IMG/VR virus record: IMGVR_UViG_3300010935_000165
Coordinates: 1-36,787 of that record
Reading direction: 5' to 3' (one strand)
From: a virus
DNA: 36,787 bases
Both the position numbers and the translations under genes were made by a program. The first letter of the stretch is position 1; every line of letters starts with the position of its first letter. This document shows positions 1 through 36,787 of the stretch, in pieces. Below the pieces are notes generated by a model, which was given only the letters and a program-made list of their open reading frames with translations, was not told the origin of the DNA and searched no databases.

Positions 1-152
1 CCTTTCTCCTCACATCTCCAAAGGTATTTTATCACATTCGCAGTGCATACCGCAGCAAGTCCTTTCTTGTTTTCAGTTGCGCTCTCAATAGCCTGAATAC
101 ATTCTACTCCGTTCTCTGATTTGTAGTGGTCTGGATTTATATTGTCTTTCAC
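1..152 (-). CDS. DUF3310 family protein, 3' part outside window
   Basis: Fifty codons are visible from a GTG start at 152 and the frame runs off the left edge. The product begins VKDNINPDHYKSENGVECIQ and contains NVIKYLWRCEEK. NPDHY followed by G(I/V)ECI and NVIKYLWR is the signature of the DUF3310 family, small phage proteins of unclear function sometimes labelled nucleotide-kinase-like. The GTG overlaps the TGA stop of the upstream gene (GTGA), so translation is probably coupled to it. Family members are usually 60-120 aa, so only the last part should be missing. Start choice is firm because of the overlap; the function is not known. Confidence 0.7.
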   Translation of the reverse strand, partial: MKDNINPDHYKSENGVECIQAIESATENKKGLAAVCTANVIKYLWRCEEK

Positions 153-589
153 AATGCTTTAATACCTACCACCTCTTCAGCCACAACCTCGATACAATAG
201 TTTGGATCAATTCCAAAAGTCCCTGCCATCTCTTTTAACTTCTTTTGAGAAATAGTTACAAGCTCCATAAATTGATCAGCGTCACGTAACTGCTCTTTTA
301 CCTTATAAATATTCACCGCTTTATTCACTTTCTTGTCTAATTTGTAGAATCCGTCGTCATTTTTACCACTCTCTAAAATTTCATGCATTATCGCCGTTTC
401 TAGGGCTTGTATCTCCATTTCGATACTAGCTGTAGCGTAAGAGTCCAAAAGCTCCATAGCGGTCGTTTGTAGAGCGTAAATTTTTTCCATCAAGAGTTTG
501 TATTCTTGAGACTGCATAACGTCATCCTTTTTAGAGAGAAGTTTCATTTTCTTGAGTTTTAACTCATTCAGTTGTTCTGATTTTGTCAT
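149..589 (-). CDS. coiled-coil protein of unknown function, early operon
   Basis: A 146-aa soluble, charged protein. The N-terminal 70 residues are Lys/Glu/Leu-rich helix with heptad-like spacing (LNELKLKKMKLLSKKDD), followed by a second helical segment around residues 80-130. No membrane segment, Cys cluster or known catalytic motif is visible, and I do not recognise the family. It is the first gene behind the leftward promoter at 612-640 and overlaps the DUF3310 gene by four bases. Position in an early-type operon next to DUF3310 suggests a role in takeover or replication, but that is inference from position only. Confidence 0.7.
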   Translation of the reverse strand: MTKSEQLNELKLKKMKLLSKKDDVMQSQEYKLLMEKIYALQTTAMELLDSYATASIEMEIQALETAIMHEILESGKNDDGFYKLDKKVNKAVNIYKVKEQLRDADQFMELVTISQKKLKEMAGTFGIDPNYCIEVVAEEVVGIKAL

Positions 590-611
590 GGTGGTTGTTT
601 AGATCGCCGAA

Positions 612-640
612 ATCTTACCCGAATGAATTTATTCTGTAAA
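612..640 (-). promoter_or_regulatory. sigma-70-type early promoter, leftward
   Basis: On the minus strand the -35 TTTACA and -10 TAAGAT are separated by exactly 17 bp, and TTC-GGCG follows the -10. It sits 23 bp upstream of the ATG at 589. The same -10/N3/GGCG arrangement occurs at three other promoters in the window (682-694, 27133-27145, 27491-27503). Confidence 0.7.
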
Positions 641-658
641 TAGAATCTCAATATTCTC

Positions 659-687
659 TTTACAAAGTCGGTTTGAATCGGTATGAT
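659..687 (+). promoter_or_regulatory. sigma-70-type promoter of the rightward SSB-like gene
   Basis: TTTACA (659-664), 17-bp spacer, TATGAT (682-687), then ATC-GGCG. The expected start site near 694 leaves a leader of about 20 nt before the ATG at 714, with no Shine-Dalgarno sequence in it. Confidence 0.7.
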
Positions 688-713
688 ATCGGCGTCATTT
701 AACCCAATAAACC

Positions 714-1319
714 ATGACATCATTCTTGCCAGCAGGGGTAGAACTACCCAAGAAAAAAAACGGCAGCTACATCAACAAGTTCGACGACGGGGAGACTCGA
801 TTTCGTATTCTTGAAATACCTGGTCTGACATTCTTTTCTGCTTTCTCTTTCGAGAAAGGCGAAAAAGGAGGATCCGTTCGAGGAAAAACAGTGGAAGAAG
901 TAGAAAACGCTGGATTCGCACTAGACGGATTTGGAGCAAAAGTGAAATTCACATTGGCGTTAAAAGTTCTTCACTTTAACAATCCGAAAAAACCTTCAGA
1001 TGGAGGTGCTGTTAAAATTCTTCAATTCACACAGGTGTCAATAATGGAGGCTTTCCAAAACTTTGAGTTATCAGAGGATTATGGAGACCTTACAAAATTT
1101 GACATCATAGTGACAAAAACAGGTGTTAAAAAGGACACAAAGTATTCTGTAATGCCAACACCTCCTCCATCAAAAGAGTTGGAAGTAATAACAGAAGCAT
1201 TCGAGGCCGCTCAAAGCATTGATCTTTCAAAACTACTAACAGACGAAAACCCTTTTGAGACTTCAGAGAACGTAGCAGCTCCAGAAAGTGTATCAGTAAG
1301 CGCAAAAGACATCTTCTAA
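714..1319 (+). CDS. phage single-stranded DNA-binding protein (gp32-like family)
   Basis: A 201-aa protein expected to coat single-stranded DNA during phage replication or recombination. The pattern GSYINKFDDGETRFRIL near residues 17-32, an aromatic beta-rich core, KILQFTQVSIMEAF (about 102-115), then the aspartate-rich DYGDLTKFDIIVTKTG...TKYSVMP (about 122-148) matches phage ssDNA-binding proteins that pair a DxE-R-FRIL N-terminus with YDI..T..G...T.Y...P. The C-terminus ends KDIF after a disordered tail, as SSBs often have a short terminal peptide for partner binding. It is the only plus-strand gene in the window, has its own strong promoter and ends at a hairpin terminator, so it is expressed alone. 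The family call is by motif memory, not by search. Confidence 0.65.
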   Translation: MTSFLPAGVELPKKKNGSYINKFDDGETRFRILEIPGLTFFSAFSFEKGEKGGSVRGKTVEEVENAGFALDGFGAKVKFTLALKVLHFNNPKKPSDGGAVKILQFTQVSIMEAFQNFELSEDYGDLTKFDIIVTKTGVKKDTKYSVMPTPPPSKELEVITEAFEAAQSIDLSKLLTDENPFETSENVAAPESVSVSAKDIF

Positions 1320-1328
1320 GCTAGACAC

Positions 1329-1359
1329 AAAAAAAGCCTCTTCCGAAAGGAGGAGGCTT
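1329..1359 (-). terminator. rho-independent terminator of the late operon, shared with the SSB-like gene
   Basis: Stem 1334-1344 pairs with 1349-1359 (11 bp, one G-T pair) around a GAAA tetraloop. Read on the minus strand the stem is followed by seven T residues, so it is the canonical end of the leftward late operon. The plus-strand side has only GTTTG, so for the SSB-like transcript it is a weaker terminator. Confidence 0.85.
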
Positions 1360-1374
1360 GTTTGACCTGAGAGA

Positions 1375-1599
1375 CTAAAATTCTTTCTTTGATACTGATT
1401 CGTGCCCTATCTTCAGTAATCCCCGTAAAGCAGTAACAACTGAAGCAACTGTAATTGAGAATAGCGCCGATAGTGTCCATTCTTCCAAGGGAAGTATAGA
1501 AAGGCTTGTCAATAACACTGGCACAAAATTCGAAAGGAATGTGTGGGCAGCTGAAATAAGGTGTCTTTTTAGACCTGTTGTTTCTGTAAGCGTAGTCAT
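1375..1599 (-). CDS. small membrane protein, holin-like, last late gene
   Basis: A 74-aa protein when started at the ATG (MTTLTETTGLKRHL); the frame extends seven codons further to a TTG, but the ATG has the A-rich leader typical here. Two hydrophobic stretches are visible, about residues 23-38 (FLSNFVPVLLTSLSIL) and 44-62 (LSALFSITVASVVTALRGL), with a charged C-terminal tail (KIGHESVSKKEF). This size and layout fit holins of the two-helix type. It is followed directly by the operon terminator and preceded by another hydrophobic mini-protein. The endolysin-type amidase lies far upstream in the same operon, so holin is likely but not proven. Confidence 0.6.
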   Translation of the reverse strand: MTTLTETTGLKRHLISAAHTFLSNFVPVLLTSLSILPLEEWTLSALFSITVASVVTALRGLLKIGHESVSKKEF

Positions 1600-1640
1600 T
1601 CTTTTATAAGTAATATTCAACAGTATTGTAGTTTTTTATG

Positions 1641-1745
1641 TTAAAAAAAGAAAGCTAATATATAAAGTACCCCAAGGAGAGGGTGTAATGAAAAGCATAG
1701 GCAACCAAGAATAATAAAGAAAGCTATTTGTGCTAGTTTTTGCAT
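1641..1745 (-). CDS. 34-aa hydrophobic membrane peptide
   Basis: A frame of 34 codons, ATG at 1745 and TAA at 1641-1643, lying in the gap between the 918-aa gene and the holin-like gene. The product MQKLAQIAFFIILGCLCFSL plus 14 further residues is almost entirely hydrophobic and would span the membrane once or twice. Length, overlap-free position and lack of charged residues suggest an antiholin or accessory lysis peptide. Evidence is limited to composition and the close gene spacing; a random AT-rich frame cannot be excluded. Confidence 0.5.
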   Translation of the reverse strand: MQKLAQIAFFIILGCLCFSLHPLLGVLYILAFFF

Positions 1746-1756
1746 AGTGCTTGTGG

Positions 1757-4513
1757 TTACTTCTTTTTGCTTGCCTTGTCATACGCTTCTTTTAACTGGG
1801 CCTTGGTTTTAACCTTAGAAGTGTTAAATACTGCTATATGATCTTCTATTGTTCTGTTATATGTAGCCCCATCATCTATATTTTTAAATAAAACCCCGTC
1901 ATAATTATTTTTCTTTGCCCATCTGGCGATTTGGTCGGTTGTCTTCGTGCCTCTCCCGCCCATTTCATCGGGGGTCTTGATTTCTTCCCATAAGCTTTTT
2001 TTTGCATCAACTTTAAGGAAGTTCCCATCAGTATCTATAACGGCTTCATATATTTTGCTTTTTAGGGTGCCATTGTCTCTATAAAACACATTGTACATTG
2101 GGTGGGTTTCATCGATCTTATTCTTTTTGACAAAATCAATGCTTTTCTCTAGTCCAAAATCGTCTGCTGAAGATTCATTATTTGTAAAAAAGTTAATTCC
2201 TCCCTTTTTAAATTCTTTAAACTTTGCCCCCGCTGAAGTTCCGTGGTAAAAAATTTTCTGCGATTTCAAAAACTCATTAAAGCTCTTCCCTTCTGCTACT
2301 GCTTTTTGTATTTCTTTTTCCATGCCGCCCACCTTACTCGTTACTTCTTTCTTTGGCAAGGTGGATCTTGAGGCTGTTCCTGCCTTGCTTAAAGGCTTTT
2401 CTGGGGTCTTCTTTGCTTTGTTTACGATCTTAGAATCGATACTCTTCTCCCTTTCAGCGAACCCTTTCTCAGTTCCTTTCTGTACATCATTTCTAAATCT
2501 AAGTTGTTCTAGTGCCTTTTCTTGCTGAGCCTTTGTACCACCTGCAAATGCAACTTTCTGCCTTTCTGATAACTTGCTAACAAGTGCCTTATCAGAAGAA
2601 GACATAGCAACACCACTTGCCACAGGTGCTTTAGCAACCGCTGGTCTCACCGCTCTTTCTGCCTCTCTTGTAGACAAAGACTTCTCTTTAAGTGGTATAA
2701 CTCCTGTTGATCCTACCTCTGTTCGTGGGGATCCTGCTTTTGGAGAAGGAAGTGCAAGGGTGTTTTGAGAAGGGGTTGCATTATCCGTAAAACTTGATAC
2801 GGTTGCCGCATCTTTAACAACCTCACCTTGGATTGGATTTATTTTAGTGTCGGCGTTTACATTATCTGGCACTCGCTCGTTTAGGATTTTTGCCTTATCT
2901 AGTGCGTTTTTTGTCCACTTAAAAGGCTTTCCTATTGCATTGGCGAACTCTCCTATCAATCGAGGGCTAGCAAGTGCCAATCCTGATAAAAAGGCGGGGT
3001 TTAAAAGTTGTCCAAAAATAACCCCTCCACCAGTAACAACTCCAGCAAGACCTCTTGCTAAAAGAGGGCTTAAGCTTTGCCCTGCAAGCTGTCCTTTTAG
3101 GTTTTTTCCGCTATACGACTCCAACAACTCTATCATGTCCTTTCTGAATGGAAAGTTGTCTCGAAGAGAGGCTGAGATTTTAGTGATAGCAGTTTGGGGG
3201 TTCACCTTTCGCCCTAATGATAAAGTTGTTGTTATGTCTTCAATTTCCCTTGAAATAGCCTCATAGGTTGAGCTCATTTTTTCGTACTCTGGAACCTCTG
3301 AGATTATTTTTTCCTTAATTTTTTTAGAAAACTGAGTATGAATTCTGTCTGAAAGTCCAGTGTCTGGGGTTCCTCTCCACCCTTCACTCACCCTTTGCTT
3401 TAATATGTCCAAACCTGCAGGAGTTGTGTCTTCCCAGTTCATAAGGTCGTCAAATGTATCTTGCAGCTCAACCTTCCCTTGAGAGCTTTTTCTCAACTTC
3501 GACCCTGAAAAGTCAAGAACTGGTCCATCCTTTCCCGACATAACCTTTACCTTGCTGTCGCTTAAGGCTTTCAGAAAGTCATTCCTTATGTCATCAATGT
3601 CAATCGGTGTTTTGTTTGCCTCTACCTTTGCGAATTCTTCGCCATACAAAGCCCTTCTTGAATCTTTAACCTTATTCAGGGCTCCCTTTACATCACCAAG
3701 GGTTTGCTCTGCTGTTATCTCTCCTCTAAGTGCCTTCTGGAAATCATTTGATTTTGAAATGGACTGCCTAAACGCCTCTTTTATTGTTTCTGCGCTTGTG
3801 CTGGTCGTTTTTGCTAAAATATTCGCCCCTGCGTCCAAAGGGAGAGATGCAATCTTTTTTCCTGCAATTACAGCACCTTTTCCTGTCATCTCTGCCCCTC
3901 TTACGGTCTGCTTAACTCCTTCTGTAAGTGCTTTTTGTGCCTGTTTTGGAATAAATGGCAAGGACTCGGCAAGATTTACCACTGCCTCTTGAACATCTGG
4001 AGGCAAGGTGTGAAACTTACTCATTAATGTTTGAACAGATCCTGTTTCTACAAGCTTTTGTACCTCTGGAGCAGCAGCACCAAATGCAGCACCTGCACCT
4101 GCTCCAATAGGAGTAACTCCTGCAGCAGCCGTCAAAGCCCCTGCTCCTATTCTTTGTATTCCTTGACCGAATTGCTCAAATCTATTTAAAAGATCGCGGC
4201 TATCAGTAGATACAGGATCTTCTCTTCCTGCTACAAACGTGTCTGATTTAAAGGCTCCTGCTACATCACCAAGCCCAGCGCCAACCTTTTCCACCCCAGC
4301 CTTTGCAATCGAGGGAATAGCCTTTATTGCCATTCCTGTCCTGTCAGCAAGGCTTGCACCTTGCTGTGGCTGCGCCTGCTGTTGTACTACAACCCCTTTA
4401 TATTGTGGGTATTTCTCAGTCACCTTCTGGGTTAAATCAGAATCACTTACCCCATCATAAGCACCTGGAAATTTAGTTCTTATTTTTTCTGCGAATTGTT
4501 GCTCTGTAATCAT
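1757..4513 (-). CDS. large virion protein with C-terminal ADP-ribosyltransferase-like domain
   Basis: A 918-aa protein, last large late gene. The N-terminus (MITEQQFAEKIRTKFPGAYD) resembles the short start seen on many phage internal virion proteins; residues 60-200 are Ala/Gly-rich with hydrophobic patches, 200-440 are helical, 475-530 contain two Gly/Leu-rich possible membrane segments, and 560-750 are low-complexity linker. From residue 754 the sequence reads IFYHGTS..., then INFFTNNESSADDFG, a variable part, then NYDGVLFKN (about 870-878) and an acidic end. That is the layout of the ART-PolyVal group of ADP-ribosyltransferases (YHGT start, F(F)T..A, yDGv). Likely role: an ejected internal protein that delivers a modifying enzyme into the host. 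Domain assignment is by motif, the target is unknown. Confidence 0.65.
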   Translation of the reverse strand: MITEQQFAEKIRTKFPGAYDGVSDSDLTQKVTEKYPQYKGVVVQQQAQPQQGASLADRTGMAIKAIPSIAKAGVEKVGAGLGDVAGAFKSDTFVAGREDPVSTDSRDLLNRFEQFGQGIQRIGAGALTAAAGVTPIGAGAGAAFGAAAPEVQKLVETGSVQTLMSKFHTLPPDVQEAVVNLAESLPFIPKQAQKALTEGVKQTVRGAEMTGKGAVIAGKKIASLPLDAGANILAKTTSTSAETIKEAFRQSISKSNDFQKALRGEITAEQTLGDVKGALNKVKDSRRALYGEEFAKVEANKTPIDIDDIRNDFLKALSDSKVKVMSGKDGPVLDFSGSKLRKSSQGKVELQDTFDDLMNWEDTTPAGLDILKQRVSEGWRGTPDTGLSDRIHTQFSKKIKEKIISEVPEYEKMSSTYEAISREIEDITTTLSLGRKVNPQTAITKISASLRDNFPFRKDMIELLESYSGKNLKGQLAGQSLSPLLARGLAGVVTGGGVIFGQLLNPAFLSGLALASPRLIGEFANAIGKPFKWTKNALDKAKILNERVPDNVNADTKINPIQGEVVKDAATVSSFTDNATPSQNTLALPSPKAGSPRTEVGSTGVIPLKEKSLSTREAERAVRPAVAKAPVASGVAMSSSDKALVSKLSERQKVAFAGGTKAQQEKALEQLRFRNDVQKGTEKGFAEREKSIDSKIVNKAKKTPEKPLSKAGTASRSTLPKKEVTSKVGGMEKEIQKAVAEGKSFNEFLKSQKIFYHGTSAGAKFKEFKKGGINFFTNNESSADDFGLEKSIDFVKKNKIDETHPMYNVFYRDNGTLKSKIYEAVIDTDGNFLKVDAKKSLWEEIKTPDEMGGRGTKTTDQIARWAKKNNYDGVLFKNIDDGATYNRTIEDHIAVFNTSKVKTKAQLKEAYDKASKKK

Positions 4514-4514
4514 A

Positions 4515-6560
4515 TTATTGAAATAGTCCTAATGGGTCACCTGCGACTTTTGATCCTATACCGAGAGGGTCTCTTTGCTGCGAAATCATCGGAGCCGCAA
4601 TTCTTTGCTTTGCAGCTGATATAATATCTTCACTTTGACCAGTTTCTGCAAAAAAGTTATTTATAACAAGATCTCTATTTGCTCTCTTTTGAGCAATTAC
4701 CCCCTCTGTGTCTCCTGGCTGCGGAAAGTATTGCTGCTCGGCGTTTGCAAACTCCGAATCAGCAATCACTGCCCCTGATTCCCTACGAAGAACGGCGTTT
4801 ATGAAGTTTCTCGTAGCCTGCTCGTACCTTTGTTCGTTTTCTGATTTAAACTGATTCGGAACATACTGGCCGCCAATCTGAAACCCAAGAAATGAGTGCC
4901 TAAAATCATCTATCCCAATTTCTCCATCCGCCCCTCTTGAAGACTCCTCAATTTGCTTCATTATATTATTTGCATCAAAAGTTCTTCCTGCGTAATTCCA
5001 CACCGTTCCTTGTGACTGAGTTTTGAATTTTGGGTTAAACTCTGGTTTATTCTCGATTCCGATAAAATCAAAGTGCCCTTTGTCATTCGGACTTGCACTT
5101 TGCACCCATCCATTTTCTTCCAATAATGGCTTCACTTTTGCTATGTAAGCATGGTCTGGAAAAATATCCACAGATAGTCCTTTTTCGTGATTGCTCTCCC
5201 CAACGTTGGCAACAAGATGCCCAGATTGTCGTAATATCTCGGCAGCAAGGTTTGGATTTGTTCTGTCAAATGGAACACCAAAACGAGAAGCCATTGCTCC
5301 AATAGTATCTGCCTGATTTCTAGTAGTAGAAGTATCAACTGCACCTATTTTCAATTCTCCAAGCCCTAAGTTTTTCGCCATTTCATTTGTACTGGCAAAT
5401 GAAGCCATCGCTCCAGAGTCAAGCCTCACCTCTCTTCCCCCAAAATTACCTGTAATAATATCCCCAGTAGGTATGTAAGAACTTGGTCCACTTGTTTTCT
5501 TTTTTAACTCACCAGTAATAGGATTAAAGGCGTAAACATCTTCCCCTGATTTTATGGCCTTAAATTGAGCATCCTTTTTCTCACTTGCCCCCACCTCGTT
5601 ACTCACCGCAGAATCAAACTGTTCCTGATTTATTACTCCTGACTCAAAAAGTCTTTGAAGTGCTTGTACATTGTTTTCAACATCACTTTGCCCTATCTGG
5701 TTCGCCTGTTTCAGAGATTTATCTAAACTTGCTTGTGCTTGCTGCATTTTCATCTCGTCCCCCTTTGCGGATGCTTCCTGAAAGGCTTGTGCCTGTGCAA
5801 TTATTCCACTTGCCATAAATCCTGGCATTCCATCTTTTTCTAAAATAGAAGAAAGTGCATCTGCTCCCATTCCTGCAATAACAGAAGGGTCTTGAGATAA
5901 AACAAACTCCCTTGTTTTTGTAGCGGCTGCTTTCTCTTGTTCTCTTAAATTAAAACCTTGGTCTATTTGTGCAAGTTGCGCCTGATATTGAGAAGCAGAA
6001 CTAGCTTTTCCTTGCCTTACCGCCTGCTCAAGTTTCTGGTTCACTATTTGCCTTTGCATACTCGCGAGAGAATCAGACTTCCTTTGAATATCTAGCTGAG
6101 TATCTAACGGAGCTCTTGCTGCACCTGCCAATTGATTTCTAGCAGAAAACTGTGCGCCTCCTCCAGAAGCAGTACTGGCCCTTAATGAAGATGACATTGA
6201 TTCAACCTGAGTGGCGGACTGTGCTCTTCTAAGGTTTGCCAATTCCTGCGTCTTCCTTTCATACTCTTGGGATTGAGCAAGTTTTTGATCGAACTCGTAC
6301 TGTCTTTGTTTTTCTGCCTCAGCGGCTAAAACCTGTTGTTCTGATCTTGCTTGCTCTCTTTGTACATCAAGTTGCGTTCTTTGTGGTGCAGAAGTAACAG
6401 GTGCTTGTGCAGCAGGTGTTCGTGTAGCAGGTGCCTTTGCAGCAGGTGCTTTTGTAGCAGTAACGCTACCAGTAGCAGCAAGCTCCGCACGCTGTTGTGG
6501 TGCCAACTTGCTTGGGTCTGAAATGTCTACCGCTATTCCTGTGCCTTTTTTTATAGCCAT
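4515..6560 (-). CDS. internal virion protein with M15 peptidase-like (VanY-type) domain
   Basis: 681 aa. Residues 33-60 are an Ala/Pro/Thr repeat linker, 60-220 a Gln/Ala-rich coiled coil, and 415-505 a domain with SNHEKGLSVDI (456-466) followed by GHFDF (495-499). H458, D465 and H496 are placed like the zinc ligands of D-Ala-D-Ala carboxypeptidases of peptidase family M15. The general base, normally Glu in ExxH, is Asp493 here, so activity may be altered. The C-terminal 170 residues are helical and Gln/Glu-rich. Position between the collar fibre and the 918-aa protein, plus size, fits an ejected podoviral internal protein that opens peptidoglycan during entry. It is separated from the next gene by one base. 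Confidence 0.65.
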   Translation of the reverse strand: MAIKKGTGIAVDISDPSKLAPQQRAELAATGSVTATKAPAAKAPATRTPAAQAPVTSAPQRTQLDVQREQARSEQQVLAAEAEKQRQYEFDQKLAQSQEYERKTQELANLRRAQSATQVESMSSSLRASTASGGGAQFSARNQLAGAARAPLDTQLDIQRKSDSLASMQRQIVNQKLEQAVRQGKASSASQYQAQLAQIDQGFNLREQEKAAATKTREFVLSQDPSVIAGMGADALSSILEKDGMPGFMASGIIAQAQAFQEASAKGDEMKMQQAQASLDKSLKQANQIGQSDVENNVQALQRLFESGVINQEQFDSAVSNEVGASEKKDAQFKAIKSGEDVYAFNPITGELKKKTSGPSSYIPTGDIITGNFGGREVRLDSGAMASFASTNEMAKNLGLGELKIGAVDTSTTRNQADTIGAMASRFGVPFDRTNPNLAAEILRQSGHLVANVGESNHEKGLSVDIFPDHAYIAKVKPLLEENGWVQSASPNDKGHFDFIGIENKPEFNPKFKTQSQGTVWNYAGRTFDANNIMKQIEESSRGADGEIGIDDFRHSFLGFQIGGQYVPNQFKSENEQRYEQATRNFINAVLRRESGAVIADSEFANAEQQYFPQPGDTEGVIAQKRANRDLVINNFFAETGQSEDIISAAKQRIAAPMISQQRDPLGIGSKVAGDPLGLFQ

Positions 6561-6564
6561 GGTT

Positions 6565-7794
6565 TTAGGTTTTAATTATGTAGTTCACCGTGAACGATGG
6601 TTGCATATTATTGTGCGCTCCTCCCCCTCCAGTGTTATCGTGATACGTTGATTGAAGTGTTTTATTATAATTAAATCCACCACTATCATAGGTGGCTAAC
6701 CCAAGTGTTGTATCTCCTCCTGGACCAAATTGCTGTGTCGCCGTATGCGTATGCGCTGGCATCTCCGCCGTAAGAAGCGTGTGCGTTTCTGTACCTGTTT
6801 TACTCCCCAAAGTGTGAGCAGTAGCATCTGCCGCATCACCTGTTCCAGATCCTATAGCAGAACGTCCTCTACCGTCTGGCAAATTAAAGGTAGTTGACCC
6901 GTCACCTACTCCATACGTTGTCCCGATAACAGCAAAAAGTGCTGCGTAAGTTGTTCTTGAAACTGCCGTAGCATCACACAAAAGAAATCCAGTAGGCGCT
7001 GCAGCACCTCCATACATCCTTATTTCACCAGGAAAACTAGCAATAAACCCATCGGGAATTTGCCCAACTGAATTTAAAAGCGCTACCTTTCCAACGTCCG
7101 CAGCTCCAGAACTTGTAGAAACAAAAGTCGTTGTGTCTGTACGATCAACCGCAATAACTCCAGCGGTTACCGTTACCCCGTCTCCTCCTGTTACTCCTGC
7201 CCCAGTTCCAAAAGGAGTGCTAGAAACTCCATCGTTCGAGTAAAGCCATTGCCCTGTTGCGTTACTATAAATCCAGAAAGGCTCGTTTGCTGTTCCGTTT
7301 GCTGCAAAAACTGTTATATCTTCTGCTACTCCTCTTCCTACTTTCCATTGTGTTCCCCCTGAATTTATCTCTCCCTTTAAGGCTTTTGTCATTGCCTTAA
7401 AATCTAAAGGCGAAATAGAAATACGCACCTCAGAACCTTGTGGGTGATTCGATGGTACTCTTGCTGCTAGCCCACTTTCATAGTCAACTTCTCCAGTCGA
7501 TGTTTCGGAAGGATTTATCCCTCTTTGCGCCGTACTCGTCAAAGTTATTGTTTTTCCGTCTGCACTTAACCCTCCAGCTGGTACGTAAATCATTTCGGGG
7601 TAGCCTGTAATAGCGTTCCTAATAACAATAACCATTGCCTTTGTAGGTATTGTAGCATCAGGATATTGTATTGCCTCTGATAGAGAAATAACCAGTCCAG
7701 TAGAGTTTAAAGACTGCGCTAGTTTTGGGTTTGGTATAGCCACTGTCTCAAGTTCTCCTTGGAAGTGGTCTGGGAATGAAGTTATGTTTGCCAT
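6565..7794 (-). CDS. tail fibre protein with phage tail collar domain
   Basis: 409 aa. Residues 1-150 are a beta-rich N-terminal part (ITSFPDHFQGELETVAIPNP), and about 255-320 contain the collar-domain pattern GEIRMYGGAAAPTGFLLCDA...YAALFAVIGTTYGVGDGSTTFNLPDGRGR. The C-terminus has EMPAHTHT, a Gly/His-rich stretch and MQPSFTVNYIIKT, the usual end of collar-domain short tail fibres. Such proteins trimerise at the tail tip and bind the host surface. It lies between the tail-nozzle-like gene and the internal virion proteins, as in podoviruses. The family call is secure; receptor unknown. Confidence 0.85.
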   Translation of the reverse strand: MANITSFPDHFQGELETVAIPNPKLAQSLNSTGLVISLSEAIQYPDATIPTKAMVIVIRNAITGYPEMIYVPAGGLSADGKTITLTSTAQRGINPSETSTGEVDYESGLAARVPSNHPQGSEVRISISPLDFKAMTKALKGEINSGGTQWKVGRGVAEDITVFAANGTANEPFWIYSNATGQWLYSNDGVSSTPFGTGAGVTGGDGVTVTAGVIAVDRTDTTTFVSTSSGAADVGKVALLNSVGQIPDGFIASFPGEIRMYGGAAAPTGFLLCDATAVSRTTYAALFAVIGTTYGVGDGSTTFNLPDGRGRSAIGSGTGDAADATAHTLGSKTGTETHTLLTAEMPAHTHTATQQFGPGGDTTLGLATYDSGGFNYNKTLQSTYHDNTGGGGAHNNMQPSFTVNYIIKT

Positions 7795-7798
7795 ATTT

Positions 7799-9412
7799 TT
7801 AAGATACTTGAGTTAAATTGTTTAAATTAATAGAAGACCCTGCTTCTATCTTCATTTCAGAGAAGTTTAACGTATGCGGTGTATTATTATTAGAAACGAC
7901 TCTTATTTTCATAGAAAGAAATTCTATATTCAAACTATCAGTATGATACTTCTGATACAAGACACTTGCACCGCCTGATCCGCTTCCCCATCCTGCATTT
8001 CCATACCCAGTAGACCCCCAAGATCGAAGGCTTGTATTTGAGGCTGTTCCTGTGATCTTCCAAACACTATAGTCGGTAATCTGGCTTCCGAATTTGTCCT
8101 CTATATCAAAATGAAACTCTATCTCCTCTCCTTCAAACAAAACTGCCTGTACTTCAAGAAATGATAAAACACTTGTCCTATCGAGACCTGATTTTTGCAC
8201 GTTAAAAATAAACTCTGTAGGAATACTGAATCCATTATCCTCGTATGATTCAAACAAAAGGTACATTTTACCGTCAATAGCAGAAAGACCATAAACACGG
8301 TCTGTTGTTCTCATGAATATATTTATATTCCAACCCGAAAACATAGTAATTGCATCAGTTGTCAGGTTGTAACACAAAACTTCATTATTTGTAGTCGAAT
8401 CTTTTCCGTAAGAAGCAAGAATAAGATTATTTTTAGAGTCATGAACAATGGTCGAGTTATTAAAAGTTGCGTTTCCGAAATAATTAGAACCAAGATTAGC
8501 GGAAATAAGATCCTCACTACTCACTGTCTTCATTCTTCTAAATCCACTCTTGTCTAAATAGTATGTCCCAGATGAAGTATCAATAGCACCTCTTGCCATT
8601 CCATGATCAGAATACTGCCATCCAACTTGAACATCCTGAATAACAACCCCAGCACTTGAGGCGGTTGTAATTAAAAAAGGAGTTCTCGATGTTTCAGAAC
8701 CAACAAGAATGCTATCCCCCCTAGAAGAAATAGTTGTAATGTTATCCTTAAAAGTTGCATCTCCTGCGCTTTCAGGGTTTGTTTGCGTAACATCCCAATC
8801 AGTAGCAGTTGCCCACGGTGTAGCAGCTCCAGAGTCTGTTTTTGTATACACAAGTCTTTTTGTATCACCGTCAACTCCTCCACAATACAATCTTACTCCA
8901 GGCTTTCCGCCTCCTGCCGTTGTTCTTACAAATAAAACGTCCGATTTTACGGCGTTTACCTCCTCTGTTGGTGTCAAGGTAGCCTTGTCAATTCTTACTA
9001 GCTTATTTCCAGCGTTTCCACTCGCAACAAAGGCAAAATCCTTGTAAATCTCTATATCAGTTACATTGGCAGTGAAATTTGTCTTTATTTCATTCAAACT
9101 ACCATCAGATCCCATCAAAGCAGCGGTTGTTCCGTAGCCAACCATAAAATAATCAACTGTTGCGGCGGTGTACCAATACTTACCAGCAGAGAATCCGTTT
9201 ATACCTACTTTTTCTGCTACAAGTTTCTGCCCAGTACGGGATTTTAAAAGACCTTCACCGTCCATGGTGTAGTTTTGCACCTTCTCAGCAAATTTCGGGT
9301 TCAATAAATCAGGTAAAACACGGTTGTTTTGCCCAGCAACGGCTCCGAAGTTTACCGACTTCTGAGAAGGTATTCGTCTTGCCCTGAAATTTTGTGGAAA
9401 TTTCCTAACCAT
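7799..9412 (-). CDS. tail tube/nozzle-like protein (DNA-stabilisation type)
   Basis: 537 aa, no membrane segment, Cys-poor and rich in short beta strands. The N-terminus (NRVLPDLLNPKFAEKVQNYTMDGEGLLKSRTGQKL) resembles proteins where a phage tail nozzle begins with an NxxxxxGGL.KR.G motif. The middle has repeated strand-turn units (VTDIEIYKDFAFVASGNAGNKLVRIDK; GKMYLLFESYEDNGF) suggestive of a beta-propeller, as in P22 gp10/T7 gp12-type nozzles. It overlaps the end of the adaptor-like gene at 9405-10256 by eight bases. Assignment is by layout and position rather than clear sequence identity. Confidence 0.55.
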   Translation of the reverse strand: MVRKFPQNFRARRIPSQKSVNFGAVAGQNNRVLPDLLNPKFAEKVQNYTMDGEGLLKSRTGQKLVAEKVGINGFSAGKYWYTAATVDYFMVGYGTTAALMGSDGSLNEIKTNFTANVTDIEIYKDFAFVASGNAGNKLVRIDKATLTPTEEVNAVKSDVLFVRTTAGGGKPGVRLYCGGVDGDTKRLVYTKTDSGAATPWATATDWDVTQTNPESAGDATFKDNITTISSRGDSILVGSETSRTPFLITTASSAGVVIQDVQVGWQYSDHGMARGAIDTSSGTYYLDKSGFRRMKTVSSEDLISANLGSNYFGNATFNNSTIVHDSKNNLILASYGKDSTTNNEVLCYNLTTDAITMFSGWNINIFMRTTDRVYGLSAIDGKMYLLFESYEDNGFSIPTEFIFNVQKSGLDRTSVLSFLEVQAVLFEGEEIEFHFDIEDKFGSQITDYSVWKITGTASNTSLRSWGSTGYGNAGWGSGSGGASVLYQKYHTDSLNIEFLSMKIRVVSNNNTPHTLNFSEMKIEAGSSINLNNLTQVS

Positions 9413-10256
9413 AAGTTGAAGAATATTCCTCCAAAATAGTTACTCCGCTTTTACGCCGCACAGTAGAAATAAAGTCTTCCAATAATGATCGGTATTCTAT
9501 GCTCCAGTTCTGGTAATCAGAATCCTTGAAGTCTCCTTTTAAGAAATAGTATTGAGCCAATAATCCCGCCCTTACCATCTCTCGGTATTTCACGCCGTTA
9601 GGGACAATGAAAGCGTCTGTAATGGCTGTTATTTCTGTATTATTCGGAATGTATCTTTGCTTATAAGATCCGTTAATCGTTCCTGTAAATTGAAAGTTTG
9701 TTGCATCGATATAGTACCCGCTGAACTTAGAGCCAAAACCTGTTAAAGGAAGAACAGTTGAAGTGTCGGTTCCATCAGTATTTACAAAGTAGAATCCAGC
9801 CCCTTCTGCTTCCATTGTTTCAAGATCGCTCTGAATAGCAATAGAGGTAGGGGCAACGATATTTACCGCTGGCAAGGTTATCATAAGCCTTTCAGGATCT
9901 GCTTCCACAATCGCATCGTATATATTCTCATTCACTATTCCTGCAGCTCTTATTCTGTCAGTCTCTGAAATATCTCCTATATTAGAAACTCTTGCCAAGA
10001 TATCGTTCCACATTGCGGAAACAGTCAAAGATCCTCCAAATAAAGGGGTAGATCCAGCAGGAACGTAAGTAATCCTTATAGAAACAGTTGGGGCGGTCTC
10101 AAGAGTTATTGAAGTAACTCCTATTGTTATTGCTCCGGTAAAAACCTGTCCATCAATAGCGACGTAAATCAAAGACCCTATAGAGCTAGCCGTCGTAAAA
10201 ACAGTATTTACTCCGTCTATGGTTCCAGATGGTGTCTCATTATAGATAGCTGCCAT
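9405..10256 (-). CDS. head-tail adaptor-like protein with N-terminal beta domain
   Basis: 283 aa. Residues 1-70 form a beta-rich module starting YNETPSGTIDGVNTVFTTAS, a pattern common at the start of phage structural proteins (DGxNxxFTT). From about residue 83 a helical part follows (MWNDILARVSNIGDISETDRIRAAGIVNENIYDAIVEADPERL) and the last 80 residues are helical again (YREMVRAGLLAQYYFLKGDFKDSDY). The helical bundle and the position directly before the nozzle-like gene fit a tail-tube A or connector protein. The stop is TAG, showing amber is a normal stop codon in this phage. Function is inferred. Confidence 0.5.
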   Translation of the reverse strand: MAAIYNETPSGTIDGVNTVFTTASSIGSLIYVAIDGQVFTGAITIGVTSITLETAPTVSIRITYVPAGSTPLFGGSLTVSAMWNDILARVSNIGDISETDRIRAAGIVNENIYDAIVEADPERLMITLPAVNIVAPTSIAIQSDLETMEAEGAGFYFVNTDGTDTSTVLPLTGFGSKFSGYYIDATNFQFTGTINGSYKQRYIPNNTEITAITDAFIVPNGVKYREMVRAGLLAQYYFLKGDFKDSDYQNWSIEYRSLLEDFISTVRRKSGVTILEEYSSTYG

Positions 10257-10257
10257 T

Positions 10258-10509
10258 TTAAATTAAAAAAGGATCTGGTCTCTCCCATTCTAGCATATTT
10301 CTTGTAGAAGGATCAAAAGGGTTCTGTATTACCACTGGCTTAGGGAGATTCGTATTGTCATACACTTTTATCAAAGCCTGTGTTCCTGCCAGATTTACAA
10401 CAGGAACAAAATTAGTTGCCCCTTTCTGTTTGTCAAAGGCAGTCTTCTGTGTAGCTATAACAGAATTATATGAGCCGTGTGTTGTGTCTAAAAGTGCGTA
10501 AGTGAACAT
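10258..10509 (-). CDS. small virion-region protein, unknown
   Basis: 83 aa (MFTYALLDTTHGSYNSVIAT...), mixed alpha/beta with no signal, membrane segment or known motif. It lies between the LamG-like protein and the adaptor-like gene, three bases from the former and one base from the latter, in the late operon. That suggests a structural or assembly role, but nothing in the sequence says which. Confidence 0.7.
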   Translation of the reverse strand: MFTYALLDTTHGSYNSVIATQKTAFDKQKGATNFVPVVNLAGTQALIKVYDNTNLPKPVVIQNPFDPSTRNMLEWERPDPFLI

Positions 10510-10512
10510 ATT

Positions 10513-11283
10513 TTAAAAAGTTACTATATCCGCGTCTGTTATATTTGCAGAGTTTGTTTCTACATTTATTGGCGTAGCTCCTCTGTCTTGCCCAAGGCTA
10601 GGAGAAGCAAGTCTTCCCAGATTCCAGTCATGCTGGCAATTAGCAGCTGACACATAAGAACCGAAGTTTGTTGTGTAGTCTGATTGGTATCCCGTACCTC
10701 CTCCGTAGAGAGATGTTATTTCTGCTGCTGTTAGGACTGAGGACCAGACGTTTGCCTTGGAAATTTCAACGTTCGCCATATTTGTACCTCTTGATGACCC
10801 AATCCATACCCCCCTATTGGTAGAAGTCATTGTCCCTGCATTGTCGGAATTCTTCGTGACAGTAGTATCCTCCGTTCCATCTGAGTACACCTTCATATTG
10901 GTTCCATCCCAAGAGAAAGTAAACATTGTCTTAACTCCAACGGTCTCAGCTGTTGTAAGCATGTAATCTTTTATGTTTACACCAGTGCTGTCGAAAATTT
11001 GGACAGAAATCTTGCTTGAAGATGAGAGGTTGTAAATTCCTATATTATTAATCGTCCCTACTAATGGGGACAATACTAATATAAATCTATACAAAGGAGC
11101 TGCTGCGGGAAATGATAGAAATTTTAACCAAACTGAGAACGTAAAAGCATTCGCTATTCCAATGTTTTGCACTGTTGTATTCGCCATATACTCAGTAGAC
11201 CCATCAAAAGAGATAGCCTTGGTCTGAGTAAAAACTGCTCCTACTGCCTTAGATGTTGCCGCTACTATCTTCCAGAAAGTCAT
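10513..11283 (-). CDS. LamG/concanavalin-like virion protein
   Basis: 256 aa. The core reads AISFDGSTEYMANTTVQNIGIANAFTFSVWLKF (about 23-55), then MFTFSWDGTNMKVYSDGTED and GVWIGSSRG, ending in ISKANVWSSVLTAAEITSLYGGG. This is the laminin-G_3-type jelly-roll pattern: F.G...Y, FT.S.W.K, W.G..m..Y.DG, v.iWs..Lt..Ei..ly. Such domains bind carbohydrate or act as capsid or fibre ornaments. The gene lies between a repeat-containing fibre and the tail tube genes. The C-terminal 55 residues (YVSAANCQHDWNLGRL...) are an extra segment of unknown role. Confidence 0.75.
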   Translation of the reverse strand: MTFWKIVAATSKAVGAVFTQTKAISFDGSTEYMANTTVQNIGIANAFTFSVWLKFLSFPAAAPLYRFILVLSPLVGTINNIGIYNLSSSSKISVQIFDSTGVNIKDYMLTTAETVGVKTMFTFSWDGTNMKVYSDGTEDTTVTKNSDNAGTMTSTNRGVWIGSSRGTNMANVEISKANVWSSVLTAAEITSLYGGGTGYQSDYTTNFGSYVSAANCQHDWNLGRLASPSLGQDRGATPINVETNSANITDADIVTF

Positions 11284-11291
11284 GATAATTA

Positions 11292-12545
11292 TTACTTATT
11301 CACCACAACCCATTCATCAGTCCCACGCTTGTATAAAGCAAGTCCTTCGTATGTTGCGGTGGTTGCTTTTGTGCCACCACTTACTCCGTTTACTGTCACA
11401 CCTGCCGCCCCTGTGGCAGAAGTTAAGCCTGCCCCTATTTGAATGATTGTCAAAGTCGTTCCAATAGGAAAAGCAATAGTAGCATTCAAAGGTATTGTTA
11501 CTACATTTGCTGCTGCGTTATTAAGCTCTACAACCTTTGAAGCGTCTGTTAATGCCAAAGTATATGTTGTTCCAACCTGTGTATTTAAAGCGCTGGTAAT
11601 CTTCGGATCTGTAAGCGTTTTATTTGTAAGCGTTTGTGTGCTTGTCAAAAGCGCAATACTCGCAGTGTCAGAAAGATTGGTAGAGGCAATAGCTATATTT
11701 GCTGTTCCATTAAAAGAAACACCTGCAATCGTTCTTGCTGTTTCTAATGCTGTTGCTGTTCCTGCGTTACCAGTTACTGTTGTTTGGTCTCCTGTATTGG
11801 TTCCTGTAGCAGTACCACCTCCTGTCGCCACAGTTCCATCAGAAATAGCGGTGTTTAGCTGTGCTGTTGTAAATGATCCCAATACGGCAGCGTTGCCTAT
11901 AGAGGTTACGTGTCCAGTAAGATTAGCGTTTGTAGTTACGGTCGCTGCGTTCCCCGTTATATTTATCTGGTCTCCTGTGTTGGTTCCTGTGGCTGTACCT
12001 CCTCCTGTTGCAACATTGCCGTCTGACAAAGCCGTATTGAGCTGCGCTGTTGTAAAGGAGCCAAGACTTGCAGCGTTTCCAACAGAAGTAACAGCGCCTG
12101 TTAAATTAGCGTTGGTGGTAACAGTAGCAGCATTCCCAGAAATACTACCTGTGGCACTTCCTATATTGGGAGTTGTAAGGACTGGGGAGTTTGAAAGTAC
12201 AACACTCCCTGTTCCTGTTTCATCACTTATCACTCCAGCAAACTGAGCTGAAGTGGTGGCTGCGAACTGAGATAAAGGGTTAGTCGTCAAAGCGTCTCCT
12301 GCACCTCCTCCCGATTGAGCTACCCACGTTCCATCCTGTTGTAAAACAAAGCCAGCGGTAGCAGCTGCGGCTCCAGCAGGTAATTCAATCACCTCAGTAT
12401 TCGCATCCAAAGAAGCGTAGCCACTAACAGCTCCCTTGTTAGCAGAGTCCTCCTTTAATCCAAGAGAGGTTGTTGTATCTGCTGGTAAATTATTTATTTT
12501 TGTTGCATCAGTAAGACGAGATGTTTCAATAAGAGCGTCTGCCAT
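11292..12545 (-). CDS. repeat-containing fibre protein
   Basis: 417 aa, almost free of Cys and aromatic residues and rich in Thr, Ala, Gly and Asn. Two near-identical 61-aa units begin at residues 137 and 198 (GNAATVTTNANLTG...GTATGTNTGDQ) and a third, decayed one at 259. After them comes LLTSTQTLTNKTLTDPKI, a phrase shared by many phage fibres, then a C-terminal beta domain ending KRGTDEWVVVNK. These features are typical of trimeric phage fibre shafts. The ATG overlaps the TAA of the upstream basic-protein gene (TAATG). What it binds is unknown. Confidence 0.75.
   Translation of the reverse strand: MADALIETSRLTDATKINNLPADTTTSLGLKEDSANKGAVSGYASLDANTEVIELPAGAAAATAGFVLQQDGTWVAQSGGGAGDALTTNPLSQFAATTSAQFAGVISDETGTGSVVLSNSPVLTTPNIGSATGSISGNAATVTTNANLTGAVTSVGNAASLGSFTTAQLNTALSDGNVATGGGTATGTNTGDQINITGNAATVTTNANLTGHVTSIGNAAVLGSFTTAQLNTAISDGTVATGGGTATGTNTGDQTTVTGNAGTATALETARTIAGVSFNGTANIAIASTNLSDTASIALLTSTQTLTNKTLTDPKITSALNTQVGTTYTLALTDASKVVELNNAAANVVTIPLNATIAFPIGTTLTIIQIGAGLTSATGAAGVTVNGVSGGTKATTATYEGLALYKRGTDEWVVVNK
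11772..12137 (-). repeat. tandem 183-bp coding repeat in the fibre gene
   Basis: Two copies with a period of 61 codons, starting at residues 137 and 198 of the 417-aa protein; the third unit, from residue 259, keeps only its first few residues. Protein identity between the first two is high but many third codon positions differ, so this is an old duplication under protein-level selection rather than a recent one. Confidence 0.75.
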
Positions 12546-12748
12546 TATTTCTTTTTCAAAACTCTTCCTTTCGTACCAGCTATTCGCACAAGTTTCTTCT
12601 TAGCTTTTATAACAAGTTTTGGCTTAACCTTTTGCACTATTTTATGTTTCTCTCCTCTCTCTACGTGTTTTTTCTCTTTTCTTTCAAAAGATCGACTCTC
12701 TTTTTTTTCATGGAGAGCTGTTTTCTTTTTTGGAGTAAGTTTTTTCAT
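12545..12748 (-). CDS. 67-aa lysine/arginine-rich basic protein
   Basis: 67 aa, with well over a third of the residues Lys or Arg and few acidic ones (MKKLTPKKKTALHEKKESRS...KAKKKLVRIAGTKGRVLKKK). No fold motif is visible. It overlaps genes on both sides (ATGA upstream, TAATG downstream), so it is tightly coupled in the lysis/fibre part of the late operon. Small basic virion proteins can neutralise DNA charge or bind RNA, but its place among lysis genes makes any function open. Confidence 0.75.
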   Translation of the reverse strand: MKKLTPKKKTALHEKKESRSFERKEKKHVERGEKHKIVQKVKPKLVIKAKKKLVRIAGTKGRVLKKK

Positions 12749-13128
12749 TGTTCGGTGGAAAATTGTTTAAGGATTTCAGAGGTTATCCTTTGAGGCATAA
12801 CGTCTATATCATGCCGCAACTTAGACTGCATTGTCAATTGTTCAACCCTTAGAGCAGATTGAGCGTTAAGATTGTCTGACTGGTGAGCTAAGAAGACCCC
12901 AGCAAAAGCGCTTACAACGAGAAAGCTAATAGAAACAAAAGAGAGAAACACCCTGTTAGATGCCTTCCCATCCACCTTTTCAATTATTTTGTCAAACTTT
13001 TTATGAAGTTCTTCGACTGACTTCTCCTCCCTTTCCATGTGACCAACAAGCGAATCCTTAAGACCAGCAATCATGCTCTCCAGTGCTTTAATTTTTCCCT
13101 CCAGAAATTTTATTTGACTTGGAGACAT
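12745..13128 (-). CDS. coiled-coil membrane protein, lysis-associated
   Basis: 127 aa. Residues 5-55 are a coiled coil (KFLEGKIKALESMIAGLKDSL, VEELHKKFDKIIEKV), about 60-81 one transmembrane helix (FLSFVSISFLVVSAFAGVFLA), and the rest a helical tail. This N-coil/one-helix layout is found in XhlA-type lysis accessory proteins. It directly follows the amidase gene (TAATG overlap), which supports a lysis role such as a holin partner or membrane anchor for the endolysin. Confidence 0.6.
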   Translation of the reverse strand: MSPSQIKFLEGKIKALESMIAGLKDSLVGHMEREEKSVEELHKKFDKIIEKVDGKASNRVFLSFVSISFLVVSAFAGVFLAHQSDNLNAQSALRVEQLTMQSKLRHDIDVMPQRITSEILKQFSTEQ

Positions 13129-13838
13129 TATTTATTGAGTAAAGCAGCTCTGTATCCGTCACACACCGCCAGCCATAAAGCCTCTGATCCATTGTCTCTT
13201 ATTTTCTCCATGTCCATTTTGTTTCGTAAAAACCCAATCTCAACAAGGCAATCATTTTGAGGGATTGAATCTCTTAAAATCCCAAGTCTTCCATGCTGGG
13301 CGGCGGTGTCTGGTTTTACTCCTCTATTTTTTGTTCCTAGTCGTGCACGAAGTGTTCTCTGAACTGCCTTTGCAACATCAAACGATCTCGCGGGGCTAAA
13401 TCTTCGTGACAATGTGTTGTAGAATGTCTCTGTCCCTGAAGCGGTATCATCACTACAAGCGTTGAAATGAAGAGATATAACAAGGTCTTCTTTTTTTGCA
13501 TGGTGGTTTAAATATCGTATCTTTTGGTGTAAATTCATCCTTTCATCTAAAAGAGTGACATTTGGCTTAAAATTGAGAAAAGACTCAAGGTTTTCATTTT
13601 TAAATAACGGTATTTTGTGAATATTTTCTGCAAACTTAAACCTTGGCACTCCTATCTCTTCTAATCTAGACTTCACCACCTCCAATACCTTTACTGCCTC
13701 ATGGTGTTCTGTCATTAAACGCCCCTCATGCCTTCCTACGCTCCCTGTGTCTTCCCCGTGAGGTTCGCATAATATAGACCCTATCCTCGTTTCTCTCTGT
13801 AAGGCGAGGTTATGCCCAGCAATGAGGAATATATTCAT
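13128..13838 (-). CDS. N-acetylmuramoyl-L-alanine amidase (amidase_3), endolysin
   Basis: 236 aa zinc amidase expected to cut the bond between muramic acid and the peptide stem. The fold's landmarks are present: GHN with His9 near the start, a Glu in the helix at about 38-47 (EGRLMTEHHEA), ISLHFNA with His124, and the final DCLVEIGFLRN with catalytic Glu200. An insertion at about 61-105 (GVPRFKFAENIHKIPLFKNEN) is not typical of the minimal domain. No signal peptide is visible, so release needs a holin. The ATG overlaps the stop of the PLA2-motif membrane protein (ATGA), linking the two. Confidence 0.85.
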   Translation of the reverse strand: MNIFLIAGHNLALQRETRIGSILCEPHGEDTGSVGRHEGRLMTEHHEAVKVLEVVKSRLEEIGVPRFKFAENIHKIPLFKNENLESFLNFKPNVTLLDERMNLHQKIRYLNHHAKKEDLVISLHFNACSDDTASGTETFYNTLSRRFSPARSFDVAKAVQRTLRARLGTKNRGVKPDTAAQHGRLGILRDSIPQNDCLVEIGFLRNKMDMEKIRDNGSEALWLAVCDGYRAALLNK

Positions 13839-14071
13839 TTCTTAGAGTTATCATCTTTCCCATAGTACTTTCTTCCGAACGTTTGTGTCAAAAAGAAAGC
13901 AAGTCCCCCAAAAAGAAGAAAAGAAATCGCTCCTACTTCAAGTCCAAACCAAAGATTACATTGAGTAAAACTCGCTACTCCATCTGCGAAACACTGGTCA
14001 TGACTAGCGCAAGCATCACCGATAATGCTATCCAGAAAGCCTAAAGGGTAATCCTCAGTGCCACAGTTCAT
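13835..14071 (-). CDS. small membrane protein with phospholipase-A2-like HD motif
   Basis: 78 aa if begun at the ATG that overlaps the previous stop as ATGA; a frame nine codons longer starts at 14098. The start MNCGTEDYPLGFLDSIIGDACASHDQCFADG contains DACxxHDxCF after an early CG and a P-[LF]-G-F-x-D segment, close to the active-site helix CxxHDxCY of phospholipase A2 with His-Asp in place. Residues 46-62 are one transmembrane helix (GAISFLLFGGLAFFLTQ), then a basic tail. It directly precedes the amidase. It may be a membrane-acting lysis protein. The calcium loop is not clearly recognisable, so activity is uncertain. Confidence 0.6.
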   Translation of the reverse strand: MNCGTEDYPLGFLDSIIGDACASHDQCFADGVASFTQCNLWFGLEVGAISFLLFGGLAFFLTQTFGRKYYGKDDNSKK

Positions 14072-14625
14072 ACAGTCGATAAAACTCTTCTGCTCCATCC
14101 TCTAGGAGAATCCGCAAAAACCACTGTTGGACGGACTGTTCCCGTTACGTTCAAATCTGCGTCTAGCACTGGAATATCTTCCATGGTCTCAAGCATCTCC
14201 GCCTCGTTAAAAGGATACTCTGTGACTGGTGTTTCTATCCCAGTTTCTGGGTCTGTTAAAACTTCCCGAACCAAAGTTTTTGTTTCTACTCCTTCTGCGT
14301 TAAAAGTGGACTCGAATTTCCATCCCACGGGAGAACCATCTGATTTCCAAATACCGATAACAACGGCTGTTTTTAATGTGGCCAAAAGATATGGAAGAAC
14401 TGCCATAAAGGCATCACCCACTACCACCTCAAAAGATTCAGTCAAGACCGTTCCCTTAAGGAAATGCCTCTTTGGAATAACAGAGAACTTCTCAGCGAGG
14501 AATTGTCTCCAATTTATCGGTTGAAACTCTGTGTCCTCCAGTTCTCCTAGCACCTCTGTACCAGCTGGTAAATAGGCAGTTTGATGTATCTCTGTGTCGC
14601 CGACTGTGAATTCTAGGTTAAACAT
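14068..14625 (-). CDS. virion-region protein, unknown
   Basis: 185 aa from the ATG at 14625 (MFNLEFTVGDTEIHQTAYLPAGTEV); a longer frame runs back into the upstream gene but its first 28 residues are the out-of-frame end of that gene. The protein has a central hydrophobic stretch (AFMAVLPYLLATLKTAVVIGIW, near 89-110), otherwise acidic beta-rich segments. No family recognised. It sits between a fibre-like virion protein and the lysis cassette. Confidence 0.65.
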   Translation of the reverse strand: MFNLEFTVGDTEIHQTAYLPAGTEVLGELEDTEFQPINWRQFLAEKFSVIPKRHFLKGTVLTESFEVVVGDAFMAVLPYLLATLKTAVVIGIWKSDGSPVGWKFESTFNAEGVETKTLVREVLTDPETGIETPVTEYPFNEAEMLETMEDIPVLDADLNVTGTVRPTVVFADSPRGWSRRVLSTV

Positions 14626-14626
14626 A

Positions 14627-15892
14627 TTACATGTGTTCAACAACTTCAAGGGTAGCAGAAGCATTTGTGGCTCCTCCTCCTCCCCCTGCGTACTGTTTTG
14701 CGACCACAATGATATTACTAGTCCCCTGAGTTCCGTCTGGATTTAAACTCATTCCGAGTCGATCGAGAGAAAGCTGATCAAGTGGGAATACATCCTTTTG
14801 TGCTATGTAACCCTCGGCAATAACATGACCGCCTGTAGCGGCTCCAGCAGCTCCAGTGCCTCCAGACTCTGCCACAAACCTATTTACTTCAACAGAGGAG
14901 TCTGGCTCGCCTGCAACCCATTGCCCACCAGTAATAGTTGCGTCTCTTTTTATTTCCACATAAATAGGCTTTGATGATGAGAACACATTTGCCCCTCTAA
15001 GGAATGCGGAAATCGTGTTTTGCCTTCCATTAAAAAGAAGCGATGGTCGTATTGCTAAAATCGGGGTACCCACAGTTCCAGCCGCAACAGCGTTTGCCTT
15101 CTCTTCAAGAGAATAACTATGCGGAACACCTGCGTCCGATAAGGCGTTTGCCCCTCCTTCACTAATAACTGTCGCACAAATTGTTTTCATAGTACTCGCA
15201 GAAGCTGTAATCCCTGTGTTCTCAAGGCAGTATCGAACAGGAAGACTCGCTGTTTGCATGTAGGCATCAGTCAGCGCATTCGCTGAGTCAAATAAGTGCG
15301 CAAAATGAATAGACCCGTTTACTTCAAACCCAAAACGAACCCTTCCAACCGCTTGCCACTGAAGATCAATAACAAGATGCTGTGCTTTTGTAAAATCAAG
15401 AGTTACGCCAGACGTTCCAGTTCCGTCAAGTTTATCATAATTCCATGCGGATTGTAGTATCTCTGTTTCTACTGGAGAGCCAGAAGTGGAGCTTCTTTTC
15501 ACAAAAGATGGAACAAGTCCCTTCATTCTAAAAAATAATCCATCAAGGTCGTAGTAGTACCCTGTTTCTTGGTTCAGATTTGCCTTTGGCGTTGCTGGCA
15601 CAAAGGTGTTCCGAATAAGTTGTGATTTTCCTGGTATGTATGGGCAAAAAAACTTTCCGGTCCAACAAGCCTTGTCTCCACTGGTAGTGCCAACAGAGAG
15701 ATTTAAAGAAGAGGTTGCAACGTTATGAGCGATTGAACCGCCGCCAACACTTGTGCCTTGCCACAGGTCTGCCATTGGGGACTTGTCAAATTTGACATGA
15801 AACACATTGAAAGGAAGCGAAGCACGTTCTCTTCCGAACGAGTCTTTTTCCTCCAATTCTGCGTTGATTTTTACTGATTCTGCGAATGCCAT
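14627..15892 (-). CDS. conserved phage structural protein, fibre/capsid-spike type
   Basis: 421 aa. Recognisable phrases are DLWQGTSVGGGSIAHNVATSSLNLSVGT (about 42-70), IPGKSQLIRNTFVP, FVKRSSTSGSPVETEILQSAWNYDKLDGTGTSGVTLDFTKAQHLVIDLQWQAVGRVRFGF and LPVRYCLENT. These recur in a family of phage virion proteins usually annotated only as structural; the core is a beta-sandwich. A Gly-rich tail (KQYAGGGGGATNASA) ends the protein. Leader TTTAAC lies 10 nt before the ATG. Fibre or capsid ornament is inferred from neighbours. Confidence 0.7.
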   Translation of the reverse strand: MAFAESVKINAELEEKDSFGRERASLPFNVFHVKFDKSPMADLWQGTSVGGGSIAHNVATSSLNLSVGTTSGDKACWTGKFFCPYIPGKSQLIRNTFVPATPKANLNQETGYYYDLDGLFFRMKGLVPSFVKRSSTSGSPVETEILQSAWNYDKLDGTGTSGVTLDFTKAQHLVIDLQWQAVGRVRFGFEVNGSIHFAHLFDSANALTDAYMQTASLPVRYCLENTGITASASTMKTICATVISEGGANALSDAGVPHSYSLEEKANAVAAGTVGTPILAIRPSLLFNGRQNTISAFLRGANVFSSSKPIYVEIKRDATITGGQWVAGEPDSSVEVNRFVAESGGTGAAGAATGGHVIAEGYIAQKDVFPLDQLSLDRLGMSLNPDGTQGTSNIIVVAKQYAGGGGGATNASATLEVVEHM

Positions 15893-15915
15893 AATAATTT
15901 AAGTTAAAAAAAGGT

Positions 15916-16332
15916 TTATGATCGTATCCATTCCGTTGCACCTGCTGCGGGAATTTCCGTTGTGTACTGAGCTGATATAACAAGCGTATTCACACCATTT
16001 ATTGTTTCAGTACCGCTCCCTTTCACCGTAACGGTATTCACCGAAGCATCTCTTTTTGAGATACGTATTTTCTGTGAAAACACCCCACTTTTTGCACTTG
16101 CAAGAGTTGGAAGTGTTACAATTACTGGACCAGCAGTTGCGTCAACTTCTATTATTCCGTCTTCATTGGTAGCTGTGTAGTCAGCCGTTACAGATACAAG
16201 CTTTTCCCATCGAAGCTGTTCAACAAGAGTCGTCGCAGTGGTTCCAGAGGGGGTGGCACCAGCTTGAAATGGGAGATGGTCTCCCTTTACTGCAACTACC
16301 GCCGCCTTGTCATTGATTGCTATATTTACCAT
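15916..16332 (-). CDS. small beta-rich fibre-domain protein
   Basis: 138 aa, all-beta by composition, no Cys. The stretch VSVTADYTATNEDGIIEVDATAGPVIVTLPTLASAKSGVFSQKIRISKRDASVNTVTVKGSGTETINGV is a phage fibre domain in which a ladder of strands (ADYT...VDATAGPVTVTLP...) is repeated in many tail proteins; the fibre at 11292-12545 ends with a similar module (TYTLALTDASKVVELNNAAANVVTIPL). Probably a subunit that attaches to the neighbouring spike or capsid proteins. Leader TTTAAC sits 9 nt before ATG. Confidence 0.65.
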   Translation of the reverse strand: MVNIAINDKAAVVAVKGDHLPFQAGATPSGTTATTLVEQLRWEKLVSVTADYTATNEDGIIEVDATAGPVIVTLPTLASAKSGVFSQKIRISKRDASVNTVTVKGSGTETINGVNTLVISAQYTTEIPAAGATEWIRS

Positions 16333-16342
16333 AAATTAAAAG

Positions 16343-18277
16343 TTAAAAAGTAAAAGTATTTCCGAATTCATCAGTAAACTGATTGCCGAGTTCATCCACC
16401 AAGTTGTAAACAGAAGCTACCGCACGTTCTGCCAGAGTGATAGTCGCCCCATTGTATACATTCCAGTTTTTGGAACGAGTGGAGAAGTATTGGCTGTTCC
16501 AGCTTGCTATTTTAAGTATTCCATTGTTTGAGTGGTCAAGAGTTCCTGCCACTGATCCGCTTCCTACAACCACTCCTGTTTTCCATATTTCCCAATCAAT
16601 ATTTGCGCCGTTTTGTTTTAAGAAGAATCCCCAGATTGCGCTTTCGTCTTTTACAAGATCAGTGTTCAGTATAACAAAATACCCACCTCCTGTATTGTGA
16701 ATATAATTGTATGAAGTCCCAATTAGAGTTCTTAATTGATTTGCCACCCCTCTTGAGTCATCAGTCCCGAATACCCTTCCATTTGTTGTGATATAATTCG
16801 CCCCATCCGCCATAGGAGCAAGCTCGGCAGTGATGAAAATATCAGCTGTTGGGAAGTTTGTTATTCCAGTATAGCTGAGAGCGTCTGGGGATTTTGTTAC
16901 TGCTACGGTTGTTGTTGGAATGTAGCTGTGGGCGATTGAGCCTGTTTCAAGCTGTGCTCCCCAAAAATATGAACCTGACGTGGAATCGCCACTTGCACTA
17001 GCAATGGTATTTGCTGGTCGAGTAAACAACCAAACAGCAGGGGCTGCTACCCCCGTAAGCATATCAGCCACAGTAACAGAACAGCGATACCAACCATTCC
17101 CTACATAGGATACCCCTGTCGTAAATCCTGTTCCTGCCGACGCGCCTGCAACACCATTAGTTAAATCAAAGACTTGTTCCACAGTAGTGTTGTCTTTCTT
17201 CCTCAATCGCATAGACATAAATGCCCATTCGGCAGCCTTGGAATACACAGAATAGGTATTGGCTTCATTATCAGCACCAATAGATGGGATTTGAAAGACT
17301 TGATGTGATGCAATAGCACCATTACAAACTAGTTTATCAGCAGTATTCGTTCCGTCAGGAGCCACTGTCGCATTAGTAACTACTGTTGAGTTAGGAGCAC
17401 TCCATGTAGTACTAAGGTCTTGACTTTGCAATATTTTATTCGTCACCTGTGGCTCTGTAGCTTCCCCTAAAGCGATTGCCTCAGAGATTTTAGGTCCTGT
17501 TGCTTCTGTGATTACATTCGCCAAAACACTATTTCCATTTTCGTATGGAAAGTATTTTACTCCATCCACCCCTGCACCGTGAAAAGGTGCCGTTAAAACT
17601 CCACTGCTTACATATTCACTAGGGTTTTGGTTTGTTTGTCCTGTTACGATTTCTCTTTGGGCTTTTAAAATATAAAAGTTCCCCGTGGTTCCAGCAGTGT
17701 TGCTTTGTATTGTTGGCAACAATGCTCCAGCTCCTAAGATTTGATGACTCAATATTCTCCAATTTGTGTCTATTGGCAAATCTCCAGTAGTTGCACCAGT
17801 TCCAGTTCCAAGTTTAATGCTTGAAGTTCCAGAAACGGTTCTGATCCAATATTGTTCTACATAATCATTTCCAGCCACCGTAAGAGTTGTATATCTCATT
17901 TGAGCCGCTCCAGTAGGAAAACTTATTTCCATTGCTGACTCTCCTGCAGGACCGACTCCAGCAACTACACCAACTTTTGTGGCACCATATACTCCCCAAG
18001 TTGCATCCGTAAAATCTTCACTTTTCAAAAACTCATTCTTCACTCTCCTTGCTCCCTCAAATCGTACCTCGTTTATTCCAGCGGTTTTAATCAATCCCTC
18101 AAAGTCACTAAAACTCCGATTCTCTGCCCTTGCGAAATCCAAAGACGAAACTGTCCCCACCTCGTTTACGATTGTTGCCTTGAGGATTGAGGAAAATATG
18201 GCAGAAACAGCTCCACCTATAGCTCTGGAGATTATTTGAAATACTGGTGATATACCTGTTCCAAGTGATGTTGGCAT
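16343..18277 (-). CDS. large spike/fibre protein with carbohydrate-binding-like modules
   Basis: 644 aa. The N-terminus (residues 8-35) is a hydrophobic helix (PVFQIISRAIGGAVSAIFSSILKA). Two related beta modules follow: one beginning EFLKSEDFTDATWGVYGATKV (about 85) and one beginning NKILQSQDLSTTWSAPNSTVV (about 280), the latter containing VGNGWYRCSVTV and YFWGAQLETGSIAHSYIPTT, a phrase widespread in phage structural proteins. The C-terminal third (about 470-600) is a LamG-like domain (DIFITAELAPM...WGFFLKQNGANIDWEIWKTG). Likely a receptor-binding or capsid-surface spike. Confidence 0.65.
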   Translation of the reverse strand: MPTSLGTGISPVFQIISRAIGGAVSAIFSSILKATIVNEVGTVSSLDFARAENRSFSDFEGLIKTAGINEVRFEGARRVKNEFLKSEDFTDATWGVYGATKVGVVAGVGPAGESAMEISFPTGAAQMRYTTLTVAGNDYVEQYWIRTVSGTSSIKLGTGTGATTGDLPIDTNWRILSHQILGAGALLPTIQSNTAGTTGNFYILKAQREIVTGQTNQNPSEYVSSGVLTAPFHGAGVDGVKYFPYENGNSVLANVITEATGPKISEAIALGEATEPQVTNKILQSQDLSTTWSAPNSTVVTNATVAPDGTNTADKLVCNGAIASHQVFQIPSIGADNEANTYSVYSKAAEWAFMSMRLRKKDNTTVEQVFDLTNGVAGASAGTGFTTGVSYVGNGWYRCSVTVADMLTGVAAPAVWLFTRPANTIASASGDSTSGSYFWGAQLETGSIAHSYIPTTTVAVTKSPDALSYTGITNFPTADIFITAELAPMADGANYITTNGRVFGTDDSRGVANQLRTLIGTSYNYIHNTGGGYFVILNTDLVKDESAIWGFFLKQNGANIDWEIWKTGVVVGSGSVAGTLDHSNNGILKIASWNSQYFSTRSKNWNVYNGATITLAERAVASVYNLVDELGNQFTDEFGNTFTF

Positions 18278-18280
18278 GTT

Positions 18281-18547
18281 CTAATCGAAGTAAGCTATCA
18301 GCCCAGCAGTTGTACCAATAAGAACTTCTTCAGAGGAAAACACAATATATGTTCCTGCAGCTACTGCGGTATGAGTGACTGCTGTCGGATACTTTACTGT
18401 ATCAAGATTCTTCAGTACCACATCCCCAGTAGTGTTTACATAAAATACTCTTGCTGTTACTGCGTCCCCGTTGGCATCAACAAGTTTTGTAGGAGTACTG
18501 GCGGCGATAGCTATCGCGTTTAGTCCTGGATAAATTGCGTAAGACAT
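18281..18547 (-). CDS. small head-region protein, possibly decoration
   Basis: 88 aa, beta-rich with no charged clusters (MSYAIYPGLNAIAIAASTPTKLVDANGD...VFSSEEVLIGTTAGLIAYFD). It follows the major capsid gene across a 70-bp gap holding a hairpin. Location and size fit a capsid decoration or stabilising protein; no motif confirms this. Confidence 0.6.
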   Translation of the reverse strand: MSYAIYPGLNAIAIAASTPTKLVDANGDAVTARVFYVNTTGDVVLKNLDTVKYPTAVTHTAVAAGTYIVFSSEEVLIGTTAGLIAYFD

Positions 18548-18575
18548 ATTTTTTAAATTAATGGTTTTTCAGGTG

Positions 18576-18610
18576 CTTTCCCAAGGGCTCATATAGAGCC
18601 CAAAGGAAAG
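18576..18610 (-). other. hairpin in the gap downstream of the capsid gene
   Basis: Two 6-bp helices (CTTTCC/GGAAAG and GGGCTC/GAGCCC) separated by a 3x3 internal loop and closed by a 5-nt loop (ATATA). No T-tract follows on the minus strand, so it is not a full terminator. It may attenuate transcription or protect the upstream capsid message from 3' decay. Confidence 0.6.
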
Positions 18611-18617
18611 TATCTGA

Positions 18618-19874
18618 CTATAGCCTAGCAAAAACTTCAGCAGTTGCAAGACCCTTGGCGTTTTCACCGATGACTGCACCTCCAGAGACCGCCTCATGCA
18701 AAATTTTGTATGAGAATCCGTCTGGACTTGGCTCAACCTTCATTTCATCGAACTGTGTTACAATATCGATTACCTTATTGTCGAGGGCGAACATTAAAGA
18801 AGCGTCAGTGGTAGAAATACCGTCTGAACCTCCAAATGTTTGAGTTGTTATAGGGAACGTAAGGTTAAATGTACCTCCGAATCCTGTAATAGTAGCTTTA
18901 TTTGCCGCATCGTATGCCGAGATTTGAACAAACGCATTTTTTAGCGAAGTTCGATCTGCAGCAGCTATTTCTATATATGTACTAGCGCCGGGTGTTCCTG
19001 TTCCATTAATAGCGTCAACGATATTTTGACGTGTAATGGCATCAGTTGCTCCAAGGGCAATGTCTCCTGCTGCTGCTGCTGATGCAGCTGCAGTAAAAGT
19101 AAAGGTGACATCGTTTAGTACGTATCCTTCCTTCCCTGTTGTGTCCTGTGCTTGTCCAGGAAGAGAGAAGGTGTTTGTAGCAACAGTTGCTGCTGTTGTC
19201 GTAATAGTACGAACATGCGGTAAGTCATTTGTAGTAATTACACGCATTCCAGACAATTGACCAACTTCTCCATTAAGCCGTTTTTCAAGTCCCATATTAG
19301 AAGAGTTTAAGATCCCTTCTAACATAAGCCATCCCTCAATTTCAGGATTAATGAAAACTGCAGGGTTTTTGAAAGCATTGTTTCGCTTAAGTGCTGAAGC
19401 GAGATTAACGAATTGCCGATATGTGTTAGTAGAAGCCAATGTAACAGGAGCCTTGTCGTTTATTTTATTGTTAACGTCTGCCTGTGTTACAAAGGAAGCC
19501 ACATGCTGATCTTCGCTAAGAGCAGAAGCATCTACAAACTCTGAAGTAAAATCAGATCCTAACGAAAGGTTAGACTGTACTTCTTCAAGTCGTTTAACCA
19601 CTGCACCATTTTGGTACACATGATTGATTGTAAGCTGACCAGCGTTTATCGGTGGTCTATTTGTTGCAATAGTTCCTCCAGCTGTTCCTCCAACATTACC
19701 AAACATACGAGGAACTGTTTGCACAGATACCACGTCTCCGTATGTAAGAGATGAGCGAAGGTCTTTATTAGCCATTTGGCTGATTTTTACTTTCTGGTTT
19801 CGCTTGTTGATAACACCAGGAGAAAGAATGTTCTCTAGGTAGATATTAGCGCCAGCGAGATTTGAACGTGCCAT
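18618..19874 (-). CDS. major capsid protein candidate with inserted domain
   Basis: 418 aa. The N-terminal part (GVINKRNQKVKISQMANKDLRSSLTYGDVVSVQTVPRMFGN) and the segment VEEVQSNLSLGSDFTSEFVDASALSEDQHVASF resemble P22-like coat proteins, which lack the processed N-terminus of HK97. Residues about 217-355 (TITTTAATVATNTFSLPG...TFGGSDG) are a beta-rich, Ala/Thr/Gly-rich block inserted before the final helix-containing part (VIDIVTQFDEMKVEPSPDGFSYKILHEAVSGG). It follows the scaffold-like gene and precedes a small head protein, the usual order. Capsid assignment is mainly positional plus fold-level impression. Confidence 0.7.
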   Translation of the reverse strand: MARSNLAGANIYLENILSPGVINKRNQKVKISQMANKDLRSSLTYGDVVSVQTVPRMFGNVGGTAGGTIATNRPPINAGQLTINHVYQNGAVVKRLEEVQSNLSLGSDFTSEFVDASALSEDQHVASFVTQADVNNKINDKAPVTLASTNTYRQFVNLASALKRNNAFKNPAVFINPEIEGWLMLEGILNSSNMGLEKRLNGEVGQLSGMRVITTNDLPHVRTITTTAATVATNTFSLPGQAQDTTGKEGYVLNDVTFTFTAAASAAAAGDIALGATDAITRQNIVDAINGTGTPGASTYIEIAAADRTSLKNAFVQISAYDAANKATITGFGGTFNLTFPITTQTFGGSDGISTTDASLMFALDNKVIDIVTQFDEMKVEPSPDGFSYKILHEAVSGGAVIGENAKGLATAEVFARL

Positions 19875-19885
19875 AAAATATGGGG

Positions 19886-20563
19886 TTAATTAATGTTAAT
19901 TTTCCCTTCTTCCTGTAGTTTCTGCCATTTACCGAACTCTGCAAGAGCTTTCTTGTCTCCTTTTCTTGCCCTTGCACCTAGTTCACCCAAAGCTTCTTCA
20001 GAAATGGTGTCTCCAGCACTGGCAGTTGCTGCAGAAGGAAGAGTGGCGGCACTTTTACGTGCAGCCGATTTCTCTTTCACAGAGTCAATTTCGCTAGAAT
20101 GTGCCTTTAAAATAATTTTAAGAGCAGTAGCGATTCCGACTCCTTCAGAGGATTTGAGTTCATTGGCTTCTAAAGTTAACTTTTTCCGCAACTCAGCAGG
20201 TAGCTGAGATAGTCGGTCTTTGTTAGCCTCAAAAAGCTTTTTGTCCTCATGTCGCCGTATTGCTTCATCAAATGAGTTCTCCGTCTTTTCAGGAGTCTTA
20301 ATTGCAGATGGGTCAGCGTGGGCAACAGCCCATTGGAGATCACTAGGAACTTCTTTGCCTTCAGAGAGAAGCCTTTCCACTTTGCGAATAATTCCCATAG
20401 CGGATTTCTCTCTTGCGGCAGCTTTCTTGTCCTCTGTTTGATCGTCTAGCATTTCTTCTGTATCCGAGGAAGATACATAGTCTGCGAGTGCTTCGTTGTC
20501 ACTCTCTGAAGTCCGATCGCCTTCCTCAAGGCTGAACTCCTCAGTAGTTTCATCGTAAGTCAT
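19886..20563 (-). CDS. scaffolding-like head assembly protein
   Basis: 225 aa, strongly acidic at the N-terminus (residues 1-45), then Lys/Glu/Ala-rich helices and a basic, helical C-terminus (LGELGARARKGDKKALAEFGKWQKLQEEGK). No Cys, no membrane segment. This composition and the position between portal and capsid genes are typical of phage scaffolding proteins that direct capsid assembly and then leave the shell. Leader TTTAAC lies 9 nt upstream of the ATG. Confidence 0.7.
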   Translation of the reverse strand: MTYDETTEEFSLEEGDRTSESDNEALADYVSSSDTEEMLDDQTEDKKAAAREKSAMGIIRKVERLLSEGKEVPSDLQWAVAHADPSAIKTPEKTENSFDEAIRRHEDKKLFEANKDRLSQLPAELRKKLTLEANELKSSEGVGIATALKIILKAHSSEIDSVKEKSAARKSAATLPSAATASAGDTISEEALGELGARARKGDKKALAEFGKWQKLQEEGKININ

Positions 20564-20609
20564 GAAATGGGGGTTAAATTGTTCGAGCGAAATGCTCGGA
20601 AGAAACCAC

Positions 20610-20936
20610 TTAGGCGATCTCTTCCGAATTTTCCAGTCCTTCTTTTAGAAGAAGATTTCTTCTTACCACTTCATCCGAGGCTGTAGAGAATAAATTAAGA
20701 AAATCATTTATGCCATTCTTATAGGCAGAGTACTCATCAGATGTTTGTTCCTCCCTGTTTCGTATCTCCATTAAAAGATACTCCTTCATAATACTCAAAG
20801 TGTCTCCATGCTGCTTGTCCATCCGAGCAATTGCATTCACCCTAGTAGACGTACCAAGCCATGTCTGCATCCCGTACTCAGGATTTTTTGAGTTCTTATA
20901 CATATTCTCTACTATTTCTTCTGTTGTATTACTCAT
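20610..20936 (-). CDS. small helical head-region protein
   Basis: 108 aa, all-helical and acidic (MSNTTEEIVENMYKNSKNPEYGMQTWLGTSTRVNA...FLNLFSTASDEVVRRNLLLKEGLENSEEIA). Starts within the portal stop (ATGA). Not recognised; position suggests a portal- or scaffold-associated assembly factor. Confidence 0.7.
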   Translation of the reverse strand: MSNTTEEIVENMYKNSKNPEYGMQTWLGTSTRVNAIARMDKQHGDTLSIMKEYLLMEIRNREEQTSDEYSAYKNGINDFLNLFSTASDEVVRRNLLLKEGLENSEEIA

Positions 20937-22705
20937 TTTAAAGGAAGGTTACTTTGCCCTGTTACTTGATCAATTGCCCCATTTATTCCTCCTTGAGTAG
21001 GACTGGCTGATTCCTGATCAAAAGCTCCTTCTGGAATACTGGTTCCAACTGCGGCAGCGAAATCATTAAGCGCCATTTTTGTAATGACTGGATTTCCTGC
21101 CCCCATCTGTTGCAAGGCTACGGCTCTTGCTGCTTTCAAAGAGTCTTTCTGCCTCACACCACTCTTTGTGTCCACTTCTACAAATATTTCGTGCTCATCT
21201 AGTATCTGTTTCAACAGCCCCAGAGTCAAGCCTTCAACCTTTTCCTCTTCTACTATGCCGTTCTTTTTTTCAAGTACCGGTAGACCGTTTTCATCCATTT
21301 TAACATTCCCCAATTCATCCTTCTTTGCCTTTGGCTGTTTGGCACTTGTTCTGAGTGGTGTCTTGTCATCAGGGGAAACATATTCCCTAATAATATCCAT
21401 TGTTGCGTACTCAATAAATTTAAAGAACTCTGTGTTCTTATTTATCAACTCCTCTTTTACTGCCACTTGTGCTTCGTTCTCTGAGATGATCTGTTGCGCG
21501 GTGGTACTTACTGTTTCACGAATAGCATCCATATTAATTCCCATCCTTTTAATCTCAAGGTCTAACTGGTCCTGTAATGATTTTAACTCTGCCTCAAAGC
21601 GTCCAGCCTCTAATGCTGATACAGAGAACTGTTCACCTGTATCGTTAATAATTAAAGCCTGCTGTCCTGCTGCCGCTGCTGTCTTTGCGTCTCTTATTCT
21701 CTTCATAACCTCAATCGACTTCATCTTCCCAGTATTTAAAACCTTCATATCAGTCATAGCACGCATCGAGTTCCCAAACTGCTTATTAAACAATCTTTGT
21801 CTCGAAATCATGTATCTGTAAAAGATGTGAAGGTACCCATAATTAAAAAACCCCTCGTCTGAGTCTATCGGTCCTCTAAAATGCCCAACTGGTATAAACG
21901 GCTTCCCTGTTCTACTAGATTTAAAAGGATAACCATCTCCCCTGTTTGTCTCAATAATAGTGTTCGAATCTCCTGCCACAATCATATACAAAGGAACTTT
22001 TCCTCCTATATCGAAATAGTGGGCAATCTCCACCTCTGTCTCTCTTGCCACATTGTCCTGCGTCTGAGTCTTGTTGAACTGTGTAGTGCTGCTAAGGTTT
22101 GAAGTCACTCTTCCTGTTGAAAACTTCTTTCCTGGATACAAAGCGTCTGCTTGGTCTTTATCGTAAGAATAAGTGACAACCATTCTTGTGACTGATCGAG
22201 AGCTATTCTTTGAGTGCATCACTGTTGCATTTGTGTCTACATAAACCCTGTCAGGAACTATGTTGTCAAAAGCCACTGGGAAGTCACTGTTTGGAGATAA
22301 TCCAATACGGCAAAATGAGTCACCATAGGAAGTAGCCTCTCTATACATTGAAGGCTTATCAGTAAGAACGGCGTTGAATCCTCCTTCCTCTTTCACTGTT
22401 GCCACTCCATCTCTTGCCATTTGCGCAATAATCGGATCCATGCCTTCTGCTGTATAAGAAACAGATGGTCTTTGAAGTCCCGAAATAACACTTTGTATAA
22501 TCTGGATAGGCTGTAGGCTTTCTGTCCATCTATTTCCATTAGGAAGAATCACCTGAAACGGTCTCGCTCTATAATCTTTTAACGCTCTAAGCTCTGAAGG
22601 TCTATAACTGTAAGCGGTAAAATTCTTATCCATTACTTCCTGCATTCTCAATACATCCTTATTCGATGAATCATTTTTACCATTATATTCGTTTGAAGTA
22701 CTCAT
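20933..22705 (-). CDS. portal protein
   Basis: 590 aa. Portal-type features: helical N-terminal third (RPSELRALKDYRARPFQVILPNGNRWTESLQPIQIIQ), a central beta domain (PDRVYVDTNATVMHSKNSSRSVTRMVVTYSYDKDQ), PFIPVGHFRGPIDSDEGFFNYGYLHIFYRYMISRQRLFNKQFGNSMRAMTD, and a long helix with LDLEIKRMGINMDAIRETVSTTAQQIISENEAQVAVKEELINKNTEFFKFIEY near 370-430, followed by a tail of Ala/Gln helices. Forms the dodecameric DNA gateway in the capsid vertex and docks terminase. Lies directly after the large terminase gene. Confidence 0.8.
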   Translation of the reverse strand: MSTSNEYNGKNDSSNKDVLRMQEVMDKNFTAYSYRPSELRALKDYRARPFQVILPNGNRWTESLQPIQIIQSVISGLQRPSVSYTAEGMDPIIAQMARDGVATVKEEGGFNAVLTDKPSMYREATSYGDSFCRIGLSPNSDFPVAFDNIVPDRVYVDTNATVMHSKNSSRSVTRMVVTYSYDKDQADALYPGKKFSTGRVTSNLSSTTQFNKTQTQDNVARETEVEIAHYFDIGGKVPLYMIVAGDSNTIIETNRGDGYPFKSSRTGKPFIPVGHFRGPIDSDEGFFNYGYLHIFYRYMISRQRLFNKQFGNSMRAMTDMKVLNTGKMKSIEVMKRIRDAKTAAAAGQQALIINDTGEQFSVSALEAGRFEAELKSLQDQLDLEIKRMGINMDAIRETVSTTAQQIISENEAQVAVKEELINKNTEFFKFIEYATMDIIREYVSPDDKTPLRTSAKQPKAKKDELGNVKMDENGLPVLEKKNGIVEEEKVEGLTLGLLKQILDEHEIFVEVDTKSGVRQKDSLKAARAVALQQMGAGNPVITKMALNDFAAAVGTSIPEGAFDQESASPTQGGINGAIDQVTGQSNLPLK

Positions 22706-22761
22706 ATTTAAGCAAGTTTGCTATAGAAATATATCATATTAAAAATAAAAACACACTATTT

Positions 22762-24060
22762 CTAATAATCAGGTTCGTTCAGCATTTCCTGAAAAGATGC
22801 TGTGTAATTTCCGTCGCCACCGTCTCTTTCAGCCATCACTAAATACCTGAAAGAATCACACGGATGAGAAGTCCAGTCATGCTTCGGCTGTGACCCAAAT
22901 ACTCCATTTTTCTCATCAAAATCATATCGATATTGGTCGAGTGCATCAATAAGCAATGAAGTAGTAGAAGCTCTGAATGCATACTTTGAAAAAGCTATTC
23001 TTACTTTCTGTAAATCAGATGCAACACTCTTTGTTCTTTCCAGAATTATTATAGAAACATCTGGAAACTCCCCTCTGAGAAAATCCTCGAATGAGTTTAA
23101 TGTTTCAGCACTTCTCTTTGTTCCGTCATGCGGTAGTATGAATGAACGATAATTATAAGACTTCTTTCTTAGCAACTCAGCACAGTATCCCCACCCTTTA
23201 TTTGTGTACTCCTCATAATCAATAATATCTGTTCCCTGTGCAAAAACCATTGACTGAGCATCACTCATCCCAAGATCAAAAGCTACATCAGTTTGCTTGT
23301 AAGCATCAGGACTAAACTCAAACAATCTCCCAGAGCTCCTTACAAGTGTCATCTCATCACCATATATCTGACCTTTAAACTGAACATTATCCCAGTTTCC
23401 ATATCTCCATTGCTGTTTCAGGTCCTCTGGTAATGACTCAAGAAATTTAACGTAATCAGGGTCTTTTTCCATCAGTACAGGATTGTCATCAACCGTTGCT
23501 GGTATATAAAGCCTCTTTCTTCCACTTATCTTGTCTTCATAGTATTCAAACGGTCTCTGAACATCAATAAACCTTTTCTTTACCCATGAGTGACCAACTC
23601 CACCGGGATTAGCAGAACAAAACACCATCGGAGCAATATCAACCGTACTTCGACAAGATGATATAAGTTTTAAATATAAATCACTGCTCGGTATCTGCGT
23701 CAACTCTTCTATAAGCATTCGATGATACTCATGTCCTTGGTATTTTGTATAAGCGGAGTCATCCTTTAAATGTCCAGTGTATATCTTTGCTCCACTTGGG
23801 AATACTATCTGCACTGGCTGCCCAACAAATACCGCACCTGTTCCTGAATACATTCTTCTCGCCCTATCGGTCCAGTCTTTTAAATCTTCACCATTCTTTC
23901 GAATGACAAGTGCTCTATACAGAGGATTTTCTATTTCATAAAGAAGCCAAGCCATTCCACAGTCAGTCTTTCCTCCTCCTCTTGCTCCTCCATACAATGT
24001 CTCAAAGGCTGTACTTAAAAGAGCAACTTCTTGCTTTTTATTCGGCTTCCATTCACTCAC
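22762..24060 (-). CDS. terminase large subunit
   Basis: ATP-driven DNA packaging motor and nuclease. Counting from a TTG that begins the longest frame (24084), the Walker A motif is GGARGGGKT at 32-40, Walker B is MLIEEL at 123-128, the coupling motif is CSANPGG at 156-162, and the first nuclease aspartate is in VAFDLGMSD (Asp270). I place the start at the GTG of codon 9 (24060), because it shortens the overlap with the small subunit gene to eight bases; TTG at 24084 is the alternative. About 430 aa is normal for this family. Together with the small subunit it cuts and packages the DNA concatemer. Confidence 0.9.
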   Translation of the reverse strand: MSEWKPNKKQEVALLSTAFETLYGGARGGGKTDCGMAWLLYEIENPLYRALVIRKNGEDLKDWTDRARRMYSGTGAVFVGQPVQIVFPSGAKIYTGHLKDDSAYTKYQGHEYHRMLIEELTQIPSSDLYLKLISSCRSTVDIAPMVFCSANPGGVGHSWVKKRFIDVQRPFEYYEDKISGRKRLYIPATVDDNPVLMEKDPDYVKFLESLPEDLKQQWRYGNWDNVQFKGQIYGDEMTLVRSSGRLFEFSPDAYKQTDVAFDLGMSDAQSMVFAQGTDIIDYEEYTNKGWGYCAELLRKKSYNYRSFILPHDGTKRSAETLNSFEDFLRGEFPDVSIIILERTKSVASDLQKVRIAFSKYAFRASTTSLLIDALDQYRYDFDEKNGVFGSQPKHDWTSHPCDSFRYLVMAERDGGDGNYTASFQEMLNEPDY

Positions 24061-24469
24061 TTCTCTTTTCTGGAAGGTAAACAACGGTCCCCGTTACTTT
24101 AAATACACTCTTCCCTCCTTCCCTTGCTGTGTAATTCCCTAGTGTCTGCATAACAAGGGTTGCTGTTCTTCCGTCGAGCTTCTTTATAAGTGATCCAGTC
24201 TGTACATTATCAAGCACTCTCATCTTTAGCATCTTTACCGTAACAGAAAACTCTTCCTTTTCTCCATATGCTCTAAGTGTCTCAGTCGTTATATAGAGCC
24301 ATAAACAAAGACCTTCTATAGTATAAGGAAGTCCTTCTCCTCTATTCTCAGCATCCCTCATCTGAAAGTAACCTTCAGCCAATGTTTCCATCTGCTCAGG
24401 CGACTCAAAAGACTTTGGTCTACCTCCTATTCCTTTTCGGCTTTTAACAACATTTTCCTCTTCTTTCAT
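24053..24469 (-). CDS. terminase small subunit
   Basis: 138 aa. The N-terminal motif GIGGRPKSFESPEQMETLAEGYFQM matches the GRP-x-xF-x(S/T)PE opening of small-terminase DNA-packaging proteins (gp3-like), followed by PYTIEGLCLWLYITTETLRAY, the helix-turn-helix part. These proteins recognise the packaging site and recruit the large subunit. It is the first gene of the late operon, 25 bp downstream of a strong promoter, and overlaps the large subunit gene. Confidence 0.8.
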   Translation of the reverse strand: MKEEENVVKSRKGIGGRPKSFESPEQMETLAEGYFQMRDAENRGEGLPYTIEGLCLWLYITTETLRAYGEKEEFSVTVKMLKMRVLDNVQTGSLIKKLDGRTATLVMQTLGNYTAREGGKSVFKVTGTVVYLPEKRSE

Positions 24470-24493
24470 TAAGTAAGATTTTAATATGTGTAT

Positions 24494-24522
24494 ATTATGC
24501 CTTTAATAGATTTACGTGTCAA
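24494..24522 (-). promoter_or_regulatory. late-operon promoter
   Basis: Minus strand: TTGACA (perfect -35), 17-bp spacer, CATAAT. It differs from the early promoters, which have TA[AT]GAT followed three bases later by GGCG; here ATA-CACA follows. It drives the terminase-to-holin gene block. Confidence 0.75.
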
Positions 24523-24530
24523 AAGATTAT

Positions 24531-24743
24531 TTATTCTTCAATAATAAATAATAAGTATTCGTATAGTTCCTGTACGTCTGTATCCACAAACTTCTCATCA
24601 TTCTTCTTGCTCTCAAAAATCTCATTCAAAGACTTATTTCCGAACTTTTCCCAAAGCTCCCATATCTTTATGATTTTCTCCTCTCGTTCCTCGTAAGTCC
24701 ATGCAGTACCTACATTCGCATGAAAGAGAACGTCTCCTATCAT
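24531..24743 (-). CDS. small helical protein of unknown function
   Basis: 70 aa, Glu/Lys/Trp-rich (WTYEEREEKIIKIWELWEKFGN...EKFVDTDVQELYEYLLFIIEE). Last gene of the accessory block. The open frame continues about 30 codons upstream of the ATG without any ATG, GTG or TTG, so the chosen start is the only ordinary one. No family recognised. Confidence 0.6.
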   Translation of the reverse strand: MIGDVLFHANVGTAWTYEEREEKIIKIWELWEKFGNKSLNEIFESKKNDEKFVDTDVQELYEYLLFIIEE

Positions 24744-24802
24744 TACTGGAGTGTATTTTGGTTTTATCTTCCAAAGTAGTGCCGATGCTTTTTGATGTAT
24801 AT

Positions 24803-25012
24803 TTATGATTTTCTTAAAATATCTATTACAAACATAATGTCATTCATTGCCTCATAGTCTTCCTTGTCATATTCATCAGCCTTCCCACCTTTAAAGTCAA
24901 GAACATATTCAGAGAAAGCCATCGTAAGGCATTCTACCTTCTCCTTGTCGGTCAGCTTGTCCTTTCTGTACTTGTCAAAAAGTGATACCACTGCTTTTCC
25001 TGTTGTGCTCAT
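24803..25012 (-). CDS. small acidic protein of unknown function
   Basis: 69 aa (MSTTGKAVVSLFDKYRKDKLTDKEKVECLTMAFSEYVLDF...). The frame is open nine codons further upstream, but this ATG is preceded by TTTAAC at a 9-nt distance, the initiation motif of this genome, and the longer version would overlap the neighbouring stop. A helical, Asp/Glu-rich product with no motif. Confidence 0.65.
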   Translation of the reverse strand: MSTTGKAVVSLFDKYRKDKLTDKEKVECLTMAFSEYVLDFKGGKADEYDKEDYEAMNDIMFVIDILRKS

Positions 25013-25022
25013 AATCTCAAAG

Positions 25023-25235
25023 TTAAATACAAATTTCAATATACGCTCTTACACTCCATTTTACCTTCTCATACAACTTTCTTCTTATTTCATCGTGTGT
25101 TTCCATGCCCAAAACGGTTAATTCATCAGAAATGGTGCGTAACTCCTCTTTGTGGAGGTTTTCATGGTGCCTAAGCTGTGCTGATACCTTTTGAAGTTTT
25201 AAAGCCTCAGAATCGGGCGTTATTTCTCCTTTCAT
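25023..25235 (-). CDS. small helical protein of unknown function
   Basis: 70 aa with a coiled-coil-like centre (LKLQKVSAQLRHHENLHKEELRTISDELTVL). Its ATG follows the stop of the gene at 25237-25572 by only one base and TTTAAC abuts it directly. No family recognised. Confidence 0.65.
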   Translation of the reverse strand: MKGEITPDSEALKLQKVSAQLRHHENLHKEELRTISDELTVLGMETHDEIRRKLYEKVKWSVRAYIEICI

Positions 25236-25236
25236 G

Positions 25237-25572
25237 TTAAAGGGTTTTTATATTCAGCTCTCCCAGCGAATCCCACGAACCACCAGAGACAACAAGGTTG
25301 TTTTTTTCTAGTTCTGGTTTAATAGGAAGTGTATTAAAATTCCACCACTCACTACCCTCATATTCACCTCTACTAAGCCACCAGTCATTTCCTACAACCA
25401 TTAAGTCTGTTGCTACCTCCTGACCACCGAAACCATTGTCATATTCAACGTCTGCAATTTTCTTGAAGTTTTCCCATGATGTGCTCATATCTCTTGAGCC
25501 TGCCCACAGAACATCATTCTCTGTTTTTCCATTTTCTTTTAAAGCCGCTAGTGTTTCTTTAAGTAAATTCAT
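25237..25572 (-). CDS. small accessory phage protein of unknown function
   Basis: 111 aa. The N-terminus is helical, the centre carries GGQEVATDLMVVGNDWWLSRGEYEGSEWWNF, a Trp-rich beta segment. No catalytic motif seen. It starts within the ATGA overlap with the 133-aa gene, so they are coupled. Function not recognised. Confidence 0.65.
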   Translation of the reverse strand: MNLLKETLAALKENGKTENDVLWAGSRDMSTSWENFKKIADVEYDNGFGGQEVATDLMVVGNDWWLSRGEYEGSEWWNFNTLPIKPELEKNNLVVSGGSWDSLGELNIKTL

Positions 25573-25970
25573 GTTAAAAGTTTTAATAATTTCTGATTTG
25601 TCTCCTCTGATTGATCTTCTGCGGTTGCTTCTTGGTTGGTGTCTTTTGACAGTTCCCAGTCGTCAAAGTAAGTGGTTATCGAGTTTTCTCCACAAAAGAT
25701 TCTTGAGATTTTCTGTTCTTCAAACTTCCTGTGTATTAATACAGCCTGCAAAATTCTGCCAATGGTGATGGGGTAGTGTTCAGCGATGCACGCATTAGCC
25801 ATTTCCCCCCAATCGCTCACCCCGTCTAAGTTTGAATAGCAGTCAACTACGTCAAATATGCACTCTACATCCCCCTTTAACCAATACTGTTCTTTTTTAA
25901 TAGCCTCCTCCCAAGGCTCCCCATGAATAAGTTCTATTACTCGCCGTGTAAGTTTTTCTGTTGTGTTCAT
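25569..25970 (-). CDS. conserved-looking helical phage protein, unknown
   Basis: 133 aa. A soluble helical protein (EKLTRRVIELIHGEPWEEAIKKEQYWL...) with an acidic, Gln/Thr-rich C-terminal tail (DTNQEATAEDQSEETNQKLL). Coupled by ATGA to the genes on both sides. No recognised domain. Confidence 0.65.
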   Translation of the reverse strand: MNTTEKLTRRVIELIHGEPWEEAIKKEQYWLKGDVECIFDVVDCYSNLDGVSDWGEMANACIAEHYPITIGRILQAVLIHRKFEEQKISRIFCGENSITTYFDDWELSKDTNQEATAEDQSEETNQKLLKLLT

Positions 25971-26212
25971 ATAGCAAATGGTAAAAGTAGTCGTGTTGAG
26001 AGAATAACGTATCCTTCCTTTATGCCTTCTGGAAAGTCTTTGTGTGACAAGATGTGAGTAACATTAAGAGTGAAAGCATGCTCCCACCCCTTAAACTCTA
26101 AGTAGTCTCCAACCTTGTAATCCCTGTCGTTTTTTCTTATCTCAAAAGTCTTCTTTTTGTTAAAGAGGCTTTGCGCGTACTCGGTGCTTATTTTTAGTGT
26201 ATGTGTGCTCAT
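25967..26212 (-). CDS. DUF3850 (ASCH/PUA-like) protein
   Basis: 81 aa. The pattern HTLKISTEYAQSLFNKKKTFEIRKNDRDYKVGDYLEFKGW is the signature of DUF3850, an ASCH-superfamily beta-barrel that probably binds RNA; known members read H.LKi....F..v..G.KtfEiRkNDR.f.vGD.l. The usual tail with V.yi......g...GYVvls is present as VTHILSHKDFPEGIKEGYVIL. The gene is common in phages next to other small accessory genes. Coupled upstream and downstream by ATGA. Confidence 0.85.
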   Translation of the reverse strand: MSTHTLKISTEYAQSLFNKKKTFEIRKNDRDYKVGDYLEFKGWEHAFTLNVTHILSHKDFPEGIKEGYVILSTRLLLPFAI

Positions 26213-26451
26213 GATCTTTTGAATTGTTTACTTCCTAATTTCTTCCCTGATTTAGTTACTTCAAAGCCTGCTGCCTTTATGGCTAAAGACCATTTGTCAA
26301 AGTATCTTGTGTAAATATTGAGAGAGCGGAGCCCGTTTCCTGGTAATTCAAGATCTCCTTGCGTAGGAACTCTTCCGTACTTAGAAACGAATGACTTTAT
26401 GTCATTTATAAGTTCCTCTCTTACCTTTGGGTTTAGTGGTCTTTTGGTCAT
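26209..26451 (-). CDS. homing-endonuclease-associated repeat protein
   Basis: 80 aa from the ATG that overlaps the lipoprotein gene stop (ATGA); the frame is open ten codons further. Residues 15-62 read INDIKSFVSKYGRVPTQGDLELPGNGLRSLNIYTRYFDKWSLAIKAAGFE, matching the small DNA-binding repeat found beside HNH homing enzymes: a helix, GR.Pt..d, then a helix ending F..W..A...AGFe. A basic tail ends the protein. No nuclease is fused to it; the HNH gene at 33890-34189 is distant. Probably binds DNA. Confidence 0.7.
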   Translation of the reverse strand: MTKRPLNPKVREELINDIKSFVSKYGRVPTQGDLELPGNGLRSLNIYTRYFDKWSLAIKAAGFEVTKSGKKLGSKQFKRS

Positions 26452-26747
26452 TTGGTTGGTGGTGTTAAGTCTTTTATACATCTATCAAGTATTCTTTCTG
26501 TAAGCTCTGATACAGGTGCGGTATTATACTCATTATTGCCCCAAGTAGAACTCATTGATTTATTCAGTATAGAAGTCTTCTCAATACACTTACTATAGAC
26601 AATAGACATTTGAACCTCTTTTGACACGCACATGTACTTTGCTGCTCCAAAGTGTAGGTCAGTAAGAATCTCGCCTGTTTTACATACTGGCTGTGCGCAA
26701 CCACTCAGCAGAAGAACTGCCGATAATGTAAAGATTAGTCTATTCAT
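26448..26747 (-). CDS. small lipoprotein
   Basis: 99 aa. N-terminal type II signal peptide: MNRLIFTLSAVLLLSGCAQP with lipobox LSGC, so Cys17 would be lipidated. Mature part has four further Cys, may form two disulfides, and is otherwise of unknown fold. Such phage lipoproteins act in superinfection exclusion or as outer-membrane spanins; the context (accessory, not lysis) favours host modification. Coupled to both neighbours by ATGA. Confidence 0.75.
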   Translation of the reverse strand: MNRLIFTLSAVLLLSGCAQPVCKTGEILTDLHFGAAKYMCVSKEVQMSIVYSKCIEKTSILNKSMSSTWGNNEYNTAPVSELTERILDRCIKDLTPPTK

Positions 26748-27109
26748 TTGTTATCAGGGTTAAAAACTGTGTTCAAAAGTAAGTGCTCTTCTGCTAATTC
26801 CTTCTCACCGTTCATCATGTAATACAAAATAGCCTCTGGGCACGACATGTGAACCATCCCGCTATTTCTCTCCCCTTTCATTCGATATGCCCTCTCATCC
26901 CCAAAAAACTCCAGTGCATGCGTACAGCATATGTCTTCTAGGATATGGTAAGCTGGAAAACCATGAATCGCTTCCATGTCTTCATCCATTAAGCAATATC
27001 CGTCGTTTTCACTTCCTTTCATTACGTATCCCCAATATTTTTTTGAAGGCACATCACACCCCCATTCTTGCAACTGCTTACATGCTGATTCTGATAAGCG
27101 GAAATCCAT
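26744..27109 (-). CDS. Cys-rich small phage protein, unknown
   Basis: 121 aa (MDFRLSESACKQLQEWGCDVPSKKYWGYVMKG...). Six Cys and an acidic centre, no signal peptide. First gene of the accessory operon, 31 nt downstream of the -10 of promoter 27140-27168, with TTTAAC 8 nt before the ATG. It is not recognised, although a metal-binding role is possible from the Cys pattern. Confidence 0.65.
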   Translation of the reverse strand: MDFRLSESACKQLQEWGCDVPSKKYWGYVMKGSENDGYCLMDEDMEAIHGFPAYHILEDICCTHALEFFGDERAYRMKGERNSGMVHMSCPEAILYYMMNGEKELAEEHLLLNTVFNPDNK

Positions 27110-27117
27110 ATTAAACT

Positions 27118-27127
27118 GTTAAATTCT
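27118..27127 (-). promoter_or_regulatory. translation-initiation leader motif
   Basis: AGAATTTAAC on the minus strand, 8 nt before the ATG at 27109. The same 10-mer occurs before the starts at 29128, 32500, 33056 and 33306; none of these has a Shine-Dalgarno sequence at the usual distance. Confidence 0.5.
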
Positions 27128-27139
27128 GTTTGCGCCCAT

Positions 27140-27168
27140 ATCTTACTCGATCTATTTTTATTTTGCAA
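27140..27168 (-). promoter_or_regulatory. early-type promoter of the accessory operon
   Basis: TTGCAA, 17-bp spacer, TAAGAT, then ATG-GGCG on the minus strand. Belongs to the same class as the promoters at 612-640, 659-687 and 27498-27526. Confidence 0.65.
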
Positions 27169-27196
27169 GAGCATTTACCAATGTAAAACTAAGCAC

Positions 27197-27222
27197 AAAA
27201 AAACCGCTCTTTTATTGAGCGG
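27197..27222 (-). terminator. rho-independent terminator, leftward (third of three)
   Basis: Six-pair stem CCGCTC/GAGCGG with a 7-nt loop, followed on the minus strand by seven T residues. Closest to the promoter at 27140-27168, which it isolates from transcription from the right. Confidence 0.85.
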
Positions 27223-27273
27223 ATTATTTGCAAAGACCTAAGTGCGAGGAGGGGATTCAAACTTCCTCCTCAC
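27197..27273 (-). ncRNA. candidate small RNA 3
   Basis: A 9-bp hairpin (27244-27252 with 27265-27273, one G-U) with a 12-nt loop lies upstream of the terminator at 27197-27222. A -10-like TAATAT is at 27280-27285 but no convincing -35 is seen, so this element may be read from promoter 2. Same architecture as the two candidates to its right. Confidence 0.35.
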
Positions 27274-27320
27274 TAGAACATATTACAGGAGATATTTATT
27301 TGAGGAAAGGAAAAATAATT

Positions 27321-27347
27321 AAAAAAACACTCGGCTAACCGAGTGTT
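27321..27347 (-). terminator. rho-independent terminator, leftward (second of three)
   Basis: Perfect 9-bp stem AACACTCGG/CCGAGTGTT with a 4-nt loop; on the minus strand seven T residues run from the stem end. Confidence 0.85.
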
Positions 27348-27380
27348 AATCTTTGGAAAAAAATCGTGTTTGGTTTTTTC
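27321..27380 (-). ncRNA. candidate small RNA 2
   Basis: About 60 nt between promoter 27387-27415 and the terminator 27321-27347. Its 5' part forms a hairpin of 8-9 bp (GGAAAAAA at 27355-27362 with TTTTTTCC at 27374-27381) with an 11-nt loop. No open frame of any length is present. Confidence 0.4.
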
Positions 27381-27386
27381 CAGGGT

Positions 27387-27415
27387 ACTTTACAAAAAGT
27401 TTAGTAGGTTGGCAA
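27387..27415 (-). promoter_or_regulatory. putative promoter of small RNA 2
   Basis: TTGCCA (5 of 6 to TTGACA), exactly 17 bp, TAAAGT (4 of 6). Weaker than the others and lacks GGCG downstream. Confidence 0.4.
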
Positions 27416-27426
27416 GGTGAAATATT

Positions 27427-27452
27427 AAAAAACACCGAGCCGAAGCTAGATG
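27427..27452 (-). terminator. rho-independent terminator, leftward (first of three)
   Basis: Stem CATCTAGC/GCTCGGTG (one G-U, one mismatch) closed by the very stable TTCG tetraloop and followed by six T on the minus strand. Confidence 0.8.
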
Positions 27453-27491
27453 TTTTAGTAGAATGTCGAAAAAAACTATCAGGAATTTTTC
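27427..27491 (-). ncRNA. candidate small RNA 1
   Basis: About 65 nt from the promoter at 27498-27526 to the terminator at 27427-27452. The 5' hairpin pairs CGAAAAA (27467-27473) with TTTTTCG (27486-27492), loop 12 nt. The promoter is clear, no frame of useful length lies inside, and the terminator is strong, so this is the best supported of the three. Confidence 0.5.
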
Positions 27492-27497
27492 GCCTCA

Positions 27498-27526
27498 ATC
27501 TTACCACTCGTTTCTTTTTATTGCAA
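27498..27526 (-). promoter_or_regulatory. early-type promoter of small RNA 1
   Basis: TTGCAA, 17-bp spacer, TAAGAT, then TGA-GGCG on the minus strand. It overlaps the last codons and stop of the 94-aa gene at 27518-27802. Confidence 0.6.
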
Positions 27527-27802
27527 GAGTAAGATAATTACAGTCGCAATATGTGCTCCTGACAGAAGGTAAAATCCAATCTTATAAATAGGGTAATCAT
27601 GGCACCTTGACAGCAATTCTTTTGTGTAGTCCTGCTCAGCTTTCAATTCTTTCCTAAGTTCAGCAATTTGACTCTTCAGGCTTTTTGGCTTATGAACAAT
27701 TTTTATTTTCATGCAAACAGTTGATGATGAGTCAGCCTTCTTGTCTGTATAATCAGCATGAATGGAAGGCTCTGTTCCGTCTGAATTTAAAAGAAGTCCC
27801 AT
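27518..27802 (-). CDS. small coiled-coil protein with C-terminal membrane anchor
   Basis: 94 aa. Residues 38-65 form a coiled coil (PKSLKSQIAELRKELKAEQDYTKELLSR) and 72-94 a transmembrane helix at the very C-terminus (YKIGFYLLSGAHIATVIILLLQ). TTAAC is 10 nt before the ATG. Tail-anchored, not recognised. Confidence 0.65.
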   Translation of the reverse strand: MGLLLNSDGTEPSIHADYTDKKADSSSTVCMKIKIVHKPKSLKSQIAELRKELKAEQDYTKELLSRCHDYPIYKIGFYLLSGAHIATVIILLLQ

Positions 27803-27830
27803 AAAGGGTGTTGTTAAGTTGTTTTTTTGT

Positions 27831-27902
27831 TGAGAATGGCAGGATTTGAACCTGCGACCTTCGCCTTAGGGGGGCGCTGCTCTACCACTGAACTACATTC
27901 CA
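27831..27902 (-). tRNA. tRNA-Arg(CCU)-like
   Basis: 72 nt on the minus strand. D arm GTTC-AGTGGTA-GAGC, a five-pair T stem GCAGG/CCTGC with loop TTCAAAT and TA at positions 8-9 are all canonical. The anticodon stem GCGCC/GGCGA has four clean pairs, and the loop CCCCTAA gives anticodon CCT with A37 A38. Position 33, normally U, is C here, and acceptor position 1 is not paired, so it may be an inactive or atypical tRNA; an error in the run of six C is also possible. CCA is not encoded. AGG decoding would help a phage in a host with few such tRNAs. Confidence 0.75.
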
Positions 27903-27911
27903 ATACTTTAC

Positions 27912-27936
27912 AAGGGGGAGAATTTCACTCCCCCTT
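27912..27936. other. hairpin upstream of the tRNA
   Basis: Perfect 9-bp stem AAGGGGGAG/CTCCCCCTT with a 7-nt loop, 9 bp before the tRNA 5' end in the direction of transcription. No T-tract on either side. Could be a processing or transcription-pausing element. Confidence 0.6.
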
Positions 27937-27965
27937 ACCACACACACAGGATTGATCCTGCACAG

Positions 27966-28139
27966 TCACTTGCCACTGCGAGCTACAAGGAGATGACCGT
28001 CCTTACGCTTACTCTTTGTTATTTCGTGTGGTTTTCCGATAAAGAACGATGCAAGTCCGTCTGTTATTACAGGTTTTATACCCCCAGCTGCAGGCTGTTT
28101 TACCTCCCTCTTGCATGAGTTGGAGTGGGCGTTCTCAAT
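27966..28139 (-). CDS. 57-codon open frame without ordinary start
   Basis: The frame reads ENAHSNSCKREVKQPAAGG, IKPVITDGLASFFIGKPHEI, TKSKRKDGHLLVARSGK, with codon use like neighbouring genes and no hydrophobic or low-complexity part. It has no ATG, GTG or TTG; ATT at 28139 overlaps the TGA of the 38-aa frame. It is +1 to that frame exactly at the stop (AAT-TGA-G), so the two could be one 94-aa product by frameshift at TGA, or be broken by a sequence error, or use ATT. No family recognised. Confidence 0.35.
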   Translation of the reverse strand: MENAHSNSCKREVKQPAAGGIKPVITDGLASFFIGKPHEITKSKRKDGHLLVARSGK

Positions 28140-28251
28140 TCTTTATCGGGCATTTCCCCAGTCTAGGCGTGTATATGCCTAACACTTTGGGTTTTAATTG
28201 CTCTTTGTATTCTCTTTTGCGTACTACAGTAGGCAGAAGAGGATTTGTCAT
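28135..28251 (-). CDS. 38-aa frame, chain member
   Basis: MTNPLLPTVVRKREYKEQLK, PKVLGIYTPRLGKCPIKN. ATG at 28251 overlaps the stop of the 22-aa frame as ATGA. Basic, no motif. Probably the N-terminal part of the product continued at 27966-28139. Confidence 0.35.
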   Translation of the reverse strand: MTNPLLPTVVRKREYKEQLKPKVLGIYTPRLGKCPIKN

Positions 28252-28316
28252 GCAATCTTTCCCGCAGGGTAGCGAGAGGTTTTTAATTTCAGAAACTTTC
28301 GCTCTTTTTCGCTCAC
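28248..28316 (-). CDS. 22-aa frame with GTG start in a stem
   Basis: MSEKERKFLKLKTSRYPAGK-IA. The GTG lies inside the 3' arm of a 15-bp inverted repeat (28302-28368), so translation would be hindered when the repeat folds. Coupled to the 38-aa frame by ATGA. Confidence 0.25.
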   Translation of the reverse strand: MSEKERKFLKLKTSRYPAGKIA

Positions 28317-28368
28317 AAGTAGTCTGAAGAATTTAACAAGACAAACTATTCTCGTGAGCGAAAAGGAG
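28302..28368. repeat. 15-bp inverted repeat with 37-nt loop
   Basis: 28302-28316 pairs with 28354-28368 at 14 of 15 positions plus one T-G. There is no T-tract after it on either strand, so it is not a plain terminator. It separates the tiny frames at 28375-28446 and 28248-28316 and contains a GTG start. Confidence 0.7.
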
Positions 28369-28374
28369 AGGGGG

Positions 28375-28446
28375 TTACTTAACCCCTACTTTCCGATAGC
28401 CACCAACAACCGTGGGAATCTTACTCTCTTTCTTGTTTTGAGTCAA
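28375..28446 (-). CDS. 23-aa frame, TTG start
   Basis: MTQNKKESKIPTVVGGYRKV-GVK, from a TTG that overlaps the TGA of the 64-aa gene (TTGA). Shares IPTVV with the PTVV of the 38-aa frame. Very short; only the overlap and the chain of similar frames support it. Confidence 0.25.
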   Translation of the reverse strand: MTQNKKESKIPTVVGGYRKVGVK

Positions 28447-28637
28447 TCTTGTTTCTGTATCTTAATTTGATCGAGTGTGATTTCTTGCTGCTTTGAACAA
28501 TGTCCTGTGTTTATTATTCGACAGTTGAACACTTGGCATTCCTTGCAAATATTCTCTGCAATATCTTCCGCGATGTCAATATCACTCTCTGGCAAGTGCA
28601 TTGCGTTTATCATGTGGTTTAGTGCTTCTTTTTGCAT
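28443..28637 (-). CDS. small Cys-containing protein of unknown function
   Basis: 64 aa with Cys at CKEC, C and C (residues 31-47), a possible zinc site (ENICKECQVFNCRIINTGHC). TTTAAT leader 9 nt before the ATG. Not recognised. Confidence 0.6.
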   Translation of the reverse strand: MQKEALNHMINAMHLPESDIDIAEDIAENICKECQVFNCRIINTGHCSKQQEITLDQIKIQKQD

Positions 28638-28647
28638 AATTTAAAGA

Positions 28648-28887
28648 TTAAAGATCGTTTTTTCCGAATTTGAACTTCTGATTCAAAACTCTCGCCTGAT
28701 TAAAGTGCCCATCTAGCTTCTTTGCATTTTCTGGAAACCTTAGTCTAAGTATTATTCTTCTCCCCGTAGACAAAGACATTCTCTCGGCTTGCTGTATATT
28801 CTCCCATGCTCTTACTGGAGGTAAAATAGCCCCTGTTTTAATGTATCTCTGGAGCTTTTTATGACTACAAACGTGGTAAACTATCAT
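28648..28887 (-). CDS. small basic protein of unknown function
   Basis: 79 aa, starts MIVYHVCSHKKLQRYIKTGA and is basic throughout (pattern I.YHVCSHKKL..Y). A family of short phage proteins with this opening exists; no function is known to me. Coupled region of the early operon. Confidence 0.65.
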   Translation of the reverse strand: MIVYHVCSHKKLQRYIKTGAILPPVRAWENIQQAERMSLSTGRRIILRLRFPENAKKLDGHFNQARVLNQKFKFGKNDL

Positions 28888-28897
28888 AATTTAAATA

Positions 28898-29128
28898 TTA
28901 AATATCGTTCTGTTTTTCAAGGTGTGCCAAAAGCTTCATCCAGTGCTCTTTGTCACAATCCCAACCATAATTATCACATTCTTTTATGTCTCTAATAATA
29001 GTACCCATACATCGCTTTGACAGCTTTTGAGTCATAAGGTAACCACATACAGAGCTTGAAACATACGAAGTTCTTCCAAGTGCATACCTTACTGCACATA
29101 CATATATAATTCCTAAGTCTTCTTGCAT
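28898..29128 (-). CDS. small phage protein of unknown function
   Basis: 76 aa. The core YVCAVRYALGRTSYVSSSVCGYLM recurs in small phage proteins annotated as hypothetical. AAGAATTTAAC leads the gene 8 nt before the ATG and its promoter is at 29158-29186. Confidence 0.65.
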   Translation of the reverse strand: MQEDLGIIYVCAVRYALGRTSYVSSSVCGYLMTQKLSKRCMGTIIRDIKECDNYGWDCDKEHWMKLLAHLEKQNDI

Positions 29129-29136
29129 AATGTAAA

Positions 29137-29147
29137 GTTAAATTCTT
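29137..29147 (-). promoter_or_regulatory. translation-initiation leader motif
   Basis: AAGAATTTAAC, 8 nt before the ATG at 29128; same element as at 27118-27127. Confidence 0.5.
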
Positions 29148-29157
29148 GTTCTCGCAT

Positions 29158-29186
29158 ATCCTACTCTTTATTTATTCGTTTCACAA
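29158..29186 (-). promoter_or_regulatory. internal early promoter
   Basis: TTGTGA, 17-bp spacer, TAGGAT, then ATG-CGAG on the minus strand. Lies across the stop of the gene at 29168-29599. Confidence 0.5.
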
Positions 29187-29599
29187 GGGCTTAATTCACT
29201 GATTCCATATGAATTCTTTTTATAGAAAGGCTGGTCAAACTCTCTTCCTTCATCATCTATACAAAAGAGCCTGTTTGCCATACTTCCAAAAGGATGAACA
29301 CTTTTGCTGTCACTTATTGCCCTTAAAATCACGCCAAGAGTCTCTTTGTATTCATTTCGCCTTAGCCATAAATAATCACGTGAGCTAAATACAAGGTCGG
29401 TAAACATACTCAAAGCCTTTTTAGCGCTCTCCTTGTCGTGTTGTACATACCCTCCACCATTTATCATTCTTTTATCTTCTGGCTTTAGAAGACTTTCTAT
29501 TTCTTCTACTTTTTCAAGTAGTAACTCATGATAAGCAGCATCTTCCCTGCAGTTAAAAATCTTGCCATCATCTGTTTTGTACTGAGTAATTTCTTCCAT
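29168..29599 (-). CDS. small unknown early protein
   Basis: 143 aa, soluble, with an acidic N-terminal helix (AAYHELLLEKVEEIESLLKPED) and a C-terminal part with Arg/Tyr (SRDYLWLRRNEYKETLGVILRAI). Not recognised. Confidence 0.65.
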   Translation of the reverse strand: MEEITQYKTDDGKIFNCREDAAYHELLLEKVEEIESLLKPEDKRMINGGGYVQHDKESAKKALSMFTDLVFSSRDYLWLRRNEYKETLGVILRAISDSKSVHPFGSMANRLFCIDDEGREFDQPFYKKNSYGISELSPCETNK

Positions 29600-29612
29600 A
29601 ATCTTAGTTTGT

Positions 29613-30389
29613 TTAAAGTTTTTCTACTATCGCTCTTTTGCTGCTCCATTCTCCTATCCATGGGTAACCTTCCTTTGTTCCTATTCCTGCCCATAGATCA
29701 ATGCGTTCTGTTCCTTCTATCGCTCCTCCAGTGTCTACGCATTCAACTACTATTGATTCATTCGGGTGTTCTGCATGATCTGAAGGCATTGTAATTCTAA
29801 ATTTTGTTCCAAATGGATGGCGTGAGTTATCACATGCTGCGAACTTGTTTTCCATTCCTTTCTCATATCTCTTTCCACTTGCTGTTAAAAAGCAGTCACC
29901 AGAGCAATTCATATAGTAATCAGATTCATACGAACCATTAAAGTACTTCGCCTGCCCTCTTATTGGGGTGTAGTAGGAAGTGACGTATCCTTTGACTCCA
30001 ATGTTTTTAGATACTCTCTCTCCCGCTGATGGATGAGTTGGTTTTTCCGTTTGAAGATTTCCTCCCGTGCTGCTCTGTACGCTTGTATCTCTCTCTCTGA
30101 TTGCCACAGCTCCTTTCTGACTATCGCAAGCTCTGATTCTCCTTCCTTTATCTCTTGACTCAACTGAGCAGAAGTAATGAAAGAGGAGCTCAGTTTTGAG
30201 GCTATCTCCAGCTCCGACATATTGAGATTTCCGTAGATCTCCATTGGCTGCGGCTTCTGGTCTGAGGAAGAAGACTGAAAGCCCAATAAGAGCAAGTATG
30301 CCAGCAATGCCGAGAACGAAATCCCAAACGCTAACTGTTTCACTGTCCGCATGTTCATTGTCATGTTTTTTAGTTTGATCATTTTCCAT
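29613..30389 (-). CDS. membrane-anchored 3D-domain protein (MltA/RlpA-like)
   Basis: 258 aa. Residues 22-42 are a transmembrane helix (WDFVLGIAGILALIGLSVFFL) after a hydrophilic 20-aa start; 43-130 are a linker; 131-258 are a 3D domain: KGYVTSYYTPI, GDCFLTASGK (Asp165), VECVDTGGAIEG (Asp219), ERIDLW (Asp231), the three aspartates that name the fold. Such domains occur in lytic transglycosylases and cell-wall hydrolases. Codon third positions are AT-rich as elsewhere, so this is the main frame. Another 140-aa frame overlaps the first half. Confidence 0.7.
   Translation of the reverse strand: MENDQTKKHDNEHADSETVSVWDFVLGIAGILALIGLSVFFLRPEAAANGDLRKSQYVGAGDSLKTELLFHYFCSVESRDKGRRIRACDSQKGAVAIRERDTSVQSSTGGNLQTEKPTHPSAGERVSKNIGVKGYVTSYYTPIRGQAKYFNGSYESDYYMNCSGDCFLTASGKRYEKGMENKFAACDNSRHPFGTKFRITMPSDHAEHPNESIVVECVDTGGAIEGTERIDLWAGIGTKEGYPWIGEWSSKRAIVEKL
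29960..30382 (-). CDS. overlapping coiled-coil membrane frame (spanin-like)
   Basis: 140 aa starting 7 nt inside the 3D-domain gene in another frame. A transmembrane helix near 16-35 (LAFGISFSALLAYLLLLGFQ) is followed by heptad-rich coiled coil (ISQEIKEGESELAIVRKELWQSEREIQAYR...), as in Rz-type inner-membrane spanins. It ends just inside the 3D domain. Third positions are richer in G/C, unusual for this genome, which weakens it. A run of five A at 30004-30008 would allow a -1 shift from here into the 3D frame. Confidence 0.4.
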   Translation of the reverse strand: MIKLKNMTMNMRTVKQLAFGISFSALLAYLLLLGFQSSSSDQKPQPMEIYGNLNMSELEIASKLSSSFITSAQLSQEIKEGESELAIVRKELWQSEREIQAYRAAREEIFKRKNQLIHQREREYLKTLESKDTSLPTTPQ

Positions 30390-30393
30390 GGAG

Positions 30394-30543
30394 TTAAGAT
30401 TTAAATAAGAATTTTAATGTGTCTATAACACCTCTATTTGCTGTAGAGATTGCAAGCCCTATATAGGCTACAATAATGAATATCCCTACCAGTATTTTAA
30501 AAGCTGTGGCTAGCCCAAAAGCTATTGCTGTAAATATTTCCAT
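30394..30543 (-). CDS. 49-aa membrane protein
   Basis: MEIFTAIAFGLATAFKILVG, then IFIIVAYIGLAISTANRGVI, DTLKFLFKS: at least one long hydrophobic helix with a basic tail. It ends 4 bp before the 3D-domain gene. Holin-like by size and neighbour, but not shown. Confidence 0.6.
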   Translation of the reverse strand: MEIFTAIAFGLATAFKILVGIFIIVAYIGLAISTANRGVIDTLKFLFKS

Positions 30544-30552
30544 TTTAAAAGG

Positions 30553-31053
30553 TTATTTTTCTTCCCGATAGAACGGGTGCCACATTTTACCGTCTCGCTC
30601 TTCGGTTCCTGCTATTTCGTACTTGTCCATATCTGCATACTTTGCTCCTTTATATGAAAATTCACCATGATCCATCTCTATATATTCTTCTGTGATACAT
30701 TTTACAGAATAAATGACACCTACTTCCTTTATCCGTATCCACACTGCCCACAAAGGAAAAGTCTTCTCAGTATATGGAATTTTTTTAGGCTCTTCAATTT
30801 CTCGCATTTTACGGTATCCAATAATCACACTACCATCACGACGTTCACCTTTAATAAACCTTTCTTCATGCTTATCCTCAACAGCGCGGATTAGGTAAGA
30901 TGATCCATAATTAATCCCAATAAAAATCCTCTTTTCCCATGCCACCCCTTCGCTATCGCAAACCTCTACCCACCTGACACCTTTCTTAGTAAGTTCCTCT
31001 GGTATAACATAAAGCCCTTTCAGAGCGCCTGTAGTGTGTTTTTCTAATGTCAT
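30553..31053 (-). CDS. unknown early protein
   Basis: 166 aa, soluble, beta-rich (IFIGINYGSSYLIRAVEDKHEER), with a Lys/Glu-rich part. No motif recognised. The start follows CTAAC by 9 nt. Confidence 0.65.
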   Translation of the reverse strand: MTLEKHTTGALKGLYVIPEELTKKGVRWVEVCDSEGVAWEKRIFIGINYGSSYLIRAVEDKHEERFIKGERRDGSVIIGYRKMREIEEPKKIPYTEKTFPLWAVWIRIKEVGVIYSVKCITEEYIEMDHGEFSYKGAKYADMDKYEIAGTEERDGKMWHPFYREEK

Positions 31054-31059
31054 GGCGTG

Positions 31060-31296
31060 TTAGTTAGTTTTTCCTTGTACTCTCTTAATTCTTGCAATCT
31101 CTGTATCGATCACAGCTCTCATTATAGTCAAATCGTTTACTGAGCAACTGGAAATAATGACTTCATCATCACATATTGTAACTAGATGCTCGGGAGAGAA
31201 AACATCGTTATTATGTATCAAGAAACAGTCGTGCTCGCCGTGGATAAACCTTTCAAAATTCTCTGCCAATGCCACTAATGCGTCTTTAATAGTCAT
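31060..31296 (-). CDS. unknown small early protein
   Basis: 78 aa (MTIKDALVALAENFERFIHGEHDCFLIHNNDVFSPEHL...). Mixed composition, no motif. In a run of small early genes. Confidence 0.6.
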   Translation of the reverse strand: MTIKDALVALAENFERFIHGEHDCFLIHNNDVFSPEHLVTICDDEVIISSCSVNDLTIMRAVIDTEIARIKRVQGKTN

Positions 31297-31307
31297 AAAA
31301 CAGTATG

Positions 31308-31484
31308 TTAGTTAGTAATTTCTTCAGGGTGTCCATAATCGTCTACCTCAAAGCCGTGATCTTTTTCTAGCTTCACTTTAATATAAGCGCCTCCTTTTGC
31401 TGCGTTATCCATTGCGCTATCGGCATCTTCTCCGCTCGCTATAACATAGGCTTTAGCGGTTCCTGTTATTTTGTATTTTTTCAC
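31308..31484 (-). CDS. 58-aa protein, GTG start overlapping the coiled-coil gene
   Basis: VKKYKITGTAKAYVIASGED, ADSAMDNAAKGGAYIKVKLE, KDHGFEVDDYGHPEEITN. The GTG at 31484 overlaps the TGA of the gene at 31481-32500 as GTGA, the same type of overlap as at 149-152. Beta-rich and acidic at the end. No motif recognised. Confidence 0.65.
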   Translation of the reverse strand: MKKYKITGTAKAYVIASGEDADSAMDNAAKGGAYIKVKLEKDHGFEVDDYGHPEEITN

Positions 31485-32500
31485 GAGCCGTGACTAAAAT
31501 TTGCAACCTGCTTATAAAGTATGTATCCAGTTTCACTTGCTTTTAATACAAACTCTCCAGATTCCATGCCTTCTTTTGTGCATCCGTTCACTGCTAGAAA
31601 TTCCTTAAGCTTTGCATTATTCAGCTTCTCAGCATCCTCTTTCTCTTTTTTTAATCTTGCTAACAGCGCCTTAGTTTCATTCTCTTGTTTGTCATTCAAA
31701 AGTTTCATTGCAATATCGCTCTTTTCTTTCTCCAATTTAAGCTTTGCGTTTAACTCATCCTGCACTTTCTTATTCTCAGCATCAACAATTTTCTGCTTAG
31801 CTTCTCTTTCGGCAGATTCTTTTGCAAGTCTCGCATCTAACTCATCTTGAATCTTCTTGTTTTTAGCAGCCTCTTTTAATGCCTCAGCTTTAAGTTTTGC
31901 AGCCTCCTTCTCTGCCTTCACTCTTGCCTCTCGATCTTCATTCTCTTTTCGTACTCTTTCCACTTCAGCAAGTCTATCGTCCTCGATTTTAGCCTCGTGT
32001 TTTAATTTTTGGGACTGTAGGAACCCATCAAAGACAGAGTCATCCATATCGCCTAAATTTAACTTGTCGGCGTTTTCTACGTTATACACTGAAAGAAGCT
32101 CGATTCTATCTTCATTTAACTTTGCAATTCGCTTTGTCTCAATCAGTTCAAAGTGCTTCTCGATACCTAAAAGCTTTTCCTCTCGTTCTTTTGAGAAGTC
32201 TCTAAAAGTATTCCGAACAAAATCAATAGCCTGTGACCTAGAAAGGGCATCTGCTTTTACTGCTTTATGAATCTTGTCTCCATCTGTACGAATGTTTTTA
32301 AAAATCATTCTCTGCTCTCTTGCTGATTTACAGTATTCTTTTGTGATCTGATCAGTACTTCTAAAGTCTCCCATGCTCTCATCTGCGGAAAGAAGCCTTT
32401 CAGCAATTTCTTTAAATGATTCAAGGATTCTCTCGGAGTCTTTTACTGTTATTCCAGACTCGCTAGAAATGCTCTGTGGTGTAAGTTTTAGGTTACTCAT
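31481..32500 (-). CDS. long coiled-coil protein of early region
   Basis: 339 aa from the ATG MSNLKLTPQSISSESG; the frame is open ten codons earlier, but this ATG has AAGAATTTAAC at a 10-nt distance. Residues 155-290 are Glu/Lys/Ala/Arg-rich coiled coil; the first part resembles a helical region seen beside phage recombination proteins. C-terminal 35 residues are globular (EFLAVNGCTKEGMESGEFVLKASETGYILYKQ). Function unknown. Confidence 0.65.
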   Translation of the reverse strand: MSNLKLTPQSISSESGITVKDSERILESFKEIAERLLSADESMGDFRSTDQITKEYCKSAREQRMIFKNIRTDGDKIHKAVKADALSRSQAIDFVRNTFRDFSKEREEKLLGIEKHFELIETKRIAKLNEDRIELLSVYNVENADKLNLGDMDDSVFDGFLQSQKLKHEAKIEDDRLAEVERVRKENEDREARVKAEKEAAKLKAEALKEAAKNKKIQDELDARLAKESAEREAKQKIVDAENKKVQDELNAKLKLEKEKSDIAMKLLNDKQENETKALLARLKKEKEDAEKLNNAKLKEFLAVNGCTKEGMESGEFVLKASETGYILYKQVANFSHGS

Positions 32501-32510
32501 AATGTTGTAA

Positions 32511-32520
32511 GTTAAATTCT
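32511..32520 (-). promoter_or_regulatory. translation-initiation leader motif
   Basis: AGAATTTAAC, 10 nt before the ATG at 32500; it decides that start. Confidence 0.5.
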
Positions 32521-32527
32521 TTTTCTT

Positions 32528-32579
32528 CATCTATTCTCGCGTTGTTTAAATCGTCGAGGTATTCGTCTTCGTCTATTTC
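32528..32579 (-). repeat. 52-bp direct repeat, copy 1
   Basis: Matches 32990-33041 at 50 of 52 positions; both copies encode the DEIDEDEYLDDL-like segment of the acidic mini-protein. Because they are spaced by one gene, a local duplication is likely. Confidence 0.85.
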
Positions 32580-32602
32580 ATCCTATTCGTTGTATTCCGT
32601 AC

Positions 32603-32962
32603 TCATTTTTCCTCCTGAGGAAACCCTGCATCTATTGAAAATTTTCTCATAATTTGAGTCTCTTCAACTTCTTTCAATCTTCCAGATGGCTCCCACCTCC
32701 AGTAATCATTACAATAAAATCCATCCTTATCTTTAAATACTGGATGCACTTTCCTGAACCCCACTTTGTTAATTTCTGAAATTATACAAAGATGGTCATC
32801 TCTCCCTTCTGTCATTGAGTCCACATGAACTCTTGCAATACAGTAACTACCTATATTGAAATTCTTCTTTTTTATAACCACTGACTCCTCATCACACCCA
32901 GTAAGTCTTCCTATGCGCTGCAATACTTCCTTGCCATGATCGCTAAAATTTAAATTATTCAT
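32603..32962 (-). CDS. unknown early protein
   Basis: 119 aa (MNNLNFSDHGKEVLQRIGRLTGCDEESVVIKKKNF...). Last residues FPQEEK give an incidental AGGAGG ahead of the next mini-frame. Its ATG is overlapped by the stop of the acidic mini-gene. Not recognised. Confidence 0.65.
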   Translation of the reverse strand: MNNLNFSDHGKEVLQRIGRLTGCDEESVVIKKKNFNIGSYCIARVHVDSMTEGRDDHLCIISEINKVGFRKVHPVFKDKDGFYCNDYWRWEPSGRLKEVEETQIMRKFSIDAGFPQEEK

Positions 32963-33056
32963 AATCTTTTAAATAAAATTCTCTATCCTCATCTATTCTC
33001 GCGTTTATTAAATCGTCGAGGTATTCGTCTTCGTCTATTTCGTCTTCATCATCCAT
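32955..33056 (-). CDS. 33-aa acidic protein
   Basis: MDDEDEIDEDEYLDDLINAR, IDEDREFYLKDYE, about half Asp/Glu. Leader AAGAATTTAAC 8 nt before ATG and its stop overlaps the next ATG by eight bases, so it looks translated. No known fold. Acidic mini-proteins in phages sometimes mimic DNA, but this is only composition. Confidence 0.6.
   Translation of the reverse strand: MDDEDEIDEDEYLDDLINARIDEDREFYLKDYE
32990..33041 (-). repeat. 52-bp direct repeat, copy 2
   Basis: Part of the intact acidic mini-gene; see 32528-32579. Confidence 0.85.
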
Positions 33057-33064
33057 AGTAATCT

Positions 33065-33074
33065 GTTAAATTCT
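33065..33074 (-). promoter_or_regulatory. translation-initiation leader motif
   Basis: AGAATTTAAC, 8 nt before the ATG at 33056. Confidence 0.5.
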
Positions 33075-33087
33075 TTTTTACTTAATC

Positions 33088-33306
33088 TTATTGAGTAACT
33101 ATTACACCAATTGCTCGCATAAACTCATCAATATTCTCTTTGCCAATCTTTGCTTTATAAAGATATGCTTCACGAAGATCTGCTCCAGAAAGATTTGCTC
33201 CAGAAAGACTCACACCTTTCTCTATTGCATCAAAAACAGCCTCTCTAATATTTCCTTTTTCACTCTTGAAAATAATATTTCCGTTTATATCTTTAATTGT
33301 AGTCAT
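33088..33306 (-). CDS. pentapeptide-repeat protein
   Basis: 72 aa. Residues 32-49 contain consecutive A(D/N)LXX repeats (LSGANLSGADLREAYL), three to four turns of a right-handed beta-helix, after a helical start. Short for this family. Known pentapeptide proteins can mimic DNA; here too few repeats remain to judge. Leader AAGAATTTAAC, 10 nt before ATG. Confidence 0.75.
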   Translation of the reverse strand: MTTIKDINGNIIFKSEKGNIREAVFDAIEKGVSLSGANLSGADLREAYLYKAKIGKENIDEFMRAIGVIVTQ

Positions 33307-33316
33307 AATTTTTTAA

Positions 33317-33326
33317 GTTAAATTCT
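33317..33326 (-). promoter_or_regulatory. translation-initiation leader motif
   Basis: AGAATTTAAC, 10 nt before the ATG at 33306. Confidence 0.5.
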
Positions 33327-33526
33327 TAGTTTCTGCCAAGGTGCCGTGCCGTATCACATAGTCTTAATGACTTACTGATCCCTTCGAACACCCTCGCAGA
33401 ATTGGTAATTGGTAGCTTTTCAGGATTTGGAAAGTAATTTGTTGTCCGAAATCCGAAGCTGGGCAAACTATACAGAATTAAAAAAGAAAAAACAAGAGAA
33501 TATTTATAAATACTCTGAAAGACCAT
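33326..33526 (-). CDS. possible secreted 66-aa protein overlapping the VRR-NUC gene
   Basis: MVFQSIYKYSLVFSFLILYS, LPSFGFRTTNYFPNPEKLPI...: residues 6-24 are a signal-like hydrophobic stretch and the rest is basic (SKSLRLCDTARHLGRN). Its start lies 23 bases inside the VRR-NUC gene in another frame. No leader motif at the start. May be real or a shadow frame in an intergenic gap. Confidence 0.4.
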   Translation of the reverse strand: MVFQSIYKYSLVFSFLILYSLPSFGFRTTNYFPNPEKLPITNSARVFEGISKSLRLCDTARHLGRN

Positions 33527-33893
33527 CCTTTGCCTCCTCTACTGATCTAGCAACGAAACAAAGAGCGTTACTCCTTAACGCTTCTTCAATAAATACTTTT
33601 TGAGTATCAGATAATTTCCCGCCATATATTTTCTTTTTAAGAATCTTCCCCTTTTTCGCATCAATAACATTTTCCACTCTATCGGGTGTTTTAACCTCAA
33701 TATACAAGGCTCTCCCATCGGGAAGGATTCCTGCAATATCAGAGACCCCATTTATAGCGAACTCTGAAACCTGTTTTCTAAAACACTTCCTTTTGGCATC
33801 GTAATATCCTGCCGATGGGTTCTTCCATGCAAAAATATTTTTAGAGCGTAAAAAGAGAAGTATCTGCCGTTCTATTACTGCTTCAAGTTTCAT
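33504..33893 (-). CDS. VRR-NUC domain nuclease
   Basis: 129 aa. The minimal VRR-NUC pattern is complete: an early Glu (IERQILLFLRSKNIFAWKNPSAG), GVSDIAG (Asp52), YIEVKTP (Glu66, Lys68) and SDTQKVFIEE (Gln98). Such small nucleases cut branched DNA, like Holliday junction resolvases, in phage replication modules. Coupled by ATGA to the HNH gene. Confidence 0.85.
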   Translation of the reverse strand: MKLEAVIERQILLFLRSKNIFAWKNPSAGYYDAKRKCFRKQVSEFAINGVSDIAGILPDGRALYIEVKTPDRVENVIDAKKGKILKKKIYGGKLSDTQKVFIEEALRSNALCFVARSVEEAKDGLSEYL

Positions 33894-34189
33894 AAAAGGG
33901 TTTTAGGTATATTCTCAAGATACTCTTTGCAATTCCTTCTTTTTTCATCGTCTCCTTTGTCATGTATATCTGTATGGCAAGGTATGCAAATAATAACAAG
34001 CTGATCAGCATCATTTCTATTTGGTCCGTAGTTTGTCTCTTGGCCATAAAAGCAATGATGCGGAACTCTTTCTAAGTGAGTGCTTCCGCATAAAATACAA
34101 CATCCGCCGTCCCTTTCGTATACCTCGCGCCTTACCGCAAGTGTTACTCCTCTCTTTGTATTCTTTTTAGTTTCTTTTTGGAAGTTCAT
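33890..34189 (-). CDS. HNH endonuclease
   Basis: 99 aa. CILCGS (Cys31, Cys34), HHC (His44-His45), and CIPCHTDIHD (Cys68, Cys71, His72) give a zinc-finger-type HNH core; the usual Asn lies between. The whole gene is little more than the domain. Not adjacent to terminase as packaging HNH proteins are; it sits among nucleases of the replication module. TAATG overlap with the next gene upstream. Confidence 0.8.
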   Translation of the reverse strand: MNFQKETKKNTKRGVTLAVRREVYERDGGCCILCGSTHLERVPHHCFYGQETNYGPNRNDADQLVIICIPCHTDIHDKGDDEKRRNCKEYLENIPKTLL

Positions 34190-34584
34190 TAGCCCTCAAT
34201 ACATTCTAAGCGCTTCTCGATAAACTTCCACTCCTTAAACTTTCTAAAATCAAAGCCAAAGATTTTCTTTATTACATTCGCAACGTCTTTCACTTTTGTA
34301 GGATTTGCCGATACAAAAACTTTCTCATGAAAAACCCATCCACAGCCATATCTTCTCAATGTAGAGCTTAGCATTGGTATAGGGATTGCCGCCCAGTTTT
34401 TAATATTAAAACCAATAATGCTCAGAAGCTGTCTATCCTGCAATGACACCTCCATTTTCTTCATAAAGTTTCTATGAACCTCATTTAAAATGAACTGCTC
34501 CTCATCGCATCCAGAGGCTATAGCATCCTTTATGTCTACACCTGCTTCTCTTGCCAGTGCTTTTATGTCGTCTGTAGGTTTCAT
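34189..34584 (-). CDS. unknown replication-region protein
   Basis: 131 aa (MKPTDDIKALAREAGVDIKDAIASGCDEEQFILNEVHRNF...). Helical, basic C-terminus (VIKKIFGFDFRKFKEWKFIEKRLE). Coupled at both ends (TAATG and ATGA). No family recognised. Confidence 0.65.
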   Translation of the reverse strand: MKPTDDIKALAREAGVDIKDAIASGCDEEQFILNEVHRNFMKKMEVSLQDRQLLSIIGFNIKNWAAIPIPMLSSTLRRYGCGWVFHEKVFVSANPTKVKDVANVIKKIFGFDFRKFKEWKFIEKRLECIEG

Positions 34585-34778
34585 GATTTGTCCAAATTAA
34601 GGACTCCTAACCATAGCCGATACACTGCAAGACAAATATTGATCAAGAGGAACCCTGATATAAAAAACAATCCTAGAAGCGTTTCAAGATTCCACTCATT
34701 CATCAAAAGGAGCACTGCCATGAAAGCAGCATAATGTAAAAATGAATAAAGAAAGTGTTTTGCGGTTTGGTTTGTCAT
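34581..34778 (-). CDS. small two-helix membrane protein
   Basis: 65 aa from the ATG that overlaps the clamp-like gene stop (ATGA). Hydrophobic helices at about 12-24 (FLHYAAFMAVLLL) and 33-55 (LLGLFFISGFLLINICLAVYRLW). Function unknown. Confidence 0.65.
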   Translation of the reverse strand: MTNQTAKHFLYSFLHYAAFMAVLLLMNEWNLETLLGLFFISGFLLINICLAVYRLWLGVLNLDKS

Positions 34779-35278
34779 TCTATAAGACACATAACAGCAA
34801 CTGTGATTTCATCGTCCCCACGGTAGGCTTTAATAACCATTGCCTTATCTTCTTTTATCCAAACTTCGGCACATAAAACATCCATAGTTTTAAGAGCTTT
34901 TATAGATTCAAGAAGTATTTTTGCATCAAATGACACGAATCCTTCATCAGTAACATAAATAGTGCCATTGTTAATAGATACATAGGTCCTATTGTTCCCT
35001 GTTTTTTTAAGTTTAGCAGTTATTAATGCGATTTTTAACTCTTCAATAAATGAATCGATATAAATAGCTCCTTTTTTACAATCATCTGAAACATGAAGAG
35101 CTTGCTCGTACTTTGGGAACTCAAAATCATTCTTAGTTTTAATCTCTATCATTTTATTGAAATCAGTTGCCACAATAACTCCATCTTTTGCCATTGCACA
35201 GTTTTGAACTTCTGGATCATCAGACTTGCGGCAAAAGGCTGAGACTGCTTTTAATTGTTTTAGGTTTATGAATGTCAT
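34775..35278 (-). CDS. sliding-clamp-like protein
   Basis: 167 aa. The pattern VIVATDFNKMIEIKTKN (about 34-50) and the end MVIKAYRGDDEITVAVMCLIE resemble single domains of DnaN-type clamps (V.vaTd.....i..., P.pl.i......v...mP). At half a clamp monomer it may be a phage clamp-like or clamp-binding protein. Follows the methyltransferase gene by ATGA. The identification is weak. Confidence 0.35.
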   Translation of the reverse strand: MTFINLKQLKAVSAFCRKSDDPEVQNCAMAKDGVIVATDFNKMIEIKTKNDFEFPKYEQALHVSDDCKKGAIYIDSFIEELKIALITAKLKKTGNNRTYVSINNGTIYVTDEGFVSFDAKILLESIKALKTMDVLCAEVWIKEDKAMVIKAYRGDDEITVAVMCLIE

Positions 35279-36066
35279 TTGATTGTAAATTTTACAAGAC
35301 CTGTTCTTACCATTGTACCGCTCTCTTTAAACGCATCGTCTCTCAGAAACTTGAACTCTCCGAAGTATTCTACCATTGCTCTAAAGTCCATACTTTCAGC
35401 GTCTGAGCAGTTTAAAAATGATACTGGTACAACCGATACCAAAATACCTCCAGAGTTTAAAAAACTCAGCGCGTGCTTAATGTGTTTGATATAGGCGTTT
35501 TTGTCTCCTTCTACGTTAAAAGGGGGGTTCATAATCACTACCCCTATTCCGTTTGTTTCAATATCTTCCCTTTTAGTTTTTAAGAAATCAGCTTCAATAA
35601 CATCATAATGGAATTGACGAATGACATCGACTCTCTCTTTGCTTTTCTCTATCGCAAGGATTTTATTAAAAACACCAGAACCATTTTTCTCATTCAACCG
35701 CTTTACGATATGCCCTTCTCCTGCAGAAGGTTCTAAAATATCTCCAGAGTTATTGTTAAAGTCTGCAAACTCGATCATATCATCAATAACGGAATCAGGT
35801 GTTTTAAAGAAATTGTCTAACTTATCTTTATTTATTGAGAAACCACTCGATACAAGTTCCCTCAAAATATCTGTAGGATCAGTTTTAAAAACAAATCCAT
35901 TCTCTTTCTTTGTCCACTTTCCCCCGTTATCCTCAAAAGATTTCTTTATGTTTAAATAAACCTTTCTATCCAACTCGCCACCCGAGAAATAAAAAACGTT
36001 TCCGATTACGCCTCCTGAATTTATAGCCTCAATAGACTCTTTCGATAATACTGTTTTGTACTTCAT
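35275..36066 (-). CDS. DNA adenine methyltransferase
   Basis: 263 aa. Motif X-like FKTP (87-90), motif I LEPSAGEGHI (111-120), an acidic AIEKS (138-142) and motif IV NPPF (180-183) identify an N6-adenine methyltransferase of the type found in phages. Protects phage DNA from restriction or times its replication. No partner nuclease is adjacent. Leader TTTAAC 8 nt before the ATG, with a good promoter upstream. Confidence 0.85.
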   Translation of the reverse strand: MKYKTVLSKESIEAINSGGVIGNVFYFSGGELDRKVYLNIKKSFEDNGGKWTKKENGFVFKTDPTDILRELVSSGFSINKDKLDNFFKTPDSVIDDMIEFADFNNNSGDILEPSAGEGHIVKRLNEKNGSGVFNKILAIEKSKERVDVIRQFHYDVIEADFLKTKREDIETNGIGVVIMNPPFNVEGDKNAYIKHIKHALSFLNSGGILVSVVPVSFLNCSDAESMDFRAMVEYFGEFKFLRDDAFKESGTMVRTGLVKFTIK

Positions 36067-36094
36067 TTTCTGTTGTTAAATTGTTTTCCCGAAC

Positions 36095-36123
36095 ATAATA
36101 CAGATTATTTGAAAGAATAGCAA
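36095..36123 (-). promoter_or_regulatory. promoter of methyltransferase operon
   Basis: TTGCTA, 17-bp spacer, TATTAT, GTT-CGGG on the minus strand. It lies across the end of the gene at 36126-36455. Confidence 0.55.
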
Positions 36124-36125
36124 GG

Positions 36126-36455
36126 TCAAATCCTTTCGCCGTTCATTAGCTTCTCTAGCCATACAAGAATTGTTTCCTGCTTTGGGGATCTTGCCAAATT
36201 ATCCTCAAACTTCTTTATTCTGGCGGCGATAGCCTCTCTATGCTCACCAGAAACACCGCTAAGATTAAAAGACATTTTTGCAGGTTTTATACACTTTATT
36301 GCAGATCCTGAAATTACTTTTTCTCCGACTTGTATCGGCGACCTGCTTTTCCAGTTATCGATGACAATTTGCTCGTTTTTAGCGCTTGTAAAAAGTGACC
36401 CCTCGTCCCAAGTCACTATTTCTATTTGCGGCTCAAATATTGAAAGTTTATTCAT
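36126..36455 (-). CDS. unknown small replication-region protein
   Basis: 109 aa (MNKLSIFEPQIEIVTWDEGSLFTSAKNEQIVIDNWKS...). Soluble; no motif recognised. Follows the replication-protein gene closely. Confidence 0.65.
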   Translation of the reverse strand: MNKLSIFEPQIEIVTWDEGSLFTSAKNEQIVIDNWKSRSPIQVGEKVISGSAIKCIKPAKMSFNLSGVSGEHREAIAARIKKFEDNLARSPKQETILVWLEKLMNGERI

Positions 36456-36459
36456 AGTT

Positions 36460-36787
36460 TTAAAGTTTAGGGATAGAATTGCATTTCACTTCTGCCTTGC
36501 TCCATTTCTCAGCATTGCTAAACCATTTTGACAATCGCCTGCCAATCTCAAACGCCTTTTCGTCTTCCCATCTAGCCTTTATTTTTATTTTTTTTCCAGA
36601 TTTTTTTTCCATCGGCTCTGTCCAGTAATCGAAAAACTCTCGCATGGTCTTTTTTACAAAATCTTCTCTGTATCCCTCTGTTACCATTTTATTCACAAAC
36701 GGCTGTATCGTCTCAGTATCCATTTTGAAAAACTCTGCAGCTATCTGTTTCGGGGTTTTTTCTTTATCCTGCGAAGAAGTTTTAATT
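36460..36787 (-). CDS. replication protein (O-like), C-terminal part
   Basis: The frame is open to the right edge, so the ATG at 36723 is not necessarily the start. The visible 108 residues contain TPKQIAAEFFKMD...TEGYREDFVKKTMREFFDYWTEPMEKKSGKKIKIKARWEDEKAFEIGRRLSKWFSNA. The block FxxYWTEP...K...RWE..K.FE...RL..W is a common C-terminal domain of phage replication-initiation/helicase-loader proteins of the lambda O kind. The N-terminal DNA-binding part would lie outside the window. Confidence 0.6.
   Translation of the reverse strand, partial: IKTSSQDKEKTPKQIAAEFFKMDTETIQPFVNKMVTEGYREDFVKKTMREFFDYWTEPMEKKSGKKIKIKARWEDEKAFEIGRRLSKWFSNAEKWSKAEVKCNSIPKL

Follow-up and report, generated by a model that had tools for sequence, protein, structure and literature searches.

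The gap between two minus-strand genes of an uncultured phage holds three intrinsic terminators in a row, and the question it raises is whether these belong to three promoter-hairpin-terminator units encoding tandem small RNAs, as an initial annotation proposed, or to an ordinary operon boundary. The window, meaning the whole stretch of DNA analysed, is a 36,787-bp virus record of a tailed phage. Structural genes (tail proteins, endolysin, head protein and terminase) occupy 1.7–24.5 kb, followed at 24.5–36.7 kb by small genes, mostly without assigned function and nearly all on the minus strand. Among named records, those that match the terminase best include a Saccharibacteria (TM7) phage and uncultured spring phages, all of them distant. 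The gap (27110–27517, 408 bp) separates genes 27518–27802 and 26744–27109; the features in and around it are listed in the table.

Features of the gap 27110–27517 and its surroundings, in the order of minus-strand transcription
Feature	Position	Strand	Description
P0	28418–28446	minus	TTGACT-N17-TAAGAT; same class as P1; upstream of the structured stretch and the tRNA
Structured ORF-free stretch	27906–28411	minus	about 500 nt, between P0 and the tRNA; possible RNA gene
tRNA-Arg (CCT)	27829–27903	minus	tRNA search and Rfam
P1	27498–27526	minus	cTTGCAA-N17-TAAGAT; −35 overlaps the stop codon of gene 27518–27802
hp1	27467–27492	minus	CGAAAAA-N12-TTTTTCG; 7 bp, loop of 12; begins at the predicted +1 of P1
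T1	27453–27432, U-tail to 27427	minus	ACATCTAGCTTCGGCTCGGTGT; UUCG loop; −6.4 kcal/mol
Candidate sRNA1	27427–27492	minus	about 66 nt; P1 to T1
P2	27387–27415	minus	cTTGCCA-N17-TAAAGT; weak class member, spacing as in P1
hp2	27355–27381	minus	GGAAAAAA-N11-TTTTTTCC; 8–9 bp, loop of 11; begins at the predicted +1 of P2
T2	27347–27326 (element 27321–27347)	minus	9 bp, loop TTAG, U7; −12.6 kcal/mol
Candidate sRNA2	27320–27381	minus	about 62 nt; P2 to T2; z −5.5
hp3	27244–27273	minus	GTGAGGAGG-N12-CCTCCTCGC; 9 bp, loop of 12; no promoter
T3	27222–27204 (element 27197–27222)	minus	6 G/C-rich bp, loop of 7, U7; −9.1 kcal/mol
P3	27140–27168	minus	cTTGCAA-N17-TAAGAT; drives gene 26744–27109

Translation starts in this phage are preceded by an A/T-rich leader of the TTTAAC type instead of a Shine-Dalgarno motif. 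A 25-nt leader of the AACGATCTTTAATCTTTAAATTATG type is repeated at 28635–28659, 28885–28909 and 29126–29150, before three consecutive small genes whose translation leaders are without Shine-Dalgarno motifs, and GACGAAGACGAATACCTCGACGATTTAA is present in duplicate close to where two adjacent genes begin (32531–32640 and 32963–33130). The sole convincing plus-strand gene, at 714–1319, encodes an acidic protein of 201 amino acids (coding signal 0.23 bits per codon) without a Pfam match, and a strong minus-strand terminator (1359–1334) adjoins it.

All three terminators of the gap lie on the minus strand, in the orientation of nearly all genes, and the coordinates initially given for the array proved correct. 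In 600 dinucleotide shuffles of the gap, none, one and two terminators occurred in 463, 125 and 12 cases, respectively, and three in not a single case; the observation itself is confirmed. T1, a C(UUCG)G tetraloop stem followed by a U-run, was passed over by a simple terminator scan owing to one internal mismatch; with its AAAA:UUUU extension it reaches −9.1 kcal/mol.

Insulation alone is the main rival to a reading of the array as two small-RNA genes. Redundant tandem terminators would then end the transcript of the tRNA and gene 27518–27802 and shield P3, and any short transcripts from P1 and P2 would be functionless by-products. The array is indeed situated between gene 27518–27802 and P3, with T3 ending 29 nt upstream of the −35 element of P3, and each terminator is oriented to stop transcription in the main direction. 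Tandem terminator pairs are also present in several terminase relatives (L018, L039 and L063), and T1 also closes the transcript of the tRNA and gene 27518–27802, so little weight attaches to the earlier argument that one terminator would be enough for an insulator. However, the 1.48 Mb of strand examined, from related contigs as well as the window, contained no triple cluster besides this one, and an ordinary boundary leaves unexplained both P1, a clear class promoter before T1 with no gene between them, and the matching hairpins hp1 and hp2 at the +1 positions. We regard a simple operon boundary as a serious possibility, although one with clearly less than an even chance.

The promoters carry part of this argument. 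The motif TTGCAA-N17-TAAGAT occurs exactly twice, in P1 and P3, each time preceded by the same three bases (15 bases shared). A looser form (TTG-N20-TA(A/G)GAT and similar) yields five sensible minus-strand sites, at 36123, 29186, 28446, 27526 and 27168, as well as two sites inside long genes and one on the plus strand; the sites at 36123, 29186 and 27168 are directly upstream of genes (29128 and 36066 among those genes). Because P3 is an exact copy and looser-form sites directly precede genes, P1, judged by its sequence, belongs to a genuine class of phage promoters, as had been claimed for it. P2 matches the sigma-70 consensus at 9 of 12 positions, a quality found 37 times against 43 expected in 16.8 kb. 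Its position is exactly right for unit 2 even though the score alone is at chance level. The assignment of promoters to two units is upheld for P1, and for P2 in placement but not in strength. P0 is placed at the end of gene 28443–28637, and the gap contains no exact site of the Bacteroidota-type promoter TAnnTTTG.

The hairpins with loops of 11–12 nt that had been described ahead of each terminator were found in all three units. The stems of hp1 and hp2 are A/U-rich and start about 6 nt past the −10 hexamer, which is the expected first base of the transcript; a short linker follows, and then the terminator. Both hairpins are weak (about −5 to −6 kcal/mol), and taken singly hp1, hp2 and hp3 outperform shuffles by a moderate margin only (P = 0.07, 0.02 and 0.03). 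The fold z-scores of the three units are −3.1, −5.5 and −4.3, and most of the lowest-scoring 100-nt windows of the minus strand at 24–36.8 kb fall in 27.2–28.4 kb. Where promoters of the class drive genes (P3 and those at 29158 and 36095), the ATG is preceded by a AATTTAAC leader with no structure at all. P1 and P2 differ from these promoters in having a 5' hairpin and no start codon downstream: neither sRNA1 nor sRNA2 contains an ATG, GTG or TTG ahead of the terminator stem.

For a search, we defined this full plan as a promoter-like site followed after 4–8 nt by the start of a hairpin with 7 bp or more and, within 30 nt, by a terminator. On both strands of the window it was found only at P1 and P2, and two weak matches were all that the same search returned from other viral contigs, 834 kb in total. 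None of 500 shuffles of the region contained it, a count that is no true P-value since the plan was defined after the pattern had been seen; the contrast is nonetheless large. Nothing that would be expected in the sequence of an independent small-RNA gene is missing from units 1 and 2. Two other origins of these features were considered and rejected. A hidden peptide in the open frame 27346–27507 would have its start codon upstream of the +1 of P1, and the frame has no coding signal (0.03 bits per codon, where several accepted small genes are also near zero). A tandem duplication as the origin of units 1 and 2 is not supported either, as their alignment was no better than that of shuffles (P = 0.13).

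The same hairpins could instead function as DNA, with GAAAAA-N12/13-TTTTTC inverted repeats at the +1 of P1 and P2 serving as operators of a phage repressor. This repeat pattern occurs three times in the window, against 0.3 expected, and two of the copies are those at P1 and P2. These two copies differ, however, in arm spacing (24 and 25 bp in total) and in the outermost pair, which is switched from C-G to G-C on both sides; moreover, the repeat is missing at the other promoters of the class (P3, 29158 and 36095). A +1 operator is possible but less consistent with these features, and we consider it highly improbable.

The third unit is of another kind. Its hairpin hp3 has an AGGAGG:CCTCCT stem of about −16 kcal/mol and is located between T2 and T3, a stretch without any promoter of the class, so that unit 3 has none. 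Because of this and the short distance from T3 to P3, T3 is probably best read as an insulator of P3. The proposed series of three promoter-hairpin-terminator units therefore holds for units 1 and 2, and the third appears as an insulator with an extra hairpin. A T-arm-like sequence at hp3, GTTTGAATCC, was considered as a tRNA remnant and rejected, as neither ARAGORN nor Rfam matched a tRNA there.

Our preferred reading, to which we assign an even chance, takes units 1 and 2 as a series of two short genes for non-coding RNAs, each transcribed independently. Host RNA polymerase would start at P1 (near 27492) and at P2 (near 27381), giving RNAs of about 66 and 62 nt with the 5' end in an A/U hairpin and a 3' end formed by the terminator hairpin and its U-tail. 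With both ends protected in this way, the RNAs could accumulate, while T3, together with hp3, would prevent polymerases arriving from upstream from entering P3, which serves the 26744–27109 operon. That sRNA1 and sRNA2 are made and stable we infer from their anatomy. The array is accordingly a good candidate for phage small RNAs, with two of the suggested tandem RNAs in series (promoter, +1 hairpin, no start codon and terminator) and not three.

It is conceivable, but rather doubtful, that the loops and linkers of the two RNAs have a regulatory role during infection, through base pairing or the binding of protein. Comparison of these loops and linkers with the start regions of the phage genes gave no convincing target: the best P was 0.02 in seven tests, none was significant after correction, and the best pairing, near gene 30543, is weak. 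Among the Rfam covariance models, only that of the tRNA passed its gathering threshold, and the best others were far below theirs. Searches via the terminase, the head protein, its upstream 590-aa protein, the flanking proteins, the tRNA and the promoter-hairpin pattern found no related sequence of the gap region. The terminase relatives had nothing else of the region in common, matches to the promoter-hairpin pattern elsewhere had no terminator behind them, and no comparable terminator array or Rfam RNA was found beside the tRNA of six terminase relatives.

Upstream of the gap, the minus strand carries in order P0, the structured stretch without a plausible gene, tRNA-Arg (CCT) and gene 27518–27802. 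The stretch has a z-score of −5.7 on the minus strand and, for a slightly longer segment, −6.8 on the plus strand. An imperfect inverted repeat at 28288–28382, forming a long hairpin with 32-nt arms, accounts for part of this signal and is the most structured 100-nt window of the minus strand at 24–36.8 kb (z −7.9); without it the remaining 372 nt have z-scores of −3.7 (minus) and −5.4 (plus). These folding scores make 27906–28411, which matches no Rfam family, a candidate large structured RNA beside the tRNA with its own class promoter, P0. A wider proposal, which we put forward as speculative and improbable, is that 27.1–28.5 kb forms a hub given over to RNA genes that belong to one regulon. 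P0 would give rise to the RNA of about 500 nt, of an undescribed class, and tRNA-Arg (CCT), and P1 and P2 to two small RNAs of shared two-hairpin design, all acting together in host takeover.

Outside model systems, to our knowledge, few small RNAs of phages have been described, and hardly any in phages whose hosts are uncultured. The two units in series are visibly unlike the gene-driving promoters of the same phage in design and present RNA mapping with a small and concrete target, and the locus suggests that compact phages may set aside a stretch for RNA genes beside a tRNA.

The OOP RNA of phage lambda is an independently transcribed phage small RNA that is short and has its own promoter and an intrinsic terminator. 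The candidate units resemble it in these three respects, and differ in standing two in series and in having no known antisense target here. A promoter followed within about 50–100 nt by one or more intrinsic terminators is also the arrangement of the lambda pR'-tR' leader and of the AlpA-controlled alp promoter (PMC7969949). With Q and AlpA as precedents, a phage factor might load at P1 or P2 and take polymerase past T1–T3 into the next operon, the short RNAs being the default terminated products. The close succession of promoter and terminators immediately before the block that leads to the terminase would suit such antitermination. It is nevertheless very unlikely, because P3, of the same class as P1, lies beyond T1–T3 and can supply the operon with no need for readthrough, a promoter placement unlike that in the known systems; nor was an antiterminator family recognised among the proteins scanned, most of which gave no match at all. 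ROOL and GOLLD large RNAs are situated near phage tRNA islands (PMC12286853). The stretch 27906–28411 is similarly a large, structured and ORF-free one beside a phage tRNA, but matches the covariance model of neither, even at E-values up to 10. In Listeria phage CKA15, highly transcribed unannotated regions are found near tRNA genes (PMC12282133), and together with ROOL and GOLLD these regions provide a precedent for an RNA-rich stretch beside a tRNA. Like the CKA15 regions, the units described here from sequence alone are short ORF-free stretches by phage tRNA genes with strong sigma-70-like promoters; whereas the CKA15 transcripts are without canonical intrinsic terminators, each unit here ends in one.
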